From IMG/VR virus record IMGVR_UViG_3300045999_005286, positions 1 through 34,458 of that record: a stretch of DNA of 34,458 nucleotides. One strand, given 5' to 3'. The notes under the pieces are model-generated. The model saw only the letters and a program-made list of their open reading frames with translations. It was not told where the DNA came from and made no database searches. This document shows positions 1 to 34,458 of this stretch, one piece after another (the first letter of the stretch is position 1; each line of letters starts with the position of its first letter). The position numbers and the translations under genes were made by a program. The DNA is from a virus.

Positions 1-91
1 AAGTAAAAGGAATCTGATTAATGAAGTACATCAAAACAATTTGTTTTCCGCGATTGTACCAGACATATGCGGCATCAATTCTGTACTTCAT
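1..91 (-). CDS. Partial hypothetical protein (N-terminus only)
   Basis: An open frame starts at ATG 91-89 and runs off the left edge of the window with no stop, giving the first 30 residues (MKYRIDAAYVWYNRGKQIVL and on). I do not recognise the product. An AGGA about 8 nt before the ATG can serve as ribosome binding site, and a CTAAATA late-promoter motif lies 25 nt upstream of the start, the same spacing seen at other late genes in this window. It follows the tRNA gene on the same strand. The visible part is rich in Tyr, Trp and Ile. Reality of the gene rests on the promoter-RBS-ATG arrangement only. Confidence 0.5.
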   Translation of the reverse strand, partial: MKYRIDAAYVWYNRGKQIVLMYFINQIPFT

Positions 92-115
92 AGGAGTTTT
101 CCTACTACTTTTGAG

Positions 116-122
116 TATTTAG
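116..122 (-). promoter_or_regulatory. Late promoter motif CTAAATA
   Basis: CTAAATA on the minus strand, 25 nt before ATG 91. This is the cyanophage version of the T4 late -10 element read by the gp55/gp33-modified host polymerase. There is no -35 box, as expected for late promoters. Confidence 0.5.
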
Positions 123-135
123 AGGATAAACCTCA

Positions 136-210
136 TAGCGGTGGCGAGATTCGAACTCGCACTGTATTGATTTTAAGTCAACTGCCTGCTGCCGGTTGGG
201 CTACACCGCC
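136..210 (-). tRNA. tRNA-Leu (anticodon UAA)
   Basis: The minus strand folds as a cloverleaf. The acceptor stem is GGCGGTG/CACCGCT (one G.U at the end). A 3-bp D stem GCC/GGC has a long loop. The anticodon stem GTTGA/TCAAT carries the loop CTTAAAA, giving anticodon UAA. The T arm is GCGAG-TTCGAAT-CTCGC. No CCA is encoded; the sequence after the discriminator A is TGAGG. UAA reads the leucine codon UUA, common in this AT-rich genome. The variable region is only about 5 nt (ACAGT), which is odd for tRNA-Leu, normally a long-variable-arm (class II) tRNA, though the 3-bp D stem is class II-like. Confidence 0.85.
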
Positions 211-211
211 A

Positions 212-235
212 TAAAAACTCAGAAGAAACTGAGTT
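212..235 (-). terminator. Rho-independent terminator
   Basis: On the minus strand AACTCAG, loop TTTCTT, CTGAGTT followed by TTTAT: a perfect 7-bp stem (216-222 with 229-235) and a short U-tract. It overlaps the last codons of the 219-398 gene and lies just before the tRNA, so it may also mark the 5' side of the tRNA transcript. Confidence 0.6.
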
Positions 236-398
236 GACTACCTGATTCTACCACATAAGTTGGAGGATGTAAACGGCAGTATTCATTAAACGTAATCTTC
301 ATTTCTTTGTTGGTAAGATTACAGTTCTTTGCTGCCGTTGGTACATTCCATTTTGCTGCGAACAGCATTTCCATTGATTCTCGTGTTTCTGGACGCAT
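219..398 (-). CDS. Small conserved-type protein, 59 aa
   Basis: A 59-residue frame starts at ATG 398 (MRPETRESMEMLFAAKWNVP) and ends at TGA 221-219 inside the terminator stem. I do not know the function. The stretch AAKWNVPTAAKNCNLTNKEM, followed by a Phe-Asn-Glu-Tyr-Cys segment, has the helix-turn-helix-like spacing of small DNA-binding proteins, but this is a weak pattern call. No good Shine-Dalgarno precedes the ATG (the upstream bases are T- and A-rich). It lies 59 nt downstream of the 458-640 gene on the same strand and probably shares the promoter at 666-694. Confidence 0.6.
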   Translation of the reverse strand: MRPETRESMEMLFAAKWNVPTAAKNCNLTNKEMKITFNEYCRLHPPTYVVESGSQLSFF

Positions 399-457
399 TT
401 TTAAAAAAGTATCGTGTGAGAATTTTTGCCGGGAATTTTTATCGACCTAAATGGAAC

Positions 458-640
458 TTAAAGTGGATTTGTGTATGAGAGGGTCTCTTCATCCACTGTA
501 GCACGAACGAAGTCTAGCACATTCATAAATTCATCTACCGTATCACAGGTCACTTGCTTTTCTGACCCTTCACTGGAGTACAGATACACTGTACGCTTTA
601 CAGGGTCCACCACGCAGCGTGAGAGGTACTCGTCTTGCAT
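458..640 (-). CDS. Small hypothetical protein, 60 aa
   Basis: Sixty residues starting MQDEYLSRCVVDPVKRTVYL. The sequence alternates charged and hydrophobic residues and looks like a small soluble alpha/beta protein: a beta-hairpin-like first half (VKRTVYLYSSEGSEKQVTCD), then a helix containing VDEFMNVLDFVRATVDE. I do not recognise a family. It is the first gene after a near-consensus sigma70 promoter at 666-694, with only about 20 nt of leader, so it is probably an early or constitutive transcript unlike the late virion genes upstream of it. The opposite-strand frame over this region is a shadow. Confidence 0.7.
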   Translation of the reverse strand: MQDEYLSRCVVDPVKRTVYLYSSEGSEKQVTCDTVDEFMNVLDFVRATVDEETLSYTNPL

Positions 641-665
641 TCGGTCGTCCGTTGATTACCCAAGT

Positions 666-694
666 ATCATAGCACGGTGGGTAGGGGGTGTCAA
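666..694 (-). promoter_or_regulatory. Sigma70 promoter TTGACA-17-TATGAT
   Basis: Minus strand: -35 TTGACA (694-689), 17-bp spacer, -10 TATGAT (671-666). The stop codon TGA of the 691-1740 gene is part of the -35 box. A 5-bp hairpin GGGGT/ACCCC surrounds the -35 but has no U-tract, so it is not a clear terminator. Confidence 0.8.
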
Positions 695-1740
695 GACCCC
701 TTTACGTCGTAGTGGTATCCAACAATAGATCTTTGTGAATTGTCTCCAGGATAATCTTCAATGGTTCCCTCATATTCGGGAATCAGTTTTTCAGTATCAA
801 TTCTCTCTGCCATAATATAGTAAAAACAATCAATTGGCATACCACCACGAGACTGAAGATATACTTTTTCATCATCCCATCTTTTTATAATTACATCTTG
901 ATGAGAACCAATTGGAGTTAAATTTACTGTGATAGATTCAACGTCAACAAGATTTTTCCAATATTCCGGCAAATCAATTTCAGTTTTGTTTTTCACTCTT
1001 CCGCGAATATAAACTGCTGCTTCTGGACCTTCTACGCAAGCGTGAGTTAATCTCCAACCTTCTTTTGTTGGGTGTGGAATATCAAAATCTTTCTTTGCCG
1101 AAAGAACATGACCACCACAAGCAGATTTTACTTCACCTGAGGCAGTAATATTTCCTTCAGCAACAATATTAGATCCAACGATTACATCTTGTCTGATAAT
1201 AATATCTTTATAAAAATCTGCATTATCTACAACAGATAATTTATCTTTAACACGAGCATATCCATAAAAGTCCACATCACCAATAAACATTGCGGCAGCT
1301 GGACCTTTAGTTTTTTCCGAATCTATTCCCTTTTTACCACACTGTTCTTCTTTTGTTTGGTGTGGCCCAGATCGTACAACTAGTGAATATGGATTTGCTA
1401 ATTTTTCCTCGTATTTTTCTGCACCAATACCTTTAACCCCACACGGATTTATTTCCCACTTATCAACAAATTCAAAATCATCGCAAACCGATGGCAAAGG
1501 AGAGTCACTGTTCTTCAGAGGACCGATCATTACGGTCGCTTCTGGTTTTGGTATTGGTGCAGTAAAGGGAGGAACTTCTTCAGGATGAAATGTTTTATCA
1601 TTTCCAAATTGAACTGGACCCTGAAGATAAGCAGAACCGTGAATACTTCTATTTTGCCTTCCTAATGCTTCTGGTTTTGATGCATCTTTGGTTACGTGAA
1701 GTTGACCGTGAATCAACTCAAAATCACTTGAACTTGACAT
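691..1740 (-). CDS. Virion structural protein, fiber/adhesin-like C-terminal domain
   Basis: 349 aa. The N-terminal 200 residues are low in recognisable motifs but carry short GxVxFxG-type beta repeats (for example AYLQGPVQFGNDKTF, MFIGDVDFYGYARV, EGNITASGEVKSA) typical of fibrous phage proteins. From about residue 217 a domain begins with KDFDIPHPTKEGWRLTHACV and continues with EGPEAAVYIRGR, LPEYW and a run ending YYIMAER. I know this domain from many phage tail-fiber and structural proteins but it has no assigned biochemical role. The gene is the last of the minus-strand tail module. Likely a receptor-contact or baseplate-decoration protein; this is inference from the domain and position. 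Confidence 0.65.
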   Translation of the reverse strand: MSSSSDFELIHGQLHVTKDASKPEALGRQNRSIHGSAYLQGPVQFGNDKTFHPEEVPPFTAPIPKPEATVMIGPLKNSDSPLPSVCDDFEFVDKWEINPCGVKGIGAEKYEEKLANPYSLVVRSGPHQTKEEQCGKKGIDSEKTKGPAAAMFIGDVDFYGYARVKDKLSVVDNADFYKDIIIRQDVIVGSNIVAEGNITASGEVKSACGGHVLSAKKDFDIPHPTKEGWRLTHACVEGPEAAVYIRGRVKNKTEIDLPEYWKNLVDVESITVNLTPIGSHQDVIIKRWDDEKVYLQSRGGMPIDCFYYIMAERIDTEKLIPEYEGTIEDYPGDNSQRSIVGYHYDVKGS

Positions 1741-1744
1741 ATGA

Positions 1745-2326
1745 TTATAATGGTAGTATTGTTGTTAAATTTTCTGCAATATCATTAAGTATTGGTATGG
1801 ATGGTAGTTTGGATGAACTCATTGATGTCATTTTTTGAAAACTACCAGCAAAAGTTTTCATAATATTTATTGCAGTCTGTTGCATCTCACCATCCGTATA
1901 CAGACTAATAGATTCATTCGAATTTACTATAAATTTTTTAGTCTCTACATTTACACTCTCATTTGATATAATATTGATAACTCCTTTGGATGGATTAGGT
2001 CCGCGAGCAATTAGATCAATGTTTTCCGCCTCCATTCTAATTCTTCCTTTTGTTTGAATTAGAATGTCACTAGACTCGGCGTTTACCCAAAATCCAACTT
2101 GATCTTTTGGAATATCATCACCACATCCAACTTGATATCTACCTCTACAACGCTGAGTCATCCAACGTTTTCTTGGTTCAGTTTGATCGATAGCAATGTA
2201 CTCAAGTGCTTCCTGACCTTGAATCATCACTGATGACTTAACTTGGTCTGGATGTATATGACCGAATGAGATCATCCCATCCTTTGTACCTGTTCTTTTT
2301 GTTTCGTAATTTTTAGATTTAGTCAT
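1745..2326 (-). CDS. Baseplate/structural protein with gp5/VgrG-like beta-helix character
   Basis: 193 aa. The N-terminal half is polar (FGHIHPDQVKSSVMIQGQEA and a Cys/Arg-rich stretch RCRGRYQVGCGDD). From about residue 85 the sequence repeats short strands (DILIQTKGRIRMEAENIDLI, then VINIISNESVNVETKKFIVN, then ISLYTD), the hallmark of the triangular beta-helix at the C-terminus of T4 gp5 and VgrG spikes. The C-terminal 40 residues (IMKTFAGSFQKM onward) look alpha-helical. The start codon overlaps the upstream gene's stop by 4 nt. It may supply the spike helix missing from the short gp5 homologue at 4977-5669, but that is inference. Confidence 0.6.
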   Translation of the reverse strand: MTKSKNYETKRTGTKDGMISFGHIHPDQVKSSVMIQGQEALEYIAIDQTEPRKRWMTQRCRGRYQVGCGDDIPKDQVGFWVNAESSDILIQTKGRIRMEAENIDLIARGPNPSKGVINIISNESVNVETKKFIVNSNESISLYTDGEMQQTAINIMKTFAGSFQKMTSMSSSKLPSIPILNDIAENLTTILPL

Positions 2327-3966
2327 CTTGGAACTCTATCAAACTCTGTTTTGGGGGGAATTTTTCCTACACAATCAACCACACTAATCAATGGAACTTC
2401 GGGTGGGATATCAAATAATGCCTGTTCGTCAGTAATTGGCGTTGCACTTAATACAGGATATAACTTAGCATTATAACCTGTTTGTGATTCGATTACAATC
2501 TCCGGAAGATCTGTATATCCACATCCTTTAGAAATAACTTTAACTGCGACGATTTCTCCTCTTTCATTTATTTCCAATTCAACTAAAGTTCCATTATCAG
2601 GAACAACTCTTACAGTATCACCTGGGACATATCCAAATCCACCATCTTCAACATAGATATCATCCAAACACATCAATACTTTATAAGTTGTTCCTCCAGG
2701 AGGAAGAGGGGGTTGCCCTGGTGGCAGAGGGGGTTGAGGTGTAGGTGGAACAGGTGCAGGTGGAATAGGAGGAGTTGGTGGAGGAGCAATTGGTGACTTA
2801 TAAATTACAGTAACTCTCTCTATCGTAGTTCCTCCTGCTCCAACAGCAGTTAATGTATATGTTGTTGTCTCTCCTATAGTAAGAATTTTCTTTCCATTTT
2901 TATCGACATTACCAATTCCCTGATTAATTGTAACTGTATTTGCATTACTTGTTTGCCACTCCAATTCAAATTCTTCACCATCATTTACTTCATACTTTGA
3001 TGATACAAAAATTACAGATGGTGCTTTTGTTGGATCAGGAACTGGAGGTTCTGGAGGTGGTGCTGGTATTAATGAAATCGTAACCTTTGCCGTCTTGGAT
3101 CCGCCAGGACCAATTGCAGTAAGTGTATATGTCTTTGTATTTTTTATTGTTACTCTTTGAGATCCTATTAAAGATAGATTATTACCAATTTCAGTAATAC
3201 TCACTGTTGTAACATTTTCAGTCGCCCAAAATAATGTTATTTCTTCTTGAGAATTAATTAAATATTTTGATGCCGTAAAGGTTACAATCGGAAGAAGTGG
3301 TGATGGATCATTAGGATCTGGTGCTGGATCAGTGACTCTTCCATTTCCACCTTTACTTCCATCTGGTGCAGGAAGATATCCATCTCCGGGGGCAGTAATT
3401 ACAATATCCTTTACTTCCAGTCCACCTTTTGTTCCACTCTTTCTTCCTGGATCTTTATTTCCATCGTAAGGTTTTGTTCTTACAAGAAGTTTTCCACCAG
3501 ACCCATTTCCACATTCGTCAATTAGCTGAGCGAATGGTGGTTTCAGATAATTAAATCCTGGGTTTAAAATATCAAAACCTATAATTGAATTTGTATTAGG
3601 ACTTACGATAGCATTTGCTAATGCACCCATTCCCATACCCCCAAAGAACTGAACTTTTGGAGGTCCACAAAGTTGAGGATTTGTCGGGCACGGAGGTGGA
3701 CTAGTTGGGAGAAGGTCGTTCAATTTTAAAGAATTGACTTCTTTTATCAACAGTTCTCTTTGATACCCATCACCATCTTGATAATAAAAAAGTTGATTTG
3801 GATCTAATGAGGCAATACAATTTGCTTCACTTCTAGTTATATCATTAATCCTAGTGCCATCTTTATCATAAAAAGAAAGACGAAAGGGATCGTTAGGTCT
3901 TCCTTCAAAAACCTTTCTTTTTTTATTAGTTCTGTTTACGCAAGAGTCTCTATATTGATCTGCCAT
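2323..3966 (-). CDS. Virion structural protein with two Ig-like domains and proline-rich linker
   Basis: 547 aa. After an N-terminal region of about 220 residues with glycine-rich turns, two homologous Ig-like (PKD/Big-type) domains follow at about 225-305 and 318-395. Each has an SKYxxNxxEExxLxW start and a YTLTAxGxGG end. A proline-rich linker at about 396-430 (repeats of PPxPP) joins them to a C-terminal beta domain (VYVEDGGFGYVPGDTVRVV-like segment; read as IYVEDGGFGYVPGDTV). Ig-like domains on phage virions usually bind cell-surface carbohydrate weakly or decorate the particle. The gene sits between baseplate genes. No catalytic motif is visible. Function beyond a structural role is unknown. 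Confidence 0.65.
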   Translation of the reverse strand: MADQYRDSCVNRTNKKRKVFEGRPNDPFRLSFYDKDGTRINDITRSEANCIASLDPNQLFYYQDGDGYQRELLIKEVNSLKLNDLLPTSPPPCPTNPQLCGPPKVQFFGGMGMGALANAIVSPNTNSIIGFDILNPGFNYLKPPFAQLIDECGNGSGGKLLVRTKPYDGNKDPGRKSGTKGGLEVKDIVITAPGDGYLPAPDGSKGGNGRVTDPAPDPNDPSPLLPIVTFTASKYLINSQEEITLFWATENVTTVSITEIGNNLSLIGSQRVTIKNTKTYTLTAIGPGGSKTAKVTISLIPAPPPEPPVPDPTKAPSVIFVSSKYEVNDGEEFELEWQTSNANTVTINQGIGNVDKNGKKILTIGETTTYTLTAVGAGGTTIERVTVIYKSPIAPPPTPPIPPAPVPPTPQPPLPPGQPPLPPGGTTYKVLMCLDDIYVEDGGFGYVPGDTVRVVPDNGTLVELEINERGEIVAVKVISKGCGYTDLPEIVIESQTGYNAKLYPVLSATPITDEQALFDIPPEVPLISVVDCVGKIPPKTEFDRVPR

Positions 3967-3971
3967 TTTAC

Positions 3972-4973
3972 TTATGATAATTCAAAAGAAAGACCGCCGA
4001 CATTTTTACCATCAAGTAAATCTTGAGCCTCTTGACTTGTTCCAAATTCAGCATCAATTTCATTTCCAGTAACTGTGCCATAATTTACCGTTCCGGAATT
4101 ATCCCCATTCGTCATTCCTTCTGCATATTTGGTTCCAGATGCCAATGCATTTTCTCCTCTCAAGAAGTTCTCTCCCTGACTTAATGTTCCACCTCTATCT
4201 ATCTCAAATACAATAGGACAAGATTTATCCTCATCGCACTTGAAAAAACTTAAAATACCAGTTACGAAATCAATTGCATTAAACAAACTATCTGCTAGAT
4301 TTGTAATTGCTCCAACTGCGCTTCCCAAAAGAGCGTTAATAGCGTTTATTGCATCTGAAATAGGACCAAGTATTTTCCTTAATAGTTGATCTATAAAATC
4401 TTCAACAAGACATAATGGCCCATTAACATACTTATCAATCAAATCCAACAGAAGAGATCCAACAGTTTTTGCTAATGCCCTAACAATTTTAGCAAAAGCA
4501 CAAGATAACCCATTAATGCCTTTATTCAATTTATCAATAAAAGAAGGCATCTCCCCAGGAAATAAAAATGGGAGAAGTTTTTTTGCTCTATTCTGAATTT
4601 CAGTTAAAACCCACCCACGAACTCTTCCCAAAATATTCTTAACATACCCAGCAATATCTCCAGTTGCAATACTTAGAACCTTTTTAATTGTTTTTCCTGG
4701 TTCAACGTCTTCATTAATTAAGGCATCGACGGCAGAATTGATATTCGAAAATCTTTTAATTGTAGATATTGCATTTTGAAGATTTTTTATAACTCTCTGT
4801 ATCCCTTTGACATCACTATTATCTTGTTGGCAAGAACTTGCTACTCCATAAACTAATTTAAAATCAGCTTCTTGAAGTGCTGCGGAAAAATTTACCTTTT
4901 GGTTTCCAATTGTATGAGATTTATCTATCGGAGATTGATTTGGAAATCTCCTCTCTGCTGGTGCTACTCCCAT
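3972..4973 (-). CDS. Virion structural protein, largely alpha-helical
   Basis: 333 aa. The middle (residues about 60-240) is strongly helical and amphipathic, with several hydrophobic stretches (such as VGSLLLDLIDKYVNGPLCLV and AINALLGSAVGAITNLADSL) that could be membrane-active or coiled. The last 80 residues are Gly/Asn/Thr-rich and polar (GENFLRGENALASGTKYAEG). It follows the gp5-like gene by 3 nt and precedes the Ig-domain protein, so it is almost certainly part of the baseplate or its associated proteins. I do not recognise a T4 counterpart. The central hydrophobic helices would fit a protein released or inserted at the membrane during infection, but this is speculation. Confidence 0.6.
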   Translation of the reverse strand: MGVAPAERRFPNQSPIDKSHTIGNQKVNFSAALQEADFKLVYGVASSCQQDNSDVKGIQRVIKNLQNAISTIKRFSNINSAVDALINEDVEPGKTIKKVLSIATGDIAGYVKNILGRVRGWVLTEIQNRAKKLLPFLFPGEMPSFIDKLNKGINGLSCAFAKIVRALAKTVGSLLLDLIDKYVNGPLCLVEDFIDQLLRKILGPISDAINAINALLGSAVGAITNLADSLFNAIDFVTGILSFFKCDEDKSCPIVFEIDRGGTLSQGENFLRGENALASGTKYAEGMTNGDNSGTVNYGTVTGNEIDAEFGTSQEAQDLLDGKNVGGLSFELS

Positions 4974-4976
4974 AAT

Positions 4977-5669
4977 TTACTGCGGTAAAGTTCCATTCTC
5001 TATTATGTATCTTTCTTTTTCTATTTCTGCACGAATTTCTGGATCAGTAACGATATCCCCAACTTGATTTCCTTCTAATTGTTCTCTCGCTGCGGTTCTT
5101 TGTCTCAACTCATCCAATGTATATGGAAAAGACTGCGCGACCTTATATTCCGTGCTTGCGATTGGATTTCTTTGTGGTTTGATAGTCCAAATCAAATAAT
5201 CAGGGATGTATGCTGCAAGTTGTGGTGTTGTTCCACTATAAGTATCATTAAAAAGTTGAAGTCCGCCTATGTCACCTTTTGGTTGTTTCTTTGGCGCATC
5301 ATTATTTGAATTAATAAATACGCCTGTGATATAGGGTTCCTGACCTGCTGGACCATCCGCCCAATATCCAGTTACTAATGAACCAGCAGATAATACTGGG
5401 GTATCTATAAATCCACCGAGACCAGATCCTGCAGTTACTGGAAGGACCACATTTGCCATAGGCAACTGTTCGTCGGGAAGGTCATCTGTATTCGGGGAAT
5501 GAAATCCACAATACCTAATTCTATATCTATATCCCCAACCCCTTTGATCTTTTGGATCAAAGTGGGCGGATTCAATATTGTCTTGCCAAGATACACTGGA
5601 AACTACTCTTCCCCACCACGATGAAGATACTGCATTTAATAAATCAAAGTTTCCAGAATATTCTCTCAT
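4977..5669 (-). CDS. gp5: Baseplate hub protein gp5, OB-fold type, no lysozyme domain
   Basis: 230 aa. Residues about 15-120 match the N-terminal OB-fold of T4 gp5: WWGRVVSSVSWQDN, a YRIRYCGFHSP strand, DLPDEQLPMANVVLPVTAGS, and GSLVTGYWADGPAGQEPYIT with the typical hydrophobic pattern before the end of the OB domain. T4 gp5 is about 575 aa and continues with a lysozyme and a beta-helix; neither is here. The C-terminal 90 residues are polar and helical. It starts in a TAATG overlap with the 71-aa gene upstream. Likely plugs the hub under the tail tube; peptidoglycan-degrading activity seems to have moved to the 7245-10364 protein. Confidence 0.75.
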   Translation of the reverse strand: MREYSGNFDLLNAVSSSWWGRVVSSVSWQDNIESAHFDPKDQRGWGYRYRIRYCGFHSPNTDDLPDEQLPMANVVLPVTAGSGLGGFIDTPVLSAGSLVTGYWADGPAGQEPYITGVFINSNNDAPKKQPKGDIGGLQLFNDTYSGTTPQLAAYIPDYLIWTIKPQRNPIASTEYKVAQSFPYTLDELRQRTAAREQLEGNQVGDIVTDPEIRAEIEKERYIIENGTLPQ

Positions 5670-5884
5670 TAGTCCTCATATACTCTACATTCTAAAGCAT
5701 CTGGATTTTCATCACAATACATTTCAAAACCAGTAGGATCGTGATCGGTATCTGGATGATTTGCCTGATACTTCTCAAGATGTTCTACCTCATCTTCTAG
5801 ATGACGACGACGTTGACCGCTAGTAGTTGGATTATCCAATTCGTCACGGTCATCATTAATATGTTGCTGAAGTGTTCTGTCCAT
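5669..5884 (-). CDS. Small conserved cyanophage protein, 71 aa
   Basis: 71 aa, strongly polar and acidic: an N-terminal helix (MDRTLQQHINDDRDELDNP), a helix RRRHLEDEVEHLEKYQANHP, then a short Cys-containing tail (CDENPDALECRVYED). This type of protein is found next to gp5 in cyanomyoviruses; its role is unknown, possibly a hub chaperone or small virion component. A late-promoter motif lies about 24 nt before the start, within the end of the upstream hub gene, suggesting a late restart of transcription here. Confidence 0.7.
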   Translation of the reverse strand: MDRTLQQHINDDRDELDNPTTSGQRRRHLEDEVEHLEKYQANHPDTDHDPTGFEMYCDENPDALECRVYED

Positions 5885-5907
5885 ATGAACACACGATTAA
5901 TTGATAC

Positions 5908-5915
5908 TATTTATC
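5908..5915 (-). promoter_or_regulatory. Late promoter motif GATAAATA
   Basis: GATAAATA on the minus strand overlapping the end of the hub gene, 24 nt before ATG 5884. One mismatch to the T4 late element TATAAATA. Confidence 0.4.
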
Positions 5916-7242
5916 ACATTTTAGCGGGTTTTCTTCCAATAGATTCTCTAACTAGATTCATCCTAGTATAACAACTATTTTTTGTTAAGTGATGACAAAC
6001 ATCAACAATCATATAAACGCCACTCTTCTTTTGACTTACTAAAGTATTTTTCTTATCAGAAATCTCTGGAAAATCACAATGAATTATATCACCAGCTCTC
6101 AAACTCATATCTCCCGCAATCGCTATAGAAAGTTTAATTGAAAAGAGATTGTTATATCTCATATAAGACTGTCTCAGAATTTCATCATTATTAAAATTAT
6201 TATACGTTGATTTTTGTAATTGCTCCTTTAAATCTTTTCCTACAGCAAGAATTCCAGTATCATCCCATTTGTAGGATCTCTTAGTTATTTGTTCTTGTAT
6301 CTTTAAATCTGCAGCGATTAATGGCTGCTCTTTTCCTCCGGTATTAGTTTCAAAAAACTGACTTGAAGATGAAAATGAATTTTTTCTAAATGCACTTTCA
6401 TAAAAATTTCCAACATTTATTTCAGAGGTTGTCTGAGACCCAGTAATTAGATCATTTAATAAATTTGATGTGCTTTCAAAATGATGTGTCAAAATTTTTC
6501 CGTCATATCCATCAGGAACTTCTCCGATTGTATTGCTAAGAATATATTTTTTCTTTGCATCCCTATCAAAAAGTTTATCGATTGATTTAAAACAGAATCC
6601 ATCATAAGTTTCGTAAAAGAAAAATCCAGCAAGATTTGTCTTTGCATCTTGCATATCAGGAACTGACTTTGGACCTAACCAAGCGCATTTATAAAAAGGT
6701 TTTTCTATATTACCAATAAAACTCAAACTATTCAATGTAGCGTCAATATCAAGTTTTTTTGGAGTTTTTAAATTTTCTTTTAATATTTTCTCTACAGAAT
6801 CAGATACCTTTCCATCAAATCTTTGTTTAATTCTATTTGATTCCAACTCATTATCTATTACTTCTTTTGAAAATAAATCCAAAGTGAATGTCATTTTATT
6901 AGTGCCTTCATCAATACTATGAACTTCTTGAATTCTTAGTTGTTTATCATCAATAAAATCCAAATTGAAATTATTTCCATCTCTTATTTTTAAATGTACT
7001 TTTTCTCCTCGCGTTAAATTGATATCATCACTCTCAACTGCAGCAGACCCAGAACCAGATGAACGAAATCCAGTATCGGAAAAAGTTGCCGTTGCTCTTA
7101 TTGTATTATCTAAAATACTTTCATAATAATTTAATTGAATGCAACCCGATGCCACATCAACTGGTTCGTTGTAATTTGAATAAATCTCAAATGAACTGAT
7201 CTGACCTTCACCAGCCTGGGCGGCACGGTTTGCTGCTGGCAT
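5914..7242 (-). CDS. Baseplate hub protein, gp27-like
   Basis: 442 aa. No enzymatic motif. The composition and layout (beta-rich N-terminal third with VHLKIRDGNNFNLDF and RIQEVHSIDEGTNKMTFTLD; middle FFYETYDGFCFKSIDKLFD; C-terminal SIAIAGDMSLRAGDIIHCDF and GVYMIVDVCHH) agree with hub proteins of the T4 gp27/Mu gp44/VgrG-gp27 fold, in which the C-terminal strand sequence (RAGD...YMIVDVCHHL) closes the second barrel. Its place between the tape-measure-type genes and gp5 is the position expected for the trimeric hub that connects tail tube to gp5 spike. The gp27 assignment is inferred from pattern and position, not from strong sequence identity. Confidence 0.6.
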   Translation of the reverse strand: MPAANRAAQAGEGQISSFEIYSNYNEPVDVASGCIQLNYYESILDNTIRATATFSDTGFRSSGSGSAAVESDDINLTRGEKVHLKIRDGNNFNLDFIDDKQLRIQEVHSIDEGTNKMTFTLDLFSKEVIDNELESNRIKQRFDGKVSDSVEKILKENLKTPKKLDIDATLNSLSFIGNIEKPFYKCAWLGPKSVPDMQDAKTNLAGFFFYETYDGFCFKSIDKLFDRDAKKKYILSNTIGEVPDGYDGKILTHHFESTSNLLNDLITGSQTTSEINVGNFYESAFRKNSFSSSSQFFETNTGGKEQPLIAADLKIQEQITKRSYKWDDTGILAVGKDLKEQLQKSTYNNFNNDEILRQSYMRYNNLFSIKLSIAIAGDMSLRAGDIIHCDFPEISDKKNTLVSQKKSGVYMIVDVCHHLTKNSCYTRMNLVRESIGRKPAKM

Positions 7243-7244
7243 TT

Positions 7245-10200
7245 TTATCCTCTGCTTAAACTAATATCTGTATTATTTACACTACCACTGCCAGAAATCA
7301 TAAATGTTGTTGCCTTATTCTGCCCCATAGAAATTGGAACTTTCTTTTCAATTATTATTGGTTGGATTGCGAGTATCATTCCACCTTCTTCAGAATAGGT
7401 AGGATATGTTGTAAGAGATGATACATCTCTCATAGTTGTTTGCTTGGGAATATATTGTTGAGTATTACTAGATTTTGTATTACTTAAAATATTTGGAGAC
7501 TGGTAATTTTCAGTTACATTTTTTGCAGCATTTTCAAGTCCCATCAATACACTCGGATTTATTGCAAGGTCTCCATTAATTGATGTATAAGGACTAACAT
7601 CAAACATATTCATTCCAGCAAACTGGTTTGGTTTTTCATTAGATATTGATGCAAGATATTTGCCGTCGCCATATTTAAGAATTTCCCACTCAACCATTCC
7701 AGTTCCTGTTCTTGGTCCTGTCTTTAATCCAATTTTCTCTGCAGCAGCTTCAGTTAAATCCCATTCTCTTCCACTAATAAATGGTCCTCTATCTCTAACT
7801 TCCAAAGTTATTGACTTACCTTTATATGTAAATCTTACAACTGTACCAAATTTTAAAGATTTATGCGCTACCCAAAGACTATTTCTCTCTAAAACGGGAC
7901 CACCTGCAGATTTATTTCCATAAAATCCAGGACCATACCAAGATGCCATAGATGTTCCTGATTTTAACACCCCAGGTTTAGGTTGTTGTGGCTTTACCGG
8001 TGGCGTTCCCCCCTGCCCGGGTAACTGGAAAATTGGAGGCAACTGTCCTGGTTTTTGCTTGGGATCTGGTTGTTTAAAGATGGGGGGTACAGGTGTTTTT
8101 TGTCCTTTTGGTTTATATGAACCATCATAGTAAAAGTGGACTAAATCTCCTTTAATTGCAGGCCATCTCCATCCAAATTTTGCTCCATTTTTAACTAACC
8201 AATTGTGACCGTTTGTTCCGTCTTGAATATCTAAGGCAATACCATCTCCGTGGTCTGAAGTTCCTAGTGGAGCTGCAGGATAACCAGCATCTATTAATGC
8301 TTGTTGGTGCTCTAAACTTCTATATCCAGAATTTATTATCCATCCAATTTTAGATCCCGCTTCTTTTTGGGCTGCTTTAAACGCTGCTGCTGCATCAGGT
8401 CTTAAATAAACGTCTCTGCCATACCAGTCATTTTTAAACTGCACCTTTAATTCTGCTGGATTCATCTTTCCAATATAAGTCAATTCAGATTTCGTATATC
8501 TTCCATTCTTCCCAGTATTTGGAAGTCGAGGTCCTCCACCACCTCCTCCACCTCCAGGACCAGGACCAGGACCAGGAATGTAAGGAGGCTGTCCTGGCTT
8601 AGTTGCTGGTTTCTTTTTACCCAGTGCTAATTGTTTTTGTACGTCTCTAATCGATGAAGTAATTTTATTTCTAATATCATTTCTGAAGAATTTTGTTAGA
8701 TCAGTTTCCTCCTCTTTCTTCATCCCGCCAGTTCTACCTGGAACTACTCCGCCAGCTTGCATTCCAGAAAGTTGACTTGCAATTCCAGAAACTGCATTAG
8801 TACTTTGGGACTCTATTGATTTGGATGTATTATATGCAATTGAATAAACTCCTTCCAGTCCATTAACAATACTATTGATTGTTCCATCTGATATGTTTTG
8901 ACCGAATGCTGCATCAATAGCAGCACTCATCGCAACACCAATACCATAAGGAATGTTTAGTAAGGTATCACGAACATCTTCTAATGCTTCATATGCACTT
9001 GGTTTTTTACCTTCTCTAAGTTGTTTTTGTTTAAATTGTTCTAGATATTGTGGATATGTTCCCGCACCATCAGCAGCCAACCATTCATTTAGAGTTAATG
9101 GTTTATTCGGATCTGGATATAATCTCTTGATTTCCTTCTTTCCACCAACATCTCTACCTGGTTGTGAAGTTTGAGATGGAAGAGTTAATCTTGTACTTTT
9201 TCTAGTGGTTAAAGTTCTACCCGAACCACCGACGACACCACCAGTTGCATAACGTTTAATCTTACCGCCCCTACTTCTTCCCTGAACTTTTGCTTCTGCC
9301 TTTTTATTCTCAAAGAGAACATCATATAATTTACCTGCAAGTTCCGCACCAACAATACCACCGGCAAAAGTTCCAAATCCAGGCATAATCAAAGAACCGA
9401 CAGCCCCTAGAAGTAAAGTTCCAACACCACGGAATGCTGCTTTACCTGGATTATCACCAAGAGCCCAAGATAAACCAAACTCAACTAAAGCGCCAACAAT
9501 TGGCAACCTTGATAATGGACCTTTTGCAAGCCTTAGCAATTGTCTAGTTGCTTGCTTTCCTGCAACTGCCCTGGATGTCTTTATTGCTGCTGCTTGTACT
9601 GGTCTAACTGCCCTTTGCACTGGACCTCTTGGTGCTGGTCCAGTCGGAGTTGGTGGTTTGGGTGGTTTGTAATTACGTGCATTAGTTGCAAATGTATTAA
9701 TAGCACCAGTGAGTGCCATTCCACCAACCAAAATATAATTAATATATTCATTCAACTTTGATGATAGTTTATCAAACTCTTCCTGAGAGTTTTCTCCACC
9801 AATACTTTTTACAATTCCCCTAAATTTATCATAAGTTTCATATCCCTTTTCAATAAAACTTACGACCGAAGAAAGTATAAACTTAAATACAGTTTCTACT
9901 ACACCATATACTGAAGTAATAACTTTTACAACTCCAAGTAGTCTTGGAAGTTCTTGATTGAATCTAGTAAATAACCAACCAAGCGCTGTAAAGAATAAGA
10001 ATCTTTTAATTCTATCAAGAAAACTTGTTCCCGGAAGAGAAATCTTTGGTAAACCAAATTTTTTCTGTTCTTTCGGTGCCTCTATTCTAGTCTCTCTTTC
10101 TTCACGATTCTCACTTTCCTTACGAAGTCTTTTTGTTTTTTCAGTTTGAGTATCTTCACCAACAACAGATCTTAGTAGAGAGTCAACATCAATTAAAGAC

Positions 10201-10364
10201 TTTCTTACAATTGCAACATTCTGATCGTTTCTTTCTTTAGATAAAGTTGCAATTCTTGTAATATCTGCGGTCTTTTTCTTTATGGATATTGAAGACCCTT
10301 TGGAAATGGCAAGTGCCGAGGAACCTTTTGCTGATGGTAGTAACTTTTGAACGTTAATTGCCAT
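7245..10364 (-). CDS. Tape-measure-like tail protein with M15 (VanY-like) peptidase and RlpA-like domains
   Basis: 1039 aa. Residues 1-110 are basic and polar; about 115-345 hold hydrophobic helices (FLFFTALGWLFTRF, ILVGGMALTGAINTF, VGTLLLGAVGSLIMPG) followed by GGKIKRYATGGVVGGSGRTL, typical of tape-measure proteins. After a poly-Gly/Pro hinge near 605, residues about 625-745 form an M15 D-Ala-D-Ala carboxypeptidase-type domain: GYRSLEHQQALID, zinc motif SDHGDGIALD (SxHxxGxAxD), and HFYY. After a second Pro-rich linker, about 803-895 form an RlpA-like double-psi beta-barrel (MASWYGPGFYGNKSAGG, VRDRGPF). It starts in a TAATG overlap with the 746-aa gene. Probably lies in the tail tube or hub and opens peptidoglycan during injection. 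Confidence 0.75.
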   Translation of the reverse strand: MAINVQKLLPSAKGSSALAISKGSSISIKKKTADITRIATLSKERNDQNVAIVRKSLIDVDSLLRSVVGEDTQTEKTKRLRKESENREERETRIEAPKEQKKFGLPKISLPGTSFLDRIKRFLFFTALGWLFTRFNQELPRLLGVVKVITSVYGVVETVFKFILSSVVSFIEKGYETYDKFRGIVKSIGGENSQEEFDKLSSKLNEYINYILVGGMALTGAINTFATNARNYKPPKPPTPTGPAPRGPVQRAVRPVQAAAIKTSRAVAGKQATRQLLRLAKGPLSRLPIVGALVEFGLSWALGDNPGKAAFRGVGTLLLGAVGSLIMPGFGTFAGGIVGAELAGKLYDVLFENKKAEAKVQGRSRGGKIKRYATGGVVGGSGRTLTTRKSTRLTLPSQTSQPGRDVGGKKEIKRLYPDPNKPLTLNEWLAADGAGTYPQYLEQFKQKQLREGKKPSAYEALEDVRDTLLNIPYGIGVAMSAAIDAAFGQNISDGTINSIVNGLEGVYSIAYNTSKSIESQSTNAVSGIASQLSGMQAGGVVPGRTGGMKKEEETDLTKFFRNDIRNKITSSIRDVQKQLALGKKKPATKPGQPPYIPGPGPGPGGGGGGGGPRLPNTGKNGRYTKSELTYIGKMNPAELKVQFKNDWYGRDVYLRPDAAAAFKAAQKEAGSKIGWIINSGYRSLEHQQALIDAGYPAAPLGTSDHGDGIALDIQDGTNGHNWLVKNGAKFGWRWPAIKGDLVHFYYDGSYKPKGQKTPVPPIFKQPDPKQKPGQLPPIFQLPGQGGTPPVKPQQPKPGVLKSGTSMASWYGPGFYGNKSAGGPVLERNSLWVAHKSLKFGTVVRFTYKGKSITLEVRDRGPFISGREWDLTEAAAEKIGLKTGPRTGTGMVEWEILKYGDGKYLASISNEKPNQFAGMNMFDVSPYTSINGDLAINPSVLMGLENAAKNVTENYQSPNILSNTKSSNTQQYIPKQTTMRDVSSLTTYPTYSEEGGMILAIQPIIIEKKVPISMGQNKATTFMISGSGSVNNTDISLSRG

Positions 10365-12604
10365 TATCCTTCAATCCCGTAGATAATTGCGTTCTGTACT
10401 CTTGTACCTGAACCTGCCAGTGAAGTTGCAGAAAATATAGGAACTTGAGTTCCTGCAGGAGTACTACCCATAGCAGATCCGGATGGTGAAGTAATAGGAG
10501 GTAAAGTAACTGTACTTACGTTTTGGTTTCTTCTTGGCAATGGTCTAATATTTGATTTATTCACATTCATTTTAAATGGTGTTGAGTTACTGTCGGTACT
10601 AGCAACTAACTTATCGATCAAAGAAATACCAAGACGATTTACAGTGTCAACTGGAAGAACATATTCACCAGGTTGCAATGCAGCAAGTTGTCTGTCTGCT
10701 GTTGCTCCACGAATATTCATTCCAGTATTTTCTTTTATCAATCCACCACCGTTATATTTCTGAGGATCATATGTACGATTAAACAAAATTTTATTCAATC
10801 TATTTGGTATAATTCTAGACTTAATTTCTTCTTGTTCTATTATTGCATCAGTTCCACCTCCACCACCACCCAGTTCTCTAGGTAGTTTATAACTTTGATT
10901 TCGAATTAATCCTCCACCCTGATATCTACCAAACTGACCTGTTTTAGCTGCATATTTTGCTGTTGCCACACCTCTTGCTTTTTGCATCTTCTCATAAGCA
11001 GGACCGCTCTGTGGAGTAGACCCTTGCATTTGAGTTAGTGCTGAGTAAAGTCCAAGTCTTGGAAGACCTCTTTCAACTGCCTGACGACCAAGTGGAGTGG
11101 GTCCAGTTCCCAATCCTTTTGTAAAGGACCATAGTGGATTCCATCCTTTAAATCCGGATGGAGTTTGAAATTTTCCTCTTTGGGAAATATCATCTTTGAA
11201 AAGTTGTCTCCATCCAGCAGAAGATTCATTAGGAATTCTAACGTTTCTTCCTTTATTATACCAATTTACCAATCCACCACCCTGAAATCTTGGTATTTTT
11301 GTAGAAAGTCTCTTTAGTATTCCACCACTATTAAATCTACCAAAACGAGGTTGATTTGCACCGGAACCACCATAATACTTATTGAGAGAGAGAAAAGTAT
11401 CAGCACCTAGAGCATCAACTGTCGGTTTGTTTATAACAACCTCACCAGGCATTGCTGCAATCAATTGAGTATCAGGACCAAATCCAGATATTGAATGACC
11501 GGTATTTCTATCGATACCAAAATATCCATTCATTAAATCTAAAATAGAACCACCGCCGGCAGCACCTTGCAATAATCCGTAAGGTGTCGTTGCTCCCATA
11601 TTACCGACACTAGGAGCAGTATCTGCCATCGTGTCAGTTCCTTGAACTCCCAAACCTTCTCCCGTTTGGGCTCTTGCTTTATTTGCTGCTTGAACCGGTG
11701 CTGCGTTTTGCTGTCCGGTGACTGCGTTAGCAGCAGCTGCCAACCCAATGGCAGCAGCAGGAACAGCAACCCAAGGGTTCAATAAAACTCTACCTAAACT
11801 TTTAATTGCTCCACCAATTCTTGGAATCTGTGCTACTAATTTTCCAGCAAATCCACCAACAAGTGAAAAAACTCCTCTGACAAATTTACCAAAAGGAGTT
11901 AAGAAAAGAACAGCAGCACCCAGTAAAGTCGGCCACCAATCTTTTAAAAATCTTGATAAGACTTCTACTTTAGTTTTGTTCTTTGGATCATTAAACCAAT
12001 TCATCAATTGAGTAAATGCTCTACCCAATAAAGTGAAGAATATAAATCTCCAAATGCGATCTATAATTCCTTGAAATGGTGCAACAAATTTCTTTGTCAC
12101 ATCTGCAACAGCAGCCATTCCTTTTCTTAATCCCTCTAATCCAGCCTCTCTTTTTGACCTTCTTTGTTTCTCATACTCTCTTCTTTCGTCTTCACTTGCA
12201 TCTTTTCTGAAATTAAAAAAGTTTGATAATGTCTTTTTAATAGACTCAAGAGGTCCTTGAAGTGGAGAAAGATCTGCAGGTTGAACTTGTGTGGATTGTA
12301 TATCTCCGGTTGCTGCAGGTAATAGTGGTGTAGATATTGGTTGGACTGCTGGTTTTAAAAACTTTGTTGTTGCTACATTGCTTGCATTTATCTTTTGTCT
12401 TGGTTTAAATCTACCTTTCTTACCTCTTATCCTCTTTTTTTCATTTGAAAGGAGTGCAAGTTCTTCAAGAGGCAATCTTTTTTGTCCTGTAACTATTGCC
12501 TCCCGAATCAAAGTCAAATATGTATCATAATCTAAGTCAAAAACATCCGTTAGACCCAGTAGCCTTAAAATTCTTACGTCTATTTTTTCGGATACTGAGT
12601 TCAT
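10364..12604 (-). CDS. Tape-measure-like tail protein
   Basis: 746 aa. N-terminal 150 residues are charged and helical. From about 170 come hydrophobic helices (IWRFIFFTLLGRAFTQLMNW, LLGAAVLFLTPFGKFVRGVF, AVPAAAIGLAAAANAV). The C-terminal half has repeated (F/Y)xGGG(L/I)(V/I/L) motifs (FNSGGIL, FQGGGLV, YQGGGLI, YNGGGLI) and two copies of an L(I)AAxxPGExV...V..LG segment near residues 388 and 646, a recurrent feature at the end of tape-measure proteins. The phage has two such large proteins in a row; this one has no enzymatic domain. The segment DRIWRFIFFTLLGRAFTQL resembles DRIKRFLFFTALGWLFTRF of the next gene, suggesting duplication. ATG follows the TAA of the 57-aa ORF directly. Confidence 0.7.
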   Translation of the reverse strand: MNSVSEKIDVRILRLLGLTDVFDLDYDTYLTLIREAIVTGQKRLPLEELALLSNEKKRIRGKKGRFKPRQKINASNVATTKFLKPAVQPISTPLLPAATGDIQSTQVQPADLSPLQGPLESIKKTLSNFFNFRKDASEDERREYEKQRRSKREAGLEGLRKGMAAVADVTKKFVAPFQGIIDRIWRFIFFTLLGRAFTQLMNWFNDPKNKTKVEVLSRFLKDWWPTLLGAAVLFLTPFGKFVRGVFSLVGGFAGKLVAQIPRIGGAIKSLGRVLLNPWVAVPAAAIGLAAAANAVTGQQNAAPVQAANKARAQTGEGLGVQGTDTMADTAPSVGNMGATTPYGLLQGAAGGGSILDLMNGYFGIDRNTGHSISGFGPDTQLIAAMPGEVVINKPTVDALGADTFLSLNKYYGGSGANQPRFGRFNSGGILKRLSTKIPRFQGGGLVNWYNKGRNVRIPNESSAGWRQLFKDDISQRGKFQTPSGFKGWNPLWSFTKGLGTGPTPLGRQAVERGLPRLGLYSALTQMQGSTPQSGPAYEKMQKARGVATAKYAAKTGQFGRYQGGGLIRNQSYKLPRELGGGGGGTDAIIEQEEIKSRIIPNRLNKILFNRTYDPQKYNGGGLIKENTGMNIRGATADRQLAALQPGEYVLPVDTVNRLGISLIDKLVASTDSNSTPFKMNVNKSNIRPLPRRNQNVSTVTLPPITSPSGSAMGSTPAGTQVPIFSATSLAGSGTRVQNAIIYGIEG

Positions 12605-12778
12605 TTATCGTTGTTGCTGTGCCTTTTGTTCTTCTTCCTCTAGATGAATCTTGAGAAGTCCAACATAAATGTCTCTTTCCCAAGGAATCATATTTTCAAT
12701 CTCTGTTAATGAATATTTATGGAACTGCATCAACGAAAAATTTAACCTGAAATAATTCTCCAGGTCCATATGGGCCAT
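12605..12778 (-). CDS. Small tail-assembly ORF (57 aa), candidate -1 frameshift extension of gp26
   Basis: 57 aa from ATG 12778 (MAHMDLENYFRLNFSLMQFH), ending QKAQQQR. The pattern HKYSLTEIENMIPWERDIYV resembles the small second part of tail-assembly chaperone pairs found before tape-measure genes. It lies exactly between gp26 and the tape-measure genes. No Shine-Dalgarno is obvious before its ATG. The frame is open upstream of this ATG into the T-TTT-TTC heptamer at the end of gp26, so it can be made as a gp26 extension of total about 298 aa by a -1 shift, in the manner of lambda gpG-GT. Whether it is translated alone, as a fusion, or both cannot be told from sequence. Confidence 0.7.
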   Translation of the reverse strand: MAHMDLENYFRLNFSLMQFHKYSLTEIENMIPWERDIYVGLLKIHLEEEEQKAQQQR

Positions 12779-12780
12779 TC

Positions 12781-13500
12781 CTATGCGAAAAAACTTGATA
12801 ACCCTTCTAGAACAACTTCACTTTCAACTTCGGTTTTTGGATTTTTTACCTTAATAGAATGAGAGAGTTTAGGCATCGTTTCAAAGAACTTTTCAATTTC
12901 CTTAAACTGAACGGAATTCATTTGATCCAGAAACTCCATTAATTCTTTTTTAGTAACATCAGATGCAACCCAAACTTCATCCTCAGTAAAGATTTTATCA
13001 ATACAAGATCCAATCAATTCAAATGATTGGTCCATCGTATTATCAGCAGTAAAATCAAAATTACTCTTAATGAATTGGTCTAAAGATGGATACTTCATTT
13101 CCATCATAATAGAATCATCAAGTTTAATTTTTTTATTATGTTCGGAATTTTTTTGAACTTTGATATCATCTACAAGGATTTTTACTGGAACGGTAGTTTC
13201 TCCATCATCAGGACAAAGAATATTTACTTCAATTTGTTCTCCAACAGACTTGCCGCGAATGTTAAGAAAAAGATATTCAATGTCAAACGTAGGAAGAGAC
13301 TCTACTTTAATTCCCTTCGTTTCGATGCAATTTTTGATAACTGTTTTAATTGCATTAGTAATCTGTTTTGTATCTTCAGATTCTAATGCAAGAACTAAAA
13401 GTTTTTCTTCTCTTACAAGGAAAGGTCTATATTTAATTACTTGTCCGCTTGATGGCAACTCAAGTTCATAAGTTGGTGTCGAAATCTTAGGTAAAGGCAT
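12781..13500 (-). CDS. gp26: Baseplate hub/assembly protein gp26 (T4 baseplate family)
   Basis: 239 aa. The N-terminus MPLPKISTPTYELELPSSGQ, then YRPFLVREEKLLVLALES, is the signature of the T4 gp26 baseplate family; a Cys-containing beta region (VEVNILCPDDG-like, read VNILCPDDGETTVPV) and C-terminal helices follow, ending in LEGLSSFFA. T4 gp26 is 208 aa, a hub-assembly component. The end of the gene reads AGT TTT TTC GCA TAG: a T-TTT-TTC slippery heptamer two codons before the stop, with the downstream 57-aa ORF in the -1 frame. A late-promoter motif TAATAAATA lies 28 nt before the start. It precedes the tape-measure genes, where tail chaperones normally sit. Confidence 0.8.
   Translation of the reverse strand: MPLPKISTPTYELELPSSGQVIKYRPFLVREEKLLVLALESEDTKQITNAIKTVIKNCIETKGIKVESLPTFDIEYLFLNIRGKSVGEQIEVNILCPDDGETTVPVKILVDDIKVQKNSEHNKKIKLDDSIMMEMKYPSLDQFIKSNFDFTADNTMDQSFELIGSCIDKIFTEDEVWVASDVTKKELMEFLDQMNSVQFKEIEKFFETMPKLSHSIKVKNPKTEVESEVVLEGLSSFFA
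12787..12793 (-). promoter_or_regulatory. Candidate -1 ribosomal frameshift site T_TTT_TTC
   Basis: In the gp26 reading frame the codons AGT TTT TTC contain the X_XXY_YYZ-type heptamer T TTT TTC, followed by GCA TAG. A -1 slip continues CGC ATA GGA ATG GCC, in frame with the 57-aa ORF. Ten bases further on, GGCCCATATGGACC can form a short hairpin. Known parallel: frameshifted tail-assembly chaperones (lambda G/GT). Confidence 0.6.
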
Positions 13501-13527
13501 AATGTCCTATAGAAACTTCAGTGTGAT

Positions 13528-13536
13528 TATTTATTA
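13528..13536 (-). promoter_or_regulatory. Late promoter motif TAATAAATA
   Basis: Minus-strand TAATAAATA in the 42-nt gap between gp54 and gp26, 28 nt before ATG 13500. Contains AATAAATA, one mismatch from the T4 late element. Confidence 0.45.
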
Positions 13537-13542
13537 TTAGAA

Positions 13543-14562
13543 TCAAAGATTAAATCCGGGGATATTAGTATTAAAAGGATTCTGGTTTAGTAAAAATCCA
13601 CCCTGACCGAATGTATCCACATCAGATTGAAAAATTGGATTATTAGATGGAGAATTTGGATTAGATGGAAAAAGTGGATTGGGAATTCCTGCTGGGGTTC
13701 CTGGAATTGGTTCAAGACCAGAATTTACCCCAGAATATCCAATGTTGTTAAGAACGTATCTATTGTATGTAAATGATACGGTACACTTCAAAAGTTGAGA
13801 TGAATCATAAGATACTGGCATAGAATTTATACTAATTGGGTATGCCTGTATAAAAGTATACTGCAAATATTCTCCATTATAATCCTTTTCAAATTTATTA
13901 AGAAAAACTTCTTTTGATCTATATCCATTTGGACCATCTGGAAATCTAACTCTATAAAAATAATTTTCATCTTGTGCCTTACTGGTTTCACCCATTGCAT
14001 ATCTAATCCAACTCTCAAAAAATCTTATTACATTATATCCAGACCCAATCACACCAGCATCAACCAGAAAAGTAAAGTCAGTTGTATTATCATATTGTTT
14101 ACGATATCCAATCCTTTCAGTAATGCCAGTATAATCATCATTAATTTCATTAGTAAGAAGAGATGATCCTGGAAGAGATGCTTCGGTACAGGACAAAGAA
14201 AAGAACTCATCATTACCATTGTAATTTGTTATAGATCTTATTGATTGTGGAGGATTAATCCACAACTGAAAATGAGAGGTAAGTGCAGGTCTTAATAAAG
14301 CAGATTTTACACTATGTCCTGGACCGCTATAAGATTGTATATCTGCAGAAACTGGTCTTGGTGATGATGTTCCTCCTGGGGTTGTAGTTGGTGATCCATT
14401 TCCGGGACCAGGTTGTTCTCCAGTTGGAATTTTAGGAACTCCTGGCGCAGGAAATGGTGCAGTCTCTGTGCCTGGAGTTGGTGGTCCATAATATCCTGGT
14501 TTTTCATTTCCGGGAGCAGGTTTATTAGGATTGTATGGAATTACTGGCAACTGAATAGCCAT
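13543..14562 (-). CDS. gp54: Baseplate tail-tube initiator gp54 (gp19-like fold)
   Basis: 339 aa. The first 75 residues are a Pro/Gly-rich linker (PGTETAPFPAPGVPKIPTGE). From about 85 to 285 the sequence follows the tail-tube/gp54 family: LLRPALTSHFQLWINPP, FFSLSCTEASLPGSS, TERIGYRKQYDNTTDFTFLV, RFFESWIRYAMGE, then YTFIQAYPISINSMPVSYDS and a final strand VSFTYNRYVL. The C-terminal 50 residues are again low-complexity Pro/Asn/Gly. In T4 gp54 caps the baseplate and starts tube polymerisation with gp48; here gp48 is on the opposite strand, so the pair is divergently placed. The Pro-rich extensions at both ends are longer than in T4 gp54. Confidence 0.75.
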   Translation of the reverse strand: MAIQLPVIPYNPNKPAPGNEKPGYYGPPTPGTETAPFPAPGVPKIPTGEQPGPGNGSPTTTPGGTSSPRPVSADIQSYSGPGHSVKSALLRPALTSHFQLWINPPQSIRSITNYNGNDEFFSLSCTEASLPGSSLLTNEINDDYTGITERIGYRKQYDNTTDFTFLVDAGVIGSGYNVIRFFESWIRYAMGETSKAQDENYFYRVRFPDGPNGYRSKEVFLNKFEKDYNGEYLQYTFIQAYPISINSMPVSYDSSQLLKCTVSFTYNRYVLNNIGYSGVNSGLEPIPGTPAGIPNPLFPSNPNSPSNNPIFQSDVDTFGQGGFLLNQNPFNTNIPGFNL

Positions 14563-14563
14563 T

Positions 14564-14571
14564 TATAAATA
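14564..14571 (+). promoter_or_regulatory. Late promoter TATAAATA
   Basis: A perfect T4-type late element TATAAATA on the plus strand, 20 nt before ATG 14592, in the 29-bp gap between divergent gp54 and gp4. It is the first element of the plus-strand structural operon. Confidence 0.7.
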
Positions 14572-14591
14572 CTTTTACTAATATATTATGT

Positions 14592-15044
14592 ATGCTGGAA
14601 ATGGCAGAAAGTATTAAAAGCATCTACAAACCATCTTATCCAGAAAAATATCAAGGTGATGCAAACAACATTATATGCAGAAGTAGTTGGGAACGTAAGT
14701 TCTGCTATTACTGCGACCATAACCCAAGTATTATATCTTGGGCGTCTGAAGAATTTTGTATCGGATATGTGTCACCAGTAGATGGTAGGGTACACCGATA
14801 CTTTCCGGATTACTTAATTAAGGTGAAAGAATCATCTGGAAAGATTAAAACTTATGTGATTGAGGTAAAACCAAAAAAGCAAACTGTTCCACCAAAACAA
14901 AAATCAAGAGTGACTAAATCATATCTTCACGAATGTAGAACCTATGCAGTAAATCAAGCGAAGTGGAACGCAGCAAAAGAATGGTGTGCGGATAGAATGT
15001 TAGAATTTAAGGTCATTACAGAAGAAGAGTTGGGTATCAAGTAA
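14592..15044 (+). CDS. gp4: Head completion protein gp4
   Basis: 150 aa. The sequence matches the T4 gp4 (gp50/gp65) head-completion family, which shares a TnsA-like nuclease fold: ICRSSWERKFCYYCDHNPSI, ISWASEEFCIGYVSPVDGRV, HRYFPDYLIKV, and YVIEVKPKKQTVPP with the D...ExK type residues (FPDYL...IEVKPK) of such nucleases. It completes the head before tail attachment. Start: ATG 14592 gives MLEMAESIKS; an internal ATG at 14601 (MAESIKSIYKPSYPEKY) fits the family N-terminus better, and neither has a clear Shine-Dalgarno. A TATAAATA late promoter lies just upstream. It ends in a TAATG overlap with the next gene. Confidence 0.85.
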   Translation: MLEMAESIKSIYKPSYPEKYQGDANNIICRSSWERKFCYYCDHNPSIISWASEEFCIGYVSPVDGRVHRYFPDYLIKVKESSGKIKTYVIEVKPKKQTVPPKQKSRVTKSYLHECRTYAVNQAKWNAAKEWCADRMLEFKVITEEELGIK

Positions 15045-15439
15045 TGGCACAAGGTTTCGGTCAATATCAAGAAAAAGCGTCTACCACTCCAAGAATTAAA
15101 GAACTTCTTAAAAGAATTGGTAGGGAAGAACTGAGCGATCCTGAAGATATAATGTTAGTGATTATAGACGTATTAAAGGAAGAAGTATTATATCCAGAAC
15201 CAGGAAAATTTTATACATTCATTTACAATCCCAAAACACCTAATATTGAATACGATCAGCATCCATTAATTGCTTGCACTGAACTTTATGGGTGGGGGTT
15301 TAAAGGTTTGAATTTTCACTGGAGAAAATCTAGAAATTATACTTGGGAAGAAATTGCAGGGAAACTTCACGTCGTAAAGTATAATGAGTTAGACGAATTA
15401 ATTGGTTTGCAGTATGGAAAATTCCGTCTAAATAAATAA
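15044..15439 (+). CDS. Conserved virion-module protein, 131 aa
   Basis: 131 aa. Central motif: YPEPGKFYTFIYNPKTPNIE, then YDQHPLIACTELYGWGFKGL, then NFHWRKSRNYTWEEI. The pattern Y-x-F-x-Y-x(4)TP-x(3)YD-x-x-PL...G-x-N-x-HW recurs in small structural proteins of many large phages, often beside head-completion or baseplate genes. I do not give it a T4 name: the T4 gp53 assignment fits the 16879-17901 gene better. It is translationally coupled to gp4 by TAATG and its last codons contain the late promoter for gp48 (CTAAATA at 15428). Likely a head-tail joining or wedge component. Confidence 0.7.
   Translation: MAQGFGQYQEKASTTPRIKELLKRIGREELSDPEDIMLVIIDVLKEEVLYPEPGKFYTFIYNPKTPNIEYDQHPLIACTELYGWGFKGLNFHWRKSRNYTWEEIAGKLHVVKYNELDELIGLQYGKFRLNK
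15428..15434 (+). promoter_or_regulatory. Late promoter motif CTAAATA
   Basis: CTAAATA on the plus strand in the last codons of the 131-aa gene, 84 nt before gp48. Leaves a leader that can fold over the gp48 ribosome binding site. Confidence 0.5.
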
Positions 15440-15455
15440 AAACCTCCCCATATAA

Positions 15456-15518
15456 ATGTCTCATACTCTACAAACAATTGAGATTCTTAATCCGCCCACA
15501 TTTGGGAGGAGAGGTTAA
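15456..15518 (+). CDS. Possible leader peptide of gp48 (20 aa)
   Basis: ATG 15456 opens a 20-codon frame (MSHTLQTIEILNPPTFGRRG) ending in TAA that overlaps the gp48 ATG as TAATG. It has no Shine-Dalgarno of its own (upstream is AACCTCCCC). If translated, it would couple translation to gp48 and keep the leader structure open. Could equally be chance; only the coupling geometry supports it. Confidence 0.25.
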   Translation: MSHTLQTIEILNPPTFGRRG

Positions 15519-16876
15519 TGGCAAATTTACCTCAGGGATGGAAGCAAGGAAATTCTCCAAATATATACGAAGCTAATATAAAACCAATTAATGTAACTGG
15601 TGGAACTGTTTATATAGTTGCAGAAACAAATAAAACAAATGGAAGTTATACTGTATATACTACAAGTGGAATTAACTTTATTGGGGGAAGGTCACCACTT
15701 TATTCTGTAAGTTCTAGTGGCGCAAGAACAATCAATAATCAACAAACATATAATGCATTACAATCGGCAGGTGAAATTGCAAAATTGGATACTAGTATTA
15801 AGCCAAGAGCACTTCAAATAAATCAATCTCTTGGAACTGCTGAAGAAAAAAGAACAGTAGCAACTAGTAACTTATATAAATCACTAGCAAATTCTCCACT
15901 AATACCACCACAGAAACCTGATCAAGGTGGAAATCCACCCGCAAAACCAGCAACAACTCCACCAACAACTCCAGTAGCACAATCACCAGATGGTCCTACT
16001 AGCATTCCAGTTTCTCAATCAATATCCCCAGCAACTCCAATATCGCAAGGTGCTGCATTAACATATCCACTCAATATGAGAACAGACCAAGATAGAATTA
16101 AATTTACTGCAGTTGAGTATAGACCATCTGGAAATCTATCAGCAAGTCAATTAACTTCTCCGGATAGAAAAACTTCTCCAGTAATAAAAGAAAGTAAAGG
16201 TTCTGTTTTCTTACCGATTCAAGCATCAATCACAGATGCAAACTCTGTTGATTGGCAAGGTGCTAATATAAATTACATTGAAAAAGAAGCTGTGAATCTA
16301 GCACTAAAAGCTATGAACGCCCCAGGTGTTACTGATTTTGGTAGAGCATTTTCTGATGCATTTTCAAATGCAATGAAAGATCTCTCAAAATATTCAAAAG
16401 AGGTGCAAGTTGCTTTCGCCCAAGAAGCAGTGGGAATTCAAAATCTTCTTGGAAGATTTGGTACTGTTCTTAATCCAAACCTAGAATTACTTTTTACTGG
16501 ACCTCAATTGAGACCCTTTGAATTTAGATTTCAAATGACGGCAAGAGAACAACCAGAAGCAGTAGTAATCAAGCAAATTATAAATTATTTTAAGAAAAAT
16601 ATGGCAGTGAAAACAACAGATGATGGAGTATTTTTAAAGGCACCTAATACATTTTTTATTGAGTATCAAAAAGGAGGATCTAAACATAAGAGCATCAATC
16701 AAATCAAAGAATGTGCTCTCACAAATTGTTCCGTCGATTATACTCCACTTGGAACTTATATGACATTTGATGATGAAGAGGCAACAATGGTTTCTTATGC
16801 TATGACACTATCATTCCAAGAGCTTGAACCAATTTATGCTAAGGATTATGAAGACAATCATCCGATAGGTTACTAA
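15518..16876 (+). CDS. gp48: Baseplate tail-tube cap gp48
   Basis: 452 aa. The N-terminal half is polar with a Pro/Ser/Thr-rich linker (about 125-185). The C-terminal half carries the gp48 signature: LLFTGPQLRPFEFRFQMTAR, EQPEAVVIKQIINYFKKNMA, APNTFFIEYQKGG, CALTNCSVDYTPLGTYMTFD, and VSYAMTLSFQELEPIYAKDY. T4 gp48 is 364 aa and sits on the baseplate hub as the first ring that templates the tail tube. Shine-Dalgarno GGAGGAGAGG precedes the ATG, and it can be sequestered by the upstream AACCTCCCC. Its partner gp54 is the divergent gene at 13543. Well supported. Confidence 0.85.
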   Translation: MANLPQGWKQGNSPNIYEANIKPINVTGGTVYIVAETNKTNGSYTVYTTSGINFIGGRSPLYSVSSSGARTINNQQTYNALQSAGEIAKLDTSIKPRALQINQSLGTAEEKRTVATSNLYKSLANSPLIPPQKPDQGGNPPAKPATTPPTTPVAQSPDGPTSIPVSQSISPATPISQGAALTYPLNMRTDQDRIKFTAVEYRPSGNLSASQLTSPDRKTSPVIKESKGSVFLPIQASITDANSVDWQGANINYIEKEAVNLALKAMNAPGVTDFGRAFSDAFSNAMKDLSKYSKEVQVAFAQEAVGIQNLLGRFGTVLNPNLELLFTGPQLRPFEFRFQMTAREQPEAVVIKQIINYFKKNMAVKTTDDGVFLKAPNTFFIEYQKGGSKHKSINQIKECALTNCSVDYTPLGTYMTFDDEEATMVSYAMTLSFQELEPIYAKDYEDNHPIGY

Positions 16877-16878
16877 AG

Positions 16879-17901
16879 ATGACAAAACCATATTTTAGAC
16901 AAGTACCAAACTTCGAATATATCTCCAGAAATTCGGGAGAAAAATATATATCCGAATACGTTCCAGTTAAGAATCTTTTTAAACGCGGAAAATTAAGAGA
17001 AGATATTTTTGGAAACCTATCATTTTTTGAGAAGTATTCAATACTAGGAGATGAAAGACCAGATAATGTTGCAAGTAAATTTTATGGAGATTCAACATTA
17101 GATTGGGTAGTTCTTCTTTCCAATAACATTCTGAATATTCAAACAGAATGGCCGATGACTCAACGAACTTTTGATGAAGTTTTATTAGAACGTTATGGAT
17201 CCTATGAAAATTTATACTCCGGAATTCATCATTATGAAACCGAAGAAATAAAAAATTCCCTAGGAGTTACAGTCGTTGAATCCGGTTTAAAAGTTCAACC
17301 TACTTGGAAAACCAATGGCAACTTTTTAGAAATTGTTAATTCTCAAATTGCAGTTATTTCATCGGGCGATTCTGTAACTCCATCTAAAGTGGTTACTGTT
17401 TATATGATAAACGGAATACCAAACTTAGAAGTGGGAAATCAAGTTTATATTAACAATATAAGCGAACCTCAGTATAATGGAGCACAAGTTATAACTGAAA
17501 TCATCGCTCAAAATGGAACAACAGTTACTGGATTTAGATATGAACTTTCTTCTACTCCGAATGTTGCATCACCTACTCTATCAAGTGTAAGAAAGGAAGA
17601 AGTTCTTTTCACACTACCAGAAACTTCTACAATTACGGCAAATTCATATTATTATGAATACTGGGATCCTGGACTCGGTTATTCTGTCCTCGTTCCATCA
17701 ACTTCTTTTATTAGATCAGTTACAAACTATGAATATGAAAATCAAATACAAGAAGAAAAGAGAGACATCTATGTTCTTAAATCAAGATATTTGAACGTAG
17801 TCTTTAATGATATGGATAATATTATGCCATATAAAAAAGGTGGCGATCAATACATAAACGCCACCTTAAAAAGAGGAGATAATCTTAGATTATACGATTA
17901 A
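16879..17901 (+). CDS. gp53: Baseplate wedge protein gp53, extended
   Basis: 340 aa. Residues 1-115 match the T4 gp53 wedge family: YVPVKNLFKRGKLREDIFGN, SILGDERPDNVASKFYGDST, LDWVVLLSNNILNIQTEWPM and QRTFDEVLLERYGSYENLY. T4 gp53 is 196 aa; here an extra beta-rich region (about 140-270, with YMINGIPNLEVGNQVYINNI and ITEIIAQNGTTVTGFRY) is inserted before the C-terminal EYENQIQEEKRDIYVLKSRY. The insert looks like a small decoration domain as in other cyanophage gp53 proteins. The gene closes the plus-strand operon and its stop abuts the stop of gp32 on the other strand with no intervening terminator. Confidence 0.75.
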   Translation: MTKPYFRQVPNFEYISRNSGEKYISEYVPVKNLFKRGKLREDIFGNLSFFEKYSILGDERPDNVASKFYGDSTLDWVVLLSNNILNIQTEWPMTQRTFDEVLLERYGSYENLYSGIHHYETEEIKNSLGVTVVESGLKVQPTWKTNGNFLEIVNSQIAVISSGDSVTPSKVVTVYMINGIPNLEVGNQVYINNISEPQYNGAQVITEIIAQNGTTVTGFRYELSSTPNVASPTLSSVRKEEVLFTLPETSTITANSYYYEYWDPGLGYSVLVPSTSFIRSVTNYEYENQIQEEKRDIYVLKSRYLNVVFNDMDNIMPYKKGGDQYINATLKRGDNLRLYD

Positions 17902-18855
17902 TCAATCTTCAGCAAGACGTTGGAAGTAACTCAGAGCATCATCTTCATCGTCATCGTCTTGGGTAATCTTAGGAAGTGACGGAGACTTAGAACGATTATA
18001 GGATTGCTCCAACTCTTCTACAACACGATCTTGAACGGAAGAATTCTGTTCGTAACCTTCGAGATCATCTTCTTGTTCCACAACTGCGCGGGAACGAGTT
18101 GGTGATGTGGTTCCACCAAGACCAAGAACGTAATTCATACGCTTCTCAAGTTCCTCAAAGGACTTGAACTGGTCGGGAGCAGTAATAGCAGTTAGAGAAT
18201 ACTCTTTCTTCCAGATTGCTTCCAGAGCATCGTCATCATCCTGCAGAGAACTGACGCGATCAAACTCAGACTTATCATAGTTCCAATAACCATCCTTCTT
18301 CACAATCTTCAGTTTGAAGTTTGCACCTTGCCAGAAGTCAAAAGGATTGATCGGATCTTCATCATCAAACTCAGGTTGCATAGCATTCAGGATCTTGTCA
18401 AAGATCTTCTTACCATACTTGAAGAGAAAAACCTTACCTTCATTTGCAGGATTTGCGGGATCCTTTACAACGTAAATGTTAGAGTAGTAAGACAGTTTAC
18501 GCTTTTGCTTACGAACAGTATCCTTATCTTTGTCACTACCAGAATTCCAGAGACCACGGTTGTACTCCGAAACAGGATCTTTCTGACCGATAGTAGTCAG
18601 AGAATTTTCAATATACCAACCACCAGGACCTTGGAAAGCGTGAGAATAAAGTTTAACCCAAGGAAGTTCCTCACCATCAGGTGCAGGGAGGAAACGAATC
18701 ACTGCTGAACCCACTCCGGTCTTATCCATCTCTGGTTTCCAGAGACGATCATCTGCACCACCAGAAGTGGTATTCATTTTTTCAACTTGCTTCACCAGTT
18801 TCTCAGTCAGTGAACCAAGAGAAGATTGCTTTTTCAGATTAGAAAAATTAGACAT
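17902..18855 (-). CDS. gp32: Single-stranded DNA-binding protein gp32
   Basis: 317 aa. T4 gp32 family: basic N-terminus (MSNFSNLKKQSSLGSLTEKL) for cooperative binding, core VIRFLPAPDGEELPWVKLYS, then KRKLSYYSNIYVVKDPANPA and NEGKVFLFKYGKKIFDKILN, and an acidic C-terminal tail (ITQDDDDEDDALSYFQ) for protein contacts. It coats ssDNA in replication and recombination and recruits gp59. The protein contains no cysteine at all, so the Cys-His-Cys-Cys zinc site of T4 gp32 is absent. GAGGT lies before the ATG, and a strong sigma70 promoter sits in the end of the DUF1825 gene. It is the last gene of the gp33-gp59-gp32 cluster. Confidence 0.95.
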   Translation of the reverse strand: MSNFSNLKKQSSLGSLTEKLVKQVEKMNTTSGGADDRLWKPEMDKTGVGSAVIRFLPAPDGEELPWVKLYSHAFQGPGGWYIENSLTTIGQKDPVSEYNRGLWNSGSDKDKDTVRKQKRKLSYYSNIYVVKDPANPANEGKVFLFKYGKKIFDKILNAMQPEFDDEDPINPFDFWQGANFKLKIVKKDGYWNYDKSEFDRVSSLQDDDDALEAIWKKEYSLTAITAPDQFKSFEELEKRMNYVLGLGGTTSPTRSRAVVEQEDDLEGYEQNSSVQDRVVEELEQSYNRSKSPSLPKITQDDDDEDDALSYFQRLAED

Positions 18856-18898
18856 TTGTACCTCGTATTAGTAGGATTTGGCCTTTGTGTACCTTGTT

Positions 18899-18927
18899 AT
18901 TCTAGCGGTCAGAACCAGTTTTGTCAA
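18899..18927 (-). promoter_or_regulatory. Sigma70 promoter TTGACA-17-TAGAAT before gp32
   Basis: Minus strand: TTGACA (18927-18922), 17-bp spacer, TAGAAT (18904-18899). It lies in the coding end of the DUF1825 gene, whose stop codon TAG is the start of the -10 box. Leader to gp32 about 40 nt. Confidence 0.75.
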
Positions 18928-19246
18928 TCTGCTCCTTCATCAACTCAAGCATCTTAGACATATTGTTAAGAATGATATTCATATCAGTTCCAGGGGGCAT
19001 ACCCATCATAATCGCAGATTGCATAATACGTTCTTTCATTTCCTTTGCTTCGGGATCATCAGATAAACTCATTCTTGTGTAAAGAACTTTTTGTTTATCC
19101 AAAAGACGTTCCATTATTTCAACGTGCCTGAGTTTATCTTCCTTCGTCATTGAAGGAAACTTAAAGACACTTCCATAAACTTCTTCTTGAAGTTCAGAAA
19201 TTTCAGTCATCTCTGCACGGACGACTTCGGAATCAAAGAAGCTCAT
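18902..19246 (-). CDS. DUF1825-family protein
   Basis: 114 aa. The start MSFFDSEVVRAEMTEISELQ, then FPSMTKEDKLRHVEIMERLL and DKQKVLYTRMSLSDDPEAKE, followed by a Met-rich helix (MIMGMPPGTDMNIILNNM-like segment) agree with the DUF1825 family shared by cyanobacteria and cyanophages. The protein is nearly all alpha-helical. Its function is not known. It is inserted between gp59 and gp32 where T4 has no such gene, so a replication or transcription accessory role is likely by context. Strong Shine-Dalgarno AGGAGA precedes ATG. The family is host-shared, so it may be host-derived. Confidence 0.75.
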   Translation of the reverse strand: MSFFDSEVVRAEMTEISELQEEVYGSVFKFPSMTKEDKLRHVEIMERLLDKQKVLYTRMSLSDDPEAKEMKERIMQSAIMMGMPPGTDMNIILNNMSKMLELMKEQIDKTGSDR

Positions 19247-19338
19247 TTGTCTCCTAAAACTAATTCTTTTAAAATTTTGCGATAACGCAGTACAATCTAT
19301 TTATTTTTCTTTCTTTGTCGGTAAAGTCTAGCAATTAA

Positions 19339-19926
19339 TTATAAAATTATTTCTTTGAGGATTTTTTTATACTTAAAAATATCAACCTGCATAAAAGGAG
19401 AATATTTTTTAATTCTCCGACTTACGGTTTCCCACACTGGGTCCTGAAGTTTCTTGTCAAACTTATTCCCGAACAGGAATATTCTATCGTAAATGACTAA
19501 GGTTTCCAGGCTAATATTCCCGCTCAGGAATTTTTTTAAAAGAGGTGGATGTCCTTTGGAGCAGTTAAAAACATCATCAAATTTATTCTCCTCAAAAAGA
19601 CTTTGAGATTCTTCTTTGAAGACATATGAGAGAGACTGAACTTTCTTTTGCCAGTTCTGATATCTGCCTTCACCCTCTCTCATAATTTCACCAATCCAGA
19701 GTGTCTCTGGATCATTACAAGAAACAAAGTTTGCAACAAAAAAATTTTCTACTTCTTTTTCGTCTCTTTGCCTAGACATTTTTTCAAACCAGAATCGGTC
19801 TTTTCTTTTATAAAAGGACTGAAGACTTGCTCTGGTTTTTTTACAATACTTGTGATAATCGTATGAATCTTTTGTGAAGTGATTTTTTAATGCAAGATAA
19901 GTTTTATAACATTCAAAAGGCATCAT
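19339..19926 (-). CDS. gp59: Helicase loader gp59
   Basis: 195 aa. N-terminus MMPFECYKTYLALKNHFTKD, then YDYHKYCKKTRASLQSFYKR and KDRFWFEKMSRQ, is the gp59 pattern: basic, aromatic-rich, helical (T4 gp59 is 217 aa). It loads the gp41 helicase on gp32-coated DNA at forks and recombination intermediates. Motifs WIGEIMREGEGRYQNWQKKV and a C-terminal PVWETVSRRIKKYSPFMQVD match too. ATG directly follows the gp33 stop. The order gp33-gp59-(DUF1825)-gp32 repeats that of T4. Confidence 0.9.
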   Translation of the reverse strand: MMPFECYKTYLALKNHFTKDSYDYHKYCKKTRASLQSFYKRKDRFWFEKMSRQRDEKEVENFFVANFVSCNDPETLWIGEIMREGEGRYQNWQKKVQSLSYVFKEESQSLFEENKFDDVFNCSKGHPPLLKKFLSGNISLETLVIYDRIFLFGNKFDKKLQDPVWETVSRRIKKYSPFMQVDIFKYKKILKEIIL

Positions 19927-20184
19927 TTAAAAAACTAATTTAGCACGGGAAGTCTTCTTGAGGAAATTAAGTTCCATTGCTTCATAACGAAGTTTTTCTT
20001 TCAAAGGTTTTGAAATTAGTTTGGGAACTGATTCGACATCAATATTATTTTGTTCGCAGAAATAAATGATCGCGTCAATATAATTCATTTCTGTATTCAC
20101 TTGAACGAGATTCTCAATCTCCTGAGCGAACTTAGAGGGGCAAAAAAACTTATTTTCTAATGCTTTCTCTAATTCATTCTCCAT
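19927..20184 (-). CDS. gp33: Late transcription coactivator gp33
   Basis: 85 aa from ATG 20184 (MENELEKALENKFFCPSKFA); a longer frame would need a TTG at 20208. The middle MNYIDAIIYFCEQNNIDVES and KPLKEKLRYEAMELNFLKKT align with the T4 gp33 core (YLEATTAFLEENSIP...IEKIQSEAIDENLL). gp33 binds host RNA polymerase beta flap and the gp45 clamp, enabling the gp55 sigma to fire late promoters of the TATAAATA/CTAAATA type found throughout this window. The start overlaps the end of the upstream nuclease gene by 11 nt. Confidence 0.85.
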   Translation of the reverse strand: MENELEKALENKFFCPSKFAQEIENLVQVNTEMNYIDAIIYFCEQNNIDVESVPKLISKPLKEKLRYEAMELNFLKKTSRAKLVF

Positions 20185-20854
20185 TTGACCCAATATTGTG
20201 ATGTACAAATTCTTTAATGTAGCGAACTAATAACTTAATATAATCCGATTTATTTCTTTTGTCAAATATTTTGACTTCGCCACCCGGCGTTACCATAATT
20301 GTAATGAGTTTAACTGGGGGAATATCAGTCAGTTCATAATATGCTGCAGCATAAAACATTTCTTGAACGAAATAGTTTTCAATCCACTCTTCGGGTTTGA
20401 TTTTCTCTGAGGTCTTAAAGTCAATAACTGCAAGTTCTCCTTCATATTCAGCGATACAATCAACTCGCCCAGCAAGCCCAAGATATTCAGAGTAAAGAGT
20501 TCTTTCAATCGCGTGAATATTATTTATCTTATCAAGATAAGGTTTCGCGTGATGAAACATAAACTTTGTCAGGGGTTGATAATCATTCCAATTCAATTCT
20601 TTATTCTCAAGATAATCCTGACAGACTTGGTGAAAATCAGTTCCTCTTGCAGTTGCTTTTTTAGTAATTGCATTTGCTTTTTCTTCACCAACTCTCTTTC
20701 TCCACTCTACAAAGATTTGGCGATTATAAAATGAAGTGACAGAAGTAATAGAAGGCACCCACTTACCACTTGGAGTCTGGTAAAGGCGGATGCTTTCTGT
20801 TGTTTTACATTCTAGTTCAATGTCACCCAGATAATTATGATGAATAAATGTCAT
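20174..20854 (-). CDS. PD-(D/E)XK exonuclease
   Basis: 226 aa. RecB/Cas4-like nuclease signature: SEYLGLAGRVDCIAEYEGEL then AVIDFKTSEKIKPEEW (GxxDxxxxxxxx(V/I)xDxKT), plus the helix with the Gln-Tyr type motif in VQEMFYAAAYYELTD. N-terminal region WVPSITSVTSFYN and ARGTDFHQVCQDYLE (the conserved His) are typical of this exonuclease family in cyanophages. The product probably processes DNA ends in phage recombination or host DNA breakdown. The start overlaps the phoH stop by 4 nt, and its stop overlaps gp33. No iron-sulphur Cys cluster of Cas4 type is seen. Confidence 0.85.
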   Translation of the reverse strand: MTFIHHNYLGDIELECKTTESIRLYQTPSGKWVPSITSVTSFYNRQIFVEWRKRVGEEKANAITKKATARGTDFHQVCQDYLENKELNWNDYQPLTKFMFHHAKPYLDKINNIHAIERTLYSEYLGLAGRVDCIAEYEGELAVIDFKTSEKIKPEEWIENYFVQEMFYAAAYYELTDIPPVKLITIMVTPGGEVKIFDKRNKSDYIKLLVRYIKEFVHHNIGSNGE

Positions 20855-21603
20855 AGATTCATTTCCATTTTTGCAAGAATATATTCTTTCACGAATCCAG
20901 AGCGAACAATGTCATCAACACCAAATTCAATAATATCAATAGAAGGCATTACACGAAGAATTTTCATAAAATCAACAATACCATTCTTTTCATTTGACTT
21001 AATCAAATCCGATTGAGTCGCATCACCGCAGAACATAATTTTAGAATTTTCACCAACACGAGTGATAATAGAATCAAGTTCGTGGAAGTTCAGGTTTTGG
21101 AATTCGTCTACAATAATGATTGCATTATCCAAAGTAGTACCACGAATGAAAGAAGTGCTCCAAAAACTGATTGTACCCTGTAACTTAAGATTGCCATAAA
21201 GCATTTCAAAAGATGCATCATCTGGCATCTGGAACATATACTTTACCATATTCTTATACGGAATTTGATAAAGTGAGGACTTATCTTCGTGGTCTCCTGG
21301 GAGGAATCCAATCTCACGAGTAGCAACAAGAGATCTTACGATATAAATTTTTTCGTAAGGAGATCTCTCATCCAAAACATCCTGAAGTGCATTATAGAGT
21401 GTGATAAAAGTTTTACCCGTACCAGCACATCCATATGCAACGATGTTTTTATGGTCTTCGTATGCTTTATAGAGTAATTTTTGATTATCCGTGAGAGGTT
21501 CAATCTCTCTCATCAACTCAGAACTGATTGGTTTCTTACGCTTCATTTGTTTTGCGGTAAGTCCAACACCAATCGGTTGATCCTCTTTTCTTCTTCTTGC
21601 CAT
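20851..21603 (-). CDS. phoH: PhoH-like ATPase
   Basis: 250 aa. P-loop ATPase: Walker A GCAGTGKTFIT (about residue 58-68), Walker B IIIVDEFQN, sensor MFCGDATQSDL, plus the PhoH motifs PLTDNQKLLYKAYEDH and IYIVRSLVATREIGFLPGD. PhoH belongs to the Pho regulon in E. coli and is very common in marine phages; its exact activity (RNA/DNA helicase-like or ATPase) is unsettled. Highly basic N-terminus MARRRKEDQPIGVGLTAKQM. The gene lies next to ThyX and a nuclease, so a nucleic-acid role is likely. No Pho box can be recognised nearby. Confidence 0.95.
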   Translation of the reverse strand: MARRRKEDQPIGVGLTAKQMKRKKPISSELMREIEPLTDNQKLLYKAYEDHKNIVAYGCAGTGKTFITLYNALQDVLDERSPYEKIYIVRSLVATREIGFLPGDHEDKSSLYQIPYKNMVKYMFQMPDDASFEMLYGNLKLQGTISFWSTSFIRGTTLDNAIIIVDEFQNLNFHELDSIITRVGENSKIMFCGDATQSDLIKSNEKNGIVDFMKILRVMPSIDIIEFGVDDIVRSGFVKEYILAKMEMNL

Positions 21604-21609
21604 ATCAGA

Positions 21610-21852
21610 TTAGATTTTTTTGACTTTTGAACCAGGCATCTTGGCAGCGCGTCCAAGAACATCATTCCACCCAGGATTTTTAGAGACTAGCTTATTCTGC
21701 CAATCTCCCACTTCTCCCGGAGTGGCACATCCTTCAGACCAATCCCTTTTCCACTCTGGATTGTCTTTATACCATTGAGTGATCTCATGAACACTCATTT
21801 CAATAACTTTTTTTTCACCAGTTTCTTTATGAATAATTGGATAAATTGCCAA
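21610..21852 (-). CDS. Conserved cyanophage protein, 80 aa
   Basis: 80 aa, starting MAIYPIIHKETGEKKVIEMS, then VHEITQWYKDNPEWKRDWSE, then KLVSKNPGWNDVLGRAAKMP. The start resembles the FmdB-type zinc-ribbon regulators (a Y-P-x-H-E-x-G-E beginning) but the usual CxxC pair is missing; the only Cys is in EGCATPGE. The rest is rich in Trp and basic residues and ends GSKVKKI. This protein accompanies phoH in cyanomyoviruses. No function is known. A late motif GAATAAATA lies 27 nt before the start. Confidence 0.75.
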   Translation of the reverse strand: MAIYPIIHKETGEKKVIEMSVHEITQWYKDNPEWKRDWSEGCATPGEVGDWQNKLVSKNPGWNDVLGRAAKMPGSKVKKI

Positions 21853-21878
21853 TTCTATTCCTCCATAGTGTGTAAGGA

Positions 21879-21887
21879 TATTTATTC
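21879..21887 (-). promoter_or_regulatory. Late promoter motif GAATAAATA
   Basis: Minus-strand GAATAAATA overlapping the ThyX stop, 27 nt before ATG 21852. Variant of the late element; lower confidence than the perfect copies. Confidence 0.4.
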
Positions 21888-22601
21888 AATAGTGATAGAA
21901 GGTGCATCAGAGCACTCAGAACATCCTTCACGAGTCCAACCAAGTGCTTCAGATACTGCAGGGAACTGACAGGTAAAGATACAACGTACCAATTCAGCAA
22001 TCTCCATATGTTCCTTCTGTGTACCGTGTGCAGAACGAAGATCGATATAATGTACCCATGACCTTACAGAACCGGTCATATAGAGTCTTGTAGGCGTTGC
22101 CAGGGGCAATACAAACCTCGCACACTCCTTTGCTACTCCCTTCTCTAGAAGACGATTGTAAACCCTCTGAGACTGCTCGAACAAAACGCGAATGTCTTCC
22201 AGCAGTGTGAGTTTCAAATAGTCTGGAAGGTCATCAATCGAGTTCTGGCGATTCTTATCATCTTGCCTGCGAAGTTCAGGAAGGGGAATGGTATTATTCA
22301 AAAGATTAGCATCAGCATATCGTTGGGAAAACTCTTGATATGTGAAACTCCTATGACGGAGTATTTGTGCTGCGATACCCCTTGTAGTATTAATTTCTAC
22401 AGTCATTGAAGCTTGCTCGAAGATACTCCAATGCTGATGCTGAATACAATACTTAAGTAGTCCAGCAAACTTATCGTTCTCTTGATTTGCTGGATTCGAA
22501 ACACGAGCACAGTATGCCATATGTTTTTCTGCATCTGGTGTTACAGACACAAGTTTTACTTCTGGTTTCATGAATTCGAATTCTTCGAAGATCTTATTCA
22601 C
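21882..22601 (-). CDS. thyX: Flavin-dependent thymidylate synthase ThyX
   Basis: 239 aa. ThyX motif RHRxxSxxxxSxR is present as RHRSFTYQEFSQRYADANLL; the FAD/dUMP site is completed by ARVSNPANQENDKFAG and the C-terminal LRSAHGTQKEHMEIAELVRC. It makes dTMP from dUMP with methylene-tetrahydrofolate and FADH2 for phage DNA. The frame begins with GTG 22601, which overlaps the upstream stop (GTGA) and has GGAG 7 nt before it; an internal ATG (MKPEVKLVSV, 22571) is the alternative. The C-terminal CSECSD tail is an addition to the family core. Early metabolic gene. Confidence 0.95.
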   Translation of the reverse strand: MNKIFEEFEFMKPEVKLVSVTPDAEKHMAYCARVSNPANQENDKFAGLLKYCIQHQHWSIFEQASMTVEINTTRGIAAQILRHRSFTYQEFSQRYADANLLNNTIPLPELRRQDDKNRQNSIDDLPDYLKLTLLEDIRVLFEQSQRVYNRLLEKGVAKECARFVLPLATPTRLYMTGSVRSWVHYIDLRSAHGTQKEHMEIAELVRCIFTCQFPAVSEALGWTREGCSECSDAPSITIE

Positions 22602-22840
22602 AGTCCATCTCCATCATCATCGTTTGTAAGTTTATATTTTTGATTTACTCTAATTAAATCTGCAAGTTCATCACCCTCATCATCATAGAACACCTCATCA
22701 TAATCCTCAAGGTAAGGTGCCACTTCTTCATATTTAAGTTCTTGTTTATATGCATCGATATCAGAATATACTTCCGACTTGAGACATTCGACAAGAGACT
22801 CAAGATTCCTAATGATTAACTTAAGTTTCTCTTTATCCAT
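22598..22840 (-). CDS. Acidic small protein, 80 aa
   Basis: 80 aa. N-terminal basic/hydrophobic helix (MDKEKLKLIIRNLESLVECL), then a very acidic segment (YLEDYDEVFYDDEGDELADL) and a tail NDDDGDGL. It resembles other acidic DNA-mimic-like phage proteins but I cannot assign it. It is the first gene behind the composite terminator-promoter at 22864-22903, with ATG 25 nt below the -10, so it and ThyX are probably expressed from a sigma70 promoter. Confidence 0.7.
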   Translation of the reverse strand: MDKEKLKLIIRNLESLVECLKSEVYSDIDAYKQELKYEEVAPYLEDYDEVFYDDEGDELADLIRVNQKYKLTNDDDGDGL

Positions 22841-22863
22841 TTAAATCAATCTATACGTCATCT

Positions 22864-22892
22864 ATTATAGATAAAAAAAAGAGGAGTGTCAA
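22864..22892 (-). promoter_or_regulatory. Sigma70 promoter TTGACA-17-TATAAT, -35 inside a terminator hairpin
   Basis: Minus strand: TTGACA 22892-22887, 17-bp spacer consisting of the terminator's distal arm and U-tract, TATAAT 22869-22864. Both boxes are full consensus. Confidence 0.85.
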
Positions 22893-22903
22893 GCACTCCT
22901 CTT
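22872..22903 (-). terminator. Terminator hairpin with -35 in loop
   Basis: AAGAGGAGTG, loop CTTGA, CACTCCTCTT followed by TTTTTTT on the minus strand (22903-22894 paired with 22888-22879). It ends the small-gene group 22913-23231 and at the same time carries the -35 of the next promoter. Confidence 0.85.
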
Positions 22904-22912
22904 AAAGTTATA

Positions 22913-22999
22913 TCACTTACTCAAAAGTAAAATTTCGACATAAATCAAATATATAAATGCCACTGATGCAGCTGTAATAGATGCAATCGTAGCAATCAT
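22913..22999 (-). CDS. Small membrane peptide, 28 aa
   Basis: ATG 22999 begins a 28-residue frame with one hydrophobic helix (MIATIASITAASVAFIYLIY) and a short tail ending LLLSK. AGGAG 7 nt before the ATG is a strong Shine-Dalgarno, and the ATG overlaps the stop of the 32-aa gene (ATGA). Likely an inner-membrane or thylakoid single-pass peptide; no family known. Confidence 0.65.
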   Translation of the reverse strand: MIATIASITAASVAFIYLIYVEILLLSK

Positions 23000-23094
23000 T
23001 TCGATGCTCCTGCGTTTACAAGCAGTGCTTGGTGGCGACGATTCTCTTTTTGCTTTTGCTCTTTAATGAGTTGAAGTACATTGAGTTTTTTCAT
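22996..23094 (-). CDS. Small basic peptide, 32 aa
   Basis: 32 aa, MKKLNVLQLIKEQKQKENRR and then HQALLVNAGASK. Lys/Arg/Gln-rich amphipathic helix. GGAGGG 9 nt before ATG. It overlaps the previous gene by 1 nt (TGATG) and the next by 4, forming a tightly coupled trio. Too short to classify. Confidence 0.6.
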   Translation of the reverse strand: MKKLNVLQLIKEQKQKENRRHQALLVNAGASK

Positions 23095-23231
23095 CACTTA
23101 TGACCCTCCTTTACAAACTTAACACCACGATAGGTTTCGTCGTATTGTTGAGGTTGTTGCATCATTTGCTGTTGATACTCAAGACGCTTTTGAGTATCAT
23201 ATTCGACACCACGATATACTACTTTAGACAT
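23094..23231 (-). CDS. DUF4278-like small protein, 45 aa
   Basis: 45 aa, MSKVVYRGVEYDTQKRLEYQ followed by a Gln/Met run and DETYRGVKFVKEGHK. The two YRGV motifs, one near each end, are the signature of the cyanobacterial DUF4278 family (YRG..Y ... YRG..), also seen in cyanophages; function unknown. AAGGAG lies 7 nt before the ATG, a strong Shine-Dalgarno. First gene of the group that the promoter at 23368-23396 drives, after a long structured leader. Confidence 0.7.
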   Translation of the reverse strand: MSKVVYRGVEYDTQKRLEYQQQMMQQPQQYDETYRGVKFVKEGHK

Positions 23232-23367
23232 TAGGGTTCTCCTTAGTTTTTTAGGTTAAAGAGCGTTCCTTCAGTCGGCGTTTGCGTTCGCTATTTGCGA
23301 ATAGCGAATGAACGTTCCGTTCCGCGTCGGCTTACTTCCGTCTGATATTCCAGATGAACGTAAGGTC

Positions 23368-23396
23368 ATTATAGACCTGTTAATATAGTTATGCAA
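23368..23396 (-). promoter_or_regulatory. Sigma70 promoter TTGCAT-17-TATAAT
   Basis: Minus strand: TTGCAT 23396-23391, 17-bp spacer, TATAAT 23373-23368. It lies just behind speD and is followed by a leader of about 130 nt before ATG 23231, containing a perfect hairpin TTCGCTATT-CGCA-AATAGCGAA (23108-type arms at 23287-23295 and 23300-23308). Leader purpose unknown. Confidence 0.75.
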
Positions 23397-23414
23397 GAAC
23401 TTTTGTAACTTTTG

Positions 23415-23741
23415 TTACCGTTCAATATAACTTAACGTATGATTGGTTGCAGATAATTGATGAATGATAATATCACATCCAATCTTTGGATTACAATCTC
23501 CGCAGGTGTAAACATCTACTGCTGCTTTACCTTCTTCAGGCCAAGTGTGAATACTAATATGACTTTCAGATAAAAGACAAATTACAGTAACTCCTTGTGG
23601 TTCAAACTTTTTTGAGATAGTCTGAACCACAGTTGCACCGCTTGCTGCTGCTGCGTTTTCTAATAAGTCTATAAGACAACGCTCGTCGTCCAGAAGGACA
23701 AACGAGCAACCGTACAGGTTTAAAAGATAATGCTTACCCAT
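23415..23741 (-). CDS. speD: S-adenosylmethionine decarboxylase SpeD
   Basis: 108 aa, full length for the bacterial class 1B family. The self-cleavage and pyruvoyl-forming site is LLSESHISIHTWPEEGKAAV: cleavage at Glu-Ser, with the following His. The active-site Cys is in CGDCNPKIGCD. It makes decarboxylated AdoMet, the aminopropyl donor for spermidine synthesis; phage copies may raise polyamine levels for DNA packaging or host photosystem stability. ATG directly follows the TAA of the 72-aa gene, so it is the last gene of the minus-strand group 24-25 kb. Confidence 0.95.
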   Translation of the reverse strand: MGKHYLLNLYGCSFVLLDDERCLIDLLENAAAASGATVVQTISKKFEPQGVTVICLLSESHISIHTWPEEGKAAVDVYTCGDCNPKIGCDIIIHQLSATNHTLSYIER

Positions 23742-23960
23742 TTATTCAATTGCTTCCTGATCTATTCCATATTCATTTATAAGTTTATCAATTTTAGTAT
23801 CTTTACCTGATAGTTTTTCTATTTCAAATATAGATGACTTTTGATATTTTTTAAGTTTTTTATATTCTTTAATTAACTTATCTACTTCTCTATTTCTAAT
23901 ATAAAGACGTAGCTGTTTGTCTTTTTTTTCGTTGACAAATCCACCAAATCCTTCACTCAT
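23742..23960 (-). CDS. Lys-rich coiled-coil small protein, 72 aa
   Basis: 72 aa, MSEGFGGFVNEKKDKQLRLY then YIRNREVDKLIKEYKKLKKY, QKSSIFEIEKLSG and IDKLINEYGIDQEAIE. A long amphipathic basic helix, probably a coiled coil. No family recognised. ATGA overlap with the 111-aa gene; next gene is speD. Charge-rich composition is like many small phage regulators or scaffold factors. Confidence 0.65.
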   Translation of the reverse strand: MSEGFGGFVNEKKDKQLRLYIRNREVDKLIKEYKKLKKYQKSSIFEIEKLSGKDTKIDKLINEYGIDQEAIE

Positions 23961-24292
23961 TTTCTTTTCTTTTTCTCTGGTTGTTTATATCCCCACAGTT
24001 TAGGGTTAGTTCTACCGTATCCAAAATCAATTTTTTGAATTGCTCCTGGACCAAATCTATCATAATACATATCAAAAATACGAACTCTTGATCCTCTTAC
24101 AAGATCGATACATTCTTCATCATTTACATTATACCAAACTAAGTAAGCATCATTTGGAAATGATGAGTCTTTTGCCTTTTCGATTGTAGTTTTTTCCAGA
24201 AGAATATCACATCCATACTCATGAGGCAGAACTTTTTTTTCTTTATGTGAAGTTTCTGCCATTTTCTTTTTCTCCTTTGCAACTACTGTCAT
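23957..24292 (-). CDS. Conserved-type hypothetical protein, 111 aa
   Basis: 111 aa from ATG 24292 (MTVVAKEKKKMAETSHKEKK). Basic N-terminus, then a compact globular part: LPHEYGCDILLEKTTIEKAK, PNDAYLVWYNVNDEECIDLV, RGSRVRIFDMYYDRFGPGAI and a basic tail. The start was taken at ATG 24292, which overlaps the upstream stop as TCATGA; a longer frame from TTG 24307 is less likely. I do not recognise the fold; the RVRIFDMYYDRFGPGAIQKI stretch looks like a small beta-barrel. Belongs to the 24-25 kb group with the next gene. Confidence 0.65.
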   Translation of the reverse strand: MTVVAKEKKKMAETSHKEKKVLPHEYGCDILLEKTTIEKAKDSSFPNDAYLVWYNVNDEECIDLVRGSRVRIFDMYYDRFGPGAIQKIDFGYGRTNPKLWGYKQPEKKKRK

Positions 24293-24858
24293 GAACGGCC
24301 GCCCCAACTAATATCGGGATATGCTTCTTTTACATTTTCAAAAGATATCTTATATTTATCAGTTAGTTTCTTGTCTTTTGTAAGAATTAATACTTCTGCC
24401 TCCTTCGGATGAAGACCGCGAAGAAGGTTGATAAACATCATCTCTCTACGAATAGATGTGAGAGTATCATTACCACCTTTTACGTAGTGATAAAGATTCT
24501 GCCATTCCTTACGAAGTGATGTTCTTCCTCGACCATCAAGATCTTGACCTGTTGCAGATTCTCCACCCACAGATTCTTTTCGAAGGTTATCCGATAGAGT
24601 CCCAGAATAAACAGATTGTTCATCAGCATTTCCATAAGGAACTTCTCCTTCTGGAACCATCGAGATTACAGAATCATCAAAATTCCAAATAAAAACAGAC
24701 TTTAGAGACTCATGCTCATAAGTCTTAAGAACTTCCACTTTCTTTGCATTACTTCTTTGCTTTGAAGCAAGTTCTAATACTTCAAAAACAAATGGATTTG
24801 TGGGAAGAGAATCGATAGATGTTTCAGTCGTCTTCTTCCTCGTCGTCGTCGTAGCCAT
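24289..24858 (-). CDS. Conserved T4-like phage protein of unknown function, 189 aa
   Basis: 189 aa from ATG 24858 (MATTTTRKKTTETSIDSLPT). The core TNPFVFEVLELASKQRSNAK then KVEVLKTYEHESLKSVFIWN and SVISMVPEGEVPYGNADEQS recurs in T4-like phages. Later parts include RTSLRKEWQNLYHYVKGGND, SIRREMMFINLLRGLHPKEA and EVLILTKDKKL. It may be a replication/transcription accessory protein; nothing proves it. The first 12 codons overlap the Asp/Glu-rich end of the upstream gene in another frame, and there is no Shine-Dalgarno, so the start is uncertain. Confidence 0.7.
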   Translation of the reverse strand: MATTTTRKKTTETSIDSLPTNPFVFEVLELASKQRSNAKKVEVLKTYEHESLKSVFIWNFDDSVISMVPEGEVPYGNADEQSVYSGTLSDNLRKESVGGESATGQDLDGRGRTSLRKEWQNLYHYVKGGNDTLTSIRREMMFINLLRGLHPKEAEVLILTKDKKLTDKYKISFENVKEAYPDISWGGRS

Positions 24859-25057
24859 AATCGTAATCGTTTTCAAATCGTACAGATACTATTTCATCAG
24901 GAATTACCTGACCGTTCTCATCAAAAAACTCTGGATGTAAATACGGAGGTTTTGATTCTTCCAAGTGCCTATAGGTTAACCAACCTATTATACTACCTAC
25001 CATAAAAAAGAGCAACGTGAACATTATCGAGAATGTTATGACATATGCTGTTTCCAT
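24824..25057 (-). CDS. Single-pass membrane protein with acidic tail, 77 aa
   Basis: 77 aa. N-terminal transmembrane helix METAYVITFSIMFTLLFFMV plus GSIIGWLTYR, then a soluble part (YLHPEFFDENGQVIPDEIVS) ending in a Tyr/Asp/Glu tail YDYGYDDDEEEDD. Such one-helix proteins occur in cyanomyoviruses; function unknown. GGAGAA 7 nt before ATG. The acidic tail DNA also encodes the start of the next gene in another frame. Confidence 0.7.
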   Translation of the reverse strand: METAYVITFSIMFTLLFFMVGSIIGWLTYRHLEESKPPYLHPEFFDENGQVIPDEIVSVRFENDYDYGYDDDEEEDD

Positions 25058-25075
25058 TTTTCTTCTCCAGAGAGT

Positions 25076-25282
25076 TTATTTTTTCTTAACATCAAAATGC
25101 AATTCTATAAAGAAATGAAACTCTCTTCTAAAGAGAGAAATCATTTTACCAAACTTCACTTGAAAAGTCTTTGGTTTTGATTCTCTCCTCCTTTTATTCC
25201 TAAGTAGTAATTCAACACCCCGATTAATGTGAGGTTCTGTCTTATTTAGTTTTCTTTTTCCGCCTTCCTGGTCTCTTGTCAT
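25076..25282 (-). CDS. Basic hypothetical protein, 68 aa
   Basis: 68 aa from ATG 25282 (MTRDQEGGKRKLNKTEPHIN); overlaps the end of the upstream gene by 41 nt in another frame. The rest, RGVELLLRNKRRRESKPKTF then KFGKMISLFRREFHFFIELH ending FDVKKK, is basic and beta-rich and looks like a real protein sequence. No other frame uses this stretch. No good RBS before the ATG; the start is uncertain. Function unknown. Confidence 0.5.
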   Translation of the reverse strand: MTRDQEGGKRKLNKTEPHINRGVELLLRNKRRRESKPKTFQVKFGKMISLFRREFHFFIELHFDVKKK

Positions 25283-25601
25283 AATTGTACTTCCAGGCAT
25301 CTTCAAGTATACCGTGTAGGTAATTTCTTATTTTTCTTGCTTCTGGTTTTGGAATGTGTCCGTAACCTTCACGAAGTTGTCTATGCATTTCATCTGAACC
25401 ACCTTCAAGATAGTCATCTAAATCCATTACTAGATTGCCGATTTCATTTGCAGTAGAACTTCCAATAAACTCTTCAATTTCTACTTTTTTTGCTCCACGA
25501 ATTTTCAAGTAATCATAAAATTTTAACACAAACTGACCTTGAAAAGCATAATCAATTGCTCTCTCAACATCATAGTAGACTTCGTGAAATGTACTATTCA
25601 T
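25242..25601 (-). CDS. Conserved-type hypothetical protein, 119 aa
   Basis: 119 aa: MNSTFHEVYYDVERAIDYAF then GQFVLKFYDYLKIRGAKKVE, IGSSTANEIGNLVMDLDDYL, RQLREGYGHIPKPEARKIRN and LHGILEDAWKYNYDK, with a basic C-terminus. Mainly helical. This kind of protein stands beside the glutaredoxin gene in cyanophages; a role in the same redox or nucleotide module is possible but not shown. TAATG overlap with glutaredoxin: its ATG (25601) is inside the stop of glutaredoxin. Confidence 0.65.
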   Translation of the reverse strand: MNSTFHEVYYDVERAIDYAFQGQFVLKFYDYLKIRGAKKVEIEEFIGSSTANEIGNLVMDLDDYLEGGSDEMHRQLREGYGHIPKPEARKIRNYLHGILEDAWKYNYDKRPGRRKKKTK

Positions 25602-25837
25602 TATACCAAATTCTGCTCCTTCAGATATTGTACGGTATCAGAACACCCACCAATATGTTGATCGTTTGAAATTACCTGAGGAAATGTAGATCCTTCCCCA
25701 AATTCTGCATAGAATTCTTCTTTGGTAAAATCAATATTTAGTTTGTAAACTACATGCTGCAACTCTGCTAACTGTAGCACTTGTTCTACTTTAGTGCAAT
25801 ACGGACAACCATCTTTTGAATAAACTGTGAACTTCAT
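25601..25837 (-). CDS. Glutaredoxin
   Basis: 78 aa, complete. Thioredoxin fold: MKFTVYSKDGCPYCTKVEQV with the CPYC dithiol active site (residues 10-13 area), FPQVISNDQHIGGCSDTVQY with the cis-Pro (TFPQV) and GGCSD glutathione site. T4 carries the related NrdC; phage glutaredoxins reduce ribonucleotide reductase. A CTAAATA motif lies 22 nt before ATG. Active residues and length are typical. Confidence 0.9.
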   Translation of the reverse strand: MKFTVYSKDGCPYCTKVEQVLQLAELQHVVYKLNIDFTKEEFYAEFGEGSTFPQVISNDQHIGGCSDTVQYLKEQNLV

Positions 25838-25857
25838 AATTGTTATAAAACTGAAAG

Positions 25858-26142
25858 TTATTTAGAGTTGATTGGAATTCCTTGTCCTTCAGGAAGCCAT
25901 ACTTGCTGCTGAAGTTCTATTGGAGGTAGTTCTTCTTTTGCAGCGGGCAATCCCTGTTGTCCCGGAAGTTGTTTATCTGTTGTTGATGTAACTGTAATCA
26001 CTTGATCCACAATTAACTTTTGCTTTCGATAAATTCTTTTATCTGGGTTAAAACCAACCATTATAAGAGCATCTTTTTCTTCACCACAATGAGCAATTAC
26101 TCTACCTGTGGTTCTGTCAATCACTACCCAATAATCATACAT
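25858..26142 (-). CDS. Hypothetical protein, 94 aa
   Basis: 94 aa: MYDYWVVIDRTTGRVIAHCG then EEKDALIMVGFNPDKRIYRK and QKLIVDQVITVTSTTDKQLP, ending in a Pro/Gln-rich tail. N-terminal half is a small beta-rich domain with WVVIDRTTGRVIAHCG as a typical strand-turn-strand; the C-terminal half looks disordered. Function unknown. Its start overlaps the stop of the 37-aa gene (TAATG). Confidence 0.65.
   Translation of the reverse strand: MYDYWVVIDRTTGRVIAHCGEEKDALIMVGFNPDKRIYRKQKLIVDQVITVTSTTDKQLPGQQGLPAAKEELPPIELQQQVWLPEGQGIPINSK
25859..25865 (-). promoter_or_regulatory. Late promoter motif CTAAATA
   Basis: CTAAATA on the minus strand in the last codons of the 94-aa gene, 22 nt before the glutaredoxin ATG 25837. 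The stop codon TAA is part of the motif context, so chance is possible. Confidence 0.4.
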
Positions 26143-26255
26143 TATTTTTTTTTCTGACTTTTTGTATTATAAGTTTCTTTTACTGGTCTGTAAAGTCCAG
26201 GCCAAGTATCTCTAATAATTTCTGCAAGTTTGTAAGGTGTCTCGGAAGTAATCAT
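26142..26255 (-). CDS. Small hypothetical protein, 37 aa
   Basis: 37 aa, MITSETPYKLAEIIRDTWPG then LYRPVKETYNTKSQKKK. Basic C-terminus. The ATG lies one base after the stop of the 53-aa gene and its stop overlaps the next ATG (TAATG), consistent with a translated operon. No RBS visible. Unclassified. Confidence 0.55.
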   Translation of the reverse strand: MITSETPYKLAEIIRDTWPGLYRPVKETYNTKSQKKK

Positions 26256-26256
26256 T

Positions 26257-26418
26257 TCAATATCTTGATGGCGTGTAGTCAAGGTCTCCAAGAATATCTT
26301 CTAGCATTATACCATAATCTTTGAATCTTTTGTCACCAGCAATAAAACATCTTTGACGCATCCATACGGCATCAGCCAGAAGTTTTACTTGATCTTCTGT
26401 GAGTGTTAAGGTTTTCAT
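26257..26418 (-). CDS. Small hypothetical protein, 53 aa
   Basis: 53 aa, MKTLTLTEDQVKLLADAVWM then RQRCFIAGDKRFKDYGIMLE and DILGDLDYTPSRY. Helical and charged; the layout (short strand, helix, Cys, helix) is like small phage regulators, but no family is recognised. An AGAGG about 12 nt upstream is a weak Shine-Dalgarno. Downstream of the HNH gene, on the same strand. Confidence 0.6.
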   Translation of the reverse strand: MKTLTLTEDQVKLLADAVWMRQRCFIAGDKRFKDYGIMLEDILGDLDYTPSRY

Positions 26419-26451
26419 TTATAAAAAGCAACCTCTTTATGTATAAAATCG

Positions 26452-26823
26452 CTAGTATACAATATTCTTTCTTGGGCGATATGAATAGAGGTTAGTTGGC
26501 TTTGGTGGTTTCATCCACTCCTCTATTGTATAAAATTTTTCTTCACAATAAAAATCTTGCTGAACGTACCACAATTTCCAATGGTCGTGTCCTTTGGATT
26601 GATTACAAGATTTGCAGCAACACACTACATTTCTTGTTATATCCAATCCACCTTTAGATTGTGGAATAACATGGTCGAGGGTTAAATCTTCTTCTGAATC
26701 ACAATAAGCACATTTGTGATTCCAACTTTCCTTTATTTGTTTTCTCCATAATCGTTTTGCTTCTGATTGACTCGTTGCTTGTAGATTGAACAAGTATTCT
26801 TCAGGCGATTGGAGAGGTCCCAT
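26452..26823 (-). CDS. HNH endonuclease, free-standing
   Basis: 123 aa. Canonical HNH with zinc-binding CxxC pairs: KCAYCDSEEDLTLDHVIPQS (DH catalytic His/Asp region), KGGLDITRNVVCCCKSCNQS and KGHDHWKLW. It follows psbD by about 150 nt on the same strand. It is likely a homing endonuclease: it lies next to psbD and psbA, genes in which such enzymes spread by cutting intron- or gene-free alleles. A late-promoter motif AAATAAATA lies 21 nt before ATG. The N-terminal helix MGPLQSPEEYLFNLQATSQS could be the DNA-recognition part. psbD itself shows no interruption. Confidence 0.85.
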   Translation of the reverse strand: MGPLQSPEEYLFNLQATSQSEAKRLWRKQIKESWNHKCAYCDSEEDLTLDHVIPQSKGGLDITRNVVCCCKSCNQSKGHDHWKLWYVQQDFYCEEKFYTIEEWMKPPKPTNLYSYRPRKNIVY

Positions 26824-26843
26824 AAGTGCTTGCGACTTGTGAG

Positions 26844-26852
26844 TATTTATTT
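26844..26852 (-). promoter_or_regulatory. Late promoter motif AAATAAATA
   Basis: Minus-strand AAATAAATA 21 nt before the HNH start. Variant, AT-rich context, moderate support. Confidence 0.35.
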
Positions 26853-26854
26853 TA

Positions 26855-26935
26855 TCAATAATGATAGTGGTCTGTCAGAGACATTAAGAACATAAACAAA
26901 CCGAAGAAGATAAAGAAAAGAAGTATTCCAAGCAT
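26855..26935 (-). CDS. Possible hydrophobic 26-aa peptide
   Basis: ATG 26935, inside the U-tract of the psbD terminator, opens MLGILLFFIFFGLFMFLMSL followed by TDHYHY. A single highly hydrophobic helix, like the small photosystem II subunits in size, but without a Shine-Dalgarno and with a start inside a terminator. Weak, recorded because phages of this group carry several such peptides. Confidence 0.3.
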   Translation of the reverse strand: MLGILLFFIFFGLFMFLMSLTDHYHY

Positions 26936-26960
26936 AAAAAAAGGAGTTCCAAAGAACTCC
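26936..26960 (-). terminator. Terminator after psbD
   Basis: GGAGTTC-TTTG-GAACTCC followed by TTTTTTT on the minus strand: 7-bp perfect stem, 4-nt loop and 7 U. Ends the psbD transcript. Confidence 0.85.
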
Positions 26961-26970
26961 TCTATTTATT

Positions 26971-28032
26971 TTAGAGTGCGTTACCCCGAGGTAATACTTC
27001 CTCTGGAAATACAAAGTTCTCGTGCGGTTGGTCTACTGGTGCCATCCATGCTCTAAGTCCTTCATTAAGCAAGATATTCTTCGTATAGAAAGTCTCAAAT
27101 TCAGGATCCTCCGCAGCACGAATCTCCTGAGATACAAAGTCGTAAGCACGAAGATTAAGGGCAAGACCAATAATACCGATACTGGAGGTCCAGAGACCCA
27201 TAACAGGCACAAACAACATAAAGAAATGAAGCCAACGCTTGTTACTAAAAGCAATGCCAAAAATCTGAGACCAGTATCTATTAGCAGTGACCATAGAATA
27301 AGTCTCTTCTTCTTGTGTTGGTTCAAATGCTTTGAATGTATTTGCCTGATCGCCATCTTCAAATAGTGTATTTTCAACTGTTGCTCCGTGAATCGCACAG
27401 AGCAGTGCTCCTCCCAGTATACCAGCAACTCCCATCATATGGAAGGGATTGAGGGTCCAGTTGTGGAAACCCTGAAGAAACAGTAGGAACCTGAAGATTG
27501 CTGCAACACCAAATGAAGGGGCAAAGAACCAACTGGATTGTCCCAGTGGATACATCAGGAATACAGAAACGAATACAGCAATAGGACCAGAGAATGCGAT
27601 TGCATTATAAGGACGGATACCTACAAGACGGGCAATCTCGAACTGGCGAAGCATGAATCCAATCAGAGCGAAAGATCCGTGTAACGCCACAAAAGTCCAG
27701 AGTCCCCCAAGTTGGATCCAACGGACGAAATCTCCCTGAGCTTCAGGACCCCAAAGTAGAAGAAGAGAATGACCCATAGAATCTGCAGGGGTGCTTACCG
27801 CAGCGGTCAACGCATTACAACCTTCCAAATAACTGGAAGCAATACCGTGCGTATACCACGAAGATACAAATGTTGTTCCAGTAAGCCACCCACCAAGGGC
27901 AAGATAAGCAGTGGGAAAAAGTAATAGTCCAGACCAACCCACAAATATGAAGCGATCACGTTTAACCCAGTCATCCAGGACATCGAACCACCCCCTTTGT
28001 TGAATTGGTTGTGAAAGTGTTGAAGAAGTCAT
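26971..28032 (-). CDS. psbD: Photosystem II D2 protein PsbD
   Basis: 353 aa from ATG 28032 ([20 protein letters not shown]); the frame can be read from a TTG three codons earlier, but GGAGG lies just before ATG 28032. D2 signatures are all present: [60 protein letters not shown] with the quinone/iron-region His and Trp, [20 protein letters not shown], and [20 protein letters not shown] ending VLPRGNAL. D2 with D1 forms the PSII core; phage copies keep photosynthesis running during infection. A TTGACT-17-TAAACT promoter lies upstream and a strong terminator follows. The gene is uninterrupted. Confidence 0.98.
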
Positions 28033-28058
28033 AACCTCCAATCGTATTTCTCATATTT

Positions 28059-28087
28059 AGTTTACAATACTTTACATTAGAAGTCAA
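28059..28087 (-). promoter_or_regulatory. psbD promoter TTGACT-17-TAAACT
   Basis: Minus strand: TTGACT 28087-28082, spacer 17, TAAACT 28064-28059, about 20 nt before ATG 28032, just after the endonuclease stop. Good -35 (5/6), fair -10. Confidence 0.55.
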
Positions 28088-28093
28088 TGAGTA

Positions 28094-28525
28094 TTAGTTC
28101 TTATGTTTATTGAGGTAGAGTATCATTTCAGATAAAAGATTTACATTGTCATTGACTTGACCCAACACCATATTACAGTTCCTACAAAGCAACTGACGGA
28201 CTTTACCAGTTTCATGGTCATGATCTACGCAAAGTTTTTTCCATTTACCATCACCTTCTCCTTTACAAATAGCACAAACTCCTCGTTGATCTTCAAACAT
28301 TTGTTGATGTTCTTGAAGAGTTATACCATAGTTTCTCTTTAAATCATTATTTCTTGTGCGTTCTGGATTTGCCTGATGACGTGCCTTCACTCTTGCCTTA
28401 TCACATTCTTTACAAGCGGAGTGCCTCCTACCAGTTTTCTTATCACGCATATAAAACTCCGTAGCAAGTTTTTTTTCACCACAGGTCATACAGGTTCTAT
28501 ACAGGTCGGAGTATAGTTTAGTCAT
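28094..28525 (-). CDS. HNH/endonuclease VII-type homing endonuclease (F-CphI-like)
   Basis: 143 aa. Endonuclease VII-type HNH: N-terminal zinc part TCMTCGEKKLATEFYMRDKK, CKECDKARVKARHQANPERT, then QRGVCAICKGEGDGKWKKLC, VDHDHETGKVRQLLCRNCNM and VLGQVNDNVNLLSEMI. CxxC pairs and the DHDHETGKVR...LLCxxCN signature are complete. It lies just downstream of psbA exon 2. In cyanophage S-PM2 a free-standing HNH enzyme, F-CphI, sits in the same place and cuts intronless psbA, moving the intron (collaborative homing). This protein is probably the same kind. A perfect TATAAATA late promoter lies 25 nt before ATG. Confidence 0.9.
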   Translation of the reverse strand: MTKLYSDLYRTCMTCGEKKLATEFYMRDKKTGRRHSACKECDKARVKARHQANPERTRNNDLKRNYGITLQEHQQMFEDQRGVCAICKGEGDGKWKKLCVDHDHETGKVRQLLCRNCNMVLGQVNDNVNLLSEMILYLNKHKN

Positions 28526-28549
28526 TTCGTGCTTTCTTTCGTGCTTAAA

Positions 28550-28557
28550 TATTTATA
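28550..28557 (-). promoter_or_regulatory. Late promoter TATAAATA
   Basis: Perfect late element on the minus strand, directly after the U-tract of the psbA terminator and 25 nt before the endonuclease ATG 28525. Confidence 0.7.
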
Positions 28558-28581
28558 AAAAAAGGAACTCCGAAGAGTTCC
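28557..28581 (-). terminator. Terminator after psbA
   Basis: GGAACTC-TTCG-GAGTTCC then TTTTTTT: 7-bp stem with a TTCG tetraloop and 7 U. Sits 11 nt after the psbA stop. Confidence 0.85.
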
Positions 28582-28592
28582 CCTTTATTATA

Positions 28593-29882
28593 TCACCCGA
28601 TGGTTGGTGCTGTCAATGCAACAGGAGTGTTACTAGCAGCAGCAAGATCAAGTGGGAAGTTGTGAGCATTCCTTGTGTTTTAACCTTTGTCGCCAAAGGG
28701 AGCGGACTATATCATCACTCATAAGAGTGTCGGACGCTAGTGGCGTATTACGGATGAAGCGTCATCCACCGCCTAGTCTCTGAACCTTCCTTACACGCTT
28801 GCAAGGCTTGGCTGCTGATTGTCTACAAGAGAGTTCCAGCAATTCATCCGATTTAACGAGCGCCATGCGTTCACAAAACGCTCGTGCATTACCTCCATGC
28901 CCAGTCCAGCACGGTTGAGAACATCAGCCCAGGTATTAACTACACGGTTCTGACTATCAACAATGGACTGATTGAAATTAAAGCCATTCAAATTGAAAGC
29001 CATGGTGCTAACACCAAGAGCAGTAAACCAGATGCCAACTACAGGCCAGGCAGCGAGGAAGAAGTGCAGTGAACGAGAGTTGTTGAACGAAGCGTATTGG
29101 AAGATAAGACGACCAAAGTAACCATGAGCAGCTACAATGTTGTAGGTCTCTTCTTCTTGACCGAACTTGTAACCATAGTTCTGAGATTCGTTCTCGGTGG
29201 TTTCACGCACCAGGGAGGAGGTCACCAGCGAACCGTGCATGGCGGAGAACAGGGAGCCACCGAACACACCAGCCACACCAAGCATGTGGAAGGGGTGCAT
29301 CAGGATGTTGTGCTCTGCCTGGAACACAAGCATATAGTTGAAAGTACCAGAGATACCCAGAGGCATCGCATCAGAGAAAGAACCTTGACCGAAAGGATAA
29401 ACCAGGAATACTGCAGAAGCAGCGGCAACAGGTGCGCTATAAGCAACGCAGATCCAAGGACGCATACCAAGACGGTAGGAAAGTTCCCACTCACGACCCA
29501 TATAGGCATAGATACCAATCAGGAAGTGGAACACAACCAGTTGGAAAGGACCACCGTTGTAGAGCCACTCATCCAGGGAAGCAGCTTCCCAGATGGGATA
29601 AAAGTGCAGTCCAATTGCGTTGGACGAAGGAATAACAGCACCAGAGATGATGTTGTTTCCGTACATGAGTGAACCAGCAACGGGTTCACGGATACCATCA
29701 ATGTCCACAGGGGGAGCACCGATGAAGGCGATGATGAAACAAGTTGTAGCAGCAAGCAGGCAAGGAATCATCAGGACTCCAAACCAACCGACATAAAGAC
29801 GATTATCGGTTGAAGTAACCCAGTTGCAGAACTGTTCCCAAATATTCGATTGTGATTGTTGACGTGAAAGTGTAGCAGTCAT
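28593..29882 (-). CDS. psbA: Photosystem II D1 protein PsbA, split by a group I intron
   Basis: Exon 1 is 29882-28878 (335 codons, [20 protein letters not shown] to [15 protein letters not shown]) and exon 2 is 28670-28593 ([20 protein letters not shown] to APTIG). Spliced protein: 360 aa, the normal D1 precursor length. Motifs are intact: the special-pair His region, [40 protein letters not shown], and ligands to the Mn4CaO5 cluster in GMEVMHER plus exon 2 (H337, D342, A344 in the plant numbering). The unspliced frame adds 28 unrelated residues ([20 protein letters not shown] and on) and stops, losing those ligands. A TTGACA-17-TATGAT promoter overlapping a late motif drives it through a structured leader of about 165 nt. 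Confidence 0.97.
28671..28877 (-). ncRNA. Group I self-splicing intron in psbA (207 nt)
   Basis: Exon 1 ends GAGCGT and the intron carries GCGCTC 15 nt later: a 6-bp P1 with the U.G pair at the splice site. GCATG just before GCGCTC can pair with the start of exon 2 (AATGC) as P10. The group I core is visible: CAGAGACTAGG (P7 5' strand, GACTA) with GATATAGTCC (P7 3' strand, TAGTC). Hairpins GGATGA-CGCT-TCATCC, CACTC-TTAT-GAGTG and CCTTTG-GCGA-CAAAGG (GNRA loop, P9-like) lie in between or after. The intron ends with G before AATGCTCAC. It holds no ORF. Size and site match the known S-PM2 psbA intron (212 nt). Confidence 0.93.
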
Positions 29883-30052
29883 TTGTCGTTAAAGGGTAAG
29901 TAAAAAGTCCAGGGGGAACTGGATATTACGTTATTCCCCACACCACCCTCCAGTGTGGGTATGAGAGACGCATTTATACTCCCATAGGTCTCGGTTAACG
30001 GGAGTTACAAAGATTAAAGAACTGTTACATTCCTTAACCTGTTGATGTATTT

Positions 30053-30081
30053 ATCATAGCATTGTTACAAAACCCTGTCAA
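30053..30081 (-). promoter_or_regulatory. psbA promoter TTGACA-17-TATGAT, overlapping late motif GATAAATA
   Basis: Minus strand: TTGACA 30081-30076, 17-bp spacer, TATGAT 30058-30053. GATAAATA (30055-30048) overlaps the -10, so both a sigma70 and a gp55-type late promoter can be read. The leader (to 29883) carries a CCCACAC/GTGTGGG hairpin at 29937-29959 and TCCAG-TTCCCC-CTGGA followed by CTTTTT about 30 nt before the ATG. Nothing else is seen in this 170-nt leader. Confidence 0.75.
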
Positions 30082-30085
30082 TACC

Positions 30086-30092
30086 CTAAATA
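30086..30092 (+). promoter_or_regulatory. Late promoter CTAAATA
   Basis: CTAAATA on the plus strand, 23 nt before ATG 30116, facing away from psbA. It opens the small plus-strand gene group 30116-30802. Confidence 0.5.
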
Positions 30093-30115
30093 TTCTTGTA
30101 TCATAAGTACCTCTA

Positions 30116-30217
30116 ATGTCTAAGTCGCCCAACAAGAAAGGTAAGAAAGGACCTTCAAAACAAAATCAAGGTAATGCGACTGCGAAAAAAGCAAAAAACG
30201 GTGGCAAGAAAAAGTGA
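30116..30217 (+). CDS. Lys-rich basic peptide, 33 aa
   Basis: 33 aa, MSKSPNKKGKKGPSKQNQGN then ATAKKAKNGGKKK. More than one third Lys. Could be a nucleic-acid-binding or packaging peptide; no family. A late-promoter motif sits 23 nt upstream, no Shine-Dalgarno is seen. The next gene's RBS (GAGGT) overlaps its stop. Confidence 0.55.
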   Translation: MSKSPNKKGKKGPSKQNQGNATAKKAKNGGKKK

Positions 30218-30223
30218 GGTTAT

Positions 30224-30415
30224 ATGCCACGCGAATGGAATACACCCAAGCGTGAACCTTGGAACGCACCGATACATAACATTTTAAAAGCAATAGACAA
30301 TCACACTCAAGAATATTTCAAGAGTGGTGAAGTTTGGCATCTAGAAAAAGCAGAACAACTTAGATTGTATCTAACAGAACTTAAAACCTGGATACATAAA
30401 CAAGAAGGGAGATGA
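30224..30415 (+). CDS. Hypothetical protein, 63 aa
   Basis: 63 aa, MPREWNTPKREPWNAPIHNI then LKAIDNHTQEYFKSGEVWHL and EKAEQLRLYLTELKTWIHKQ. Two helices joined by a turn, Trp-rich N-terminus. GAGGT just before ATG is a good RBS. The ATGA overlap at the end couples it to the next ORF. Function unknown. Confidence 0.75.
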   Translation: MPREWNTPKREPWNAPIHNILKAIDNHTQEYFKSGEVWHLEKAEQLRLYLTELKTWIHKQEGR

Positions 30416-30582
30416 AAAAAATAATTCTCATTGGACTAATGGTTATAAGATTAATCACCAATGACGGACTTTTCAATGAAAACAGAAGACCACAACCAAG
30501 AAAACAATTCCCAGAAATCATCAGATTCATCAGAAGACCAGCAAAAAGAGGTAGGAAAAAAGCGTGGTTCTATCCTCAGTAA
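30412..30582 (+). CDS. Possible basic protein, 56 aa, overlapping the next gene
   Basis: 56 aa, MKKIILIGLMVIRLITNDGL then a basic part RRPQPRKQFPEIIRFIRRPA, KRGRKKAWFYPQ. A hydrophobic N-terminal segment followed by a highly positive tail. ATG overlaps the previous stop (ATGA) and GGGAG precedes it. It shares 122 nt with the 113-aa gene in another frame. One of the two may be non-coding; the coupled start favours reality. Confidence 0.45.
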   Translation: MKKIILIGLMVIRLITNDGLFNENRRPQPRKQFPEIIRFIRRPAKRGRKKAWFYPQ

Positions 30583-30802
30583 ATTAATCTTTGTTATCTG
30601 CTGTTCCGTTATTACATTTGTAGGAGTGAATTTTATTACTTGCAACTTTATGATTCCCGGAACAATCACATACGCAAATCTTCTAGGTGGACTAAAAAAC
30701 CCTCCTCCTTCAGATTGCAATGAATCTCAAAGAAGAGGATATGAAACTTTACTTACCATTCTGACTACAGTGATTGCTTTAAGGACTAAATTAGACGATT
30801 AA
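30461..30802 (+). CDS. Single-pass membrane protein, 113 aa
   Basis: 113 aa. Polar N-terminus rich in Ser, Glu, Gln (MTDFSMKTEDHNQENNSQKS), transmembrane helix LIFVICCSVITFVGVNFITC at about residues 43-62, then ILGGLKN-type loop (ANLLGGLKNPPPSDCNESQR) and a second amphipathic helix RRGYETLLTILTTVIALRTK. The start may also be at Met 6. Its stop overlaps the lysozyme stop on the other strand by 4 nt. Function unknown. Confidence 0.6.
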   Translation: MTDFSMKTEDHNQENNSQKSSDSSEDQQKEVGKKRGSILSKLIFVICCSVITFVGVNFITCNFMIPGTITYANLLGGLKNPPPSDCNESQRRGYETLLTILTTVIALRTKLDD

Positions 30803-31341
30803 GATCTCCAAAGTTTACCTTCTGCAATACGTCTTCGTTGAAGTCCTGCAGCAACTTTTGTACCTGGATTGTGATAAAGATAAAGAGCATCTGGAACTTT
30901 ATCCCATTCCTTGCTTTTAAGAACTCTGGTTATGGTATTAAAATTGGAAGACCCGTAAAAACCAGCACCAAGATTATAAGCAAAAGATAAAAGAGCTCCT
31001 TGTTGATTTTCATTCATTTCATTCCAGTGAGGTATTCTTTGAAGTGCAGGAAGAAATCTATTTTTTAAATCAAATTCAAGTAGAGTATCTGCGTATTTTT
31101 GAGTGATTACTCTTCCAATTTTAAAAGGAGTACCATCAAAGTCTCTAGTACTACCCCAACCTATCGTGATTGGTGGTCCTTTAGTTAGGGGATCTGGATA
31201 AGAATTTAAGTGACATCCTTCAAATTCTTTAATTAAATTAATGCCAACCAACGGCACTTCATTGGCATTATTTGGTTTGTTGGTATTGTTGGTATTGTTG
31301 GTTGGCGTTTCTACTTTTTTGCATTGAAGATACGACCCCAT
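30799..31341 (-). CDS. GH24 (T4-type) lysozyme, possibly frameshift-fused to C39 domain
   Basis: The frame opens at ATG 31341 (MGSYLQCKKVETPTNNTNNT). A low-complexity linker NTNNTNKPNNANEVP leads to the lysozyme domain: LIKEFEGCHLNSYPDPLTKG then PPITIGWGST, with the catalytic Glu (FEG), Asp (YPD, eight residues on) and Thr (ITIG), and QQGALLSFAYNLGAGFYGSS. It cuts the glycan of peptidoglycan at host lysis. No good Shine-Dalgarno precedes ATG 31341, and the start lies inside the upstream gene. The -1 frameshift heptamer A-AAA-AAG at 31320-31314 would give a 404-aa C39-lysozyme fusion instead. Confidence 0.85.
   Translation of the reverse strand: MGSYLQCKKVETPTNNTNNTNKPNNANEVPLVGINLIKEFEGCHLNSYPDPLTKGPPITIGWGSTRDFDGTPFKIGRVITQKYADTLLEFDLKNRFLPALQRIPHWNEMNENQQGALLSFAYNLGAGFYGSSNFNTITRVLKSKEWDKVPDALYLYHNPGTKVAAGLQRRRIAEGKLWRS
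31243..31320 (-). promoter_or_regulatory. Candidate -1 programmed frameshift signal (A_AAA_AAG plus stem-loop)
   Basis: In the C39 frame the last codons are GCA AAA AAG TAG, containing the slippery heptamer A AAA AAG (31320-31314). After 7 nt comes a perfect 10-bp stem GCCAACCAAC (31306-31297) with GTTGGTTGGC (31252-31243), 44-nt loop. A -1 slip reads on into GTA GAA ACG CCA, the lysozyme frame. Confidence 0.65.
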
Positions 31342-32012
31342 CCAGTCTTATCTTTCCCTCTTTCTAACCAACGACGAGTAAGATCTGATCTCTTATACAC
31401 AGCACCTCTGCCATTAGTTACTGGTCCAGTATATCCATCATTGAGAGAACCATAGGGATCATTCACAACATAATCTTCACCTCTCTTCCCAATTACGGTA
31501 AGCATGTGACCACCAGTAGGAGCAGATAGAGTGCCCCTGTGGAGAATACCAATAACAACAGGTCTCCCAGCAGACAACTCACGATCAAGGTCAGCAAACC
31601 CAAGATTATACCTAAACTCAGAATTAATTCCGTAATCTTTAAGAACACGGGTCTGAACTCCATGATCTGTCGTATCGCCAACTGCAAATACTTTTTGAAC
31701 GTAGGCGTCATCGCCCTTAGCTCCCTTAAGTGTACCCGGTTTGAAATATTCTAAAACCATAGCACAGGCAGATGAGTTACAGGTGCGGTTTGCATCTCTG
31801 TAGTTATCTGTTTGCGGAAAGAAAGGAACATCAAGAACTCCAGGAATAACTGGATCGATCTTAGTTCTAAAAATCCTTACCCAATTTGAAGTATCTTCAA
31901 GTAAATCTGGTTCTCTACTTGCCAAATCCACTTCCAGTTGCTCTACTGCTGCAACGTGTTTTGGATTTTTTGGGTCAAAGTGAAGAAAGAAATTGTGTAG
32001 ATCTACTTTCAT
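31311..32012 (-). CDS. C39-like cysteine peptidase domain protein
   Basis: 233 aa. From about residue 58 a C39-like domain: VLDVPFFPQTDNYRDANRTC, NSSACAMVLEYFKPG (nucleophile Cys in an N-terminal helix), GVQTRVLKDYGINSEFRYNL, GRPVVIGILHRGT, GGHMLTVIGKRGEDYVVNDP (catalytic His and Asp) and YG. Such domains act as peptidoglycan peptidases or bacteriocin-type proteases. With the lysozyme it forms a cell-wall-degrading pair. N-terminal 50 residues (MKVDLHNFFLHFDPKNPKHV) are a helical leader. A late promoter TAATAAATA lies 25 nt upstream. The stop is part of a candidate frameshift signal. Confidence 0.8.
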   Translation of the reverse strand: MKVDLHNFFLHFDPKNPKHVAAVEQLEVDLASREPDLLEDTSNWVRIFRTKIDPVIPGVLDVPFFPQTDNYRDANRTCNSSACAMVLEYFKPGTLKGAKGDDAYVQKVFAVGDTTDHGVQTRVLKDYGINSEFRYNLGFADLDRELSAGRPVVIGILHRGTLSAPTGGHMLTVIGKRGEDYVVNDPYGSLNDGYTGPVTNGRGAVYKRSDLTRRWLERGKDKTGWGRIFNAKK

Positions 32013-32036
32013 TGTTCCCGTTTTATTCAGTAAATC

Positions 32037-32045
32037 TATTTATTA
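32037..32045 (-). promoter_or_regulatory. Late promoter motif TAATAAATA
   Basis: Minus-strand TAATAAATA, overlapping the U-tract end of the peroxiredoxin terminator and 25 nt before ATG 32012. Confidence 0.5.
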
Positions 32046-32070
32046 AAAAAGGAGGGATAAACCCTCCTTT
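32045..32070 (-). terminator. Terminator after peroxiredoxin
   Basis: AAAGGAGGG-TTTAT-CCCTCCTTT followed by TTT on the minus strand (32070-32062 with 32056-32048): 9-bp stem and U-tract. The plus-strand side has no long U-tract. Confidence 0.85.
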
Positions 32071-32072
32071 AC

Positions 32073-32600
32073 TCAAACTGTTACGGTCTCTCTAACTACA
32101 GATTTTACATAATCAAAAACAACTTCTGGAGTAGTCACCTCGTAAGGATCTGTGTCTGCGTTGTCGCGTTGACCTGCCTCAACAAAAAGTTTCTCGATAA
32201 TTCCATTATCAACAACAGCAGCATAGCGCCAAGAACGCTCACCGAAACCAAGATTAGACTTCATTACCAGTTGTCCCATCGAACGGGTGAAGTATGCATT
32301 GCCATCAGGAATGAGTTGCACTTTCTCAATACATTGATCTTTTGCCCAAGCATTCATCACAAACCCATCATTAACAGAGATGCAGTAAATAGAGTCGATG
32401 CCGAGACCAATAAAGTCGTCATATTTCTCTTCGAATCCAGGTAGCTGATAGGCACTGCAAGTAGGAGTGAAAGCACCAGGCAAACTAAAAATGACAACAC
32501 GCTTCCCATCGAAAAGTTCTTTGGATGTACGATTTACAAATTCACCATTTTCACGAAACACAAATTCTACTTGAGGAATTTGATATCCTTCTTTACGCAT
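32073..32600 (-). CDS. Peroxiredoxin (Prx5-type, AhpC/TSA)
   Basis: 175 aa from ATG 32600 (MRKEGYQIPQVEFVFRENGE), chosen because GGAGG lies 5 nt upstream; a longer frame from 32645 (MFNIFKKKEINMEVPM) has no RBS. Peroxidatic motif PGAFTPTCSAYQLPGFEEKY with Thr and Cys in TPTCS, then YCISVNDGFVMNAWAKDQCI and ERSWRYAAVVDNGIIEKLFV. Type-II peroxiredoxins reduce hydroperoxides with glutathione/glutaredoxin or thioredoxin; a glutaredoxin is encoded at 25601. Likely protects the infected cell during photosynthesis. Upstream is hli. Confidence 0.92.
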   Translation of the reverse strand: MRKEGYQIPQVEFVFRENGEFVNRTSKELFDGKRVVIFSLPGAFTPTCSAYQLPGFEEKYDDFIGLGIDSIYCISVNDGFVMNAWAKDQCIEKVQLIPDGNAYFTRSMGQLVMKSNLGFGERSWRYAAVVDNGIIEKLFVEAGQRDNADTDPYEVTTPEVVFDYVKSVVRETVTV

Positions 32601-32660
32601 AGGAACCTCCATATTAATCTCTTTCTTTTTAAAAATATTAAACATAACTATAAATTAAAT

Positions 32661-32768
32661 TCACCAAATGCCAGGAATAATTTGACCTGTCAGGGCATAG
32701 GAACCCATTGCAGCAATAATACCAATCATTGCCGCCCATCCATTAATACGTTCTGCTCTTTCGTTCAT
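32661..32768 (-). CDS. hli: High-light inducible protein (Hli), short
   Basis: 35 aa, [20 protein letters not shown] then MGSYALTGQIIPGIW. The chlorophyll-binding ExxNGxxAMxG motif (ERINGWAAMIG) and one transmembrane helix are present; the rest of the Hli family N-terminus is missing, so it is shorter than usual. Hli proteins bind chlorophyll and quench excess energy or help D1 repair in thylakoids. AAGGAG 7 nt before ATG is a strong RBS; ATG overlaps the previous gene's stop (ATGA). Confidence 0.9.
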   Translation of the reverse strand: MNERAERINGWAAMIGIIAAMGSYALTGQIIPGIW

Positions 32769-33040
32769 TTGTTTTCTCCTTGATAAATGTGTTTTTGTTT
32801 GAGTTCAGGATTAGGTTGAGAAGGAACTATTGGGTTCCTTGATTTATTTTTGATAACGATAAATGCATCGTTTTGGTAAGTCACAGTTCCAAATGGTTTT
32901 GCCCACTTTGGATTTGCGTTTGGACTAGTAGCAGTTCCTGTTACTGCTACACCACCAATCTCAACTGATAGTTCATCATTACTATCCCAGTTTAATTTCT
33001 GGAGGGCAATGGCAAATTGCCCAAGCATATCAGTACTCAC
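32765..33040 (-). CDS. Hypothetical protein, 91 aa
   Basis: 91 aa from GTG 33040 (overlapping the ferredoxin stop as GTGA); an ATG four codons on ([20 protein letters not shown]) is the alternative. Then [40 protein letters not shown] and a basic tail. N-terminal helix plus a beta-barrel-like part. No family recognised. It sits between hli and petF in a photosynthesis-related group, and is coupled to both by overlapping start/stop codons. Confidence 0.65.
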
Positions 33041-33330
33041 AGATTCTCTTCCTGTTCGGTGAGAATTACACAATCGCTTGTGGGATAAGCAACACAAGTC
33101 AGGACCCAACCATCGGCAATCTGGTCATCGTCAAGAAACGATTGCTCCTCATTATCTACGGTGCCAGAGATGAGTTTCCCCGCACAAGCAGAACAAGCAC
33201 CTGCTTTGCACGATGAAGGAAGGTCAACACCTGCTTCCTCTGCTGCTTCCAAAATGTATTGGTCGTCGGGGCATTGGATAGTAGTTTCGGTGCCATCGGG
33301 AGATTGAAGAGTGATGTTAAAAACTGTCAT
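33037..33330 (-). CDS. petF: [2Fe-2S] ferredoxin (PetF)
   Basis: 97 aa, the full plant-type length. Ligand motif [20 protein letters not shown] (C-x4-C-x2-C) and the fourth Cys in [14 protein letters not shown]. Also [13 protein letters not shown] and [12 protein letters not shown]. It accepts electrons from photosystem I and passes them to FNR, bilin reductases or others; in phage it may feed nucleotide reduction or pigment enzymes. ATG overlaps the stop of the 28-aa peptide (TAATG). A sigma70 promoter TTGACA-17-TACAAT lies about 65-90 nt upstream inside that peptide's frame. Confidence 0.95.
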
Positions 33331-33416
33331 TAGTAAGTGTCACAGAGTTTTTCTACAGATGCTGCCAACAAAACAAAGAAGGCAACGGATGTCATTGTAA
33401 ACAAGAGTGAAGTCAT
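33330..33416 (-). CDS. Small membrane peptide, 28 aa
   Basis: 28 aa, [20 protein letters not shown] then VEKLCDTY. One hydrophobic helix with a short polar tail. TAATG overlap with the ferredoxin ATG. A promoter -10 box lies in its frame, so transcripts from that promoter would lack its first ATG; the second ATG ([10 protein letters not shown]) could be used. Likely membrane peptide, unclassified. Confidence 0.5.
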
Positions 33417-33422
33417 TGTCAA
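33394..33422 (-). promoter_or_regulatory. Sigma70 promoter TTGACA-17-TACAAT before petF
   Basis: Minus strand: TTGACA 33422-33417 (directly before ATG 33416), spacer 17, TACAAT 33399-33394. Consensus -35, good -10. Confidence 0.65.
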
Positions 33423-33425
33423 GTA

Positions 33426-33635
33426 TCAAACTACTCCAAAGAAGAGGTTGCCAGTGAGAGCATAAGAAATAGCCCCAGCAACAATTCCAATCATGGCCCA
33501 GCGGCCGTTCATTTTTTCTGCCTTCTCAGCATAAGGTTCAATGCCATAACGCTCAAGGTCTTCCTTGGTCATATACATCGAAGGTTCTTTAGCAAACATA
33601 TTCATTTGCCCGAACTCGTTTTTAGTTACAGTCAT
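33426..33635 (-). CDS. hli: High-light inducible protein (Hli)
   Basis: 69 aa. N-terminal polar region MTVTKNEFGQMNMFAKEPSM, then the chlorophyll-binding helix EKMNGRWAMIGIVAGAISYA (ExMNGRxAMxG) and TGNLFFGVV. Typical phage Hli with an extended N-terminus, unlike the 35-aa copy downstream. Binds chlorophyll in the thylakoid and protects photosystem II. Driven by the composite promoter at 33662-33690 with a short leader of about 20 nt. Confidence 0.95.
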   Translation of the reverse strand: MTVTKNEFGQMNMFAKEPSMYMTKEDLERYGIEPYAEKAEKMNGRWAMIGIVAGAISYALTGNLFFGVV

Positions 33636-33661
33636 TTCGCTTTATTACGAATTGTTACACA

Positions 33662-33690
33662 ATTATATAGCAAAAAAGAGGGTCTGTCAA
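33662..33690 (-). promoter_or_regulatory. Sigma70 promoter TTGACA-17-TATAAT, -35 is the terminator loop
   Basis: Minus strand: TTGACA 33690-33685, spacer 17 (terminator arm plus U-tract), TATAAT 33667-33662. Both boxes full consensus. The six-base loop of the terminator is exactly TTGACA. Confidence 0.88.
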
Positions 33691-33699
33691 GACCCTCTT
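33672..33699 (-). terminator. Terminator after pstS with promoter -35 in its loop
   Basis: AAGAGGGTC, loop TTGACA, GACCCTCTT followed by TTTT: 9-bp stem (33699-33691 with 33684-33676) and U-tract on the minus strand, 16 nt after the pstS stop. Confidence 0.9.
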
Positions 33700-33715
33700 A
33701 AGATTTTGTTTAGAT

Positions 33716-34458
33716 TTACTGACCGATTCGGTTTACGGCAAGTCGTGCTCGGTTAAGAATAGAACCACTCAAAGGAACATATCCAAGGTCATCGGCAAGT
33801 GATTGTGCTTTAGAACTCAGAGCATAGTTTAATGCCTTACGAATGGCATCAGCATTAGCGCCGTTGCCAGTCTTATATGCAAGAACCCAAGTCAGAGTTG
33901 AAATTGGATATGCAGTTGCACCAGCAGGATTTGGATTTTCACCTGCAAGGTTTGCATCCAGTTTGATACCATTCAATGCGGCAGAACCAGAAGCAGCAGT
34001 AGGAAGAACAAACTTACCTGCCTTATTTTGAATTGCTGCTGCTTGGAGTTTGTTTGCTTTTATAAATCCAGTGTTTACATAACCAATAGAACCTGGGGTT
34101 TGGCGAATGCTACCAGACACACCCTCATTACCTTTAGCGCCAATGCCAGTAGGCCACTTTACAGACTTACCTACACCTGCTTTCCATCCACCAAAAGCAT
34201 CTAGAGAATTAGTGAACGCATAAGTGGTTCCAGAACCATCTGCACGATATACGGTACGAATAGGACCAGCAGCACATCCAAGTGCTTTCCAATCCTTAAT
34301 TCGACCAGCAAAAATATCTACAGTTTGCTTCTGGGTTAGTTTCAGAGTGCATCCTGGTTTGTTATAAGCAACAGCAATCGTTCCACCCACCATAGGAATT
34401 TGAACGACACCACGCTTTACTTTGGCAGCGTCTGCTGAACTGATTGGTTCGTCGCTTG
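33716..34458 (-). CDS. pstS: Phosphate-binding protein PstS (5' end outside window)
   Basis: The frame is open to the right edge, so only the C-terminal 247 residues are seen; the N-terminus with its signal peptide is missing. Periplasmic binding protein features: KRGVVQIPMVGGTIAVAYNK, LTQKQTVDIFAGRIKDWKAL, YRADGSGTTYAFTNSLDAFG (the SGT phosphate-binding loop), GAKGNEGVSGSIRQTPGSIG (GNEGV loop), and YPISTLTWVLAY. Phage PstS scavenges phosphate with the host ABC transporter under P limitation. The terminator that follows carries the promoter for hli. The stop is TGA-type at 33716-33718 region. Confidence 0.95.
   Translation of the reverse strand, partial: SDEPISSADAAKVKRGVVQIPMVGGTIAVAYNKPGCTLKLTQKQTVDIFAGRIKDWKALGCAAGPIRTVYRADGSGTTYAFTNSLDAFGGWKAGVGKSVKWPTGIGAKGNEGVSGSIRQTPGSIGYVNTGFIKANKLQAAAIQNKAGKFVLPTAASGSAALNGIKLDANLAGENPNPAGATAYPISTLTWVLAYKTGNGANADAIRKALNYALSSKAQSLADDLGYVPLSGSILNRARLAVNRIGQ

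Follow-up and report, generated by a model that had tools for sequence, protein, structure and literature searches.

A probable -1 programmed frameshift site joining a C39-like peptidase to a GH24 lysozyme in the lysis cassette of T4-like cyanophages

The peptidase-lysozyme junction in a viral fragment

The DNA analysed here (hereafter the window) is a 34,458-base viral fragment from IMG/VR; its minus strand carries overlapping genes for a C39-like peptidase and a lysozyme (Table 1). The peptidase gene ends ...ATC TTC AAT GCA AAA AAG TAG, and the lysozyme ORF (30799-31341, minus strand) lies in the -1 frame relative to it, with no stop across the heptamer A AAA AAG. This is an X XXY YYZ heptamer in 0-frame phase within the overlap of the two frames, as expected of -1 frameshifting, and the 7-nt spacer TAGAAAC places the downstream stem within the range of about 5-9 nt past the heptamer that is characteristic of stimulatory RNA structures. 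The initial annotation had proposed a -1 frameshift on the basis of this end, the phased heptamer and the open lysozyme frame, all of which are exact to the base; the perfect 10-bp stem at 7 nt with its 44-nt loop was likewise recovered from the sequence, and the length suggested for the fusion, 404 aa, agrees with our count (233 + 171).

Table 1. Coordinates of the junction features in the window
Feature	Position	Strand	Remarks
C39-like peptidase gene, 0 frame	31311..32012	-	233 aa; PF13529 E=9.8e-10; phrog_3617/phrog_10051
Slippery heptamer A AAA AAG	31314..31320	-	phased with the C39 frame
C39 stop TAG	31311..31313	-	directly 3' of the heptamer
Stem 5' arm GCCAACCAAC	31297..31306	-	7 nt past the heptamer
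Loop, 44 nt	31253..31296	-	codes for Asn/Thr-rich linker
Stem 3' arm GTTGGTTGGC	31243..31252	-	perfect 10-bp pairing with GCCAACCAAC
-1 frame coding region reached by the predicted slip	30799..31314	-	KK-VETPTNN... linker and GH24 lysozyme; PF00959 E=1.5e-22
Catalytic-type Glu, FEG motif	codon 31221-31219	-	lysozyme frame
ATG in lysozyme frame within C39	31339..31341	-	possible independent start; not conserved in relatives

Both window proteins match PHROG 3617, one its N-terminal and the other its C-terminal part, and the member of this family from Synechococcus phage ACG-2014f is a 405-aa fusion. The first protein is assigned to the C39-like peptidases (Peptidase_C39_2) by its match to the PF13529 profile and its Cys/His/Asp triad, whose residues C78, H169 and D185 are invariant in 180 of 180 distinct relatives. 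A search of PDB sequences with this domain recovered no solved homologue and its peptidase activity is predicted; a pattern search of cellular genomes for relatives of the C39 protein found none. The second protein, which the initial annotation had called a T4-type lysozyme, is indeed a lysozyme by profile, but it belongs to GH24, with the PF00959 match and an FEG motif bearing the catalytic Glu, and is nearer to P22 and Acinetobacter endolysins than to T4 lysozyme. This Glu and the following Asp (E256 and D265) are invariant among the fusions, and the lysozyme domain of a natural fusion gave a fold match to the AbLys1/P22 GH24 endolysins. An AlphaFold model of a natural in-frame fusion (locus L150) displays two domains connected by a low-confidence linker (mean pLDDT 66.8); since the active-site half of the C39 domain is poorly modelled, we make no structural claim for it.

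The cassette is adjoined by a peroxiredoxin gene (window 32073-32645), which is also found near the cassette in DSL-LC02/LC03, and a gene for a PstS-like phosphate-binding protein (window 33716-34456) runs off the end of the window; both are auxiliary metabolic genes.

In this AT-rich window AAAAAAG occurs 25 times against 23.1 expected; as this is chance frequency, we did not accept a single-sequence case based on the heptamer alone. The stem is moderately unusual against null models: a 77-nt segment folds at -15.6 kcal/mol (z = -2.2 relative to dinucleotide shuffles), and its helix score of 26 compares with a mean of 12.6 in a synonymous-codon null, with none of 200 shuffles scoring as high. 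An Rfam search recovered no known element, the sub-threshold match to Ocean-VII (31345-31401, E=0.097) scoring 14.3 against a gathering threshold of 53.5. The decisive evidence is the comparison across relatives.

Conservation of the heptamer and the stem

Six scans of IMG/VR together with searches of INPHARED phages yielded about 430 loci. As this list contains repeated contigs, each count below is taken over distinct junction sequences; these share ancestry and cannot be treated as independent observations. In 141 distinct junctions the lysozyme overlaps the C39 gene in the -1 frame; 19 others are scored as in-frame fusions and 22 as separate genes. The controls without the signal number 16 in-frame fusions, 24 TGA-overlap starts, 25 pairs of separate genes and about 21 C39 genes without a lysozyme. 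Of the 141 overlapping junctions, 113 contain a phased XXXYYYZ heptamer within the overlap, namely A AAA AAG in 110, A AAA AAA in 1 and T TTT TTT in 2; it adjoins the stop in 95 of these 113 and stands one codon upstream in 16. NNA AAA AAG is retained at the C39 end in 111 of the 141, and clustering these A-type junctions at 85% DNA identity gives 43 groups.

The heptamer is conserved beyond what the protein requires. The codon ahead of AAA AAG varies among the 111 junctions (GCA 55, GTA 50, ACA 3, ATA 2, GAA 1), and with it the encoded amino acid, yet its wobble A, which supplies the first base of the heptamer, is invariant. Upstream in the same genes, by contrast, only 36% of the codons for Ala and 26% of those for Val end in A.

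Stems were scored as the best uninterrupted helix starting 2-14 nt past the heptamer. They usually comprise 8-16 bp, enclose loops of 3 to 66 nt, begin 2-8 nt downstream of the heptamer in most junctions and are built from 83 distinct arm pairs; a few junctions (L151, L094, L003) have no strong stem. The helix score in relatives averages 23.3 against 13.6 under synonymous shuffling, with 77% of 56 representatives at p<0.05. Three families dominate, CAACACCAC/GTGGTGTTG, GCCAAC(C/T)AAC/GTT(G/A)GTTGGC and TCTA(C/T)TCC/GGA(G/A)TAGA, and their registers with respect to the lysozyme codons differ. In one family of 22 sequences whose spacing is constant, pairing holds in 98.4% of cells, and four pairs have changed on both sides, against a shuffle mean of 0.8 (0 of 500 shuffles reach four); sliding the partner by 1-3 columns gave no double-changed pair. 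When arms were cross-paired over all stems the native arm came out best in just 8 of 50, since the same stem families occur in several relatives; with the test redone by family, a 5' arm from one family forms poor pairs with the 3' arms of another.

All of the stem is located 3' of the heptamer, and it seems to be transferred together with the lysozyme module, because different stem families are found in phages whose C39 DNA is 92-93% identical. As stem arms and lysozyme can move as one module, the agreement between stem families partly reflects shared descent of the cassette. The alignment proposed in the initial annotation as a check thus had a favourable outcome, with heptamer, spacing, stem and -1 relation recurring in relatives and the stem covarying in most junctions; its frameshift reading is thereby supported by comparison with several hundred related loci, with the phased heptamer kept in 111 distinct junctions.

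Other arrangements, start codons and competing explanations

Relatives with other arrangements provide natural controls. The initial annotation had counted homologues out of the -1 relation as contrary evidence, and such homologues exist, those with separate genes among them, but the heptamer is missing from them too and, where scored, so mostly is the stem. The heptamer is likewise missing from the about 21 distinct C39 genes without a downstream lysozyme. Relatives using an overlapping ATGA start are as a rule without it, and ATGA/TGA-overlap starts that lack the heptamer have no stem either, their mean score being 10.8 against 23.8; heptamer and (A/G)TGA start occur together in 11 junctions. 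In the 16 distinct in-frame fusions of the ACG-2014f type the wobble position is free (GCG/GCC/GCT/GCA AAA/AAG GTN), there is no heptamer at the junction and helix scores are at the null level. These fusions read ...AKVE... where ...KKVE... would be expected from a slip; the junctions of the in-frame fusion and of the predicted slip product are homologous at the protein level. On a FastTree C39 tree the arrangements interchange repeatedly, with 24 changes among 180 sequences.

In phage S-CAM7, which is placed inside the clade of in-frame fusions, the junction reads GTT TTT TTT followed after six nt by the 7-bp stem TAGAACC/GGTTCTA, and the lysozyme frame has no ATG, GTG or TTG before the catalytic Glu. 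Apparently this cassette represents a separate origin of the same putative frameshift device. T TTT TTT with a 7-bp stem at 6 nt is found in the S-CAM7-type loci L004, L005, L012, L173 and L174.

Several further variants were noted. Five contigs have one extra A at the site (NTA AAA AAA GTA GAA; loci L150:2498-3709, L172:2498-3685, also L377 and L389-L392). The additional base puts C39 and lysozyme into a single frame and leaves the stem intact; such contigs represent either genuine fusions of recent date or mistakes made in assembling the A run. S-CREM1 (L009:1506-2687) has a single in-frame ORF with the reverse domain order, lysozyme first and C39 second. Relatives with ATGA starts (L013, L021, L026, L032 and others) have about 50 extra residues preceding the core of the lysozyme, which may form a small domain of their own (MTIKFIDAVKNHKDLPHQND...). 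In S-CRM01 (L010:2321-3630) the lysozyme match is in two pieces across the overlapping annotated genes g113/g112, possibly another frame disruption or recoding inside the lysozyme.

The main competing explanation at the level of translation is a separate lysozyme made by internal initiation at the ATG at 31341 or by GTG/TTG reinitiation past the C39 stop. A free lysozyme is possible from the window sequence alone, since its lysozyme frame holds an ATG, a GTG (31257-31255) and a TTG (31251-31249) before the catalytic Glu, and in a minority of relatives an ATGA or GTGA overlap is plainly the start; the stop context in the window itself, GTAGA, has no ATG, GTG or TTG overlapping the stop of the type used in ATGA termination-reinitiation. 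By carrying an ATG inside the overlap, however, the window departs from most relatives. Its lysozyme frame is open for 34 nt upstream of the C39 stop, whereas in relatives the -1 frame is typically closed by a TGA two codons ahead of the heptamer, and only 2 of the 111 heptamer junctions have an ATG at the window's offset. From the upstream -1 stop to the catalytic Glu, 99 of the 111 contain no ATG, 77 no ATG or GTG and 52, S-PM2 included, no ATG, GTG or TTG, so that in these 52 an ordinary start for the complete lysozyme is lacking. Independent initiation also leaves the invariant wobble A unexplained, and the loss of the stem where the lysozyme has its own TGA-overlap start without the heptamer speaks against it as well. 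We accordingly rejected an independent start as the general mechanism and regard it as a very improbable explanation of the window.

Transcriptional slippage, in which the A run would yield mRNAs with an extra A (or the equivalent) that fuse the frames, draws some support from the A6-A8 homopolymers, the T8 of S-CAM7 and the genomic variants with one extra A on five contigs. It usually needs runs of about 8-9; the run in the window is A6 followed by G, and in relatives it is usually just A6, ended by G in 110 of 111. Moreover, the length and phase of the site fit X XXY YYZ, with a covarying stem at ribosomal spacing, and we give this explanation a low probability. That the lysozyme frame is merely broken in the window contig, by a sequencing indel or by decay of a fusion gene, might be suggested by the existence of in-frame fusion relatives (ACG-2014f). 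This reading is refuted, as the same -1 relation is present in 141 distinct junctions, including those of the isolates S-PM2, S-SRM01 and S-CAM7, which come from separate sequencing projects.

The annotated 'putative lysin' of S-PM2 is a 73-aa fragment that starts downstream of the catalytic Glu. Internal starts are annotated for the 'lysin' of both S-PM2 (L001:2960-3178, L002:2960-3178) and S-CAM7 (L004:2999-3217, L005:2945-3217), far downstream of the N-terminus of the lysozyme domain and of the catalytic Glu. These are probable mis-annotations caused by an unrecognised frameshift.

Proposed mechanism and comparison with known systems

Comparative sequence analysis thus favours, with a probability of about 0.93, a -1 programmed ribosomal frameshift site that is conserved in the lysis cassette of T4-like cyanophages and would give rise to a C39 peptidase and a C39-lysozyme fusion endolysin. 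Under this proposal most ribosomes translating the peptidase would terminate at the TAG after GCA AAA AAG. The stem-loop 5-8 nt downstream would stall a fraction of them; on A AAA AAG both Lys tRNAs would then shift back by one base and pair anew, and reading would continue in the -1 frame. The slip would produce a 404-aa protein composed of the peptidase, an Asn/Thr-rich linker and the GH24 lysozyme, and the phage would make the peptidase alone plus a bifunctional peptidase-lysozyme endolysin. These are the likeliest products as the triad is kept in the peptidase and the catalytic Glu/Asp in the lysozyme. The proposal builds on what was computed here, namely the anatomy of the junction, its conservation, the covarying stem, the lack of start codons in many relatives and the matching natural in-frame fusions. 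In many relatives the slip appears to be the only way to an intact lysozyme. From these observations we infer that the slippage is ribosomal, and likewise its efficiency and a selection for an excess of peptidase over fusion; a fixed ratio of the two forms, as put forward in the initial annotation, would belong to the same inferred picture.

By analogy with CTP1L, CD27L, Lys170 and LysIME-EF1, the free C39 protein may be a partner subunit of the fusion; alternatively, lysozyme may be limited because a low level of it delays lysis. A broader and distinctly tentative idea is that the slip rate acts as a family-wide lysis rheostat, setting the ratio of free peptidase subunit to a co-assembling peptidase-lysozyme fusion in a mixed endolysin. 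The signal would then be a swappable module, with the heptamer upstream and the stem accompanying the lysozyme cassette, that was repeatedly gained, lost, replaced by in-frame fusion and re-invented (as T TTT TTT in S-CAM7).

The predicted frameshift is unannotated in public phage genomes of a large virus group infecting marine and freshwater cyanobacteria. It would place a recoding signal of deep conservation within a lysis gene that abundant cyanophages carry, the model phage S-PM2 included, and would mean that phage gene callers miss or truncate a whole class of endolysins. The natural experiments among the relatives (frameshift, in-frame fusion, reinitiation, separate genes and no lysozyme) raise the question why a frameshift is kept over a fusion, and they offer a comparative panel for studying how stem-loops stimulate -1 frameshifting in settings other than E. 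coli.

In the open-access literature we found no report of a cyanophage frameshift at this site or of a peptidase and lysozyme joined by frameshifting. The mechanism is known from dnaX and from IS3-family elements, and its use here appears unreported. As the initial annotation had suggested, the site resembles that of E. coli dnaX, with the same heptamer and phase, a stop close behind, a stem-loop 5-8 nt downstream and a short and a long form. The likeness does not extend to the upstream Shine-Dalgarno-like sequence of dnaX, which is absent in the window and not enriched in the cyanophage set (17 of 111 heptamer junctions against 23 expected). Furthermore, the dnaX frameshift product is the shorter form, whereas the cyanophage -1 frame encodes a complete second enzyme domain. 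The candidate signal is also reminiscent of IS3-family OrfA/OrfB, where an A AAA AAG-type site joins two domains; in the transframe transposases of that family the second domain is otherwise not or poorly made and there is a stimulatory downstream structure. The genes here are lysis enzymes rather than a transposase, and no mobile element was seen at the site. The A AAA AAG plus stem signal has been studied systematically in E. coli (PMC4066793).

Among endolysins, the natural ACG-2014f fusion of phrog_3617 has the same two domains in the same order with the homologous AKVE junction, but is fused in frame with neither heptamer nor stem at the junction. The paper on PRFect lists a lysin among frameshift genes, citing a Lactococcus lysin of 1994 (PMC10885494); the parts of that lysin reportedly overlap in two frames or genes, and the phage group differs. 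For CTP1L/CD27L, Lys170 and LysIME-EF1, one endolysin locus gives rise to a full-length and a single-domain form, and the extra form assembles with the full-length protein and is needed for activity (PMC4777826, PMC7098653). Those systems employ an internal in-frame start to supply an extra C-terminal binding domain, whereas the cyanophage cassette is predicted to employ a frameshift to supply an excess of the N-terminal enzymatic domain. Judged against these precedents, what would be new in the cyanophages is the gene family and its architecture, for which the comparative evidence is unusually rich.
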